Origin: Oscillospiraceae bacterium
GTDB lineage: Bacteria > Bacillota > Clostridia > Oscillospirales > CAG-272
Assembly: GCA_015064745.1 (NCBI GenBank)
Contig: SVRR01000017.1
Coordinates: forward strand, 1-39,771
Length of the DNA stretch: 39,771 nt
Reading direction: 5' to 3'
Below the pieces are notes generated by a model, which saw only the letters and a list, made by a program, of their open reading frames with translations, was not told where the DNA came from and did no database searches. This document shows, one piece after another, positions 1 through 39,771 of the stretch; position 1 is the first letter of the stretch; each line of letters starts with the position of its first letter. The position numbers and the translations under genes were made by a program.

Positions 1-257
1 AGAATGGCAAGAAGTATTTCTCCGTTGCATCTGGCGGCGGTACGGGCAGAACTCTGCACCCCGACAACATGGCAGCAGGACCCGCTTCCTACGGTATGAC
101 CGATACCCTCGGCAGAATGCACGGTGACGCGCAGTTCGCAGGCTCCTCGTCCGTTCCCGCACACGTCGAGATGATGGGCCTCATCGGCGCAGGTAACAAC
201 CCCATGGTTGGTATGACTGTTGCTGTTGCAGTTGCTATCGAAGAGGCAAGCAAATAA
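1..257 (+). CDS. GGGtGRT-family protein, C-terminal part
   Basis: This is the last 84 codons of a gene that begins before the window; the reading frame starts at base 3. The visible peptide carries the GGGTGRT signature that names Pfam family GGGtGRT, followed at once by LHPDNMAAG. A run of small and hydrophobic residues ending in EEASK closes the protein. The family is known mainly from anaerobic bacteria and has no established biochemical function. The stop codon (255-257) lies inside the left arm of the first hairpin of the array at 250-429. No partner gene is visible upstream. The family call is firm and the function is unknown. Confidence 0.85.
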   Translation, partial: NGKKYFSVASGGGTGRTLHPDNMAAGPASYGMTDTLGRMHGDAQFAGSSSVPAHVEMMGLIGAGNNPMVGMTVAVAVAIEEASK

Positions 258-429
258 TTCGCGGAGCGAATTATTTGCAATGAATTGCCCTGCGGGCATG
301 AATTGGCTTTGCCATGAATTGAACTTCGTTCATGAATTGCTCTTCGGCGCATGAGGGCGATTCGATTCATGAAGGCGTGAGCCTTCAAATCATGATGCGT
401 AAGCATCAATTCATGCAATCGAAGATTGC
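250..429. repeat. Tandem array of mini-hairpins with ATGAATT spacers
   Basis: At least seven short inverted repeats follow one another. The first has a perfect 13-bp stem (250-262/266-278, loop GGA). The next ones are GCCC-tgc-GGGC (287-297), GGC-ttt-GCC (305-313), GAAC-ttc-GTTC (321-331), an imperfect one at 339-350, GAAGGC-gtga-GCCTTC (371-386), GATGC-gtaa-GCATC (394-407) and GCAATC-gaa-GATTGC (415-429). Stem sequences differ but loops are 3-4 nt. Left-half units are separated by ATGAATT and right-half units by AATTCAT or AAATCAT, its reverse complement, so the whole array is itself roughly an inverted repeat. The first stem overlaps the end of the upstream gene. Function unknown; it could be a MITE-like or REP-like element. 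Confidence 0.75.
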
Positions 430-583
430 AAATCATTTATAAACAAAAATTGGACACATCATTTTGGATTTTCCCTTGTGATGTGTCTTTTTTTCGTAAA
501 ATAAAGGATTGACAAGGTAGGAAAAATATGCAATAACGAATACGGAAGAAATCCAAAAAGAAAAGGAGAAGCCTATACGAAAA
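258..583. other. Intergenic stretch without a gene
   Basis: This 326-base stretch holds the hairpin array, the terminator at 453-494, and an AT-rich segment (about 495-583) with an AAGGAGA-like site at 563-569 that lies 14 nt before the ATG at 584. A TTGACA occurs at 509-514 but no good -10 follows at the usual distance. No protein-coding signal is seen. Confidence 0.6.
453..494 (+). terminator. Rho-independent terminator after GGGtGRT gene
   Basis: Stem GACACATCA (453-461) pairs with TGATGTGTC (479-487) and is followed by seven T. The 17-nt loop is long. It lies beyond the hairpin array, so a transcript of the upstream gene would carry the array in its 3' UTR. Confidence 0.65.
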
Positions 584-901
584 ATGAAAAAGACACTCCT
601 TCTTTTGGCGTTCAGCATTTTAAAAAACCGCGGGGAAGCGCTCGGACAGATGACGTCAATGCTGAAAATAAAGCCGATCACGGTGATGGCGCTTATCGGC
701 GCGGCGGCGTATACGGGGAATTTTCTCCACCTTAAGGCGGCAAGCCACGTTCCTGCCTCTGTGCAGTTTCCTCTCGTTTCGGGCGGCGTGATCGTGATCT
801 CGGCGTTCGTTTCGTTTTTGCTGTTCAAGGAAAGAGTCTCTAAAAAGGAGTGGCTTTCTGTTGCGGGGGCGTTCCTATCAACCGTTTTGTTCGCCTTTTG
901 A
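584..901 (+). pseudogene. Truncated DMT/EamA-type transporter, C-terminal fragment
   Basis: The frame encodes 105 residues that read like the last third of a drug/metabolite transporter of the EamA type. There are hydrophobic segments at about residues 32-50, 58-80 and 90-105, with the linker LLFKERVSKKEW that commonly precedes the last helix of this superfamily. Full-length members have about 280-300 residues and ten helices. Here the frame upstream of the ATG codes for a hydrophilic lysine-rich stretch and then a stop, so the N-terminal helices are missing. It is probably a gene remnant. A small intact four-helix transporter is the alternative, but the first hydrophobic segment is short. 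No convincing promoter was found. Confidence 0.5.
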
Positions 902-977
902 GCAGACGGCGGAACAGCGTCAAGCGTCGTGCGATACGTATGGAAAAGCAGAAAAAATAGAAAAATACAGGAATCTA

Positions 978-1006
978 TTGACTTTTCTGCTTTTGTATGC
1001 TATGCT
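978..1006 (+). promoter_or_regulatory. Sigma-70-type promoter for the GH20-like gene
   Basis: TTGACT (978-983), a 17-bp spacer ending in TGC, and TATGCT (1001-1006). The start codon lies 58 bases downstream behind an AAGGAGAA site. Confidence 0.75.
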
Positions 1007-1063
1007 TTCCTTGTGTGTGGAGATTAACTTCACAAATAAAGATATCTTCAAGGAGAATTTGCT

Positions 1064-2077
1064 ATGAAAGAAAAACTTTGGGGCATTCTTGTCCACCTTT
1101 CCATGGATATGTGGATTGGAAAATGGAACGACCAACCTCTTTCTGATGTCTTTGACGAAAACATGTGGCATGAGATTGTCGACGAGACAGCCGCATCGGG
1201 CATGAACGCCATTGTGCTGGACGTCGGAAACGGTATCCGCTTCGAGAGCCATCCCGAAATCGCCAAGGAGGACGCGTTCTCTCCCGCTTGGGTGCACGCG
1301 GAGGTAAAGCGATGCCGCGAGAAGGGAATCGCGCTCATCCCAAAGCTGAACTTCTCCGCGACACACGATGTATGGCTCGGCGAATATGCCCGTATGATCT
1401 CGACAAGCGTTTATTACAAGCTTACGAAGGATCTTATCGAGGAGGTCTACGAGATCTTCGAGCATCCCGAATATATCCATCTCGGTATGGATGAGGAGGA
1501 CAATAAACATCAGGCAAAGCGGGATTATGTCTCCTTCCGTCAGGGAGCGCTTTATATGCATGACCTGCGCTATCTGGTGGATTGTGTCAAGGCTACGGGT
1601 GCAACCCCTTGGGTTTGGGCTTGCCCCCTCTTCGATATGACCGAGCTTTTCATGAAGGAGTTCAAGCCCGACGAGATCGTGCTTTCTCCCTGGTATTATA
1701 ACGCCTTCCGCCGTGAGCATTGGACGCCCGTTGAGTCGCGCGCGGAATACGTTGCCTATTACAACGAGGGCGACTACGCAAAAATGAATATCAAGTTCGT
1801 GGAGGAAGACCCCTTCCTTGTCAACTTCCGTGCCAAAGCGCTTCCACTCATGGAGAAGGGCTATCGCTATATCCCCTGCGCCTCCGTGTTTAACCGTTGC
1901 GACTGGAATACCGTTGACCTCATGGAATATTTCCGCGATAACGGCATCGACCGTCAGATTTTCGGCTATGTGACAGCCCCTTGGGTCAGAACGACGCCCA
2001 CCGAAAAGAACAAGATGTTCTTTGAGGAATCCTTCCGCTTTTTCCGTGAAGCCAAGAAGGAAATCTACGGCGAATAA
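1064..2077 (+). CDS. GH20-like TIM-barrel glycoside hydrolase
   Basis: A 337-residue protein without a signal peptide, so cytoplasmic. The motif HLGMDEE at residues 139-145 resembles the His-x-Gly-x-Asp-Glu signature of family GH20 beta-N-acetylhexosaminidases, in which the Asp-Glu pair serves substrate-assisted catalysis. The order of segments is also barrel-like: LVHLSMDMW near the N-terminus, IALIPKLNFS at about 95, then HLGMDEE, WVWACPLF, and APWVRTT near the end. Homologous enzymes release GlcNAc or GalNAc from glycans, but the substrate here is unknown and a non-hydrolytic barrel cannot be excluded. The start is fixed by AAGGAGAA at 1050-1057. A truncated copy follows 14 bases after the stop. 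Confidence 0.6.
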   Translation: MKEKLWGILVHLSMDMWIGKWNDQPLSDVFDENMWHEIVDETAASGMNAIVLDVGNGIRFESHPEIAKEDAFSPAWVHAEVKRCREKGIALIPKLNFSATHDVWLGEYARMISTSVYYKLTKDLIEEVYEIFEHPEYIHLGMDEEDNKHQAKRDYVSFRQGALYMHDLRYLVDCVKATGATPWVWACPLFDMTELFMKEFKPDEIVLSPWYYNAFRREHWTPVESRAEYVAYYNEGDYAKMNIKFVEEDPFLVNFRAKALPLMEKGYRYIPCASVFNRCDWNTVDLMEYFRDNGIDRQIFGYVTAPWVRTTPTEKNKMFFEESFRFFREAKKEIYGE

Positions 2078-2091
2078 AAAGGAGATGGAAA

Positions 2092-2301
2092 ATGAAAGAG
2101 AAGATTTGGGGTCTTCTCGTCCATCTCTCTGTGGACTATTCGCCTGCCCAAAAGTGGCATGACGCACCTCTCTGTGCGCATTTTGATGAAGAGGTTTGGC
2201 ACGATTGCGTTGAAAAATTTTGCTATCGGCATTTTGCACAAAAAAGCGAATTTCAATATGGCATAAACGACCATAAATACTATGGATTTACAATTTGTTA
2301 A
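2092..2301 (+). pseudogene. Truncated tandem copy of the GH20-like gene
   Basis: The first about 42 residues align closely with the gene just upstream: both begin MKEK(L/I)WG(I/L)LVHLS and share FDE..WH at the same distance. After about base 2217 the match stops and the frame continues into 26 unrelated residues before a stop at 2299-2301. The ribosome-binding site (AAAAAGGAGAT, from 2077) is intact. This looks like a tandem duplication whose second copy lost everything after the first beta-alpha unit. It cannot form a TIM barrel. The unrelated tail runs into the promoter of the next gene. Confidence 0.75.
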
Positions 2302-2313
2302 CATTGAAACCCC

Positions 2314-2342
2314 TTTACAAAATTTGCCCTTTTTGCTACAAT
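2314..2342 (+). promoter_or_regulatory. Promoter of the lipoprotein gene
   Basis: TTTACA (2314-2319), 17-bp spacer ending TTGC, TACAAT (2337-2342). It lies just after the truncated gene copy, and the lipoprotein start is 69 bases downstream of the -10. Confidence 0.75.
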
Positions 2343-2410
2343 AAATACTGGTGAGATGTGCGATGTTATAACGCATCTTGCAAACAAAAATTTCTAAGGA
2401 GAGAAAAAAC

Positions 2411-4279
2411 ATGAAACAGCTTTTAAAAGTGCTTTTGCTGGCTCTTGTTCTCGTTCTCGCCATCAGTGTGATGGTTGCTTGTAACGATACCGGTGACGGC
2501 GGCGACGATACTCCCGGCGGCAATAACCCCGGTGGTGACAGCGGCGATGGCGGTGACAGCGGCGACGGCGAAGGCAACGAAGGCGATGAGTTTGAAGTAA
2601 CCTTCAAGTACATCGACAAGCAGGGCAACGTCATTAAGGACGTTGGCGGCTACGAGGAATACATTCGTAGACGTGTTGCGTACGGCGATGATGTTCGTAG
2701 CACGACCACGGGTAGCGTTCAGTCGTTTGATACGTACGTGGTCATCGGTTGGAATGCCGACAAAGCAAAGGCTATGGCCGGCGAAATCGATGAGGATTGC
2801 ACCAAGAACATCAAGAAGAATACGACCCTTTACAGTGTCGTGCGCGACAAGGTAGAGGTAACCGTTACCCTTTTGAAGTCTGACGGCACTGTTTCCCACA
2901 CGCAGAAGATGCTGGAGGGCTCGAAGATTGACGCGTCCGTAAAGCGTCCCACCGAGCTTGGCAAGTACTTCATAAGCTGGGAGCAGATAAAGGCGCCCGA
3001 GGGCGTCCGTCAGTCCACGGTCGCTTGTGTTTATGCCGATTGCTCCTTCAAGGCGATCATGGGTAATACCGACGGTACGATTGGTAAGGTCGATAAGAAC
3101 CTTATCAAGGTCGACGGTAAAAAGGATGCCGCTTACGAGGGTGCCGCATACCTTGCGCACAACGGTGTAAAGCAGGCAGATAACGCTTTGAATATCACCC
3201 AGGCGGATAAGGACGGCAAAGAAGGCTATCGCTCCGTTCCCAACATGAAGGCAGACACCTTTATGGTATGGGACGGCGATTACATCTACCTCCTCATTGA
3301 GGTGTATGATACCAGCCTCACCGCCCGTAGCGATGCTTACGTCAGCACGGGCGCTGACGCATGGTGTAACGATTCCGTTGAGATATGGTACACCTTTGAG
3401 CAGGATGCGACCCTGACGGAAAACAAAACCCGTATCGGTCTCTCCGCAATGGGCGACCTTGTGAGTGGCACCGAGGTAACCAAGGCTGCGTACGCCTTGA
3501 ACCGCGATAAGGGTATCGGCGGCGGTCGTAGCACCTACTTTGATGAGATCAAGTACGCCGTTCGTAATCACCTTATTGCTAAGGCTGACGATGATTTGAG
3601 CGATCTTGACCTCAAGGCAGAAAACAATAAGCCCTCCTATATCATGGAATTCCAGTTCCCCGCATGGACCGAGGGTACGGCTGACATGAATTACGCTTAC
3701 GAGGATTGGCACTTGCTTGAAGACAACGATCCCACCACGATGCCCGAAAAGAAGCTCTCTGCTGAAGATGAGCTGAACTTCACGAAGACCGGTCTTCTTT
3801 ACACCAAGTTATCCACGAGCAACGCGGCAAGCGATTATCGCTTCGCAAAGGGTACGCAGCTGCAAGGCGGCGACTTCGTTCGCTTCTGCTTGCAGATCAA
3901 CGACCTGAAGATTACCAGACAGCAGTTGAATCCTCAGGCGAAGTTGTATCTCGATTCTCCCGATGTTGGAAAGGCAAAGGAGTTCGTTGAGTATCACGGT
4001 GGTACATGGGACGGTACCTATGTGCTGAACGCGAAGATTGCTCTCTATGAATGGGATTCCGAGAATAACTCGCTGAAAGAGGCTAGTCTTAACGACCTCT
4101 TCTGTGCTTCGGGTTCCGGGCAGAAGCAGCTCAACTGCTATCTCATCTTCTCCTTGAACGGTGAGGACAGCGCGAGCGAGACCAAGGTTTGGGGCTTTAA
4201 GCTGGATCCCCAGGAGCCGGTTAAGGGTCAGATCATGCTTGACATTAACAATCAGCCCTACTACCGCGACGCAAAATAA
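2411..4279 (+). CDS. Surface lipoprotein with CBM9-like domain
   Basis: The start at 2411 is chosen because AAGGAGAG (2396-2403) sits 7 nt before it and a lipoprotein signal peptide begins there. The lipobox is VMVA-Cys24. The 622-residue protein then has a Gly/Asp-rich linker (25-60), a beta-rich N-terminal part with two stretches resembling bacterial surface repeats (about 61-225), and a region from about 230 to 450 that resembles the carbohydrate family 9 binding-like fold. That region shows VDGKKDAAYEGA, then FMVWDGDYIYLLIEVYD, then NDSVEIWY. The remaining C-terminus is not recognised. It probably sits on the outer face of the membrane and binds a polysaccharide. It is transcribed alone, between its own promoter and a strong terminator. 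Confidence 0.75.
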   Translation: MKQLLKVLLLALVLVLAISVMVACNDTGDGGDDTPGGNNPGGDSGDGGDSGDGEGNEGDEFEVTFKYIDKQGNVIKDVGGYEEYIRRRVAYGDDVRSTTTGSVQSFDTYVVIGWNADKAKAMAGEIDEDCTKNIKKNTTLYSVVRDKVEVTVTLLKSDGTVSHTQKMLEGSKIDASVKRPTELGKYFISWEQIKAPEGVRQSTVACVYADCSFKAIMGNTDGTIGKVDKNLIKVDGKKDAAYEGAAYLAHNGVKQADNALNITQADKDGKEGYRSVPNMKADTFMVWDGDYIYLLIEVYDTSLTARSDAYVSTGADAWCNDSVEIWYTFEQDATLTENKTRIGLSAMGDLVSGTEVTKAAYALNRDKGIGGGRSTYFDEIKYAVRNHLIAKADDDLSDLDLKAENNKPSYIMEFQFPAWTEGTADMNYAYEDWHLLEDNDPTTMPEKKLSAEDELNFTKTGLLYTKLSTSNAASDYRFAKGTQLQGGDFVRFCLQINDLKITRQQLNPQAKLYLDSPDVGKAKEFVEYHGGTWDGTYVLNAKIALYEWDSENNSLKEASLNDLFCASGSGQKQLNCYLIFSLNGEDSASETKVWGFKLDPQEPVKGQIMLDINNQPYYRDAK

Positions 4280-4296
4280 TTAAGCTTTACTCTATG

Positions 4297-4327
4297 AAAC
4301 CCGCTCTTAGGAGCGGGTTTCTCTTTT
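4297..4327 (+). terminator. Terminator of the lipoprotein gene
   Basis: Stem AAACCCGCTC (4297-4306), loop TTAG, stem GAGCGGGTTT (4311-4320), then CTCTTTTT. Perfect 10-bp pairing. Confidence 0.9.
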
Positions 4328-4357
4328 TCGCATTTTTAAGGAAAATGCCCAAAGCTA

Positions 4358-4386
4358 TTGCATTTTTTAGATGTATGTGATAAAAT
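4358..4386 (+). promoter_or_regulatory. Promoter of the parvulin gene
   Basis: TTGCAT (4358-4363), 17-bp spacer, TAAAAT (4381-4386). It overlaps an upstream ATG in the same frame as the gene, which argues against that longer start. Confidence 0.7.
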
Positions 4387-4435
4387 AACGGTAGTAAAAT
4401 ACGGCGCGCAGCACGCGCTTGATAGGAGAAGAAAT

Positions 4436-5182
4436 ATGGCAAACGGAAGAATTTTAGCATCGGTCGCCGGCAACCCCATCACCGAGGATGACGTTGCGCG
4501 CTTCGTCGCCGCGATGGGCGAACGCGGCGCTGCCTACAAAACCCCCGAGGGACAAAAGCTTGTCCTTGAAGAATTGATCGCAAGCAAGCTTTTTTTGGCA
4601 GACGCAAAGAAAAATCTGCTCGAATACGAGGATGGCTTTAAAAAGAGACTTGCGGATATTAAGGACAGACTTCTCGTGGATTACGCGATGGAAAAGCTGC
4701 TCGGTAAGATCACGGTAAATGATGCCGATGTTAAGAAGTATTACGATGAGCACGAAAACGAAATGAAGAGCGGAGACAGCGTTACGGCTTCTCACATTCT
4801 GGTTGAGGATGAGGAAACGGCAAACGAGCTTCTTGCAAAGATCCGCGCGGGAGAAGTCAGCTTCGAGGACGCCGCAAAGGAACACAGCTCCTGCCCCTCA
4901 CGGGAGAACGGCGGTTCTCTCGGCACGTTTGGCAGAGGTCAAATGGTGCCCGAATTTGATACCGCTTGCTTTGAAATGGAGATCGGCGAGCTCCGCGGTC
5001 CCGTCAAGACGCAGTTTGGCTACCATCTCATTCGTCTTGACGGTAAAAACGCCTCCGAGCCCATCCCCTTTGATGCGGTTAAGGAGGAGATCCGCCGCCG
5101 CCTCGTGGCAGAGAAGCAGCAGGCAACCTACCGTAGCCGTGTAAATCAGCTTGGTATTTTATTCCCGGTAGACAGATATTGA
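4436..5182 (+). CDS. Parvulin-type peptidyl-prolyl isomerase (PpiC-like)
   Basis: A 248-residue foldase or chaperone of the PpiC/SurA/PrsA class. The start at 4436 is fixed by TAGGAGAA (4423-4430) and by the promoter lying further upstream. The N-terminal half (1-110) is helical with a SurA_N-like arrangement. The parvulin domain spans about 115-215, with SHILVEDEE, then GGSLGTFGRGQMVPEF and FGYHLIRLD, the usual conserved blocks. There is no signal peptide or lipobox, so unlike PrsA it should act in the cytosol. It has its own promoter and terminator and appears monocistronic. Confidence 0.9.
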   Translation: MANGRILASVAGNPITEDDVARFVAAMGERGAAYKTPEGQKLVLEELIASKLFLADAKKNLLEYEDGFKKRLADIKDRLLVDYAMEKLLGKITVNDADVKKYYDEHENEMKSGDSVTASHILVEDEETANELLAKIRAGEVSFEDAAKEHSSCPSRENGGSLGTFGRGQMVPEFDTACFEMEIGELRGPVKTQFGYHLIRLDGKNASEPIPFDAVKEEIRRRLVAEKQQATYRSRVNQLGILFPVDRY

Positions 5183-5199
5183 TCCTTTACGTAAATGCA

Positions 5200-5226
5200 G
5201 GGCGGGAGCGTGCTCCCGCCCTTTTT
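5200..5226 (+). terminator. Terminator after the parvulin gene
   Basis: GGGCGGGAGC (5200-5209) pairs with GCTCCCGCCC (5212-5221) and TTTTT follows. The apical part of the stem must open to make a loop. Confidence 0.9.
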
Positions 5227-5261
5227 GTCGATTTTTCCTTTTGGTGTTTTTTGTAAAATTC

Positions 5262-5290
5262 TTGATTTTATATCACAGATGTGGTATAAT
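5262..5290 (+). promoter_or_regulatory. Promoter of the CapD-like gene
   Basis: TTGATT (5262-5267), 17-bp spacer, perfect TATAAT (5285-5290). It shows that the gene must start downstream of 5290, although the frame is open from 5195. Confidence 0.8.
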
Positions 5291-5320
5291 AAAACGGCAA
5301 GGCTCCAGCCCTTGCGCCGC

Positions 5321-6550
5321 ATGCGGAAAATCTTTGATAGCGAGTGTGTCACTGTGATAAAAAAAGCAAAAAAAACATGGCAGTATGGGGAAGATGCGGA
5401 GCGTAGCCTTCTTATAGGGGCGAAGACGGCAGGGGCTGTTCCTTCCGCCCGGGGGGATGCGGCTATCTCTAAGCTGAGTGACGTAGACCTCCAAGACCTT
5501 TTGGAGCGTGAGCCGATCAAGGTCAACTTGGACGAGATCATGAGCTACATATCCGACGAGGTCGTTTTGGTTACGGGCGGCGGTGGCTCCATCGGCAGTG
5601 AGCTTTGCCGTCAGATCGCCCTTCACCGTCCCCGACAACTCATCATCCTTGATGTTTATGAGAACGGCGCCTACGATATTGAGCAGGAGCTTCGCGCTAA
5701 GTACGGTTCGTTAAACCTTCTCGTCCTGGTCGGAAGCATTCGCGATAAGGGGCGCCTTGAAAGCATTTTTCAAAAATACCGTCCGAGTATTGTTTTTAAC
5801 GCGGCGGCGCATAAACACGTCCCCCTGATGGAAGCGAGTCCTTGCGAAGCGGTTAAAAACAATGTTTTCGGCACACTCAACATCGCGCGCGCGGCGGATG
5901 AATATGGTGTCAAGCGATTTGTTCAGATTTCTACCGATAAAGCCGTCAATCCCACCAGCGTCATGGGGGCAACCAAGCGTATTTGTGAAATGATCATTCA
6001 AACGATCGGGAAGCATTCCAAGACCGACTTCGTGGCGGTGCGCTTCGGCAACGTGCTGGGGTCGAACGGCAGTGTCATCCCTCTTTTTAAAAAGCAGATC
6101 GCCGAAGGCGGTCCTGTGCTCGTTACCCACCCTGATATTGTTCGCTATTTTATGACAATTTCCGAGGCAGTCAGCCTTGTGCTGCAAGCGGGCGCGTATG
6201 CCAAGGGCGGCGAGATCTATGTTTTCGATATGGGGGAGCCGTTGCGCGTTTACGACCTTGCCGAACATCTTATCCGCCTTTCCGGCCTTGAGCCGGGGGT
6301 TGATATTGAGATCGTCTGCACGGGTCTTCGCCCCGGCGAAAAACTGTATGAGGAGTGCTTGATGGGCGAAGAGGGGATACAGAAAACCGCCAACGCCTCT
6401 ATCAGCATCGGAAAGCCGATCGAGCTTGACGAGGAGCGTTTCTTCAAGCAGCTGGAACTGCTTTACGATGCCGCCTATGCCGAGAGCGAGGACATCAAAA
6501 CACTTCTGCGCGAACTCGTCCCCACCTATACGATCGATAAACGCGACTGA
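5321..6550 (+). CDS. CapD/FlaA1-type nucleotide-sugar 4,6-dehydratase, short form
   Basis: An extended SDR enzyme of the polysaccharide-biosynthesis CapD family, which converts UDP-N-acetylhexosamine to the 4-keto-6-deoxy sugar. The NAD(P)-binding glycine loop GGGGSIGSELC is at about residues 84-94 and AAHKHVPLME follows. The block TDKAVNPTSVMGATKR (about 206-221) carries the Met-x-x-x-Lys version of the SDR catalytic site known from WbpM/PglF-like enzymes. Membrane-bound members have four helices and a Rossmann-like domain in front. Here only a relic (RSLLIGAKTAGA, then DLLEREPIK) remains, so the enzyme should be soluble. ATG 5321 is the first start after the promoter, but no clear Shine-Dalgarno site precedes it. 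GTG 5354 is possible. Confidence 0.85.
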   Translation: MRKIFDSECVTVIKKAKKTWQYGEDAERSLLIGAKTAGAVPSARGDAAISKLSDVDLQDLLEREPIKVNLDEIMSYISDEVVLVTGGGGSIGSELCRQIALHRPRQLIILDVYENGAYDIEQELRAKYGSLNLLVLVGSIRDKGRLESIFQKYRPSIVFNAAAHKHVPLMEASPCEAVKNNVFGTLNIARAADEYGVKRFVQISTDKAVNPTSVMGATKRICEMIIQTIGKHSKTDFVAVRFGNVLGSNGSVIPLFKKQIAEGGPVLVTHPDIVRYFMTISEAVSLVLQAGAYAKGGEIYVFDMGEPLRVYDLAEHLIRLSGLEPGVDIEIVCTGLRPGEKLYEECLMGEEGIQKTANASISIGKPIELDEERFFKQLELLYDAAYAESEDIKTLLRELVPTYTIDKRD

Positions 6551-6557
6551 TATCGTG

Positions 6558-6581
6558 CGGGGGCACCACGCCCCCGTTTTT
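6558..6581 (+). terminator. Terminator after the CapD-like gene
   Basis: CGGGGGC (6558-6564), loop ACCAC, GCCCCCG (6570-6576), then TTTTT. The next gene starts only 17 bases later with no promoter in between, so some read-through is likely. Confidence 0.85.
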
Positions 6582-6597
6582 ATGAAAGGAGAATGAA

Positions 6598-7044
6598 ATG
6601 AAAGAGAAGCATCTTTATCGTATGTTACTTTGGGCAGTTTCTGTTTTCGGTGTCCTTTGCTTCATCTTTGCCAATTCTCTTGCGCCGGCTTCGGAATCCG
6701 ATGAAGAGAGTCGGGAGTTTTTCTCTGTTCTCCTTTCTTTTTTTCCTTCGATTACCCATCATATCGTACGCAAGCTGGCTCACGTTACCGAATATGCGTT
6801 GCTTGGCGTTCACGCGTCTCTCGCACCGATCCTTTTTTCTCGGCGGGTGTCGATACCTTTTTGCCTTGGCTTCGGTGTTCTCGTCGCCGTCGCCGATGAA
6901 GGAATTCAGTCCCTCGTGCCGGGCAGAGGTCCCTCTTTGTCCGACGTCATGATTGATTCTCTCGGGTACTTCATCGCTCTTCTTTTGATGTTCTTTTTCT
7001 TTTGTTGCCTCTCTCAAACAAGAAGGAGGTGTACGCATGTATAA
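6598..7044 (+). CDS. VanZ-like family membrane protein
   Basis: A 148-residue membrane protein with hydrophobic segments at about 9-28, 58-85, 92-108 and 122-142. The family hallmarks are present: FANSL near the first helix, RKLAHVTEYALLG, and ADEGIQSLVPGR followed by SDVMIDSLG. VanZ itself gives low-level teicoplanin resistance in the vanA cluster, but most chromosomal VanZ-like proteins have unknown roles in the cell envelope. A GAAAGGAGA site at 6585-6593 sets the start. The stop overlaps the start of the next gene by 8 nt, so the two are translated together. Confidence 0.85.
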   Translation: MKEKHLYRMLLWAVSVFGVLCFIFANSLAPASESDEESREFFSVLLSFFPSITHHIVRKLAHVTEYALLGVHASLAPILFSRRVSIPFCLGFGVLVAVADEGIQSLVPGRGPSLSDVMIDSLGYFIALLLMFFFFCCLSQTRRRCTHV

Positions 7045-8161
7045 CGAACGAAAGAAAAAGGGAAGTGCGGATACTGCTTCCCGCCTGCGTCTGACGACGT
7101 TTTTTTATATAGCTCTCGCTTTTGCTGTCTTGGCGCTCATCATACACATTCTTTGCATGCGCGTTTCCGCGCTTGCTGATTTTTTTGCCTGTTATGCCTC
7201 ACCCCTCATTCGTAAAACGCTTGGATTTGTCACGGCGCTGTTCCCCTTTTCCTTGGCGGAAGCGGTCGTGATCACCTCGCCCGCATGGCTTGTCCTTCTT
7301 ATCCTTCTTGCGCGCCGCGTGGCAAAAAACGCAAGAAGCGCCGCAAAAATGCTTTCTGCGCTTCTCTCCGTCCCCCTCCTTTTATACAGCCTTTTCGTTT
7401 TTTCCTTTGCCGTAGGCTATTACGTAACACCGCTTGGCGAACGGCTTTCTCTTGTCGAGGAAGACCCCAATGCGGAAAACTTATATGCCTTGGCATCTCA
7501 CCTTGCCGAGCGTGCCGACGCTTGCGCCGAGGAGGCGGGCGTGGCAGTGAAGACGGAAGGGAGCATTATGCCCTTTTCCTACGCAGAGATGAACGGCAAG
7601 CTGATTTCCGCGTATGATACGGTAGAGGAGAAATACGGTATTTTCTCAAATTTTGCCGTTGGCACAAAGCCGATTGCGCTCAGTGAGCCCATGGCGTATA
7701 CCCATATTACGGGCGTCTATACCTTTATGACGGGGGAAATGAATGTTTGTACAGCGTTTCCCGATTGTTCCACCGTTTTCACTGCTGCGCACGAAATGGC
7801 ACACGCAAGAGGCATCGCCCGTGAGGATGAGGCGAATTTCATTGCTTTTCTCGTCTGTGAGGCATCAAGCGACCCTTACGTTCGCTACGCAGGGTATGTG
7901 AATCTCTTGCAATACGTCTTAAACGCTCTTTACGATACCGATCCAGCTCTTTACAAATCGGTATGGCAAGATTGCTCACCGATCGTTATCGCCGAAATAC
8001 GCGCCTATAATACGGCAGTACGTCATTATTCCGGCACCTTTGCTTCGGAGGTCGCGGGTAGCATCAATAACGCTTATCTCGAAAGCATGGGAACGGGAGG
8101 AAGCGTCAGCTATGACCTTGTTGTTCAACTCGCCGTGCGCTATTTGAAGACAAAGAAATAA
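7037..8161 (+). CDS. DUF3810-like membrane metalloprotease candidate
   Basis: A 374-residue protein with three N-terminal membrane segments (about 22-40, 73-92, 103-127) and a long soluble part. The motif HEMAHARG with downstream EDEANFIAF fits a zincin-type HExxH site with a distal Glu, as in family DUF3810. TAAHEMAH follows a conserved FPDCSTVF. Family members are predicted membrane-bound peptidases with unknown substrates. AAGGAGGTG (7022-7030) lies 6 nt before the ATG. The 8-nt overlap with the VanZ-like gene suggests a functional pair at the envelope. Confidence 0.75.
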   Translation: MYNERKKKGSADTASRLRLTTFFYIALAFAVLALIIHILCMRVSALADFFACYASPLIRKTLGFVTALFPFSLAEAVVITSPAWLVLLILLARRVAKNARSAAKMLSALLSVPLLLYSLFVFSFAVGYYVTPLGERLSLVEEDPNAENLYALASHLAERADACAEEAGVAVKTEGSIMPFSYAEMNGKLISAYDTVEEKYGIFSNFAVGTKPIALSEPMAYTHITGVYTFMTGEMNVCTAFPDCSTVFTAAHEMAHARGIAREDEANFIAFLVCEASSDPYVRYAGYVNLLQYVLNALYDTDPALYKSVWQDCSPIVIAEIRAYNTAVRHYSGTFASEVAGSINNAYLESMGTGGSVSYDLVVQLAVRYLKTKK

Positions 8162-8254
8162 AAGAAGTCATATTTCCAATCTAAAAAGCCATCTCTTTCA
8201 CCACTTGACGCGCCGTTTCATAGTATGATACAGAAACGGAATGGGGGAAGGAAG

Positions 8255-9496
8255 ATGGCTTTTTTGATTTCTGGCGGAAAACCGCTTTACGGTACTGTAC
8301 GAGCGCAGGGGGCTAAAAACGCGGCGCTTCCTATGCTTTTTGCGTCACTACTTTGCGATGCGCCCGTTACCCTTTACGGCGTGCCGAACATTGGAGACGT
8401 ACGTGTCGCGCTTTCTATGCTTGAAGCGTTGGGGGTGAAAATCAGCAGTGAAACGGATGGCGCACTCACGCTTGACACAAAGGAGGCAACGCCTCCCGAC
8501 TTTGCGTTAAAAGGAGGCGAAAAGATTCGAGCTTCCGCTTATCTTTTGGGAGCCTCTGTTTCCCGTTTCGGGGAGGTGCGTATAAAGCACCCGGGGGGAT
8601 GCGCCTTCGGGGTAAGACCGTTGGATTACCATCGGGCTGGGTTTCAAGCACTCGGCATTTCTTGGAATGAGGACGAAAGAGGTATTTCCGTACGGCGTGA
8701 GGACGGGCGCGGCGCGCAGTTTTCGCTTCCGTATCCCTCTGTTGGCGCAACCGTTAATTTTATTCTTGCCGCGCTTGGGGTCAAGGGGGAGAGCACTCTT
8801 TTCGGCTGCGCGCGTGAGCATCACGTGCTTGACTTTATTTCGTTCTTACAAAAAATGGGGGCTAAAATACATACCGAGGGAGAGCTTTTGCGTGTAGAGG
8901 GTGGAAAACGGCTGTCAGGCGGCAGCTATACCGTCACCCCCGATGCCGTGGAAGCAGGTACCTACCTTATCGCGGCGGCGGCAACAGGCGGCACGGTGAC
9001 GGTAGAGCGTGTACGCTATGGAGAGCTTTCCCCCCTGTTGTTGGCTTTTGGGAAAATGAATATCCCCTTCCGCTTTTTAGGCGACAGCGTTACCGTATAC
9101 CGCCCTTCTCGCATGCTCGGAACATCGGTGATCGCCGCCCCCTATCCGGGCTTTCCCACCGATCTGCATCCGCAGATGTCGGTGCTTCTCACGCGTGCCG
9201 AGGGAGGAGGCTCTGTCTCCGATCTTGTTTGGGAGGAACGCTTTTCCTATGTTCACGCGCTTGAAAGGATGGGCTTTTCCGCCTATCTTTCACCGCATAC
9301 CGTGCGCGTGTTTCCGTGTGCATTGAGGGGAAGTGAGGTTAAAGCTCCGGATCTGCGCGGCGGTGCGGCACTCATCACAGCAGCGCTGATCGCGGAGGGG
9401 AAAAGCACCGTTACGGGAGAAGAGTTGGTTTTGCGCGGCTACGAAATGCTGCCCGAAAAACTGTTTTCGCTCGGCGCCGATATTCGCGTGGAATAA
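8255..9496 (+). CDS. murA: UDP-N-acetylglucosamine 1-carboxyvinyltransferase
   Basis: First committed step of peptidoglycan synthesis: it transfers enolpyruvate from PEP to UDP-GlcNAc in the cytoplasm. The 413-residue length is normal for the family. K21-N22 in GAKNAALP, the catalytic Cys116 in HPGGCAFG, FPTDLHPQMS, and DLRGGAAL near the C-terminus are all in place. The presence of Cys rather than Asp at 116 predicts fosfomycin sensitivity at the target. ATG 8255 is preferred over the in-frame ATG 8225 because GGGGGAAGGAAG precedes it. No clear promoter was found in the 93-base gap upstream, so it may be expressed with the VanZ-like/DUF3810 pair. Confidence 0.95.
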   Translation: MAFLISGGKPLYGTVRAQGAKNAALPMLFASLLCDAPVTLYGVPNIGDVRVALSMLEALGVKISSETDGALTLDTKEATPPDFALKGGEKIRASAYLLGASVSRFGEVRIKHPGGCAFGVRPLDYHRAGFQALGISWNEDERGISVRREDGRGAQFSLPYPSVGATVNFILAALGVKGESTLFGCAREHHVLDFISFLQKMGAKIHTEGELLRVEGGKRLSGGSYTVTPDAVEAGTYLIAAAATGGTVTVERVRYGELSPLLLAFGKMNIPFRFLGDSVTVYRPSRMLGTSVIAAPYPGFPTDLHPQMSVLLTRAEGGGSVSDLVWEERFSYVHALERMGFSAYLSPHTVRVFPCALRGSEVKAPDLRGGAALITAALIAEGKSTVTGEELVLRGYEMLPEKLFSLGADIRVE

Positions 9497-9497
9497 T

Positions 9498-9938
9498 TTA
9501 GCGCTTTCTTTTCTTATGATGCCGTTCCCCTACACGCATGCTGCCGAGCGCTCCGCCAAGCGCGGAAAGCAACAAGAATATTGCGTAGCCGATCAGCCTT
9601 TTGGGAAGCGGCGTTCCCATGCTTCCAAAGCGTGAGAGTAGGAGCAACACGATAAGATACAAAACCCCAAATAAAAGTCCTGCAAGCGCCCCCGCATGCT
9701 TTTGGCGCCGTCCTGCCCCAAAACCGCCGAAGAGTGCCGCAAGCGCACCAAGGGCACAGCCGACCGTCCCGATATAAGGGGTAGCGTTGGGCTTATAGGA
9801 AAAAAAGAGGGCGGCGCCGAAAAGGGATATACCACCGAAAGCAAGTGCCCCGAGAAGGGCGAAAAAGGCGCTTCCGACCAATGTTTTACCAGCGCCGCCA
9901 AGCACCGCGCGTCTTTCTTCTTTTGCTTGATTTGTCAT
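9498..9938 (-). CDS. TIGR04086-like membrane protein
   Basis: A 146-residue, glycine- and alanine-rich protein with four hydrophobic helices (about 17-45, 54-72, 80-101, 112-132) and a basic tail ending in HHKKRKR. The size, helix pattern and position directly downstream of yajC match the Clostridia membrane family TIGR04086, whose function is unknown. GGAGGGC lies 5 nt before the start. It ends one base from the stop of murA on the other strand, and no terminator is seen there. A terminator separates it from yajC, so read-through or an undetected promoter must express it. Confidence 0.6.
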   Translation of the reverse strand: MTNQAKEERRAVLGGAGKTLVGSAFFALLGALAFGGISLFGAALFFSYKPNATPYIGTVGCALGALAALFGGFGAGRRQKHAGALAGLLFGVLYLIVLLLLSRFGSMGTPLPKRLIGYAIFLLLSALGGALGSMRVGERHHKKRKR

Positions 9939-10000
9939 ATTTGCCCTCCTTTTGTGAGCAAAGCTCCGCTTTTTTTCTTATCCTATGCGAAAAAAAACAA

Positions 10001-10029
10001 AAAAAGAACGCGCTGTGCGCGTTCTTTTT
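10001..10029. terminator. Bidirectional-looking terminator downstream of yajC
   Basis: AAAAAGAACGCGC (10001-10013), loop TGT, GCGCGTTCTTTTT (10017-10029). The A and T runs at both ends let it work on either strand. For the minus strand it lies 9 bases after the yajC stop. Confidence 0.85.
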
Positions 10030-10038
10030 TTAGAAGGC

Positions 10039-10431
10039 TTACTCCTCCGTCTTTTCTTCCGCCGTGGCTTTGTCGCTTTCGTCCTTCACGGGAGCTGCCT
10101 CGATAGGCTTTTCCTCTTCTGCGACGGGCGCGTTGATCTTTACGGTAACCTCACGGATAGCGGTACGCAGGAAGCGCAGGGTGGTTCTGTCCTTGCCGGT
10201 AGCAATGGTCACGGTTTCGCCCTTGATCTTGACGATCTGACCGATAATACCGCCGATAGTGACGACCTCGTCGCCGATCTCAAGGGAATTGCGCATGTTC
10301 GCCGCTTCCTTTTCTTGCTTCTTCTGCGGACGGATCAGGAAGAAATAGAAGAACACGACGACAAGCACGAGCATACCGATGGTCATAAGGCCGTTGCCAC
10401 CGGTAGGAGCTGCTTCAAGAAAAAACAACAT
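10039..10431 (-). CDS. yajC: Preprotein translocase accessory subunit YajC
   Basis: A 130-residue protein with a single N-terminal membrane helix (about 14-34), the family motif FFLIRPQKKQEKE directly after it, and the block GDEVVTIGGIIGQIVKI. YajC associates with SecDF and the SecYEG channel. The C-terminal about 30 residues are Glu/Lys-rich and low complexity, typical for the family. AAAGGAG lies 7 nt before the start. Its promoter (10464-10492) is in the short gap after the CCA-enzyme gene. Confidence 0.93.
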   Translation of the reverse strand: MLFFLEAAPTGGNGLMTIGMLVLVVVFFYFFLIRPQKKQEKEAANMRNSLEIGDEVVTIGGIIGQIVKIKGETVTIATGKDRTTLRFLRTAIREVTVKINAPVAEEEKPIEAAPVKDESDKATAEEKTEE

Positions 10432-10463
10432 AATTAAACTCCTTTGTTTTCATTAACATTCCT

Positions 10464-10492
10464 ATTGTATCAAATAAATGTGAATAAGTCAA
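10464..10492 (-). promoter_or_regulatory. yajC promoter
   Basis: Read on the minus strand: TTGACT (10492-10487), 17-bp spacer, TACAAT (10469-10464). Confidence 0.8.
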
Positions 10493-10498
10493 GTACCT

Positions 10499-12349
10499 TT
10501 ACAGGATTTTGTCCTCGCTTGGAATTTCTTTTGCAAGCGATACGTTTTTATAAGCGACCTCTTTCGTCACCTCGCGAAGGACGGTAATAAAAGGGGGAAG
10601 CAAAAATTCTTCCGCTTCGCTTTTTAACTCAATTTCAAGCACTGCCTGTCTCTGCCAAAAGGGGTATACGTCAATTTCAAGTAAATGCCCCTCGTGGGGA
10701 AGCACGTATCGCGTTTTTTGAATGACGTTTCTCGTGGAATCTGCTTTTTTTAAAAGCGCCGTGTATTCCCCGCTTGTGATCTCGCTTTCCTCTTCCACGG
10801 CGGAAAGCGCGGTCAAGCGCCTTTTGACGGTGTGAAAATAGGTTGTTTTTCCCTCCGTCACTCGACACCGTACCCTTGCCGTAGTTCCTTTTTCACCTAT
10901 GAGATAGGTTTGCGTGATCGCACTTTTCTTTGCGCCCAGGGATAAAAGCAGTGATACATCGGGATATTGAATTAGAAACTTTCGTTCGCATTCAATGGGC
11001 AGGTCGCGTTTTTTCGCCAGAAATTCGAGAAGGGCACCTTTTTCGTTACTCGTTTTTCCGTCAAGCACGGCGCCCAGCGCAAGGTCGAGCGCTTTTCCGA
11101 TCTCTTTTCCGCGATATCCGAGCGCGATAAGATCATCCCCCCGCAGAGCGAGTGTGGCGAGGGACAAACGCTCTTCGCTTGTAACGAGCGCCTTCGCTTT
11201 TGATTCCGCTTCGAGAAGTGCCTGTTCCGTGTCGGGCGACAGTGCTTGCTTTTGTCCCATACGGTCGGCTCTCACCAGCGTTAGCCAATCGAAAAGGAAG
11301 TCGTCGCCGTAACGGGAGCGCATCCGCGAGAATTGCTTGGTTTTCGGCATGGGAACGACGTCGTGCATGCGGACAAGCAAAAGGACGCGCTCTCGCGTTT
11401 CGTTATCAAAGCGAAGTCTGCGCATGACGGCATCCGCGATCTCGGCACTCTTCTCCGCGTGCCCGTAAAAATGCCCGATGCCTTTTTCGTCAAGCGAGAA
11501 GCAGTGAGGCTTCCCGATGTCGTGGAAAAGGGCGGCAAGACGAAGCACCTTGTCACAGGGGGAGGACGCGAGCACGCGGAGCGTATGCTCCCAAAGGTCA
11601 AAGTCGTGATGGGGATTTTTTTGGTCAAAGCCCAAAAGTGGTCTGATCTCGGGCAAGAAGACGCATAAAACGTCTCTATATTCGCCTAAGACCGTGTCAG
11701 CGTTTTCGGCAACGATAAGCTTTGTAAATTCCTCGCGGATGCGCTCGGGTGCTATTTCCTGCAAGCGTTCCTTCAAACAATGAATGGCGCTTGCTGTTTC
11801 GTCTTCGATTTTGTAGCCTAATACCGCCGAAAAGCGGAGCGCTCTTAAAATACGGAGCGCGTCCTCGGTAAAGCGCAGCCTTGCGTCTCCTACCGTGCGC
11901 AGAATACCCGTGCGTATGTCAGCTTCACCGCCGAAAAAGTCACGAAGCCCCTTGTCGGGGTGATACGCCATGGCGTTGACGGTGAAATCGCGCCTTGCGG
12001 CATCCTCGCGCAAGGAACGGGTGAAGGTCACGCTGTCGGGGTGGCGCGCATCGGTGTATGTGCCATCGACTCGGTAGGTGGTGATCTCAATTGCTTCACC
12101 CTCAATAAGCACGGTGAGCGTTCCGTGCCTGATGCCCGTTTTTACCGTGCGAAAGTCTGCGAAAACCGCCTCCATCTCGCAGGGGGGTGCGCTTGTTGTG
12201 ATATCGTAATCGTGCGGGATCTTGCCGCGTAAAAGGTCACGTACCGCACCGCCTACCGCATAAGCCTCGTACCCGTTCTCCGTGAGAAGACGGAGCGCCG
12301 TCAAGACGGGGGGCGGCAGGGGAAAGTTAAAATGAGAGGTTGGTTCCAT
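10499..12349 (-). CDS. cca: CCA tRNA nucleotidyltransferase fused to a CYTH domain
   Basis: A 616-residue two-part enzyme. Residues 1-445 are a bacterial class II CCA-adding enzyme. They have GG at 33-34, the metal-binding Asp pair in HDYDI (47, 49), RRDFTVNAM at 119-127, EDALRILRALRF, and an HD domain with H255 and H276-D277. This part builds or repairs the 3' CCA of tRNAs. Residues about 452-610 are a CYTH (triphosphate tunnel) domain: ECERKFLI, QTYLI, RVRCRV, FHTVKRR, KTRYVLP, LLEIDVY, LEIEL and EVTKEVAYKN are in family order. CYTH enzymes hydrolyse or cyclise triphosphates. Free-standing CCA enzymes are about 400-460 residues, so this is a real fusion in one frame. ATG 12349 is chosen because AAGGAG lies just before it; the frame is open further upstream. 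Confidence 0.92.
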   Translation of the reverse strand: MEPTSHFNFPLPPPVLTALRLLTENGYEAYAVGGAVRDLLRGKIPHDYDITTSAPPCEMEAVFADFRTVKTGIRHGTLTVLIEGEAIEITTYRVDGTYTDARHPDSVTFTRSLREDAARRDFTVNAMAYHPDKGLRDFFGGEADIRTGILRTVGDARLRFTEDALRILRALRFSAVLGYKIEDETASAIHCLKERLQEIAPERIREEFTKLIVAENADTVLGEYRDVLCVFLPEIRPLLGFDQKNPHHDFDLWEHTLRVLASSPCDKVLRLAALFHDIGKPHCFSLDEKGIGHFYGHAEKSAEIADAVMRRLRFDNETRERVLLLVRMHDVVPMPKTKQFSRMRSRYGDDFLFDWLTLVRADRMGQKQALSPDTEQALLEAESKAKALVTSEERLSLATLALRGDDLIALGYRGKEIGKALDLALGAVLDGKTSNEKGALLEFLAKKRDLPIECERKFLIQYPDVSLLLSLGAKKSAITQTYLIGEKGTTARVRCRVTEGKTTYFHTVKRRLTALSAVEEESEITSGEYTALLKKADSTRNVIQKTRYVLPHEGHLLEIDVYPFWQRQAVLEIELKSEAEEFLLPPFITVLREVTKEVAYKNVSLAKEIPSEDKIL

Positions 12350-12368
12350 TTTTTTACTCCTTTTTATT

Positions 12369-12397
12369 ATTTTACCACAACCTCTCAAAAAAAACAA
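12369..12397 (-). promoter_or_regulatory. Promoter of the CCA-CYTH gene
   Basis: Minus strand: TTGTTT (12397-12392), 17-bp spacer, TAAAAT (12374-12369). It is divergent from the metK promoter about 30 bases away. Confidence 0.6.
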
Positions 12398-12426
12398 TGC
12401 CGTCTTTAAAAAAAGCGGAAAAAGAC

Positions 12427-12455
12427 TTGCTTTTTGTCGCTTTATGTGCTACAAT
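12427..12455 (+). promoter_or_regulatory. metK promoter
   Basis: TTGCTT (12427-12432), 17-bp spacer ending GTGC, TACAAT (12450-12455), directly in front of the riboswitch. Confidence 0.8.
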
Positions 12456-12463
12456 ATAGACGT

Positions 12464-12597
12464 ATCTCATCAAGAGTGGCTGAGGGACAGGCCCTATGAC
12501 GCCCGGCAACCTGTTGCGACAAGGTGCTAATTCCCGATAGATGAGATCTTGGCGGTATACCGCCCATGCCTCGGGAAGCCTGTCCCGAGTTTTTTTA
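12464..12597 (+). promoter_or_regulatory. SAM-I (S-box) riboswitch controlling metK
   Basis: The aptamer spans 12464-12547. P1 is ATCTCATC (12464-12471) with GATGAGAT (12540-12547). The conserved cores AAGAGTGGCTGAGGGAC, CCCTATGACGCCCGGCAACC and GACAAGGTGCTAATTCC appear in order. The expression platform has a small hairpin (12551-12564) and a terminator: CTCGGGA (12570-12576), loop AGCCTG, TCCCGAG (12583-12589), then eight T. TTCCCGA (12531-12537) at the 3' side of the aptamer can pair with TCGGGAA (12571-12577) as an antiterminator. The expected logic is SAM bound, terminator formed, metK off. Confidence 0.95.
12570..12597 (+). terminator. Conditional terminator of the SAM riboswitch
   Basis: 7-bp stem CTCGGGA/TCCCGAG, 6-nt loop, eight T. 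The 5' arm is the one claimed by the antiterminator. Confidence 0.9.
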
Positions 12598-12632
12598 TTC
12601 CGTAATACGCTCTCGAAAGGAAAAAATACATT

Positions 12633-13814
12633 ATGAGCAAGCTTCTTTTTACCTCCGAATCCGTTACCGAAGGGCATCCCGATAAAATTTGCGATAAAAT
12701 ATCGGACGCCATCCTTGACGCTATACTCGCAAAGGATAACATGGCGCGTGTAGCGTGTGAGACTTTTGCCACGACAGGTGTTATCACAGTTATGGGAGAG
12801 ATCACCACCGAGGCATACGTAGATATTCCCACCATCGTGCGTAAAACCGTGGAGGAGATCGGCTACGACCGCGCGAAATACGGCTTTGATTGCCACACCT
12901 GTGCCGTGCTCACCTCCATTCACGAGCAATCCCCCGATATCGCCATGGGCGTTGACCGCTGTGCCGAGGCAAAGAATGGCGAAATGACCGACGAGCTGGA
13001 TACGGGCGCGGGCGACCAGGGTATGATGTTCGGTTATGCCTGCAACGAAACGAAGGAGCTGATGCCCCTTCCCATCTCCCTTGCCCACAAGATGGCAAAG
13101 AGACTTACAGAGGTGCGCAAAAACGGTACGCTCCCTTATCTTCGCCCCGACGGAAAAACACAGGTTACCGTGGAATACGTAGACGGTATTCCCGCGCGTG
13201 TCGATACCGTGGTCGTTTCCTCTCAGCATGCGGAGGACGTTGATAACGCCACCATTCGTGCCGATATCATTCGCGAGGTCATTCAAGCGACCGTTCCCGA
13301 AGCGCTTCTTGACGATGCTACCAAGATCTACGTAAACCCCACGGGACGCTTCGTGGTAGGAGGTCCTCAAGGGGATACGGGTCTTACGGGCAGAAAGATC
13401 ATCGTAGATACCTACGGCGGTTACGCGCGCCACGGCGGCGGCGCGTTTTCGGGCAAGGACCCCACCAAGGTGGACCGTTCCGCTTGCTACGCCGCGCGTT
13501 ATGCCGCAAAGAACGTCGTTGCCGCCGGACTTGCCGATAAGTGTGAGGTGCAGCTCGCTTATGCGATCGGCGTCGCACGCCCCGTTTCGGTCATGGTAGA
13601 TACCTTCGGTACGGGCAAGCTTCCTGACGAGCAGATTGGTGCGCTTTTGAACGCAACCATTGATTTCCGCCCCGCCGCTATCATTAAGCACTTTGACCTT
13701 CGCCGTCCCATTTATTGCGATCTTGCTGCATACGGACACATGGGCAGAGAAGACCTTGACGCGCCTTGGGAGAAAACAGATCTCGTTCCTCTTCTGAAAG
13801 CGGCATTGAAGTAA
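12633..13814 (+). CDS. metK: S-adenosylmethionine synthetase
   Basis: Makes SAM from methionine and ATP in the cytoplasm. The 393-residue length is standard. [14 protein letters not shown] at the N-terminus contains the ATP-binding His and metal Asp. [12 protein letters not shown] lies at about 124-135 and [17 protein letters not shown] at about 267-283. AAAGGAAAA lies 10 nt before the ATG. It is controlled by the SAM-I riboswitch just upstream. No terminator was found after it, so the next two genes may share its transcript. Confidence 0.98.
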
Positions 13815-13861
13815 CGTAGTGTTTCTTTTCCTCATACCATGAAGGTATGGGGGTGATGGAG

Positions 13862-14152
13862 ATGCACGAATTCTTGGCTATCCTTTTTTGCATGCTGTCG
13901 GTGCTTGGGCTTTACGCCCTCTTTTCCCGCATCGCAGTTATGCTGCTTCCGCGCGGTGAGCTTCTTTTGTCTGTCGATGGCAGGGACCGTACGGAGGAGG
14001 ATATCCTTCTTTTGACCGAATACGCGCGCCTGCTTCTTGAAAGGGAAGGACGGCTTTCTTCGCGCGTTTCGGTCATATTATCCGAAAATGAAAAAGAAAA
14101 AGCGATGACCCTCCGTAAGGAGGGTATCCTTGTCTATATCGTAAAATCCTAG
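13862..14152 (+). CDS. Small membrane protein of unknown function
   Basis: 96 residues: a hydrophobic N-terminal helix (about 3-28), then a soluble alpha/beta-like part with LLLSVDGRDRTEEDILLLTEYARLL split by charged residues, and a C-terminus ending in VYIVKS. The start at 13862 is preferred because GGGGGTGAT (13849-13857) then stands 4-6 nt upstream; in-frame ATGs at 13847 and 13856 would overlap that site. It lies between metK and recD2 with short gaps, so it is probably co-transcribed. No family was recognised. Confidence 0.6.
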   Translation: MHEFLAILFCMLSVLGLYALFSRIAVMLLPRGELLLSVDGRDRTEEDILLLTEYARLLLEREGRLSSRVSVILSENEKEKAMTLRKEGILVYIVKS

Positions 14153-14165
14153 AAAGGAGACCACC

Positions 14166-16376
14166 ATGCCGACAGAAAAAGGAATGGAGACCCTGTGGGG
14201 CTCGATCGACGAGGTCGTTTACCACAACGACGAAAACGACTATACCGTTCTTTCTTTGATCGGCAACGACGGTCACCTTGTTACCGCGGTTGGAAAGATC
14301 GCGTACGTAGCGGCGGGCGAGGATGTCACGCTATACGGCACGTGGGTGCGGCACGCCGAATACGGAGAGCAGTTTGCCTTTGATAGCTACGAGCGTGAAT
14401 TGCCCACGGGCAAGCGTGCCATCTTGCGCTACCTTTCCTCTCGCGTGATCAAGGGCGTGGGGCCCGTAACGGCGGCGCGCCTTGTCGATAAATACGGTGA
14501 AGAGACCTTTGACGTGATCGAGCATCATCCCGAATGGCTCACCGAGGTCGCGGGTATTTCCGCGCGTAAGGCGGCGGAGATCCACGATTCCTTCATGGAG
14601 CAAACAGGCATTCGTGCGCTTATGATGTTCTGCCGCGATTATTTCACCACGCCCGTTATCAGCCGCATTTATAAGAAATGGGGGAGCGCGGCGGTGGAAC
14701 GCTTAAAGGAAAATCCCTTTTCCCTTTGCGGTGAGGTGTACGGTGTCACCTTTGAGGCGGCGGACAGGCTTGCCTCTGCTTTGGCTCTTGACCCGGAAAG
14801 CCCCGACCGTATTGAAGGCGGTATTCGTCACATTTTTGAGTTTAACGCACAAACGAACGGACATACTTGCTTGCCCCAGGACAAGCTTGTCAGTGCCGCC
14901 GTTTCCTATCTTTCGGTAAGCGAAGCGTGTATTTTGGATACCCTTTGTGCAATGGACGCGGAAAAAAAGGTGGTTCTGCACGAGGTGGAAGGAAGCACAA
15001 TGATAGCTTCTGCCGTTTATGCCGAGGCAGAACGCAGTATTGCCAAACGGCTTGCCTACCTTGACCGTTCCTGCCTCCTTTTTGCGGAGAGGGACGTTGA
15101 GGGCTTTATTGCTCGCATGGAGACGGAAAGCGGCATTGTGTATGCCAAGGAGCAGCGCCGCGCCATACACGCCGCGCTCAGCGGCGGCGTTATGATCCTC
15201 ACAGGCGGACCGGGTACGGGTAAGACCACCATCGTCCGTGCCTTGCTTCGTATCTTTGAGGAGGTTGACCAAGAGGTGCTCGTTTTAGCCCCCACGGGAC
15301 GTGCGGCAAACCGTATGTCGGAGGCGGCGCTGTGCGAGGCAAAAACCATTCACCGCGCGCTTGAAATGGAGCGCTCCGAGGACGTTTATCCCATCTTTCG
15401 CCGCGACGCATCCAATCCTTTGGAGGCGGACGTTATCATCATTGACGAGTGCTCGATGATAGACGTACAGCTTATGGCGGCGCTTTTACGCGCCGTACCG
15501 CGCGGCACCCGTCTCATTTTGATCGGGGACAGCGATCAGCTTCCCTCGGTCGGTGCCGGGCGTGTGCTTTGCGACCTGATCGAGTCGGAGGCGTTTTGTA
15601 CGGTGAGACTTCACGAAATATTCCGCCAATCCGCCGAGAGTCTGATCGTCACCAACGCGCATAGGATCAACCGCGGAGAAGCGCCGTTGCTTGACGCGAA
15701 GGACAAAGACTTCTTTTTCTTGCCCACCCCCGAAGGACGCATTCCCGAGGTAATAGCAGACCTTGTCTGCCGTCGCCTTCCCAAAGCATATGGCGACGCG
15801 GAGGCAAAGGGAATACAGGTCATCACGCCCTCGCGGCGCGGCAGAGCAGGTACGGAGCAGCTCAATCTTTTGCTTCGTGAGGCGTGTAACCCCAAAAAAG
15901 ATAAAGGTACACAAGCCGAAAGAAAGCTTCACGGTGTCTTGTTCCGTGAGGGCGACCGTGTTATGCAGGTGCGAAACAATTACGACATCGCATGGAAAAA
16001 GGGAAGCTATCAGGGAAGCGGAATCTTTAACGGCGAAATTGGTGTGTTGAATGCCTTCACGGAAGAGGGGGCGGAGGTGCTCTTTGATGACCGCGTAGCG
16101 AACTACACCAAGGAGGACTTGGATGACTTGGATCACTCCTACGCCATTACCATCCACAAAAGCCAGGGAAGTGAATATCCGACGGTGATCATTCCGCTTT
16201 ACGATTGCCCCCCGATGCTTGCGACGAGAAATTTATTTTATACCGCCGTGACGCGCGCTTGCCGTCGCGTCATTCTGGTAGGACGGGGCGACGTCGCTTC
16301 ACGCATGGTGAAAAACGACCGCCACGCCTTGCGCTACACAGCGCTTCCGTTTTATCTTAAAGCGATAAAAGCGTAG
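14166..16376 (+). CDS. recD2: RecD2-type ATP-dependent DNA helicase
   Basis: A 736-residue superfamily 1B 5'-3' helicase of the RecD2 group, which works without RecBC in DNA repair. Order: an N-terminal OB-like region (about 10-80), a helix-hairpin-helix region (about 90-145, with KGVGPVTA and VAGISARKA), Walker A GGPGTGKTT at 347-355, Walker B IIIDECSM, then GDSDQLPSVG and the C-terminal motif AITIHKSQGSEYP followed by FYTAVTRA. AAAGGAGA lies 7 nt before the ATG. The N-terminal extension separates it from the RecD subunit of RecBCD. Confidence 0.92.
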   Translation: MPTEKGMETLWGSIDEVVYHNDENDYTVLSLIGNDGHLVTAVGKIAYVAAGEDVTLYGTWVRHAEYGEQFAFDSYERELPTGKRAILRYLSSRVIKGVGPVTAARLVDKYGEETFDVIEHHPEWLTEVAGISARKAAEIHDSFMEQTGIRALMMFCRDYFTTPVISRIYKKWGSAAVERLKENPFSLCGEVYGVTFEAADRLASALALDPESPDRIEGGIRHIFEFNAQTNGHTCLPQDKLVSAAVSYLSVSEACILDTLCAMDAEKKVVLHEVEGSTMIASAVYAEAERSIAKRLAYLDRSCLLFAERDVEGFIARMETESGIVYAKEQRRAIHAALSGGVMILTGGPGTGKTTIVRALLRIFEEVDQEVLVLAPTGRAANRMSEAALCEAKTIHRALEMERSEDVYPIFRRDASNPLEADVIIIDECSMIDVQLMAALLRAVPRGTRLILIGDSDQLPSVGAGRVLCDLIESEAFCTVRLHEIFRQSAESLIVTNAHRINRGEAPLLDAKDKDFFFLPTPEGRIPEVIADLVCRRLPKAYGDAEAKGIQVITPSRRGRAGTEQLNLLLREACNPKKDKGTQAERKLHGVLFREGDRVMQVRNNYDIAWKKGSYQGSGIFNGEIGVLNAFTEEGAEVLFDDRVANYTKEDLDDLDHSYAITIHKSQGSEYPTVIIPLYDCPPMLATRNLFYTAVTRACRRVILVGRGDVASRMVKNDRHALRYTALPFYLKAIKA

Positions 16377-16412
16377 GAATTTGAGAAAATACAGGAATTC
16401 GAGAAAAAGATA

Positions 16413-16441
16413 TTGAATTTTTTTTATCGTTCATGTATAAT
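16413..16441 (+). promoter_or_regulatory. Promoter of the MreB-like gene
   Basis: TTGAAT (16413-16418), 17-bp spacer, perfect TATAAT (16436-16441). A second TATAAT at 16445-16450 has no matching -35. Confidence 0.8.
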
Positions 16442-16480
16442 GTATATAATACCCTAAAATTTTAAGGAAGGAGGAACGCC

Positions 16481-17509
16481 ATGAAGCATGAGCTCGCCAT
16501 CGATTTTGGCAGTATCGAATTTCGCGCAGCTGTTCCAAGCAGTGGCATTGTCGTGCGTCAGCCCACCTGTGTTGCCATAGATTCCGTAACGGGCGACGTA
16601 AAGTATTTCGGCAAAGAAGCGCTCTTAAAATCAAACACCAATCCCGATGCGTATCGCTTGCGTTACCCCTTCCGTTCCGGTTGGATCATCGGCGAGGGGC
16701 ATGCACCGATCGCCAGCGATTTTATGATGCGTGCAAGGGGACAAGTTTATGCGGAGGCATCCGATGTGCGCTTGCTCTTTTCTATACCCTGCGGTCTTTC
16801 CGATGAAGAGGAATATGCCGTTGCCGAGCTCGGCCATCGCGCGGGGTTTGGGGAAGCATATCTTGTATATTCTCCCGTTGCCGCGCTTGTGGGAAGCGGT
16901 TATTCGCTCGAACACACCTATCTTGCCGTTAATGTTGGCGCAAGCTTTACCGATATTGCGCTGATATCGGATGGAAATCTTTTGTACCGCGCCTCTCATC
17001 CCGTGTCCGGCATGTCCTTTAACGACGCGATTGGTGCCTACGTCAGCAACAGATATCATCTGAGACTTCGCTTTAACGAGGCGGAAAGGATCAAAAATAC
17101 CATCGGTACCGTTTGGTCCGATGAGGAAAAACGTACGATTGAAATGGTAGGCTCTGACGCTAAGGGTGCCGTGCACCGTGCGTTGCTTTCCTCCGAGGAA
17201 ATGTTTACAGCGCTTGAAGAGCCTTGTGCGGAACTGCTTGACGCGATACATACCGCAGCCATGCGTGTCCCCCTTGAAGCGGTAGAGGGACTTATGAAAA
17301 CGGGAATTCTTCTCTTTGGCGGTGGCGCGAGACTGCGAGGACTTCCCGAAATGATATCGGGCATCACCGGCTTCCGCACTACGCTTGCTGAGGCACCGGA
17401 GGATGCTGTCGCGGAGGGACTTGCCAAGATATTGCCGACGCTCCCCGCCAAGCTCCCGGTGCCCAATGTATCGGCAATTGCATGTAAAACGAATTCATAT
17501 CTATATTAA
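16481..17509 (+). CDS. Divergent MreB-like actin-family protein
   Basis: A 342-residue actin-superfamily protein. IDFGSIEFR at 7-15 is the phosphate-1 loop. PFRSGWIIGE corresponds to the MreB block before the second strand, IPCGLSDEEE to the ICVP block, and FGGGARLRGLPEMI to the adenosine-binding region. AERIKNTIGT is also typical of MreB. The phosphate-2 loop reads NVGASFTDIALI rather than the usual DIGGGTTE, so nucleotide handling may differ. MreB paralogues build filaments that guide lateral cell-wall synthesis. GGAAGGAGG precedes the start. The neighbours (36-residue peptide, pncB) do not form an mreBCD cluster. Confidence 0.8.
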   Translation: MKHELAIDFGSIEFRAAVPSSGIVVRQPTCVAIDSVTGDVKYFGKEALLKSNTNPDAYRLRYPFRSGWIIGEGHAPIASDFMMRARGQVYAEASDVRLLFSIPCGLSDEEEYAVAELGHRAGFGEAYLVYSPVAALVGSGYSLEHTYLAVNVGASFTDIALISDGNLLYRASHPVSGMSFNDAIGAYVSNRYHLRLRFNEAERIKNTIGTVWSDEEKRTIEMVGSDAKGAVHRALLSSEEMFTALEEPCAELLDAIHTAAMRVPLEAVEGLMKTGILLFGGGARLRGLPEMISGITGFRTTLAEAPEDAVAEGLAKILPTLPAKLPVPNVSAIACKTNSYLY

Positions 17510-17525
17510 AAAGCGAGGAACTACT

Positions 17526-17636
17526 ATGAAAAAGAAGGACAAAAGCAAGCTTGTCTTGCGTGTTATGTGTATTGTGCTTGCCGCGCTTATGGTGTTTGGT
17601 GTTGCCTATTCCGGAATTTATTTCCTTTTCCAATAA
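17526..17636 (+). CDS. 36-residue single-pass membrane peptide
   Basis: A small gene too short for most gene finders. It has a basic N-terminus (MKKKDKSKL), one clear hydrophobic helix (about 10-33) and a C-terminus ending FLFQ. GCGAGGAA lies 6 nt before the ATG. The gap to the MreB-like stop is 16 bases and the gap to pncB is 18 bases, so it reads as part of that transcript. The topology would put the N-terminus in the cytoplasm. Function unknown; a partner of the MreB-like protein at the membrane is only a guess from position. Confidence 0.65.
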   Translation: MKKKDKSKLVLRVMCIVLAALMVFGVAYSGIYFLFQ

Positions 17637-17654
17637 CGAAGGAGTATATGAACG

Positions 17655-19097
17655 ATGCTGCAAAACGAAAACTACACCCTGCTTTGTGACTTTTACGAGC
17701 TCACGATGAGCAACGGCTATTTCAAGCTTGGCAGAGGCAAGGAGATGACCTATTTTGACGTCTTCTTCCGTTCTGTTCCCGACGGTGCGGGTTATGCTAT
17801 TTTTGCGGGACTTGAGCAGTTTATCGACTACATCAAAAATCTTCACTTCACCGAAGAAGACATTGCTATGCTTCGCGCTAAGGGGCAGTTTGACGAGGAA
17901 TTTCTCGACTTTTTACGCACCTTTCGCTTCACGGGCGACATTTATGCGATGAAGGAGGGAACTCCCATTTTTCCGGGCGAGCCTATCGTCACAGTGCGCG
18001 CCCCCGCCATTGAGGCACAGCTGATCGAAACCTTTGCGCTTCTTACTCTCAATCATCAGTCGCTTATCGCCACCAAGGCGAGTCGCATCGTTCGCGCCGC
18101 GGACGGCAGACCCGTCGCGGAGTTTGGCTCACGCCGCGCGCAGGGGACGGCAGGCGCCATTCTTGGCGCAAGAGCCTCCTACATTGGCGGATGCGCGGGC
18201 ACTGCGTGCACGCTGGCAGAGCGCGACTACGGTATTCCCGCCACCGGCACCATGGCACACTCGTGGGTGCAGATGTTTGACGATGAGTATACCGCCTTCC
18301 GCACCTATTGTGAGCTGTATCCGGACAATGTTACGCTCCTGATTGACACCTATGACGCCATCGGAAGCGGCGTTCCCAACGCCATCCGCGCCATCAAAGA
18401 GGTGCTCTTGCCGCGCGGCTGTAAGAAGTATGCCGTGCGTCTTGATTCGGGTGACCTTGCTTATCTCACCAAAAAGATCCGTAAGATGCTTGACGAGGCG
18501 GGGCTTCCCGATTGCCGTATCACTGCCACCAATTCTCTTGATGAGAATATCATCAAGACCCTCCTTTCTCAAGGCGCCAAGATCGATGCCTTTGGTGTGG
18601 GAGAGCGCCTCATTTGCTCGGCATCTAACCCCGTTTTCGGCGGCGTTTACAAGCTTGTTGCCATTGAGAATGATGACGGTACCATTCGTCCTAAAATCAA
18701 GATCTCCGAGAACGTAGAAAAGATCACCAACCCCGGCTATAAAAAGCCTTACCGTGTCTTTGATAAGGAAACGGGCATGATGATTGCCGATTATATCGCC
18801 CTTGCCGACGAGGTGCTTGATGAGAAAGAGCCGCTGTTGCTCTTTGATCCCGTCAACACGTGGAAGCATAAAACGGTAGAAAACTACCGCTTGGAGTGCC
18901 TGCATATTCCCGTATTCCTGGGCGGCGAATGTGTCTATGAAAGCCCGAACGTTCATGAGATCCGCGACTACTGCCGCGAGCAGCTTGCGCTTCTTTGGGA
19001 TGAGGTCAAGCGCTTTGACAATCCTCACCGTTATTACGTTGACCTTTCCGACAGCCTTTGGACGCTAAAGCAGGAAATGCTCCGCGGAAGAAGATAA
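17655..19097 (+). CDS. pncB: Nicotinate phosphoribosyltransferase
   Basis: A 480-residue enzyme of NAD salvage that joins nicotinate and PRPP with ATP to give nicotinate mononucleotide. NYTLLCDFYELTMSNGYF at the N-terminus, the EFGSRRAQG loop, GTMAHSWVQMF, LRLDSGDL-like AVRLDSGDLAY and FGVGERL are the family blocks. AAGGAG (17639-17644) lies 10 nt before the ATG. An out-of-frame ATG at 17648 is ignored. It belongs to the longer, Gram-positive type. The Nudix gene begins 1 base after its stop. Confidence 0.95.
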   Translation: MLQNENYTLLCDFYELTMSNGYFKLGRGKEMTYFDVFFRSVPDGAGYAIFAGLEQFIDYIKNLHFTEEDIAMLRAKGQFDEEFLDFLRTFRFTGDIYAMKEGTPIFPGEPIVTVRAPAIEAQLIETFALLTLNHQSLIATKASRIVRAADGRPVAEFGSRRAQGTAGAILGARASYIGGCAGTACTLAERDYGIPATGTMAHSWVQMFDDEYTAFRTYCELYPDNVTLLIDTYDAIGSGVPNAIRAIKEVLLPRGCKKYAVRLDSGDLAYLTKKIRKMLDEAGLPDCRITATNSLDENIIKTLLSQGAKIDAFGVGERLICSASNPVFGGVYKLVAIENDDGTIRPKIKISENVEKITNPGYKKPYRVFDKETGMMIADYIALADEVLDEKEPLLLFDPVNTWKHKTVENYRLECLHIPVFLGGECVYESPNVHEIRDYCREQLALLWDEVKRFDNPHRYYVDLSDSLWTLKQEMLRGRR

Positions 19098-19098
19098 C

Positions 19099-19635
19099 AT
19101 GGGATATAAGGAAAAGGAAGAGCTTTGGGACGTTTATGACTATCGGCGTCATAAGACGGGTAGGCTTCATCCGAGGGGAGCGTGTCTTTCGGACGGAGAA
19201 TATCATTTGACCGTCCATGCCTGTATATTTGACAGTACGGGCAGAATGCTTATCCAAAAGCGGCAGCCCTTTAAAAAAGGATGGTCGGGGCTTTGGGACA
19301 TCACCGTGGGCGGGTCTGCGCTTGCGGGCGAGGACAGCCAAGCGGCGATCATGCGTGAGCTTCGCGAGGAACTGGGGCTTTCCCTCGACTTGACGGATGT
19401 GCGTCCTCACCTTTCGGTGCAGTTTGACGCGGGCTTCGACGATATGTATCTCATCAAGCAGGATGTTGACATTTCGACGCTTACGCTTGAATATGAAGAG
19501 GTCGAGGCAGTCAAATGGGCGAGCCTTGACGAGATCCTTCGCATGATGGATGAGGGCATCTTTATCCCCTATCAAAGGCATCTTTTGTGCCTTTTCTTCG
19601 ATATGAAGGATAAATACGGTGCGCTTCTAAATTAA
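19099..19635 (+). CDS. Nudix hydrolase (IPP isomerase-like)
   Basis: 178 residues. The Nudix box spans G72-L94 and obeys GX5EX7REUXEEXGU, with the catalytic helix RELREELGL. The N-terminal block DVYDYRRHKTGR and the sequence HLTVHACIFD are characteristic of Nudix proteins related to isopentenyl-diphosphate isomerase that are often mislabelled as such. The actual substrate is unknown. It follows pncB with 1 base between stop and start, which makes a role in nucleotide or NAD-related clean-up plausible. A strong terminator follows. Confidence 0.9.
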   Translation: MGYKEKEELWDVYDYRRHKTGRLHPRGACLSDGEYHLTVHACIFDSTGRMLIQKRQPFKKGWSGLWDITVGGSALAGEDSQAAIMRELREELGLSLDLTDVRPHLSVQFDAGFDDMYLIKQDVDISTLTLEYEEVEAVKWASLDEILRMMDEGIFIPYQRHLLCLFFDMKDKYGALLN

Positions 19636-19663
19636 AAAAACGGCTCGAAGGAGCCGTTTTTTT
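19634..19663. terminator. Bidirectional terminator between convergent genes
   Basis: AAAAAAACGGCTC (19634-19646 region), loop GAAG, GAGCCGTTTTTTT to 19663. It serves the Nudix gene on the plus strand and the PHP gene on the minus strand. Confidence 0.9.
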
Positions 19664-19673
19664 GTTGATTGTT

Positions 19674-20681
19674 TTAAGCAAAATCCGCCGTTCGGTATGC
19701 GCGTGTATAAGCGTGCTCCCCCTTCGCATCAATCACTTCGATGCGGAAGTATTTGCCAAGCTTCGCTTCGTCCAGCGGAAATGCCGCCTTGTCGATGTAC
19801 CCACCCACGCCGTGCGCGGCACAAAGCTTTCTTCCTTCGCTATGTAAGAGAATGTGGGAGGCAGGGGACGTCTTAATGACGAGTGCCCCCTCTTCAACAT
19901 AGGCGGAAAGGATAGAAGGACCTGTGGAAACATAAGCGTTTCCTTCTGCCAAAGCGTCAGTTAAGCCTTCATAGGAGAACTCCCGTGCGGCAATCATGGT
20001 GAAAGCCCCAAAGCTGTCCGAAATGCTTACCCCTGCGTTATGGTTGTCGTCAGCCCCCACGACGTAGGCGTTAAGGCTTCCGCCAAGACGTAAATAATCC
20101 TCGTATACGTCAGCGTTATAATCACCGTGATAACGGCAATCGGTGTTGCAAAGCTCAAGCCCATCGAAGGGAAGAGAAAGAAGCTTATCCGCCGTCATCA
20201 GAGACCACCGCGGATGGTTGTAGTGTACGAGAAAACCGTTTGCGTGTGCTTCTTCGATCAAGTGGGTGACAAATTTGTCGGTAAACTCGTATTTGGTGCG
20301 CTCGCCCGTGTAACGCAAGAAGGGAATATAGCTTTTGCAGTTGCCCGGCGTGAAATTTTCGGGATAAAAGCAAACGGCAACGTCGTCGTGGGGACGGCGC
20401 TTAATAAGGCACAGGTGATGCACCTTCATGTGCGAGTCCGTATGACCCTCGTACTCCTTGATGGAAGTCTCGTATCCGTTCAAGGCGATGAAACGGTCAT
20501 CCGTCAAGTCGTCGTGCAAAACAAGTGCCTCGTGGTCGGTAAACGCTACGGCATCGTACCCCTCGGCAACGTACATTGCCTTGATCTCCTCCGGCGTTTT
20601 TTTGCCGTCGGAGATCACTGTGTGGCAATGTAGATTTGCCTTGTAAAATTTTCTTCCCTCGGGGAAAAGATACTTTCTCAT
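19674..20681 (-). CDS. PHP-domain phosphoesterase
   Basis: A 335-residue metal-dependent phosphoesterase of the PHP family. LHCHTVISDG (H18, H20), AFTDHEAL, VHYNHPRWS and GADDNHN are the metal-binding blocks in order. The C-terminal about 70 residues look like a small beta domain. The start codon overlaps the transketolase stop as ATGA, so translation is coupled. Other PHP proteins of this size hydrolyse sugar phosphates or nucleotides. Its position suggests a sugar-phosphate substrate, which is inference only. Confidence 0.85.
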   Translation of the reverse strand: MRKYLFPEGRKFYKANLHCHTVISDGKKTPEEIKAMYVAEGYDAVAFTDHEALVLHDDLTDDRFIALNGYETSIKEYEGHTDSHMKVHHLCLIKRRPHDDVAVCFYPENFTPGNCKSYIPFLRYTGERTKYEFTDKFVTHLIEEAHANGFLVHYNHPRWSLMTADKLLSLPFDGLELCNTDCRYHGDYNADVYEDYLRLGGSLNAYVVGADDNHNAGVSISDSFGAFTMIAAREFSYEGLTDALAEGNAYVSTGPSILSAYVEEGALVIKTSPASHILLHSEGRKLCAAHGVGGYIDKAAFPLDEAKLGKYFRIEVIDAKGEHAYTRAYRTADFA

Positions 20682-21613
20682 TTTTTGAGAGCGACGGCCT
20701 TCTTGGCTTCCTCGTAGATGTGCTGTGCGGTAAGTCCGTACTCTTCGAGAAGCGCGGGTACCGTGCCGCTCTTGCCGAACTTGTCTTCAATACCTACGCG
20801 GCGAACGACAGCAGGGCAGCTCTCCGAAACCGCTTCGGCAACGGCAGCACCCAAGCCGCCAATGATGCTATGCTCCTCCGCAGTGACGAATGCTCCCGTC
20901 TTTTTTGCGTAAGCAACAACAACCTCGGTATCGAGGGGCTTAATGGTGTGCATATTGATCACGGCAGCGGAAATGCCGTCCTTGGCCAGCATTTCACGTG
21001 CTTCCATGGCAAGGTGTACCATGTAACCGTTGGCGACCAGCGTTACGTCCGTACCGTCCGCAAGAACGGCACCCTTGCCGATCTCAAACTTGTAGTCCTC
21101 ACCGTTGAAGATGGGGCAAGCGAAGCGACCAAAGCGCATGTAAACGGGACCGTCCATAAGAAGAGACGCCTCAACCATTGCTCTTGCTTCCACAGCGTCG
21201 GCAGGGCACATAACCGTCATTCCGGGAATGGTGCGCATCAGGGCGAAGTCCTCGTTGGACTGGTGGGTCGCACCGTCCTCACCGACGGTGATGCCGCCGT
21301 GAGTCGCACCGATCTTAACGTTCAAGTGAGGGTAGCCGATCTCGTTGCGAACCTGCTCGTGCGCACGACCCGAAGCAAAGATGGCGAAGGTGCTGGCAAA
21401 CACAGGCTTGCCGGTAGACGCAATGCCTGCGGCTACGCACATCATGTTGCCCTCAGCGATACCGCAGTCAAAGAAACGCTCGGGGAACTTCTTCTTAAAC
21501 ATGCAGGTTTTGGTTGCCTCCGCAAGGTCGGCATCCAGTACCACAAAATCATATTTTTCGCCCAGCTCGGCAAGTGCCGCGCCGTAGCTTTCACGAGTTG
21601 CTTTCTTTTCCAT
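20678..21613 (-). CDS. Transketolase, C-terminal subunit
   Basis: 311 residues covering the pyrimidine-binding and C-terminal domains of transketolase. Blocks: DADLAEATKT, FDCGIAEGNMMCVAAG (with the thiamine-binding Glu), THGGITVGEDGATHQ, and AEEHSIIGGLGAA. The start 21613 is chosen because AAGGAGG stands 8 nt before it; the GTG/ATG options upstream overlap that site. With the subunit encoded upstream it forms a split transketolase of the non-oxidative pentose phosphate pathway. The stop of the N-terminal subunit lies inside this gene's Shine-Dalgarno region. Related folds (dihydroxyacetone synthase, DXS-like) are less likely. Confidence 0.92.
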   Translation of the reverse strand: MEKKATRESYGAALAELGEKYDFVVLDADLAEATKTCMFKKKFPERFFDCGIAEGNMMCVAAGIASTGKPVFASTFAIFASGRAHEQVRNEIGYPHLNVKIGATHGGITVGEDGATHQSNEDFALMRTIPGMTVMCPADAVEARAMVEASLLMDGPVYMRFGRFACPIFNGEDYKFEIGKGAVLADGTDVTLVANGYMVHLAMEAREMLAKDGISAAVINMHTIKPLDTEVVVAYAKKTGAFVTAEEHSIIGGLGAAVAEAVSESCPAVVRRVGIEDKFGKSGTVPALLEEYGLTAQHIYEEAKKAVALKK

Positions 21614-21626
21614 CGTCATATCCTCC

Positions 21627-22448
21627 TTATGCATTCAGCTCGGCAACAGCTGCCTCATACTGCTCGTCAGACGGTGCCTTGCCGTGCCAGCCGACTTGGT
21701 TTTCCATGAAGGAAACACCCTTGCCCTTGATCGTTTTTGCGATGATGGCGGTGGGTTTGCCCTTGACCGTCTTTGCTTCGGCAAACGCTGCTTCGATCTC
21801 ATCAAAGTTGTGACCGTCGATCACGATCACGTGGAAGCCGAAGGCACGGAACTTTTCGTCGTGAGGTGCGGGGTTCATAACCTCGGCGATGGGACCGTCG
21901 ATCTGCAAGCCGTTCAAATCAAGAACCACGCAGAGGTTGTCGAGCTTGTAGTGAGAAGCGAACATTGCTGCCTCCCAAACCTGCCCCTCTTCGCTTTCAC
22001 CGTCGCCGACGATGGTGTAAACACGGTAGTCCTTTTTGTCGATTTTACCGGCAAGAGCCATACCGCAGGCGGCAGAAATGCCGAGACCCAAGGAGCCGGA
22101 GCTCATATCCACACCGGGGGTGTGCTTCATGTCGGGGTGACCCTGCAAATAGCTGTCTACCTTGCGGAGGGTCTTAATGTCCTCACGGGGAATAAAGCCG
22201 CACTCGGCGAGTGTGGCGTAAAGTGCGGGAGCGGTATGACCCTTAGAGAGGACGAAGCGGTCGCGGTCAGCCCATTTGTGGTCTTCGGGACGAACGTTCA
22301 GCTCCTCCTTGTAAAGGTATGCCATCAAATCTGCAATAGAGAGAGATCCGCCGGGATGTCCCGATGCGGCGGCGTGTACGCCCTCTAAGATGCCGAGGCG
22401 AATTCTTTTCGCAGCAGCAAGAAGGGAAGTGCGCTTTGCGTTATCCAT
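21627..22448 (-). CDS. Transketolase, N-terminal subunit
   Basis: 273 residues carrying the thiamine diphosphate-binding domain. GHPGGSLSIADLM, LSKGHTAPALYATL, GSLGLGISAACG and the GDGESEEGQVWEAAMFA block (the GDG...N-type metal and pyrophosphate site) are present. A purine-rich GAAAGG site precedes the ATG. The split arrangement is common in Clostridia and archaea. It is first in a three-gene operon (this gene, the C-terminal subunit, PHP) from the promoter at 22490-22518. Confidence 0.93.
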   Translation of the reverse strand: MDNAKRTSLLAAAKRIRLGILEGVHAAASGHPGGSLSIADLMAYLYKEELNVRPEDHKWADRDRFVLSKGHTAPALYATLAECGFIPREDIKTLRKVDSYLQGHPDMKHTPGVDMSSGSLGLGISAACGMALAGKIDKKDYRVYTIVGDGESEEGQVWEAAMFASHYKLDNLCVVLDLNGLQIDGPIAEVMNPAPHDEKFRAFGFHVIVIDGHNFDEIEAAFAEAKTVKGKPTAIIAKTIKGKGVSFMENQVGWHGKAPSDEQYEAAVAELNA

Positions 22449-22489
22449 GTTGTTCTGCCTTTCTTTTATAGTGTATTTTCACAATTACC

Positions 22490-22518
22490 ATTGTACTGAA
22501 AAACGAAGAAAAAGTCAA
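22490..22518 (-). promoter_or_regulatory. Promoter of the transketolase operon
   Basis: Minus strand: TTGACT (22518-22513), 17-bp spacer, TACAAT (22495-22490). Confidence 0.85.
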
Positions 22519-22531
22519 TAGAAAAAGAGGT

Positions 22532-23995
22532 TTATTCTTCGACTTTTTCGGTGGCTTCGGGGGAAGACTCGCTTTTTATCTCCTTGATAAGATAAAAGGC
22601 GTATACGGCAAGCGCGACACCGAGAACGAGAAGCAGGATCCAAAGCCAAGAGAAGGCGGAGGAATACACCGTCTCTCCCTCGCTGTAAAACTGATTGGCT
22701 TCCTCCTCCGTGACAACGTGGCTCGTCGTAACGGTCATCAAAACGGCGGATATGGGGCGTAAAAGCGCGTAGATCACGCTGAAAACGGAAAGCCGCTTTA
22801 TCCGTGAAAGAAGCGTAGCGTGTACCTCGTTGCGTATGACAAGATCCTGTGGACGAAGTCCTCTTCCCGTATGCGTAAGAACAAACTGCCTTAAAAGTGC
22901 CATAAGCAATAAAACACAGAGAAAGAAAAACGCGCTTTCAAGGAGCCTTAGTCCCACGACGGGGATATATCGCCCAAGCGCCGCGTCGCGGAAAGCAATG
23001 TCAGTAAGCTTAAAGCGTGCAAAGAAGCTTGCGGAAAGCACGTTTTCCGCTACCGAAAGAGCAAGATAAATAAGAGAAATAAGCTTGCCTTTCTTTGATG
23101 CTGCTTCGTTTTCCGCAAGAGCAAAAGCGAAGAAGAAGGCGAGCGCCGCAAAGGCGTTCGGCAAAAGATCTCGGTTGCCGATAAGCGGGTCTACGGCAAA
23201 AACAAAGCCTGCCGAAAGGAAGAAAAAGAAGGTGCGTCGCCGCCTTTTCTCATCCGAAGCGCAAAGCTCATCCGCTAAGAGAGATGCCTTTTGTGCAAGC
23301 AGATCTTGCATTTGCTCATCCCTGCGGAGCGCGCCGAAATAAGATTTGAGCGCGAAGATCCAAATAAGACCAACAACGAGAGAGACGATCAAGCCAACCG
23401 CTGTAAAAAACGGATAGAAGACCTTGGGGTTGACCGCGCCGATCTCCAAGGAGCCGTTGTATTCAAAGGACGAAAGAAAAACGAGCTCAGGAAGGAAGGA
23501 GCAGGCGCCTTTCACGATAAGAAAGGCGATAGAAAGAAGAGAAAGCTTATCCACGCTCTTGCCGTCTTGCGTGCGCAATGTGCATAAAACGCCCTCGCGC
23601 TCACCTAAGTATGTGAAGCCTTCAAAGAGAGCACGGAAGGCGGGGAGCGCAAAGATCCATTCCAAAACGGCAAAGCTGAGCGCAAATACGGTGATAAGAC
23701 CGCGCTCTGCTGCGTTTGTGCCCGTGATGTACATCATAACGAGGATAGCAGGCACCTTTGCAATGTTGATCCAAAAGAGACGCTGAAAATTACAATATGC
23801 TGTGTCGAAGTGCTGGAATACCTCGCTTGCTCGTCGAACGGCAAGCAGTAAAAGCCCGTATCCGACGGCATCGGGTAAAAGGTCAAAAAGGTTTAAATTT
23901 GGGTTGCAAAGGAAAACGCAACCGACAAAAAGCATACGCAAGGATAAAATGCGATTCCCTTGCTTTTTGGGAGCGAGGGTGTCTTTGTTCTTCAA
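22532..23995 (-). CDS. Multi-pass membrane protein of unknown function
   Basis: 487 residues with about ten hydrophobic segments and no recognised family. A motif near the N-terminus (GCVFLCNPNLNLFDLLPDA, residues 25-43) recurs in looser form at 263-281 (GFVFAVDP..., RDLLPNA), which suggests an internal duplication of a membrane module. The last helix (about 451-473) is followed by a charged, Glu-rich tail. The start codon is TTG and overlaps the upstream stop as TTGA. GGGGAGGAAG stands upstream, so translation is coupled to the previous gene, which in turn follows secA by one base. No terminator was found downstream. Confidence 0.7.
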   Translation of the reverse strand: MKNKDTLAPKKQGNRILSLRMLFVGCVFLCNPNLNLFDLLPDAVGYGLLLLAVRRASEVFQHFDTAYCNFQRLFWINIAKVPAILVMMYITGTNAAERGLITVFALSFAVLEWIFALPAFRALFEGFTYLGEREGVLCTLRTQDGKSVDKLSLLSIAFLIVKGACSFLPELVFLSSFEYNGSLEIGAVNPKVFYPFFTAVGLIVSLVVGLIWIFALKSYFGALRRDEQMQDLLAQKASLLADELCASDEKRRRRTFFFFLSAGFVFAVDPLIGNRDLLPNAFAALAFFFAFALAENEAASKKGKLISLIYLALSVAENVLSASFFARFKLTDIAFRDAALGRYIPVVGLRLLESAFFFLCVLLLMALLRQFVLTHTGRGLRPQDLVIRNEVHATLLSRIKRLSVFSVIYALLRPISAVLMTVTTSHVVTEEEANQFYSEGETVYSSAFSWLWILLLVLGVALAVYAFYLIKEIKSESSPEATEKVEE

Positions 23996-24615
23996 TTTTC
24001 GCTTCCTCCCCTACCGTTTTTAGTGCCTTTCCCTTTGAAAGAGAAACGAGAGGGCTTTTCATCCATGTTCTCATCGCCCTCAAAGCAGATGAGCATATAG
24101 CATTCATAAACTGTTTTGCTGTTTAAAAGCGCGTAGATCACGCCGAAGAGAAGGTATCCAAGCAGATAATACTTCAAAAAGACGGTTTGCGTTTCAAACA
24201 CACCCACTTCAAGCAAAAGCCCCATAAAAAAGACGATGGGTGTCAAGAAGCGAGAGCGAAGCGCGTGCGCGCGGAGCTTTGGAATGTCGGTTTCCCTTGC
24301 GACCTCGTCAACGCCAATAAAGAAGAGCCAAAAGAAAAGGAATTTGCAAACGAAGCTAATAGCGGCGACGGAGGGGGATAGCCATTCGGGAAACGCAATA
24401 AGACCAAAAAGGTCGAAAATGGCAAGGAAAAAGCCGATAAAGCACACACACAAGAGGGGAAGTCCCGCTTTAAAGGCAAGTGCAAAGCCGCGTGCGTATG
24501 GGGCAAGCGTTGAAAGACCGAGAAGCATCAGTGCTACGGCAAAAACGTCGGTATAATTGTGATAAGTGACGTTTACGGTTAAAAGGCATCCTAAAAAAAC
24601 GTATCCGAATCCCAT
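23992..24615 (-). CDS. Membrane protein of unknown function, coupled to secA
   Basis: 207 residues with about six hydrophobic segments and a polar C-terminal tail rich in Lys, Gly and Ser. The N-terminal segment (GYVFLGCLLTVN, then a conserved-looking Asp and ALMLLGL) resembles the repeated motif in the next gene, so the two may be distant relatives. The ATG lies 1 base after the secA stop and only a weak Shine-Dalgarno (GAAGTGAT) is present, which fits re-initiation after SecA translation. It shares no visible similarity with SecD, SecF, SecG or YidC. Confidence 0.7.
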   Translation of the reverse strand: MGFGYVFLGCLLTVNVTYHNYTDVFAVALMLLGLSTLAPYARGFALAFKAGLPLLCVCFIGFFLAIFDLFGLIAFPEWLSPSVAAISFVCKFLFFWLFFIGVDEVARETDIPKLRAHALRSRFLTPIVFFMGLLLEVGVFETQTVFLKYYLLGYLLFGVIYALLNSKTVYECYMLICFEGDENMDEKPSRFSFKGKGTKNGRGGSEN

Positions 24616-24616
24616 A

Positions 24617-27364
24617 TCACTTCACAATGTTGGGGTTTGCCCCGCAACAAGCCTTATATTTCTTTCCGCTGCCACAAGGACAGGGATCGTTTCTGCCAAC
24701 CTTTTTCTCTGCCTTGACGGGGGCGCGCTTTTGCGGAGCGTTTTCTGACCCGCCGCTTTCCCCCGTTGCCTTAGCTACCTCAACGCGCTTTGTGGCATCG
24801 GCACGCGGTATGACGGTAAGAATCGACTTCACCGTGTTTTCACGGATGGTATCTACCATGCCGTCAAACAGCTCAGCACCCTGAATACGATATTCCGTAA
24901 TGGGGTTTCTCTGGGCATAGCCGTTGAGCCCCACCGAATCCTTGATGTCGTCCATCACGTCAAGATGCTCCATCCATGCCGAGTCGACATTGCGCAAAAG
25001 AACGACTCGCTCTACCTCTCGGAAGGTTTCACTGCCGAACAGTGCTTCCTTCTCGGCGTAAATGGTCTGCATTTGAGACAAAAGAAGCTCTTCCGTCTCC
25101 TTTGCGTTCAGCACGTCAAGCGCTTCACACGAAAAACGCTCGTCGTCATCGGCAAACAGCCAGCCCGCGTAGTACGCGCGCAGTCCTTCGGCATTTTTAC
25201 TGCCGCCTTCTTCAGGCGCATAAAAGGAAAGCACGGTGGAATGCACCGAGTCGCGGAGCATTTTTTGTATCGTCTCACGCAGATCGTCGCCATCAAGCAC
25301 GAGTCGGCGTTGCTCGTAGATGATCTTTCTTTGCTGATTCATCACGTCGTCGTATTCAAGGACGCTCTTGCGGCGCGCGAAGTTGTTGCCCTCAATGCGC
25401 TTTTGCGCCATTTCGATGGTTCCCGAAAGAATCCCCGCGGAAATGGGGGTATCCTCGGGAAGCCCCATGCGCTTGATCGCGCCGAGCATACGCTCGTTGC
25501 CGAAAAGACGCATCAGGTCGTCGTCCAGGGAAAGGAAGAAGCAGGAATCGCCGGGGTCACCTTGACGTCCGCTTCGACCGCGGAGCTGGTTGTCGATACG
25601 GCGCGACTCGTGACGCTCGGTGCCGAGAATATAAAGACCGCCCGCCGCACGGACGCGCTCCGCTTCGGGCGCAATTTCTTCCTTGAATTTTTCGTAAAGC
25701 GCACGGAAGCGTGCACGCGCGGAAAGGATCTCCTCGTCGTTGGTGTCGGCTGTACCGACCGCCGCGGCGATCAGCTCCTCGGAGATTCCCTCGCGGCGCA
25801 TCTCCGATTTTGCCATGTATTCCGCGTTACCGCCGAGCATAATGTCCGTACCGCGTCCCGCCATGTTGGTGGAAATGGTAACGGCACCCTCTTTACCCGC
25901 TTGCGCGATGATCTCCGCCTCGCGCTCGTGATACTTGGCGTTTAAGACAGTGTGGGGGATCTTCGCCGCCTTCAAAAGTGTAGAAAGCTCCTCGGACTTG
26001 TCGATAGAAACCGTACCTACAAGCACAGGCTGTCCCTTTTTATGACATTCTATGATCTGGGCGATGATCGCCTTGTATTTTCCGCGCAGAGAAGTATATA
26101 CACGGTCGTTCTCGTCGATGCGGATCATCGGACGGTTGGTGGGCACCTCCACCACGTCGAGCGCGTAAATTTCACGGAACTCATCCTCCTCGGTGAGTGC
26201 CGTACCCGTCATACCCGATATCTTCTCGTACATACGGAAATAATTTTGGAAGGTAATGGTCGCAAGGGTGCGGCTTTCCTTTTGCACGCCGATCTTTTCC
26301 TTCGCCTCAATGGCTTGATGCAATCCGTTGTTGAAGCGGCGTCCGGGCATCAGTCTGCCCGTAAAGGCGTCGACGATGATCGCCTTTCCGTCCTTGACCA
26401 CGTAATCCACGTCGCGCTTCATTACACCGTGCGCGCGGATGGCTTGGTTGATGTGGTGATAAAGGGTGTTGTTTTCGGGATCGGCAAGGTTTTCTACGTG
26501 GAAGAAGGCTTCCGCCTTTGCAATGCCGGATGCGGTAATAATGGAGGTGTTGGCTACCTCGTCCACGATATAGTCTGCGTCTACGTCGTCAAGATTTTCT
26601 TTGTTGTCCGTCTCCTTGACCACCAGCTTTTTTAAGGTGCGTGCAAAGCGGTCGGCAAGGGTGTAAAGCTCCGAGGAATTCGCGCCCGAGCCAGAAATGA
26701 TCAGCGGCGTTCTTGCTTCGTCCACGAGAATGGAGTCCACCTCGTCCACAATGGCAAAATGATGTCCTCTTTGTACCATGCGCTCACGGTAGATCACCAT
26801 GTTATCGCGCAGATAGTCAAAGCCGAACTCGTTGTTCGTGCCGTAGGTAATGTCGGCGTTATAGGCGGCGTGCTTCTCGTCGGACGTTTGCCCGTGTACC
26901 ACGAGTCCCGTCGTAAGCCCCAAGAAGCCGTATACCTTTCCCATCTCCTCGCTGTCGCGGCGTGCCAGATAGTCGTTGACGGTAACGATATGAACACCCT
27001 TTCCAGAGAGGGCGTTCAGATAAGCGGGGAGGGTTGCGACCAGCGTCTTACCCTCACCCGTCTTCATTTCGGCGATGCGTCCTTGATGTAAAAGGATACC
27101 GCCAAGCAGCTGCACGTAGAAGGGGCGCTTTCCGAGTACGCGCTCGTCCGCCTCTCTTACCGTGGCAAACGCCTCGACGAGAATATCATCCTCCGTCCAG
27201 CCCTCGGCAAGTCGTGCGCGGAGAAGATCCGTCTGCGCGCGAAGCTCGTCGTCGGTCATATTATGATATTTTTCGGCAAGAGCCTCAATAGCATCCGCCA
27301 AAGGACGGATGCGCTTGATCTGACGCTCACTGTACGTGCCGAAAAGCTTTTGGAACAATCCCAT
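24617..27364 (-). CDS. secA: Preprotein translocase ATPase SecA
   Basis: The 915-residue motor of the Sec pathway, acting at the inner face of the membrane on SecYEG. Walker A MKTGEGKT at 100-107, the DEVD box at 207-210, GFDYLRDNM, TNMAGRGTDI and RGRSGRQGDPG are all present. The C-terminus keeps the zinc-binding SEC-C motif (DPCPCGSGKKYKACC), which in other bacteria binds phospholipid or SecB. Length and motifs are complete. The promoter region is AT-rich and less clear than others here. Two membrane-protein genes follow without a gap. Confidence 0.98.
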   Translation of the reverse strand: MGLFQKLFGTYSERQIKRIRPLADAIEALAEKYHNMTDDELRAQTDLLRARLAEGWTEDDILVEAFATVREADERVLGKRPFYVQLLGGILLHQGRIAEMKTGEGKTLVATLPAYLNALSGKGVHIVTVNDYLARRDSEEMGKVYGFLGLTTGLVVHGQTSDEKHAAYNADITYGTNNEFGFDYLRDNMVIYRERMVQRGHHFAIVDEVDSILVDEARTPLIISGSGANSSELYTLADRFARTLKKLVVKETDNKENLDDVDADYIVDEVANTSIITASGIAKAEAFFHVENLADPENNTLYHHINQAIRAHGVMKRDVDYVVKDGKAIIVDAFTGRLMPGRRFNNGLHQAIEAKEKIGVQKESRTLATITFQNYFRMYEKISGMTGTALTEEDEFREIYALDVVEVPTNRPMIRIDENDRVYTSLRGKYKAIIAQIIECHKKGQPVLVGTVSIDKSEELSTLLKAAKIPHTVLNAKYHEREAEIIAQAGKEGAVTISTNMAGRGTDIMLGGNAEYMAKSEMRREGISEELIAAAVGTADTNDEEILSARARFRALYEKFKEEIAPEAERVRAAGGLYILGTERHESRRIDNQLRGRSGRQGDPGDSCFFLSLDDDLMRLFGNERMLGAIKRMGLPEDTPISAGILSGTIEMAQKRIEGNNFARRKSVLEYDDVMNQQRKIIYEQRRLVLDGDDLRETIQKMLRDSVHSTVLSFYAPEEGGSKNAEGLRAYYAGWLFADDDERFSCEALDVLNAKETEELLLSQMQTIYAEKEALFGSETFREVERVVLLRNVDSAWMEHLDVMDDIKDSVGLNGYAQRNPITEYRIQGAELFDGMVDTIRENTVKSILTVIPRADATKRVEVAKATGESGGSENAPQKRAPVKAEKKVGRNDPCPCGSGKKYKACCGANPNIVK

Positions 27365-27416
27365 TTCGTTTCCTCATCAGGTTTAAAGATTTTCAATAAC
27401 ATAAGTATAACATATT

Positions 27417-27446
27417 TTTATATAAAATACCATAGTAAATTGTAAA
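27417..27446 (-). promoter_or_regulatory. Possible secA promoter
   Basis: Minus strand: TTTACA (27446-27441), 18-bp spacer, TATAAA (27422-27417). The area is very AT-rich, so other -10 choices exist. Confidence 0.4.
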
Positions 27447-27481
27447 AAAAATACTTTTTCAGGAAAAAAGGGAAAATAGAC

Positions 27482-27509
27482 TTGACAAAAGAGCGCTTTC
27501 CTGTAAAAT
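27482..27509 (+). promoter_or_regulatory. trmL promoter
   Basis: TTGACA (27482-27487), 16-bp spacer, TAAAAT (27504-27509). Confidence 0.75.
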
Positions 27510-27539
27510 AGAAATATCAAAAACAAGGAAAAGGCAATT

Positions 27540-28058
27540 ATGAAACAGATCAATATAGTATTACATCAGCCCGAAATTCCGCAAAATACGGGCAATATCG
27601 CGCGCACCTGCGCCGCGACGGGAGCCGCCCTTCACCTCATCAAGCCTCTCGGCTTCGAGATCGACGATAAAAAACTCAAAAGGGCGGGGCTGGACTATTG
27701 GCATTTGCTTGATATTACCTATTATGAAAACGAAGAGGAGTTTTTTGAGAAAAACGCGGGGGAAGCCATTTATTATTTCACCACTAAGGCACCGAGAAAG
27801 CATACCGACGTAAAGTATCCCGACCGTGTATTCTTGATGTTCGGCAAGGAAACGGCAGGACTTCCCGAAGCGTTGCTTGCGAAGCACCCCGATACGGCAG
27901 TCCGTATTCCCATGCTTCCGAATCTCCGCAGTCTCAATCTTTCCAATTCCGCCGCTGTTGCCGTCTATGAGGTCTTGCGGCAAAGGGAGTTTGCGGGGCT
28001 CAGCGAAGAAGGGACACCGCGTACCTTTGCGTGGGGAGACGTCAGCGATGAGAAATGA
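27540..28058 (+). CDS. trmL: tRNA (cytidine(34)-2'-O)-methyltransferase TrmL
   Basis: A 172-residue SPOUT methyltransferase that 2'-O-methylates the wobble base of leucine tRNAs using SAM. INIVLHQPEIPQNTGNIART at the N-terminus, LMFGKETAGLP and the knot-forming RIPMLPNLRSLNLSNSAA are diagnostic. About 15 C-terminal residues extend beyond the usual end. AAGGAAAAGG lies before the ATG. Its known substrate class matches the tRNA-Leu gene about 940 bases downstream, although that closeness may be chance. It overlaps the next gene by 11 nt. Confidence 0.93.
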   Translation: MKQINIVLHQPEIPQNTGNIARTCAATGAALHLIKPLGFEIDDKKLKRAGLDYWHLLDITYYENEEEFFEKNAGEAIYYFTTKAPRKHTDVKYPDRVFLMFGKETAGLPEALLAKHPDTAVRIPMLPNLRSLNLSNSAAVAVYEVLRQREFAGLSEEGTPRTFAWGDVSDEK

Positions 28059-28932
28059 CGTTATCGTTCTTTTGCTCGGCGCTACCGAGGGGGCGTACGC
28101 CCTCGCGGTTACCTTTTCGGGAGACTATGGTATCCCGGTGTGCGTGATGGACAGAGAGATCCCCGCCGCCTTTTCCGCTTCGGCGTTCGTCGGGCAGACA
28201 CGCCGCGTTTCCGGGATCGAATACAGCGCGCTTTTTTTGCGCGCGCTTTCCGACTTTTACGAAGCACACGCAGGGAAGAGCATTCTCCTGCTTCCCATGA
28301 CGGAGGAATATACCATGCGTGTCCTTGAGGAGGAAGAAACGCTCGTACGTATGTTTATTCTGCCGCAGAAAAAATGCCCGAATTTTGAAGACCCCGACTT
28401 TATTCCCGACGCCATGCTCCTTCTTTACGTCGGTCGCACGGGGGAAGCACGCACCGTGTATGGGGAGGTCGCGGCACGCACCCAAGATGGCGAGCCGCTT
28501 GCTCTCATTACGAAAACCGTACCCGAAGGGCTTGCGTCCCGCCTCTCGTGTGATACCCCTCATTTTGCTCTTTACGCCGTGGGACCGAAGGGAGAGTGCG
28601 TTGCCGTGGGGGAGGGGTACGCCCCACTTCTTGCCTTTCCATCAGCCTCTGACCTCTCCCTCGCCGAGTGGTTGCTTGCCGATTACGTCACTTGCGAAAG
28701 CATCGGGGAAGACGGCGATCTGCCGTCGGGGCTTTTTACGCTTTTCCCCTACGCCAAGATAAAAAAACGCTTTTTATCTACCCATTGGGCGCAAGCGAAA
28801 GCGCTCCGAAAAAAGCACCTTTCCGTCACCCTTTATCCCGCGTACGGAGAAACGCGCGTGCCTTTGCGCCGTCTTCGTTTGCATAGATTTTATCGAGAAA
28901 ATTGGGAAAAAAAGATAAAACCAAAAAAATAA
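28048..28932 (+). CDS. Shortened ATP-grasp carboxylate-amine ligase-like protein
   Basis: 294 residues. The N-terminal about 110 residues (VIVLLLGATEGAYALAVTF, a Ser-rich turn, then SILLLPMTEEYTMRVLEE) look like the Rossmann-like pre-ATP-grasp domain of carboxylate-amine ligases such as D-aspartate ligase. The C-terminal about 60 residues (SGLFTLFPYAKIKKRF, then a basic Arg/Tyr-rich end) also resemble the tails of such proteins. Relatives have about 400 residues, and the glycine-rich ATP loop and metal-binding Asn/Glu of the central domain are not seen here. It may therefore be inactive or regulatory. GGGGAGAC at 28033-28040 sets the start inside trmL. The family link is from memory of family patterns and is uncertain. 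Confidence 0.45.
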   Translation: MRNDVIVLLLGATEGAYALAVTFSGDYGIPVCVMDREIPAAFSASAFVGQTRRVSGIEYSALFLRALSDFYEAHAGKSILLLPMTEEYTMRVLEEEETLVRMFILPQKKCPNFEDPDFIPDAMLLLYVGRTGEARTVYGEVAARTQDGEPLALITKTVPEGLASRLSCDTPHFALYAVGPKGECVAVGEGYAPLLAFPSASDLSLAEWLLADYVTCESIGEDGDLPSGLFTLFPYAKIKKRFLSTHWAQAKALRKKHLSVTLYPAYGETRVPLRRLRLHRFYRENWEKKIKPKK

Positions 28933-28952
28933 AAAAAATTTTCCAAAACCCC

Positions 28953-28981
28953 TTGACAAATCGCCTCGTCTCGTGTATAAT
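28953..28981 (+). promoter_or_regulatory. Consensus promoter of tRNA-Leu
   Basis: TTGACA (28953-28958), 17-bp spacer, TATAAT (28976-28981): a full sigma-70 consensus, ending 13 bases before the tRNA. Confidence 0.95.
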
Positions 28982-28994
28982 ACCTTATGTTCGT

Positions 28995-29078
28995 GCGAGA
29001 GTGGCGGAACTGGCAGACGCGCACGTTTGAGGGGCGTGTGGTTACACCGTACGGGTTCAAGTCCCGTCTCTCGCACCA
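28995..29078 (+). tRNA. tRNA-Leu (anticodon GAG)
   Basis: 84 nt with encoded CCA. Acceptor GCGAGAG/CTCTCGC, D arm GCG..CGC with GG in the loop, anticodon stem CACGT/GCGTG (one G-U pair) around loop TTGAGGG, so anticodon GAG. There is a long class II variable arm (TGGTTACACCGT), and the T arm is ACGGG TTCAAGT CCCGT. It reads CTC and CTT leucine codons. Confidence 0.97.
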
Positions 29079-29108
29079 AAAAGGCAAGTCGAAAGGCTTG
29101 CCTTTTTT
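29063..29108 (+). repeat. Direct repeat copy 1: tRNA-Leu 3' end plus terminator
   Basis: 46 bases beginning CCCGTCTCTCGCACCA recur at 29280-29325 with one mismatch (G29096 versus A29313), 217 bases apart. This copy is the genuine tRNA end. Confidence 0.9.
29079..29108 (+). terminator. Terminator of tRNA-Leu
   Basis: AAAAGGCAAG, 8-nt loop TCGAAAGG, CTTGCCTTTTTT (29097-29108). It starts on the base after CCA. Confidence 0.9.
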
Positions 29109-29112
29109 CGTT

Positions 29113-29295
29113 GTGCGAGAGACACTCCTTGAACCCAAATTGCCTTTGGCAATTTTCGGGTTCGCCGACGGCTCGAAAATATAGTCGAAATGCGCGCGAA
29201 GCACAGCCTCGCTTCATTTCTCCTTATTTTCTTCGGGCGCGGCAGAGAAAACAGTTATCAACTGTTTTCTCCTTGCTTACCCGTCTCTCGCACCA
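29113..29295 (+). ncRNA. tRNA-ended structured element, candidate RNA or MITE-like repeat
   Basis: The ends pair perfectly over 11 bp: GTGCGAGAGAC (29113-29123) with GTCTCTCGCAC (29283-29293), and this includes the 7-bp tRNA-Leu acceptor stem and the following CCA. Inside lie three hairpins: 29131-29163 (GAACCC and AAATTGCC arms), 29187-29220 (GAAAT and GAAGC arms), and 29245-29271 (12-bp perfect stem GAGAAAACAGTT/AACTGTTTTCTC, loop ATC). No D, anticodon or T loop sequence remains. A terminator identical in type to that of the tRNA follows. It could be a rearranged tRNA copy, a MITE-like element with tRNA-derived ends, or a structured RNA. Transcription is unproven. Confidence 0.45.
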
Positions 29296-29325
29296 AAAAG
29301 GCAAGTCGAAAGACTTGCCTTTTTT
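29280..29325 (+). repeat. Direct repeat copy 2: tRNA-Leu 3' end plus terminator
   Basis: Second copy of the 46-base unit with CTCTCGC, CCA and the terminator hairpin (29296-29325), but without a tRNA body in front. Confidence 0.9.
29296..29325 (+). terminator. Duplicated terminator after the tRNA-ended element
   Basis: AAGGCAAG, loop TCGAAAGA, CTTGCCTTTTTT. Confidence 0.85.
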
Positions 29326-29412
29326 CATGGTGCGAATAAAACGAGCTTTCGGCTATGAAGCGCCGCTTTTAGCAAGAAATAAGGGAAAAAAAGGAAATTC
29401 TTTGTATTTTTC

Positions 29413-29441
29413 TTGCTTTTTTCACATTGTTACAGTATAAT
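29413..29441 (+). promoter_or_regulatory. Promoter of the unknown gene and nhaC-like gene
   Basis: TTGCTT (29413-29418), 17-bp spacer, TATAAT (29436-29441). Confidence 0.8.
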
Positions 29442-29495
29442 AGAGGTGTTGCGTATTCACCCTTGCCCACACATAAAAAATGCAAAGGAGTCATG

Positions 29496-30140
29496 ATGCG
29501 TTATCGTGAGTTTGTTTCCGCGTTGCTCCATACGCCCGAGGTGCGGGCGCTCGGCAACACCTTCCTTTACGGGACGAGCTACGACCTCTTTAACGAATAC
29601 CTTTCGGAATCGTCGACCGCCGCGATTTACGGGCGTCGTATCGGACTTGATTTCGCGGGGCAGAGCGAGGTGCAGCTTTATATCCTTTTGGATTTTCTTA
29701 CCTTTATCCCCTTTGGAAACGTGGGTAGGGAATACTTAAAAGCCAAAGGCGTTTGCATAGAAGAATCTGCCTACCTATATGCTTCGCTTCTTTTAGAGGC
29801 CGCGGGCGTCACGCCGACCGAGACGGAAATGGCGTCGCTTCGCCGCTTTTTCACCGTTCGAAGTGACGCGACAGTATCTCTCGATGCTGTCGGGGTTGCC
29901 TCTGCCGCAAGGCAGATCGGTGACCGTCTTTTTAACGGTATTCTGCTTGGCGAATGCGCCGGCTCTCTGGGTAAAGCCAAAAAGCTCGCCTTCTATTTAA
30001 AACGGTTAGCAGAGGAGTACCCCGCAAGCGGAGAAGAGAGCCCCATTTTGCAGCCCGTCCTTTCTTCACTGCCGGAATTGTCCGCGTTAAGCGAGGGGCA
30101 GATCGCGCATTTGGAAGCGTCAGCTGACACTATTAAGTAA
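29496..30140 (+). CDS. Hypothetical protein, mostly helical
   Basis: 214 residues, soluble, no signal peptide, no recognised family. The N-terminal half has YREFVSALLHTPEVRALGNT and several amphipathic helices. A central part (about 105-150) contains TVRSDATVSLDAVGVASAA, and the C-terminus is Glu/Ser-rich and helical. AAAGGAG (29484-29490) precedes two adjacent ATGs. 29496 gives the better spacing (5 nt) and 29493 is possible. It is followed after 18 bases by the antiporter gene, so the two probably form one transcript. Confidence 0.55.
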   Translation: MRYREFVSALLHTPEVRALGNTFLYGTSYDLFNEYLSESSTAAIYGRRIGLDFAGQSEVQLYILLDFLTFIPFGNVGREYLKAKGVCIEESAYLYASLLLEAAGVTPTETEMASLRRFFTVRSDATVSLDAVGVASAARQIGDRLFNGILLGECAGSLGKAKKLAFYLKRLAEEYPASGEESPILQPVLSSLPELSALSEGQIAHLEASADTIK

Positions 30141-30158
30141 ATTTATAAAGGAGACGTC

Positions 30159-31475
30159 ATGAAAAAATCAAACCCTTGGGCACTGTTACCCGTGCTCGTC
30201 TTTGCCGTTTTGTATTTAACGATCGGCATCGTTTTCGAGTATGCCCTTAAAATTTCGATGGGCTTTTATAACGTTCCCATCATCGTTGTGTTTCTCATTG
30301 CCATTTTGGTTGCCTTCCTTCAAACGAAGGGGAAAACGGTTGAAGAGAAATTCGCTATCATGGGGCGAGGCGTCGGCGATAAAAACATTGTCACCATGCT
30401 CTTTATCTTCCTGCTTGCAGGCATCTTTGTCGGTGTCGTCGGCAGAAGCTCGGCGGAAAGCGTCGCCTATTTCGTGCTCTCCATCGTACCGCCGAAGCTT
30501 GCGGTTCTCGTGCTTTTCCTTGTCAGCTGCTTCGTTTCGACTGCCATGGGTACCTCGGTGGGAACCATCACTCTATTAACACCCATCGCCGTCGCCGTTG
30601 CTTCCGCATCGGGCTTTTCGCTTCCGCTTTGTGTCGGTACGGTCGTTGGCGGCTCAATGTTCGGCGACAACCTTTCCTTCGTGTCGGATACCACCATTGC
30701 CGCTTGCCAAGGGCAGGGATGTGCCATGAAGGACAAGTTCCGCGCGAACTTCGCCATCGTGCTTCCCGCCGCCATCGTAACGGCGGTGCTTATTCTCGTG
30801 CTTTCCCTACGCACCGAGATCAAGCCCTTTGAAATACAGCCGTATCGCCTCGTTGAGATCATTCCCTATATTCTCGTTCTTATCGGCGGTATCGCGGGCG
30901 TCAACGTCTTTTTAACGCTCATTGGCGGCATCCTTTCGGGTGCTGTCATCATGCTTGTAACGGGTGCGGTTGATTTTCCCTCGCTTCTTGCGGGAATGGG
31001 AAGCGGCGCTGCGGGCATGTTTGAAACAGCAATGGTCGCCGTGCTCGTCGCCGCACTTTGTGAGCTGATCCGTGAAAACGGTGGCTTTGAAGCCTTGCTT
31101 TCGGGCGTGCGCCGTATCTTCCGCGGCAAGCGTGCGGGACAACTCGGCATTGGGCTTCTCGTGGGAGCGATGGATATTTCTACCGCCAACAACACCGTTG
31201 CCATCGTGATGGCAAATCCTATTGCGTCGCAGATGGCAGAGGAATACGGCATTACGCCGAAAAAAACGGCGTCCATTCTTGATACCTTCTCCTGCATCTT
31301 CCAAGGCTTTCTCCCCTACGGCGCACAGCTTCTCGTTGCCGTTGCCGCTGTAAACGAAATGGGGCAGTCCGTTTCTGCCTTTTCGATTATCGGTAATATG
31401 TTTTATCCTATGATGCTGCTTCTTTCCTCGCTCGTCTTTATCTTCCTTGTTCCGGAACGCCAAGAGAGGGATTAA
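30159..31475 (+). CDS. NhaC-family Na+/H+ antiporter-like transporter
   Basis: A 438-residue integral membrane protein with about eleven or twelve helices. Blocks typical for the NhaC/arsenite-permease-like ion transporter superfamily are visible: STAMGTSVGTITLLTPIA, GGSMFGDNLSFVSDTTIAA (the family signature with Asp residues in the membrane), and STANNTVAIVMANPIA. It should exchange sodium for protons or move an organic ion pair such as malate/lactate; the substrate cannot be told from sequence. AAAGGAGAC lies 4 nt before the ATG. A strong terminator ends the unit. Confidence 0.88.
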   Translation: MKKSNPWALLPVLVFAVLYLTIGIVFEYALKISMGFYNVPIIVVFLIAILVAFLQTKGKTVEEKFAIMGRGVGDKNIVTMLFIFLLAGIFVGVVGRSSAESVAYFVLSIVPPKLAVLVLFLVSCFVSTAMGTSVGTITLLTPIAVAVASASGFSLPLCVGTVVGGSMFGDNLSFVSDTTIAACQGQGCAMKDKFRANFAIVLPAAIVTAVLILVLSLRTEIKPFEIQPYRLVEIIPYILVLIGGIAGVNVFLTLIGGILSGAVIMLVTGAVDFPSLLAGMGSGAAGMFETAMVAVLVAALCELIRENGGFEALLSGVRRIFRGKRAGQLGIGLLVGAMDISTANNTVAIVMANPIASQMAEEYGITPKKTASILDTFSCIFQGFLPYGAQLLVAVAAVNEMGQSVSAFSIIGNMFYPMMLLLSSLVFIFLVPERQERD

Positions 31476-31479
31476 AGCC

Positions 31480-31513
31480 AAATCGCCCGACCAAACGGTC
31501 GGGCGATTTTTTA
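31480..31513 (+). terminator. Terminator of the antiporter unit
   Basis: AATCGCCCGACC (31481-31492), loop AAAC, GGTCGGGCGATT (31497-31508), then T. The last bases overlap the stop of the convergent ABC permease gene. Confidence 0.9.
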
Positions 31514-32413
31514 TTTTGAGGTTTTTTTATATCTTCTTGTGTGAAGCGCGATATATATGCCGATGAGGAGCAGCGTTACCCCTGTGATAACAAGGTACAT
31601 CGTACCGAGGGATACCTCGCGCTCAAAGAAGAAAATGCTTGCGTCAATGCTTCTCTTTACGCCGTCGATGCATTCTGCGGGGAGGTGTAACGCCTCCATT
31701 TCGCGAAAAACGCCGCCCAAAGCATGATTGCGGAAAAGAGACGTGCCGTACGTGCCCGGCAAAAACATAATGACGCGCTGAAGCCCCTCCGAGAACTGCG
31801 AGATGGGCATATATGCGCCGCAAATAAAGCCGTAGCAGGAGCTGACGATAGAGCCGACGGCAGACATCTGTCCCTGCGACGACAGAAAGAAATTGACGGC
31901 GCTGGAAAACGCTGTGCCGAATAAGGACATAAGAACAACGTCAAGAAGTAAAAGAAGCACATCAGCGGCGCTCAAATACCAGCCGATAAATCCAACGTAA
32001 ATAAAGCAAAGAAGAGCTGCCGCAAGGCATATCAAAAGAGTGGTAACAAAGGTCGAGATATAATAAGACAGTGCAAGCGTCGTAGGAGAAACCGGAGAAA
32101 CGGTCAGATCGTGTATCGTACCGTTTGCCTTATCCTGTACGACAAGGAGATTGGAGCAAAAGGCGACCGTCACGCAGGAGACCGCCAAAATGGAGGAAAT
32201 GAGCTGACCGCCGACAAATCCCCCCACAAGCTTTTCGGGAAGGATAATGTCTTCGGGGAGCCCCGAAAGAAAAGCGTCGCGGAAGACATTGCCGAGAAAG
32301 GTCGCGTATAAAACGAGCAGGATCATCGGGGTGATGAGTGCGGTGAAGAACATTCCCTTGTCCTTGAAGAAAAGGCGTGTGTTGCGCCCGATCAAAGTAC
32401 GAAGCGTCATCAT
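31511..32413 (-). CDS. ABC-2 type permease
   Basis: 300 residues with six hydrophobic segments (about 23-43, 65-92, 110-135, 145-170, 185-205, 273-292), the pattern of ABC-2 exporter subunits. The block NGTIHDLTVSPVSPTTLALSY matches the conserved cytoplasmic segment of the family, and YGFICGAYMPISQF lies in the fourth helix region. It overlaps the ATPase stop (ATGA) and GGGAGGTGAGG stands just upstream. With the ATPase it should form an exporter for a drug, lipid or peptide. The substrate is unknown. Confidence 0.9.
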   Translation of the reverse strand: MMTLRTLIGRNTRLFFKDKGMFFTALITPMILLVLYATFLGNVFRDAFLSGLPEDIILPEKLVGGFVGGQLISSILAVSCVTVAFCSNLLVVQDKANGTIHDLTVSPVSPTTLALSYYISTFVTTLLICLAAALLCFIYVGFIGWYLSAADVLLLLLDVVLMSLFGTAFSSAVNFFLSSQGQMSAVGSIVSSCYGFICGAYMPISQFSEGLQRVIMFLPGTYGTSLFRNHALGGVFREMEALHLPAECIDGVKRSIDASIFFFEREVSLGTMYLVITGVTLLLIGIYIALHTRRYKKTSK

Positions 32414-33315
32414 TTTTCCTCACCTCCCGAAAGCCTTTTTCCCGTCACGGCGAGAAAGACGTCGTCCATTTTTCCTTTGACGATCTCGTAATCCGCAAAG
32501 AGGGCGGAATGCGCCAGAATAAGATCCGTTGCCGCTTTTGTGCTTTCTATCGAAAGACGAAAGCCGCCATTTACGGCATTATATGGAATCCCCAGTGAAG
32601 CGACGACCTCCTCCTCTATACCGTAAAGCGTAATATAATCGCATGAATAGGTGCTCTTTAAATCGTGCGGTGTGCCGCTTGCCACGGCGCGTCCGCCGTC
32701 AATAACAAGAACGCGGTCCGCGTCAGCAGCCTCCTCCATGTAATGTGTGGTGAGAAGAACGGTCATCCCTTCCTTTTTGCGAAGTCCGTCAATAACGTTC
32801 CATAATAGCCTTCTCGTTTGCGGGTCAAGCCCTGTTGTCGGCTCGTCGAGAATGAGTAGGCGCGGACGGTGCAAAAGTGCTCTCGCAATGTCGATGCGGC
32901 GCCGCTCACCGCCCGAAAGCTTGCCTACCGTTCTCTTTAAAAGACGCTCAAAATCGAGCAGGGAAGCAAGCTTTTTCAGCCTCGCTTCAAATTCTTCGCC
33001 GAAAATACCGTATAAAGCGGCACGGCTGCGGAGATTTTCACGCACCGTAAGCGCGCGGTCAAGGTGCGATTTTTGAAAAACGACGCCAATTAAGCTCTTG
33101 ACGGCGCTTTCCGCCGCGTCAAGGTCGTGTCCGCAAATTTGAACGGTACCGCCGTCCTTCTTTAACTGTCCGCAAAGAATGTTAATGGTGGTGGATTTTC
33201 CCGCCCCGTTGACGCCGAGAAAGGCGAAAAACTCGCCTTCACGCACGGCAAAGGAAAGGTCGTCAACGGCCCTTACCTCTCCGAACGATTTAGATAAATG
33301 CTCAATTTTGATCAT
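32410..33315 (-). CDS. ABC exporter ATPase (DrrA/CcmA-like)
   Basis: 301 residues. Walker A GVNGAGKST at 34-42, Q-loop region GVVFQKSHLD, signature LSGGERRR, Walker B LLILDEPTTGLDP and the switch TTHYMEEA are all intact. The C-terminal about 80 residues form the extra domain seen in DrrA-type drug or antibiotic export ATPases. Its start lies 14 nt inside the tetR gene, so regulator, ATPase and permease are one operon. Confidence 0.95.
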   Translation of the reverse strand: MIKIEHLSKSFGEVRAVDDLSFAVREGEFFAFLGVNGAGKSTTINILCGQLKKDGGTVQICGHDLDAAESAVKSLIGVVFQKSHLDRALTVRENLRSRAALYGIFGEEFEARLKKLASLLDFERLLKRTVGKLSGGERRRIDIARALLHRPRLLILDEPTTGLDPQTRRLLWNVIDGLRKKEGMTVLLTTHYMEEAADADRVLVIDGGRAVASGTPHDLKSTYSCDYITLYGIEEEVVASLGIPYNAVNGGFRLSIESTKAATDLILAHSALFADYEIVKGKMDDVFLAVTGKRLSGGEEK

Positions 33316-33889
33316 GATTTTTGTCTTTTACCTCGTTTTTCGCCTTGAGTGCATGAAAGACCTCGAAAAGCATACCGTCAATGTCCTTTTCGTCAAATAC
33401 ACAGTGCCCGAAGGCGTATAGCATGGCAAGCCCATGCACGTATACCGATAGGTGGTTGTATAGCCTTTTAGCACTTTCCGTTTCGTAGCCGTAGGAGCTT
33501 TCGAGCGTGCCTCGTACACGCTCTTCGTTGTAGCCGCTTCCGGGCAGATAATGCAACACGGGCGGCTGTCCCTCGCGTTCTATGAACAGAAAGCGGAAGA
33601 GAAGCGGCTCGTCCTTGGCAAAGCGGATATGAGCACATCCCGCCCCCTTAAAAGGGATGGGGTGGGAAAGACCTTCGCTTAGATAGGCATCGTATCTTGC
33701 CATAGCACGCGCTGTAACGGCGTCCGTCAGTGCTTCAATGCTTTCAAATGCCGTAAAAATGGGTGCTGTCGATGTGCCGAGCGCCGAAGCAAGATTGCGT
33801 GCCGTCAGAGCGTCCTTTCCTTCCTTGCGGATAAGCTCATACGCGGCATCTACGATCTGCTCACGTGAGAATTTCACCTTCGGTGGCAT
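33302..33889 (-). CDS. TetR/AcrR family transcriptional regulator
   Basis: 195 residues. The N-terminal helix-turn-helix spans about 8-52 with FSREQIVDAAYELIRKEG, ALTARNLASALGTSTAPIF and a following FESIEAL. The C-terminal ligand-binding part is helical and resembles the TetR_C group found beside ABC exporters. GGAGGG lies 6 nt before the ATG. A perfect 11-bp inverted repeat on its own promoter (33911-33946) is the likely operator, so it should repress itself and the exporter until a ligand binds. Confidence 0.93.
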   Translation of the reverse strand: MPPKVKFSREQIVDAAYELIRKEGKDALTARNLASALGTSTAPIFTAFESIEALTDAVTARAMARYDAYLSEGLSHPIPFKGAGCAHIRFAKDEPLLFRFLFIEREGQPPVLHYLPGSGYNEERVRGTLESSYGYETESAKRLYNHLSVYVHGLAMLYAFGHCVFDEKDIDGMLFEVFHALKAKNEVKDKNHDQN

Positions 33890-33910
33890 AGATGTCCCTC
33901 CGTATCTTTG

Positions 33911-33946
33911 TTAAATAACACATGTATTATAACACGTGTTATTTAA
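33911..33946. promoter_or_regulatory. Palindromic operator of the TetR-ABC operon
   Basis: Perfect 11-bp arms TTAAATAACAC (33911-33921) and GTGTTATTTAA (33936-33946) with a 14-bp centre. Within it lies a shorter full palindrome, ATAACACGTGTTAT (33929-33942). The -10 box of the operon lies in the centre and the spacer carries the right arm. Confidence 0.85.
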
Positions 33947-33954
33947 TTTGTCAA
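33926..33954 (-). promoter_or_regulatory. Consensus promoter of the TetR-ABC operon
   Basis: Minus strand: TTGACA (33954-33949), 17-bp spacer, TATAAT (33931-33926), a full consensus covered by the operator palindrome. Confidence 0.92.
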
Positions 33955-33956
33955 GA

Positions 33957-33980
33957 GAAAAGCGGAAAAATCCGCTTTTC
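33957..33980 (-). terminator. Probable mgsA terminator
   Basis: GAAAAGCGGA/TCCGCTTTTC 10-bp stem with an AAAA loop (plus-strand reading). The trailing T tract on the minus strand is weak. It ends 2 bases before the -35 of the tetR promoter. Confidence 0.5.
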
Positions 33981-33985
33981 GGAAA

Positions 33986-34366
33986 TTATTTGAAGTAAAC
34001 GCCGTCCTTCATGGCTTCCAGCATTACGGTTGCCGAGCTTGCGTTGGTAGCAAGGGGAATGGATTGCACGTCGCAAAGACGGAGAAGGGCAGAAACATCA
34101 GGCTCGTGCGGCTGTGCGGTCAAGGGATCGCGCAAGAAGATGATGAGGTCAAGCTCACCGTTTGCGAGCATGGCACCGATTTGCTGGTCGCCGCCAAGAG
34201 GACCGCTTTTCATGCGGTGAATGGGAAGCCCGGTTTCACCCATGATGAGAGTACCCGTTGTGCCCGTAGCGTACAGCTCGTGTGCTTTTAAGACGTCAAC
34301 GTATTTTTTTGCGAGCTCAATGATCTCGTTTTTCTTTTTATCGTGTGCGATGAGTGCGATCTTCAT
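33986..34366 (-). CDS. mgsA: Methylglyoxal synthase
   Basis: 126 residues. Converts dihydroxyacetone phosphate to methylglyoxal and phosphate, a bypass of lower glycolysis when phosphate is short. [19 protein letters not shown] (phosphate loop), [12 protein letters not shown] with catalytic Asp60, [14 protein letters not shown] with His87 and ATNASSA are all conserved. AAAGGAG lies 7 nt before the ATG at 34366. The frame is open further upstream, but the promoter (-10 at 34402-34407) rules out a longer start. Monocistronic. Confidence 0.96.
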
Positions 34367-34401
34367 TTTATGTACTCCTTTAAAATGCTTTTCTATTATG
34401 T

Positions 34402-34430
34402 ATTGTAGCACAGATTTTGAAAAATTACAA
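34402..34430 (-). promoter_or_regulatory. mgsA promoter
   Basis: Minus strand: TTGTAA (34430-34425), 17-bp spacer ending GTGC, TACAAT (34407-34402). Confidence 0.75.
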
Positions 34431-34510
34431 CGCAAAATGCGAAAAAAGCGTGTTAATTTCCGGTAAAACGGATTTCTTTATCAAAAAAAGAAAAAATCTC
34501 TGAAAAAGTC

Positions 34511-34539
34511 TTGCATTTTCCGAAAATCCATGCTATAAT
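34511..34539 (+). promoter_or_regulatory. tRNA-Trp promoter
   Basis: TTGCAT (34511-34516), 17-bp spacer ending ATGC, TATAAT (34534-34539), ending 13 bases before the tRNA. Confidence 0.85.
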
Positions 34540-34552
34540 ATCAAAGTCGCAT

Positions 34553-34628
34553 AGGGGTATAGTTCAGTCGGTAGAACACCAGTCTCCAAAACTGGGTGTC
34601 GTGGGTTCGAGTCCTTCTGCCCCTGCCA
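34553..34628 (+). tRNA. tRNA-Trp (anticodon CCA)
   Basis: 76 nt with encoded CCA. Acceptor AGGGGTA/TGCCCCT with one G-U pair, anticodon stem CCAGT/ACTGG with loop CTCCAAA, so anticodon CCA. T arm GTGGG TTCGAGT CCTTC pairs only in part as written (two weak pairs). The discriminator base is G, as required for tryptophan. Confidence 0.96.
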
Positions 34629-34667
34629 AATAAAAATCCGCGTTCGTAAGAATGCGGATTTTTATTT
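34628..34667 (+). terminator. tRNA-Trp terminator
   Basis: AAATAAAAATCCGC (34628-34641) pairs with GCGGATTTTTATTT (34654-34667). The T tract is the 3' arm itself. Confidence 0.85.
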
Positions 34668-34668
34668 G

Positions 34669-34770
34669 TATTATTCATTTTTCATTATTCATCATTCATT
34701 AATCATTTATCTCACACGCGAATTTTTAATGAAGAATGAATAATGAAGCCGCTTCGCTAATGAATAATTG
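34669..34770. repeat. AT-rich inverted-repeat element with ATGAAT units
   Basis: The left arm is made of repeated TTCATTA/ATTCATT words (34669-34711). Bases 34681-34701 pair with 34727-34747 at 19 of 21 positions. The outer arm ATTATTCATT pairs with AATGAATAAT (34759-34768), leaving a GC-rich mini-hairpin insert (GCCGCTTCGCT, 34748-34758) as a side bulge. It uses the same words and the same small-hairpin design as the array at 250-429, so both may belong to one repeat family. Confidence 0.65.
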
Positions 34771-34775
34771 AGGTA

Positions 34776-34806
34776 GCTTTTCGCCCGTTGGTCGAAAAGC
34801 ATTTTT
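34776..34806 (+). terminator. Terminator-like hairpin
   Basis: GCTTTTCG (34776-34783), 9-nt loop, CGAAAAGC (34793-34800), then ATTTTT. No gene in front of it on the plus strand except tRNA-Trp. Confidence 0.5.
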
Positions 34807-34814
34807 GTTTTATA

Positions 34815-34843
34815 TTGCAAAAAACGCTAATCCGTGATATAAT
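34815..34843 (+). promoter_or_regulatory. Promoter of the four-helix-bundle remnant
   Basis: TTGCAA (34815-34820), 17-bp spacer, TATAAT (34838-34843). It now reads into a broken gene. Confidence 0.7.
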
Positions 34844-34867
34844 GATTACGAAAAGGGGGATATGGGT

Positions 34868-34957
34868 ATGAAAGAAAATTTGCTGATTGACAAATCAATC
34901 ATATTTGCCTTGCGCATTAATGTCCAACTTGCCAACTTGTACATGGTGTACTTTTAG
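34868..34957 (+). pseudogene. Remnant of a four-helix bundle (23S rRNA IVS-like) protein
   Basis: 29 codons beginning MKENLLIDKSIIFALRI. This matches the start of the small four-helix bundle family related to 23S rRNA intervening-sequence proteins, whose members (about 120 residues) begin with the same kind of block followed by a leucine/tyrosine-rich helix. After about residue 17 the similarity ends, and a stop follows at 34955-34957. AAAGGGGGAT lies upstream and a good promoter is present, so a once functional gene has lost its body. A deletion is more likely than a frameshift, since no other frame continues the protein. Confidence 0.55.
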
Positions 34958-35035
34958 TCGTTCTTATCTGACTTTATGCACCTTTTTTGCGTTTTTACCT
35001 ACATTTGCGCACCGTTTGTGCGCTTCTTCGCCAAA

Positions 35036-35067
35036 ACAAAAAGGTCGCCGTAAGGCGACCTTTTTGT
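35036..35067. terminator. Bidirectional terminator
   Basis: ACAAAAAGGTCGCC, loop GTAA, GGCGACCTTTTTGT. A and T tracts on both sides. On the minus strand it could end the SGNH operon, about 90 bases after that stop. Confidence 0.8.
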
Positions 35068-35154
35068 TTGTCAGAGAGCAAATTGAGAGGATTCGAGTCA
35101 GAAATGGTTGTGTATTTTGTTGTACGCCCCATTTGGTTTATGATGTTGTTTAAT

Positions 35155-35865
35155 TTACCTACCCAATAGCTTTTTCAGCGCAGGAGTTACTGCATTTGTG
35201 AATACATCATATCCCGCGGCTGTCAAGTGACCTCCATCGGTTGTATATTCCTCGCATATTTCACCGGTTTCAATGTTAAAAAGTGGCGCATACAGATCAA
35301 CAAACTCGTATCCGTATTTTTCTGCAAAAAGCTTTATTTTAACGTTATTATAGGCGGCCTTTTGATTGTTTTTTCCCCACTCGCGACTCATTGAAGTAAG
35401 AGAGAGTAGCATTATTTTGGTTTCTGGAATATTTTCCTTTAATCCCTTTAAAATGTTCTCGTAGTTATCAAACATGTTGTCAAAATTGTTCGCCCCTATT
35501 AGTATTACTGCTACTTTGGGTTTGAGGTCATAGACGGAAACCTTAAGGCGTTTTTCAAGTCCAAACGTAGTGTCGCCGCCAATTCCTCGATTTAGTGCAA
35601 GATACTGCGGATAATACTTTTCAAGGTCGTATCCGTCGGTAAGACTATCGCCCAGAAACGCGACGTCTACCTCATAGTCTTCATATTTTTCGTTTTCTGC
35701 CTCATACAGAGCAATCTTTTCGTCATAATATTTTTGCACTGCTTTTAAAAATTGCTCTTCCTCACGCTTCTGTGGGAATATTACAGCAAAAAAATACGTA
35801 AGTCCCATAGATAATAAAACGACGAATGTTACAGCTGCAATAATAACTTTTCGTCTTGTTGTCAT
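35155..35865 (-). CDS. Membrane-anchored SGNH/GDSL hydrolase
   Basis: 236 residues. An N-terminal membrane helix (about 7-28) anchors an extracellular esterase domain. The four SGNH blocks are visible: FLGDSLTDGY with nucleophile Ser74, NRGIGGDTT with the block II Gly, IGANN with the block III Asn, and TTDGGHLTAAGY with the Asp-x-x-His pair. Such enzymes deacetylate peptidoglycan, polysaccharides or lipids; the substrate here is not known. ATG 35865 is used because TAAGGAGTG precedes it. The stop of the beta-propeller gene lies within that site, so this is the third gene of the ECF operon. Confidence 0.85.
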   Translation of the reverse strand: MTTRRKVIIAAVTFVVLLSMGLTYFFAVIFPQKREEEQFLKAVQKYYDEKIALYEAENEKYEDYEVDVAFLGDSLTDGYDLEKYYPQYLALNRGIGGDTTFGLEKRLKVSVYDLKPKVAVILIGANNFDNMFDNYENILKGLKENIPETKIMLLSLTSMSREWGKNNQKAAYNNVKIKLFAEKYGYEFVDLYAPLFNIETGEICEEYTTDGGHLTAAGYDVFTNAVTPALKKLLGR

Positions 35866-35877
35866 AAATAACACTCC

Positions 35878-37809
35878 TTATTTTTCAAAAACCTTTTCTA
35901 TCTTAAAGTCTTCATGACCAAACATATACATGTAACCGTCAATATAAACGCCGCGCATCTTAGCAGGTTCGCCTGCGAGCGCTACATTAACCGTCTCTAC
36001 AAGCTCATATCCGTCAAAATGCAGAAGGATATATCTGCTTGCTTCATCAGGATACTTGTTTGTGTTGTAATAACTATTATCTATAACGCCAATGCCAACA
36101 AGCTGATTTTGACGGTCTGCAAAGTAGGATTTGTATTCCGTAGAGTAGGCTGCGTTTTCTAACTCATACGAGCATACAGACCGAACGCCGTCTATGGTTT
36201 CTTCATATACTTCCACCTTAAAGCTGCTCCAAGCATTCCCTCTGCCGATGCCAAGGAGATAACCGTTTCCTAGGTTGATAAGAGAGGATGAGAAGCCCTC
36301 GATCGTGCCGGTGTCCTTATAAGTGATGTTGTTTAAATCCGACAGATCAAAGAAGAAAACGGGGTCCGAAAGCTCAATAGAAGTACAAACGTATGCCGTT
36401 TCTTTATCGAATCTTACCGACTGAATCTCCTCATACGGAGGCGCAAAATCAATCACAGAAGCTACGACCTCAAATGTGGAAAGATCGATACAATATAAGC
36501 TTGCGTTAGATTGTCCGGTTGCTGTTTGAAGGATGCTGTCAGAAACGGGTCTGTCGTCGTCACCCCTCTCACGAACGGTTGTTGCGTTTGTGGTTGTGAA
36601 AACACGAAGAATGCCTTCATACTCATCCATGCTCCACTGATCCTTGACGTAACCCCTGACTGTAACGTCGCCTTTCTTTCCAAAACTGTCGCCACCGTAG
36701 GTCAGGCAGGAAATGGTCGTCATAGAGTTTCTTGTGCTTGTACCGTCCTCGTTTTCCTTTTTATCCGCGAAAACGTGAGTTAAGAATACATGATCTTCGG
36801 AAACGTACACGTCCTCCGAATAGGAGAGATAAGCCGCTGTACCTTTGAGATCAAGCGTATTCTCGTCAAGCTTTATCACAACGGTATAACGGGAGCTGCT
36901 CAGATGCTCGGGCGATACGATGCCGCTTGCAGGAATGCTGTGCGTACCGTTCCCCTCGTCAATTTGAGGAAGGAAGGTGGATTCATCACTAAAATCGAGG
37001 TTTGCTCTGTTGACAAAGAATTCGGTTAAAAGAAGAATGCTTCCGTTTGTTTTTCGGGAGGTCATATAACGCCCCGTAATGTTAAATTCTCCCTTTTTCA
37101 CGATTTGAGAGGGGTCGCTGACGTCAAGCGAAATCAAATTCACATAGCGACTGGAATAACTGTCAGAAGGCGCGGAGTGCTGTGTAACCACCGTTACTGT
37201 CTTGCAATCATTTGAAAGGTAGAATTCCCATTGATCCAAGTAATAGTTGTTACTTTTTGTATACAGGGTATAGTTCCCGATCTCTTTCGTGTTTTCTTGT
37301 TCGACGGTGTAGACACGAAGAACTGCATTGTCAAGATAAAAAATATGCGTGTCGCTTCTTTTGATGCGATCGGCTTCTATAATACCTTCTACTTGGTTGT
37401 CGGTGATTTCTTGATAACCGCCTGCTCCGTTTTGTCCTGCGTCATTTCCCAAATTGGGAGCCCCGTCACCAACGGCGCCTCCACCGAAATCCATAGAAAC
37501 GTTTTTCAACTCTGCCCAAAGCTTTGCCGCGTTGTTTTTGTACTTTGGCTTTTGGAACGTGAGGGAGTTCAATTTTTGAATGAGTTCGTAATACTCGCTG
37601 TCCGCATATTTTGATACGTCGGGTGGGGTGCTCTTAAATGGGATAAAGAGCCATAGGTTGCAAAAGATCAGTACAAAGCAGGCGCAAGCTGCTATAAATG
37701 AAAGAAACACGGTGTTTCTTTTCGTTTTTATTACGTTGTCGGGATGCGCCTCGGCAACGTATTTGTCGTCGGCAAGGCTTAAACCGCGGAACCAATTCTT
37801 TTTCTTCAT
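35878..37809 (-). CDS. Membrane-anchored beta-propeller protein, probable anti-sigma factor
   Basis: 643 residues. A short cytoplasmic N-terminus contains LADDKYVAEA (12-21), which resembles the DD(K/R)Y(I/V)xEA motif found at the start of membrane proteins encoded next to ECF sigma factors in Clostridia. One membrane helix follows (about 33-57). The outside part has a Gly/Asn-rich stretch (108-131) and then a beta-propeller-like domain from about 137 to the end, opening with VEGIIEADRIKRSDTHIFYL. This fits the secreted beta-propeller family distantly related to WD40 repeats (Pfam Beta_propel). The start overlaps the sigma-factor stop by 4 bases. Role as anti-sigma sensor is inferred from topology and context. 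Confidence 0.75.
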   Translation of the reverse strand: MKKKNWFRGLSLADDKYVAEAHPDNVIKTKRNTVFLSFIAACACFVLIFCNLWLFIPFKSTPPDVSKYADSEYYELIQKLNSLTFQKPKYKNNAAKLWAELKNVSMDFGGGAVGDGAPNLGNDAGQNGAGGYQEITDNQVEGIIEADRIKRSDTHIFYLDNAVLRVYTVEQENTKEIGNYTLYTKSNNYYLDQWEFYLSNDCKTVTVVTQHSAPSDSYSSRYVNLISLDVSDPSQIVKKGEFNITGRYMTSRKTNGSILLLTEFFVNRANLDFSDESTFLPQIDEGNGTHSIPASGIVSPEHLSSSRYTVVIKLDENTLDLKGTAAYLSYSEDVYVSEDHVFLTHVFADKKENEDGTSTRNSMTTISCLTYGGDSFGKKGDVTVRGYVKDQWSMDEYEGILRVFTTTNATTVRERGDDDRPVSDSILQTATGQSNASLYCIDLSTFEVVASVIDFAPPYEEIQSVRFDKETAYVCTSIELSDPVFFFDLSDLNNITYKDTGTIEGFSSSLINLGNGYLLGIGRGNAWSSFKVEVYEETIDGVRSVCSYELENAAYSTEYKSYFADRQNQLVGIGVIDNSYYNTNKYPDEASRYILLHFDGYELVETVNVALAGEPAKMRGVYIDGYMYMFGHEDFKIEKVFEK

Positions 37810-38357
37810 ATAAATACTCCTTCCTTCGTAAGATAATCTCTAAATTTGCTTCTGGTTCTATGTAGGATGACGCTAACGTAGCTTTCCGAAAGACGCATGC
37901 CGCTCGCAATATCCTTGACACTCATCGCATACCAATATCTACGCATAAATATAACGCGGGTTCGAGCATCAAGAGACGCGAGAAAACCGTTGAGGGCTTG
38001 CTTTAACGAGAGCTCATCCTCTATGCTATAGTCTTCGCTTGGAACGCATTCCCAGTATTCTTCCATGACGCTTTCTCTTTCGGCACTGCGCTTTTGCGCG
38101 TTTTCATGCCGATAGCGGTCTATGGCAATATTGCGCGTAATACGGGCGAGAAAGCATTGTAGCTTGCTCGGCTTTTGAGGCGGTATCGTATTCCAAGCAC
38201 TGTTCCAAGTGTCGTTGACACATTCATCCGCGTCTTCACGAGAATGAAGGATGTTATATGCAACTGTGTGGCAATATTTGCCGTACTTCATTTCGGTTTC
38301 CCGAATCGCATTTTCGTCGCGCTCCCAATACAGCATAACGATTCTTTCGTCTTCCAC
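37806..38357 (-). CDS. ECF-type RNA polymerase sigma factor
   Basis: 183 residues. Sigma region 2 lies at about 8-75 (YCHTVAYNIL, DADECVNDTWNSAWN, FLARITRNIAIDRYR). Region 4 lies at about 118-175 (LDARTRVIFMRRYWYAMSVK, then the helix-turn-helix SESYVSVILHRTRSKFRDYL). There is no region 3, as usual for extracytoplasmic-function factors. The start codon is GTG, with AAGGAGGG 7 nt upstream. It is the first gene of a coupled operon with a membrane beta-propeller protein and an SGNH hydrolase, and should be freed by an envelope signal. Confidence 0.93.
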   Translation of the reverse strand: MEDERIVMLYWERDENAIRETEMKYGKYCHTVAYNILHSREDADECVNDTWNSAWNTIPPQKPSKLQCFLARITRNIAIDRYRHENAQKRSAERESVMEEYWECVPSEDYSIEDELSLKQALNGFLASLDARTRVIFMRRYWYAMSVKDIASGMRLSESYVSVILHRTRSKFRDYLTKEGVFI

Positions 38358-38423
38358 GTACTTGCCCTCCTTAAGTAGTTTTTAAAAGCGCTTTCACCCA
38401 TATAGTCGTAAAACGAATTCGAT

Positions 38424-38452
38424 ATCTTACAGCTTAAAGGAATATTTTTCAA
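38424..38452 (-). promoter_or_regulatory. Second possible promoter of the ECF operon
   Basis: Minus strand: TTGAAA (38452-38447), 17-bp spacer, TAAGAT (38429-38424). Weaker than the one upstream. Confidence 0.4.
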
Positions 38453-38495
38453 GAATTTTCAGAATTTTTTCACACGCAAAGCCTTGTTTGTGTAT

Positions 38496-38524
38496 AGTAT
38501 AGCACAAATTTGCTTCTAAAGCAA
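38496..38524 (-). promoter_or_regulatory. Main candidate promoter of the ECF operon
   Basis: Minus strand: TTGCTT (38524-38519), 17-bp spacer ending GTGC, TATACT (38501-38496). The region holds two dyads: ATTTGCTT-cta-AAGCAAAT (38508-38526) at the -35 and TTTGTG-N10-CACAAA (38487-38508) over the -10. Confidence 0.6.
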
Positions 38525-38574
38525 ATAATTCAACAAATTTTTTCGTGTTCGAAGTGAAAAAGCCTATGCGCGCA

Positions 38575-38603
38575 TTGACATTATGAACAAGCTGTGCTAC
38601 AAT
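38575..38603 (+). promoter_or_regulatory. Promoter of the small membrane protein gene
   Basis: TTGACA (38575-38580), 17-bp spacer ending GTGC, TACAAT (38598-38603). It rules out the in-frame ATG at 38583 as the start. Confidence 0.85.
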
Positions 38604-38630
38604 ATAGAAAAAGCAAATAGAGAGGTCATT

Positions 38631-39011
38631 ATGAGTAAATTCAAATACGTTTTGGGACTGGTCGCGGCGATTGCGGCATTTATCTTTTTCTTTACTGTAG
38701 ATTTTGCGGAAGGCTTCGAAGAGATTGTCTTCGGTTATATGCTTGCTGCCTCTGTTGCGGAGCTGATATGGTGGGACAGCATTGCGGTGAAGATCCCTTT
38801 TTTCCTTTTAAAATTCACCCTGACTGTCTTCCTCTTTTGGTGGGGGATCCTCTTTTCGGGCATCATTCTCTTTATTGTTGCCCTTGTGATTGCGACGCCC
38901 GTTTTCGGCTTCATTGCCAGCCTTTTGGCAGGTTCCATCACCTTGCTTTTGCTTCTGTCTTCGGTTTTCTTTCCCTTCCATGCCTTTTCTCATGCAAGAA
39001 ATTTAGATTGA
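38631..39011 (+). CDS. Small four-helix membrane protein
   Basis: 126 residues, almost entirely hydrophobic, with about four membrane segments (5-22, 32-48, 55-80, 83-117) and few charges outside the ends. The start 38631 lies 28 bases after the -10 with a GAGAGG site before it. No family was recognised. It is transcribed divergently from the ECF sigma operon, with about 50 bases between the promoters, and ends in a perfect terminator. It could belong to the same envelope-stress response, but only position suggests this. Confidence 0.65.
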   Translation: MSKFKYVLGLVAAIAAFIFFFTVDFAEGFEEIVFGYMLAASVAELIWWDSIAVKIPFFLLKFTLTVFLFWWGILFSGIILFIVALVIATPVFGFIASLLAGSITLLLLLSSVFFPFHAFSHARNLD

Positions 39012-39028
39012 TCTGTTTTTGAAAAACG

Positions 39029-39061
39029 ATCCCCCGATTTCCAAGGAAATCGGGGGATTTT
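39029..39061. terminator. Strong terminator between convergent genes
   Basis: ATCCCCCGATTTCC (39029-39042), two-base loop as written, GGAAATCGGGGGAT (39045-39058), then T. On the minus strand a GTTTTT tract follows, so it can also serve the CapA-like gene. Confidence 0.9.
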
Positions 39062-39077
39062 GCTATGTGTAAAAATG

Positions 39078-39771
39078 TCACCAACGGCAGATAAAGATGC
39101 CGTTTTCGTCCTTTTCCATGGTGATACCGTAGGGCTTGCACATTTCGGCAAGTCTATCCATGAAGACGGGATTTTCGGACTTGCGGGGCAGGCCCTCGTC
39201 GGACTTGTGACCACCCTTTGCAAGCTCAATGGGCATGAGAGAAAGGGACGTGAGCTTGCCGTCCTCGGTCTCCCAATAGGGGATGATGGTCTCCATCATC
39301 TTTTTTTCTTCCATAAGACCGACGGTGAAGTCCTTTGAACGCTTCTTTAAGAGCGCGTGCACCGTTTCGTTGCCGTCCATGTTTTGCTTTGCAAAGAAAT
39401 CGTCGGGCGCAAGCTCAATGCTGTAAAGCTCAAGTACGAAGTCGCCGAGAGAGTAGAAAATGGGCTTTTCCTTATATACCTCAATGGGGCGGAGAAGATG
39501 CGGACCGTGACCCACGATGGCGTCTGCACCCTTGTCAATAGCAAAGTGCGCGATCTGTTGCAGGAATGCGGGGACGTCCTCTTTGGTGTAGCCGTCAATC
39601 TGGTGGGAGTGAATGGAGATCATGATATAATCCGCTTGCAGGCTTGCCTCGTAGATCGACTTTTCAAGCCTTGCAAGGTCGTCTGCGTTGGGAACAAGTG
39701 TGCGGCCGGTTTCGTCGCCAAGCTTGAATTTCAGCTCGCCCAATTCCGCTTCGTTGTCGGAAGAGGGGGAT
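39078..39771 (-). CDS. CapA-like poly-gamma-glutamate synthesis family protein, C-terminal part
   Basis: The gene enters the window from its 5' side; 231 codons are visible and the frame is open to the edge. The region holds IMISIHSHQIDGY, then IDKGADAIVGHGPHLLRPIE and KPIFYSLGDFVLE, the metal-binding blocks of the PGA_cap/CapA metallophosphatase-like family. The last about 120 residues are a family-specific tail. Members take part in capsule or poly-gamma-glutamate handling, but most clostridial ones have unknown substrates. The frame's TTG at 39741-39743 is not the real start. Confidence 0.88.
   Translation of the reverse strand, partial: SPSSDNEAELGELKFKLGDETGRTLVPNADDLARLEKSIYEASLQADYIMISIHSHQIDGYTKEDVPAFLQQIAHFAIDKGADAIVGHGPHLLRPIEVYKEKPIFYSLGDFVLELYSIELAPDDFFAKQNMDGNETVHALLKKRSKDFTVGLMEEKKMMETIIPYWETEDGKLTSLSLMPIELAKGGHKSDEGLPRKSENPVFMDRLAEMCKPYGITMEKDENGIFICRW

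Follow-up and report, generated by a model that had tools for sequence, protein, structure and literature searches.

The window, the 39,771-nucleotide stretch of DNA analysed here, encodes a CCA-type tRNA nucleotidyltransferase joined to a CYTH/TTM domain. The frame is continuous, both parts have clear homologues, the catalytic residues are kept, and the genomes that carry the protein form one species clade in which it occupies a syntenic place. The reading we favour, with a probability of roughly 0.6, is that this is a bifunctional protein in which CCA repair and tripolyphosphate hydrolysis were joined once, mainly for co-expression, and in which each site probably works independently. That both sites are active, that CCA addition serves mainly repair, that the joining happened once and that nothing is channelled between the sites are inferences.

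A continuous frame with two conserved parts

As originally predicted, one uninterrupted frame holds the tRNA nucleotidyltransferase, its HD domain and the CYTH domain; it begins with the ATG at 12349, ends in the stop codon 10499-10501 and codes for 616 residues with no internal stop (Table 1). Translation from a TTG at 12397 would lengthen the protein by 16 residues, but the ATG is preferred because four orthologues support it; by eye, a GGAG also lies upstream of the ATG. An assembly error joining two genes, which the original prediction had named as a possible refutation, is ruled out together with chance, since five genomes carry the same full-length frame. Among these five fusions the junction between the parts varies by a few residues.

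Table 1. Features of the fusion locus, in window coordinates
Feature	Position	Strand	Basis
Fused CDS, CCA-type tRNA nucleotidyltransferase-CYTH/TTM, 616 aa	10499..12349	(-)	open frame; full-length orthologues in four other genomes
CCA-adding enzyme part, residues 1-447	11009..12349	(-)	Pfam; alignment to 6IBP and 1MIV; conserved columns
Short interdomain junction, residues 448-450 as drawn	11000..11008	(-)	alignment of five fusions
CYTH/TTM part, residues about 451-614	10508..10999	(-)	matches to NE1496; alignment A3 (53 rows); five fusions
yajC, next gene downstream of the fusion	10039..10431	(-)	gene neighbourhood
SAM riboswitch of divergent metK, in the shared intergenic region	12464..12547	(+)	Rfam RF00162, 74.1 bits
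Terminator-like stem before metK	12570-12589		lies with the SAM riboswitch before metK
metK, divergent neighbour of the fusion	12633..13814	(+)	adjoins the fusion in 5/5 fused genomes

In the N-terminal part Pfam finds PolyA_pol (PF01743) at residues 29-151 (4.4e-36, 124.5 bits against a cut-off of 23), the neck domain PolyA_pol_RNAbd (PF12627) at residues 178-221 (1.2e-10, 41.4 bits against 22) and an HD domain at residues 267-332 (1.1e-7), and the first 230 or so residues align to the CCA enzymes of Planococcus (6IBP, 1.2e-54) and Bacillus (1MIV, 1.1e-49). DxD and RRD are motifs of class II CCA-adding enzymes. Both are kept, as D47/D49 and RRD at 119-121, together with EDALR at 162-166 (E162-D163-R166), and the motif stretch aligns to 6IBP with a 2-residue insertion. 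The EDxxR pattern is described as the base-recognising motif (PMC8563995). We infer the exact specificity, because the protein scores below the NCBIfam cut-off for the CCA equivalog (PRK13299, 265.8 bits against 290); the actinobacterial model TIGR02692 (216.9 against 438.8) and pcnB (165.6 against 305.65) also stay below theirs. The motifs, and the finding of a sole gene of this kind, point to a class II nucleotidyltransferase specific for CCA and not for CC, A or poly(A). Sequences related to the CCA enzyme also occur on 50 contigs of a viral collection (L186-L235), at 29-46% identity in the best segment, and these may be phage genes or host sequence in viral bins.

A single PolyA_pol-family match was found in each of ten genomes, five fused and five unfused, and the fusion is the only candidate CCA enzyme found in the fused genomes, as far as incomplete bins tell. 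The CCA end is encoded in all 30 distinct tRNA sequences read (G000, L332-L361; 30 places of 45 matched), and two tRNA genes in the window, one of them among the 30, encode it as well. Since the tRNA genes already carry CCA and no other PolyA_pol-family gene was found, the enzyme is more likely to be needed for repair than for first synthesis of tRNA 3' ends.

For the CYTH part, the earlier limits (residues 452-610) and motifs prove correct. The original prediction had also proposed a search of the C-terminal 165 or so residues against Pfam CYTH, and here the answer is divided. PF01928 does not match the window's own CYTH stretch, either in the protein or in its genome, but at E up to 1 it does find 32 of the 53 sequences in alignment A3, the best at 6.7e-9. 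Among the three fused orthologues scanned (G219, G199 and G241, with G212, locus L062, left out), it scores 26.3 bits on G219 (L063), above the cut-off of 23.2, and 19.2 bits on G199 (L061), below it, with no match on G241 (L064) at 0.01. The model misses window positions 10502-11008 and 20 of the 52 other A3 rows, and Pfam-based surveys will therefore undercount this group. With phmmer the stretch matches 2FBL (7e-8) and 3TYP (3e-8) end to end, the 53-row A3 profile reaches the same two chains at 5e-16 to 7e-16, and NE1496 (2FBL) and the near-identical 3TYP are the sole credible matches among solved chains (E 0.01). Chance resemblance is ruled out by these matches and by the PF01928 matches of relatives, and an adenylate cyclase of the CyaB type is not favoured, NE1496 and 3TYP being the sole solved matches at that threshold. 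The end-to-end match to 2FBL suggests the eight-strand tunnel fold. Pfam finds no CHAD domain in the window protein.

The residues expected of a working tunnel are retained. The ExExK motif (E453, E455, K457) and the tunnel residues R492, R494, K509, E519, E521, K545, R547, E558, D560, E572 and E574 are identical in the five fusions and invariant in A3; further residues of the CYTH part are Y482 and the YKN of 600-602. NE1496 we take to be NeuTTM, with which the residue numbers fit. In the A3 profile alignment Tyr-28 and Lys-52 of NeuTTM correspond to Y482 and K509 of the window protein, PDB numbering being one higher. NeuTTM is reported to be a specific inorganic tripolyphosphatase with Tyr-28/Lys-52 as its suggested dyad (PMC3440374), and for YgiF and AtTTM3 two metals are described as bound by glutamates of the same motifs, with one arginine thought to activate the substrate (PMC4641920).

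Distribution of the fusion and of its CYTH module

How widespread the architecture is was a question that the original prediction left to genome sets, and the answer is that it is narrow. The full-length fusion occurs in 5 of 69 genomes of the genus, none with internal stops: the window's own, G199 (about 70-71% identity to the window fusion), G212 (62%), G219 (52%) and G241 (about 48-49%). In the samples of the family (1/196), order (1/394) and phylum (1/398), which overlap and in which a full-length match would stand among the best rows listed, only the window's own genome carries it among the matches listed. No CCA-enzyme fusion appears in the best 80 of 522 CYTH loci in named genomes, a set from which genomes very near the window's may be left out. 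In the genus search the whole protein had one match per fused genome, and 59 of the 64 genus members without the fusion have a CYTH match separate from the CCA enzyme, that of G207 being a fragment.

In an rpoB tree of 18 genomes, 14 of them unfused, the four fused genomes with an rpoB match group together as one clade (100/100); G219 gave no match to rpoB and is placed by synteny and gene trees. A quick tree of the CCA part put the five fusions in two groups on starred branches, two of them beside unfused G225 (96), which would need two changes, and a careful tree of 26 rows brought all five together at weak support (48/92). Two independent fusions, as the quick tree suggested, are unsupported by the careful CCA tree and by rpoB. 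The five fusions are not grouped in the CYTH tree, which leaves the origin of the fused domains unresolved. The most probable history appears to be one joining event in the common ancestor of a subclade within the genus. The two parts have diverged alike (69.8 and 72.3% for G000-G199, 48.2 and 48.2% for G000-G241). For both parts, every one of the ten pairs has a pN (0.19-0.38) smaller than its pS (0.61-0.82); pN and pS were used rather than dN/dS because dS was saturated in many pairs and its zeros were artefactual.

The downstream neighbour yajC also adjoins the fusion in G199 and G212 but not in G219 or G241. None of 69 unfused CCA loci, among which one gene is counted twice, has metK in its flanks of up to 1.5 kb. 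A gene at window positions 19677-20681, 7 kb from the fusion, encodes a PHP domain, and in unfused G172 (L241:8846-10317) a separate CYTH gene abuts its homologue.

Outside the fusion, CYTH sequences of the window's kind occur in 52 of the 196 genomes sampled from the family and in 93 of the 394 from the order; in the family they mostly form a separate gene, since 41 of the 53 places listed for the family lie in open frames under 300 codons. The domain is also found behind an RluA-like pseudouridine synthase, PseudoU_synth_2 (L033:826-1992, PF00849 4.5e-25; L032, L039 and L112 are of the same kind by eye), a pairing for which the literature search found no paper with both domains, and behind an AAA_28 kinase-like domain (L060:892-1980, 2.2e-25, with others among L087-L166 by eye). 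Such fusions fit an independent module.

A nucleotidyltransferase gene lies within the flank (up to 4 kb) of 3 of 80 CYTH loci. In L122 (3761-5865) the CYTH gene overlaps the start of a class II nucleotidyltransferase gene by one base on the same strand; the front part of this CYTH gene resembles the AAA fusions by eye and has no Pfam match. In L096 (2722-4495) a CCA-type nucleotidyltransferase gene and a CYTH gene are close divergent neighbours, and in L155 the two are 2 kb apart. The short distance between the genes at these three loci is a hint of something more than co-expression. Among the matches listed, five unfused members of the genus (G085, G203, G220, G222, G197) carry the two genes 5.5-10.6 kb from each other on the same contig and strand, and their loci (L246-L250) share genes between and around the CCA enzyme and CYTH. 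In the family only G085 has them that close, with G030 and G134 at 24-32 kb, again among the matches listed. In the order, none of the 37 unfused genomes with both places listed has the genes within 100 kb, a set that does not include G415, taken as the genome of L096, which has the pair. From this comparison of listed places by eye, a general CCA-CYTH operon is rejected: some genomes do have the two genes linked, but in the order it was seen in 0 of 37 among the matches listed.

Function of the joined domains and alternative readings

In the favoured reading of a bifunctional protein, the N-terminal part would repair worn tRNA 3' ends, using CTP and ATP and releasing pyrophosphate, and the C-terminal part would act as a tunnel metalloenzyme of the NeuTTM type, with two divalent metals, hydrolysing inorganic tripolyphosphate and perhaps other triphosphates. 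The joining would be a single event next to metK, ancestral to one subclade of the genus, and the fusion would take the place of the free-standing CYTH gene that lies at another site in most unfused members of the genus. The benefit would most likely be common expression and dosage, each active site acting alone. Polyphosphate by way of PPK1 is rejected, PPK1 being found in none of the ten genomes searched (0/10).

Among the activities offered by the original prediction, tripolyphosphate hydrolysis is the best supported, given NE1496/NeuTTM as the nearest solved relative and the retained dyad, and the CCA-CYTH fusion itself stands, but removal of the pyrophosphate product of CCA addition is not favoured. 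Characterised relatives are reported to cut triphosphates, and pyrophosphate to close and inhibit the tunnel of SaTTM (PMC8233210); AtTTM1 and AtTTM2, reported to use pyrophosphate, are described in the same paper as being without the signature motifs, which are present in the window's CYTH part. For these reasons a role as a simple pyrophosphate scavenger for the CCA reaction is unlikely.

A coupling of the two sites, in which the tunnel would either strip triphosphates from RNA bound to the enzyme or sense tripolyphosphate or pyrophosphate and gate CCA repair, is in our view unlikely, and its two forms meet different evidence. As an enzyme acting on RNA, the CYTH part would remove 5'-triphosphates from tRNA precursors or other RNAs held by the CCA enzyme, placing the treatment of both ends in one protein. 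RNase P, however, leaves mature bacterial tRNAs with a 5'-monophosphate, the nearest solved relative acts on inorganic tripolyphosphate, and the absence of linkage within 100 kb in the 37 unfused order genomes with both places listed also counts against such a partnership. In its favour, RNA triphosphatases are reported among CYTH-fold enzymes (PMC8233210, PMC4641920), the same clostridial CYTH family is fused to a pseudouridine synthase, itself an RNA enzyme, and the genes overlap in L122 and form a close divergent pair in L096. Geometry argues the other way: class II enzymes are described as holding the acceptor and T helices with body and tail, pyrophosphate release accompanying the steps, and the tail of an A-adding relative as holding the tRNA elbow, away from the 5' end (PMC3925840). 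A CYTH domain hung by a few residues behind the tail would therefore lie far from the tRNA 5' end, which makes 5' action on a bound tRNA less likely, and we regard action on RNA as quite improbable. The same low standing is given to regulation, whereby tripolyphosphate, pyrophosphate or a nucleotide bound in the tunnel would alter CCA addition, or pyrophosphate from CCA addition would inhibit the tunnel. The closure of SaTTM by pyrophosphate would suit such a switch, as would the report that a C-terminal region of A-adding relatives dictates specificity (Tretbar 2011). A binding domain, however, would hardly need all of the catalytic residues listed above, which are kept in the five fusions.

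The constant position beside metK raises the thought that the CYTH part serves this neighbour, clearing tripolyphosphate, the enzyme-bound intermediate of S-adenosylmethionine synthesis, with the CCA part a mere carrier. PPPi is indeed made in that synthesis, but MetK itself cleaves the PPPi that it makes, the two genes diverge and only the metK strand has the SAM riboswitch, and the five loci are probably one event. Elsewhere, with flanks of up to 4 kb on either side, metK is found near 1 of 80 unfused CYTH loci, and with flanks of up to 1.5 kb on either side near none of the 29 loci L032-L060, and the literature search found no paper combining the terms of this proposal, which we hold to be very unlikely. 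A neutral joining of two genes, without gain and with CYTH as a passenger, would agree with the narrow spread in one clade and with a CYTH family that has been joined to several unlike partners. Against it stand the similar rates of divergence of the two parts, pN below pS, and catalytic residues kept down to 48% identity, so that neutrality too is highly improbable, and we return to the bifunctional enzyme as the preferred account.

Relation to known enzymes and significance

Both domains are known; what is new is their union, found in a single clade of a genus with relatives on record as uncultured Clostridia of the gut. The window protein has head and neck motifs in common with class II bacterial CCA-adding enzymes (6IBP, 1MIV) but differs from them by about 165 extra residues, the CYTH domain, behind the tail. 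The original prediction named no earlier account of such a fusion, and our literature search agrees within its coverage, finding no description of a CCA enzyme-CYTH fusion; it did not cover the earlier CYTH survey cited for fusion partners, reportedly that of Iyer and Aravind 2002. A CYTH domain and CCA adding were mentioned together only in a biofilm proteomics paper, going by its title and the start of its abstract.

With NeuTTM (NE1496, 2FBL; 3TYP) the window's CYTH part shares ExExK, the tunnel residues, the Tyr-28/Lys-52 dyad and alignment from end to end, but NeuTTM stands alone, in a sequence-network cluster described as being of single-domain length (PMC8233210), and the window domain is fused. 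E. coli YgiF (CYTH-CHAD) offers a likeness in being a two-domain TTM tripolyphosphatase; it differs in that its partner is CHAD, its CYTH domain is N-terminal and its equivalent of Lys-52 is said to seem absent (PMC3440374). The multidomain partners named in PMC8233210, partly after the earlier survey, are HD hydrolase, exopolyphosphatase, nucleotidyl kinase, CHAD and phosphoribulokinase. Like the window protein, these fusions present CYTH as a mobile module at the interface of nucleotides and phosphates; the list names no tRNA nucleotidyltransferase as such.

The physiological role of bacterial tripolyphosphatases is unsettled, and the authors of the NeuTTM and YgiF study report that PPPi above about 1 uM in cells could not be shown (PMC3440374). 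If the two domains are independent, the fusion would be an example of a mobile housekeeping domain. If coupling is true, the pseudouridine synthase-CYTH fusion and the overlapping pair of L122 would be further versions of a single connection of CYTH with RNA maintenance. Here CYTH has a defined natural partner, a tRNA enzyme that is well understood, and this offers a simple test of whether CYTH proteins take part in RNA maintenance.
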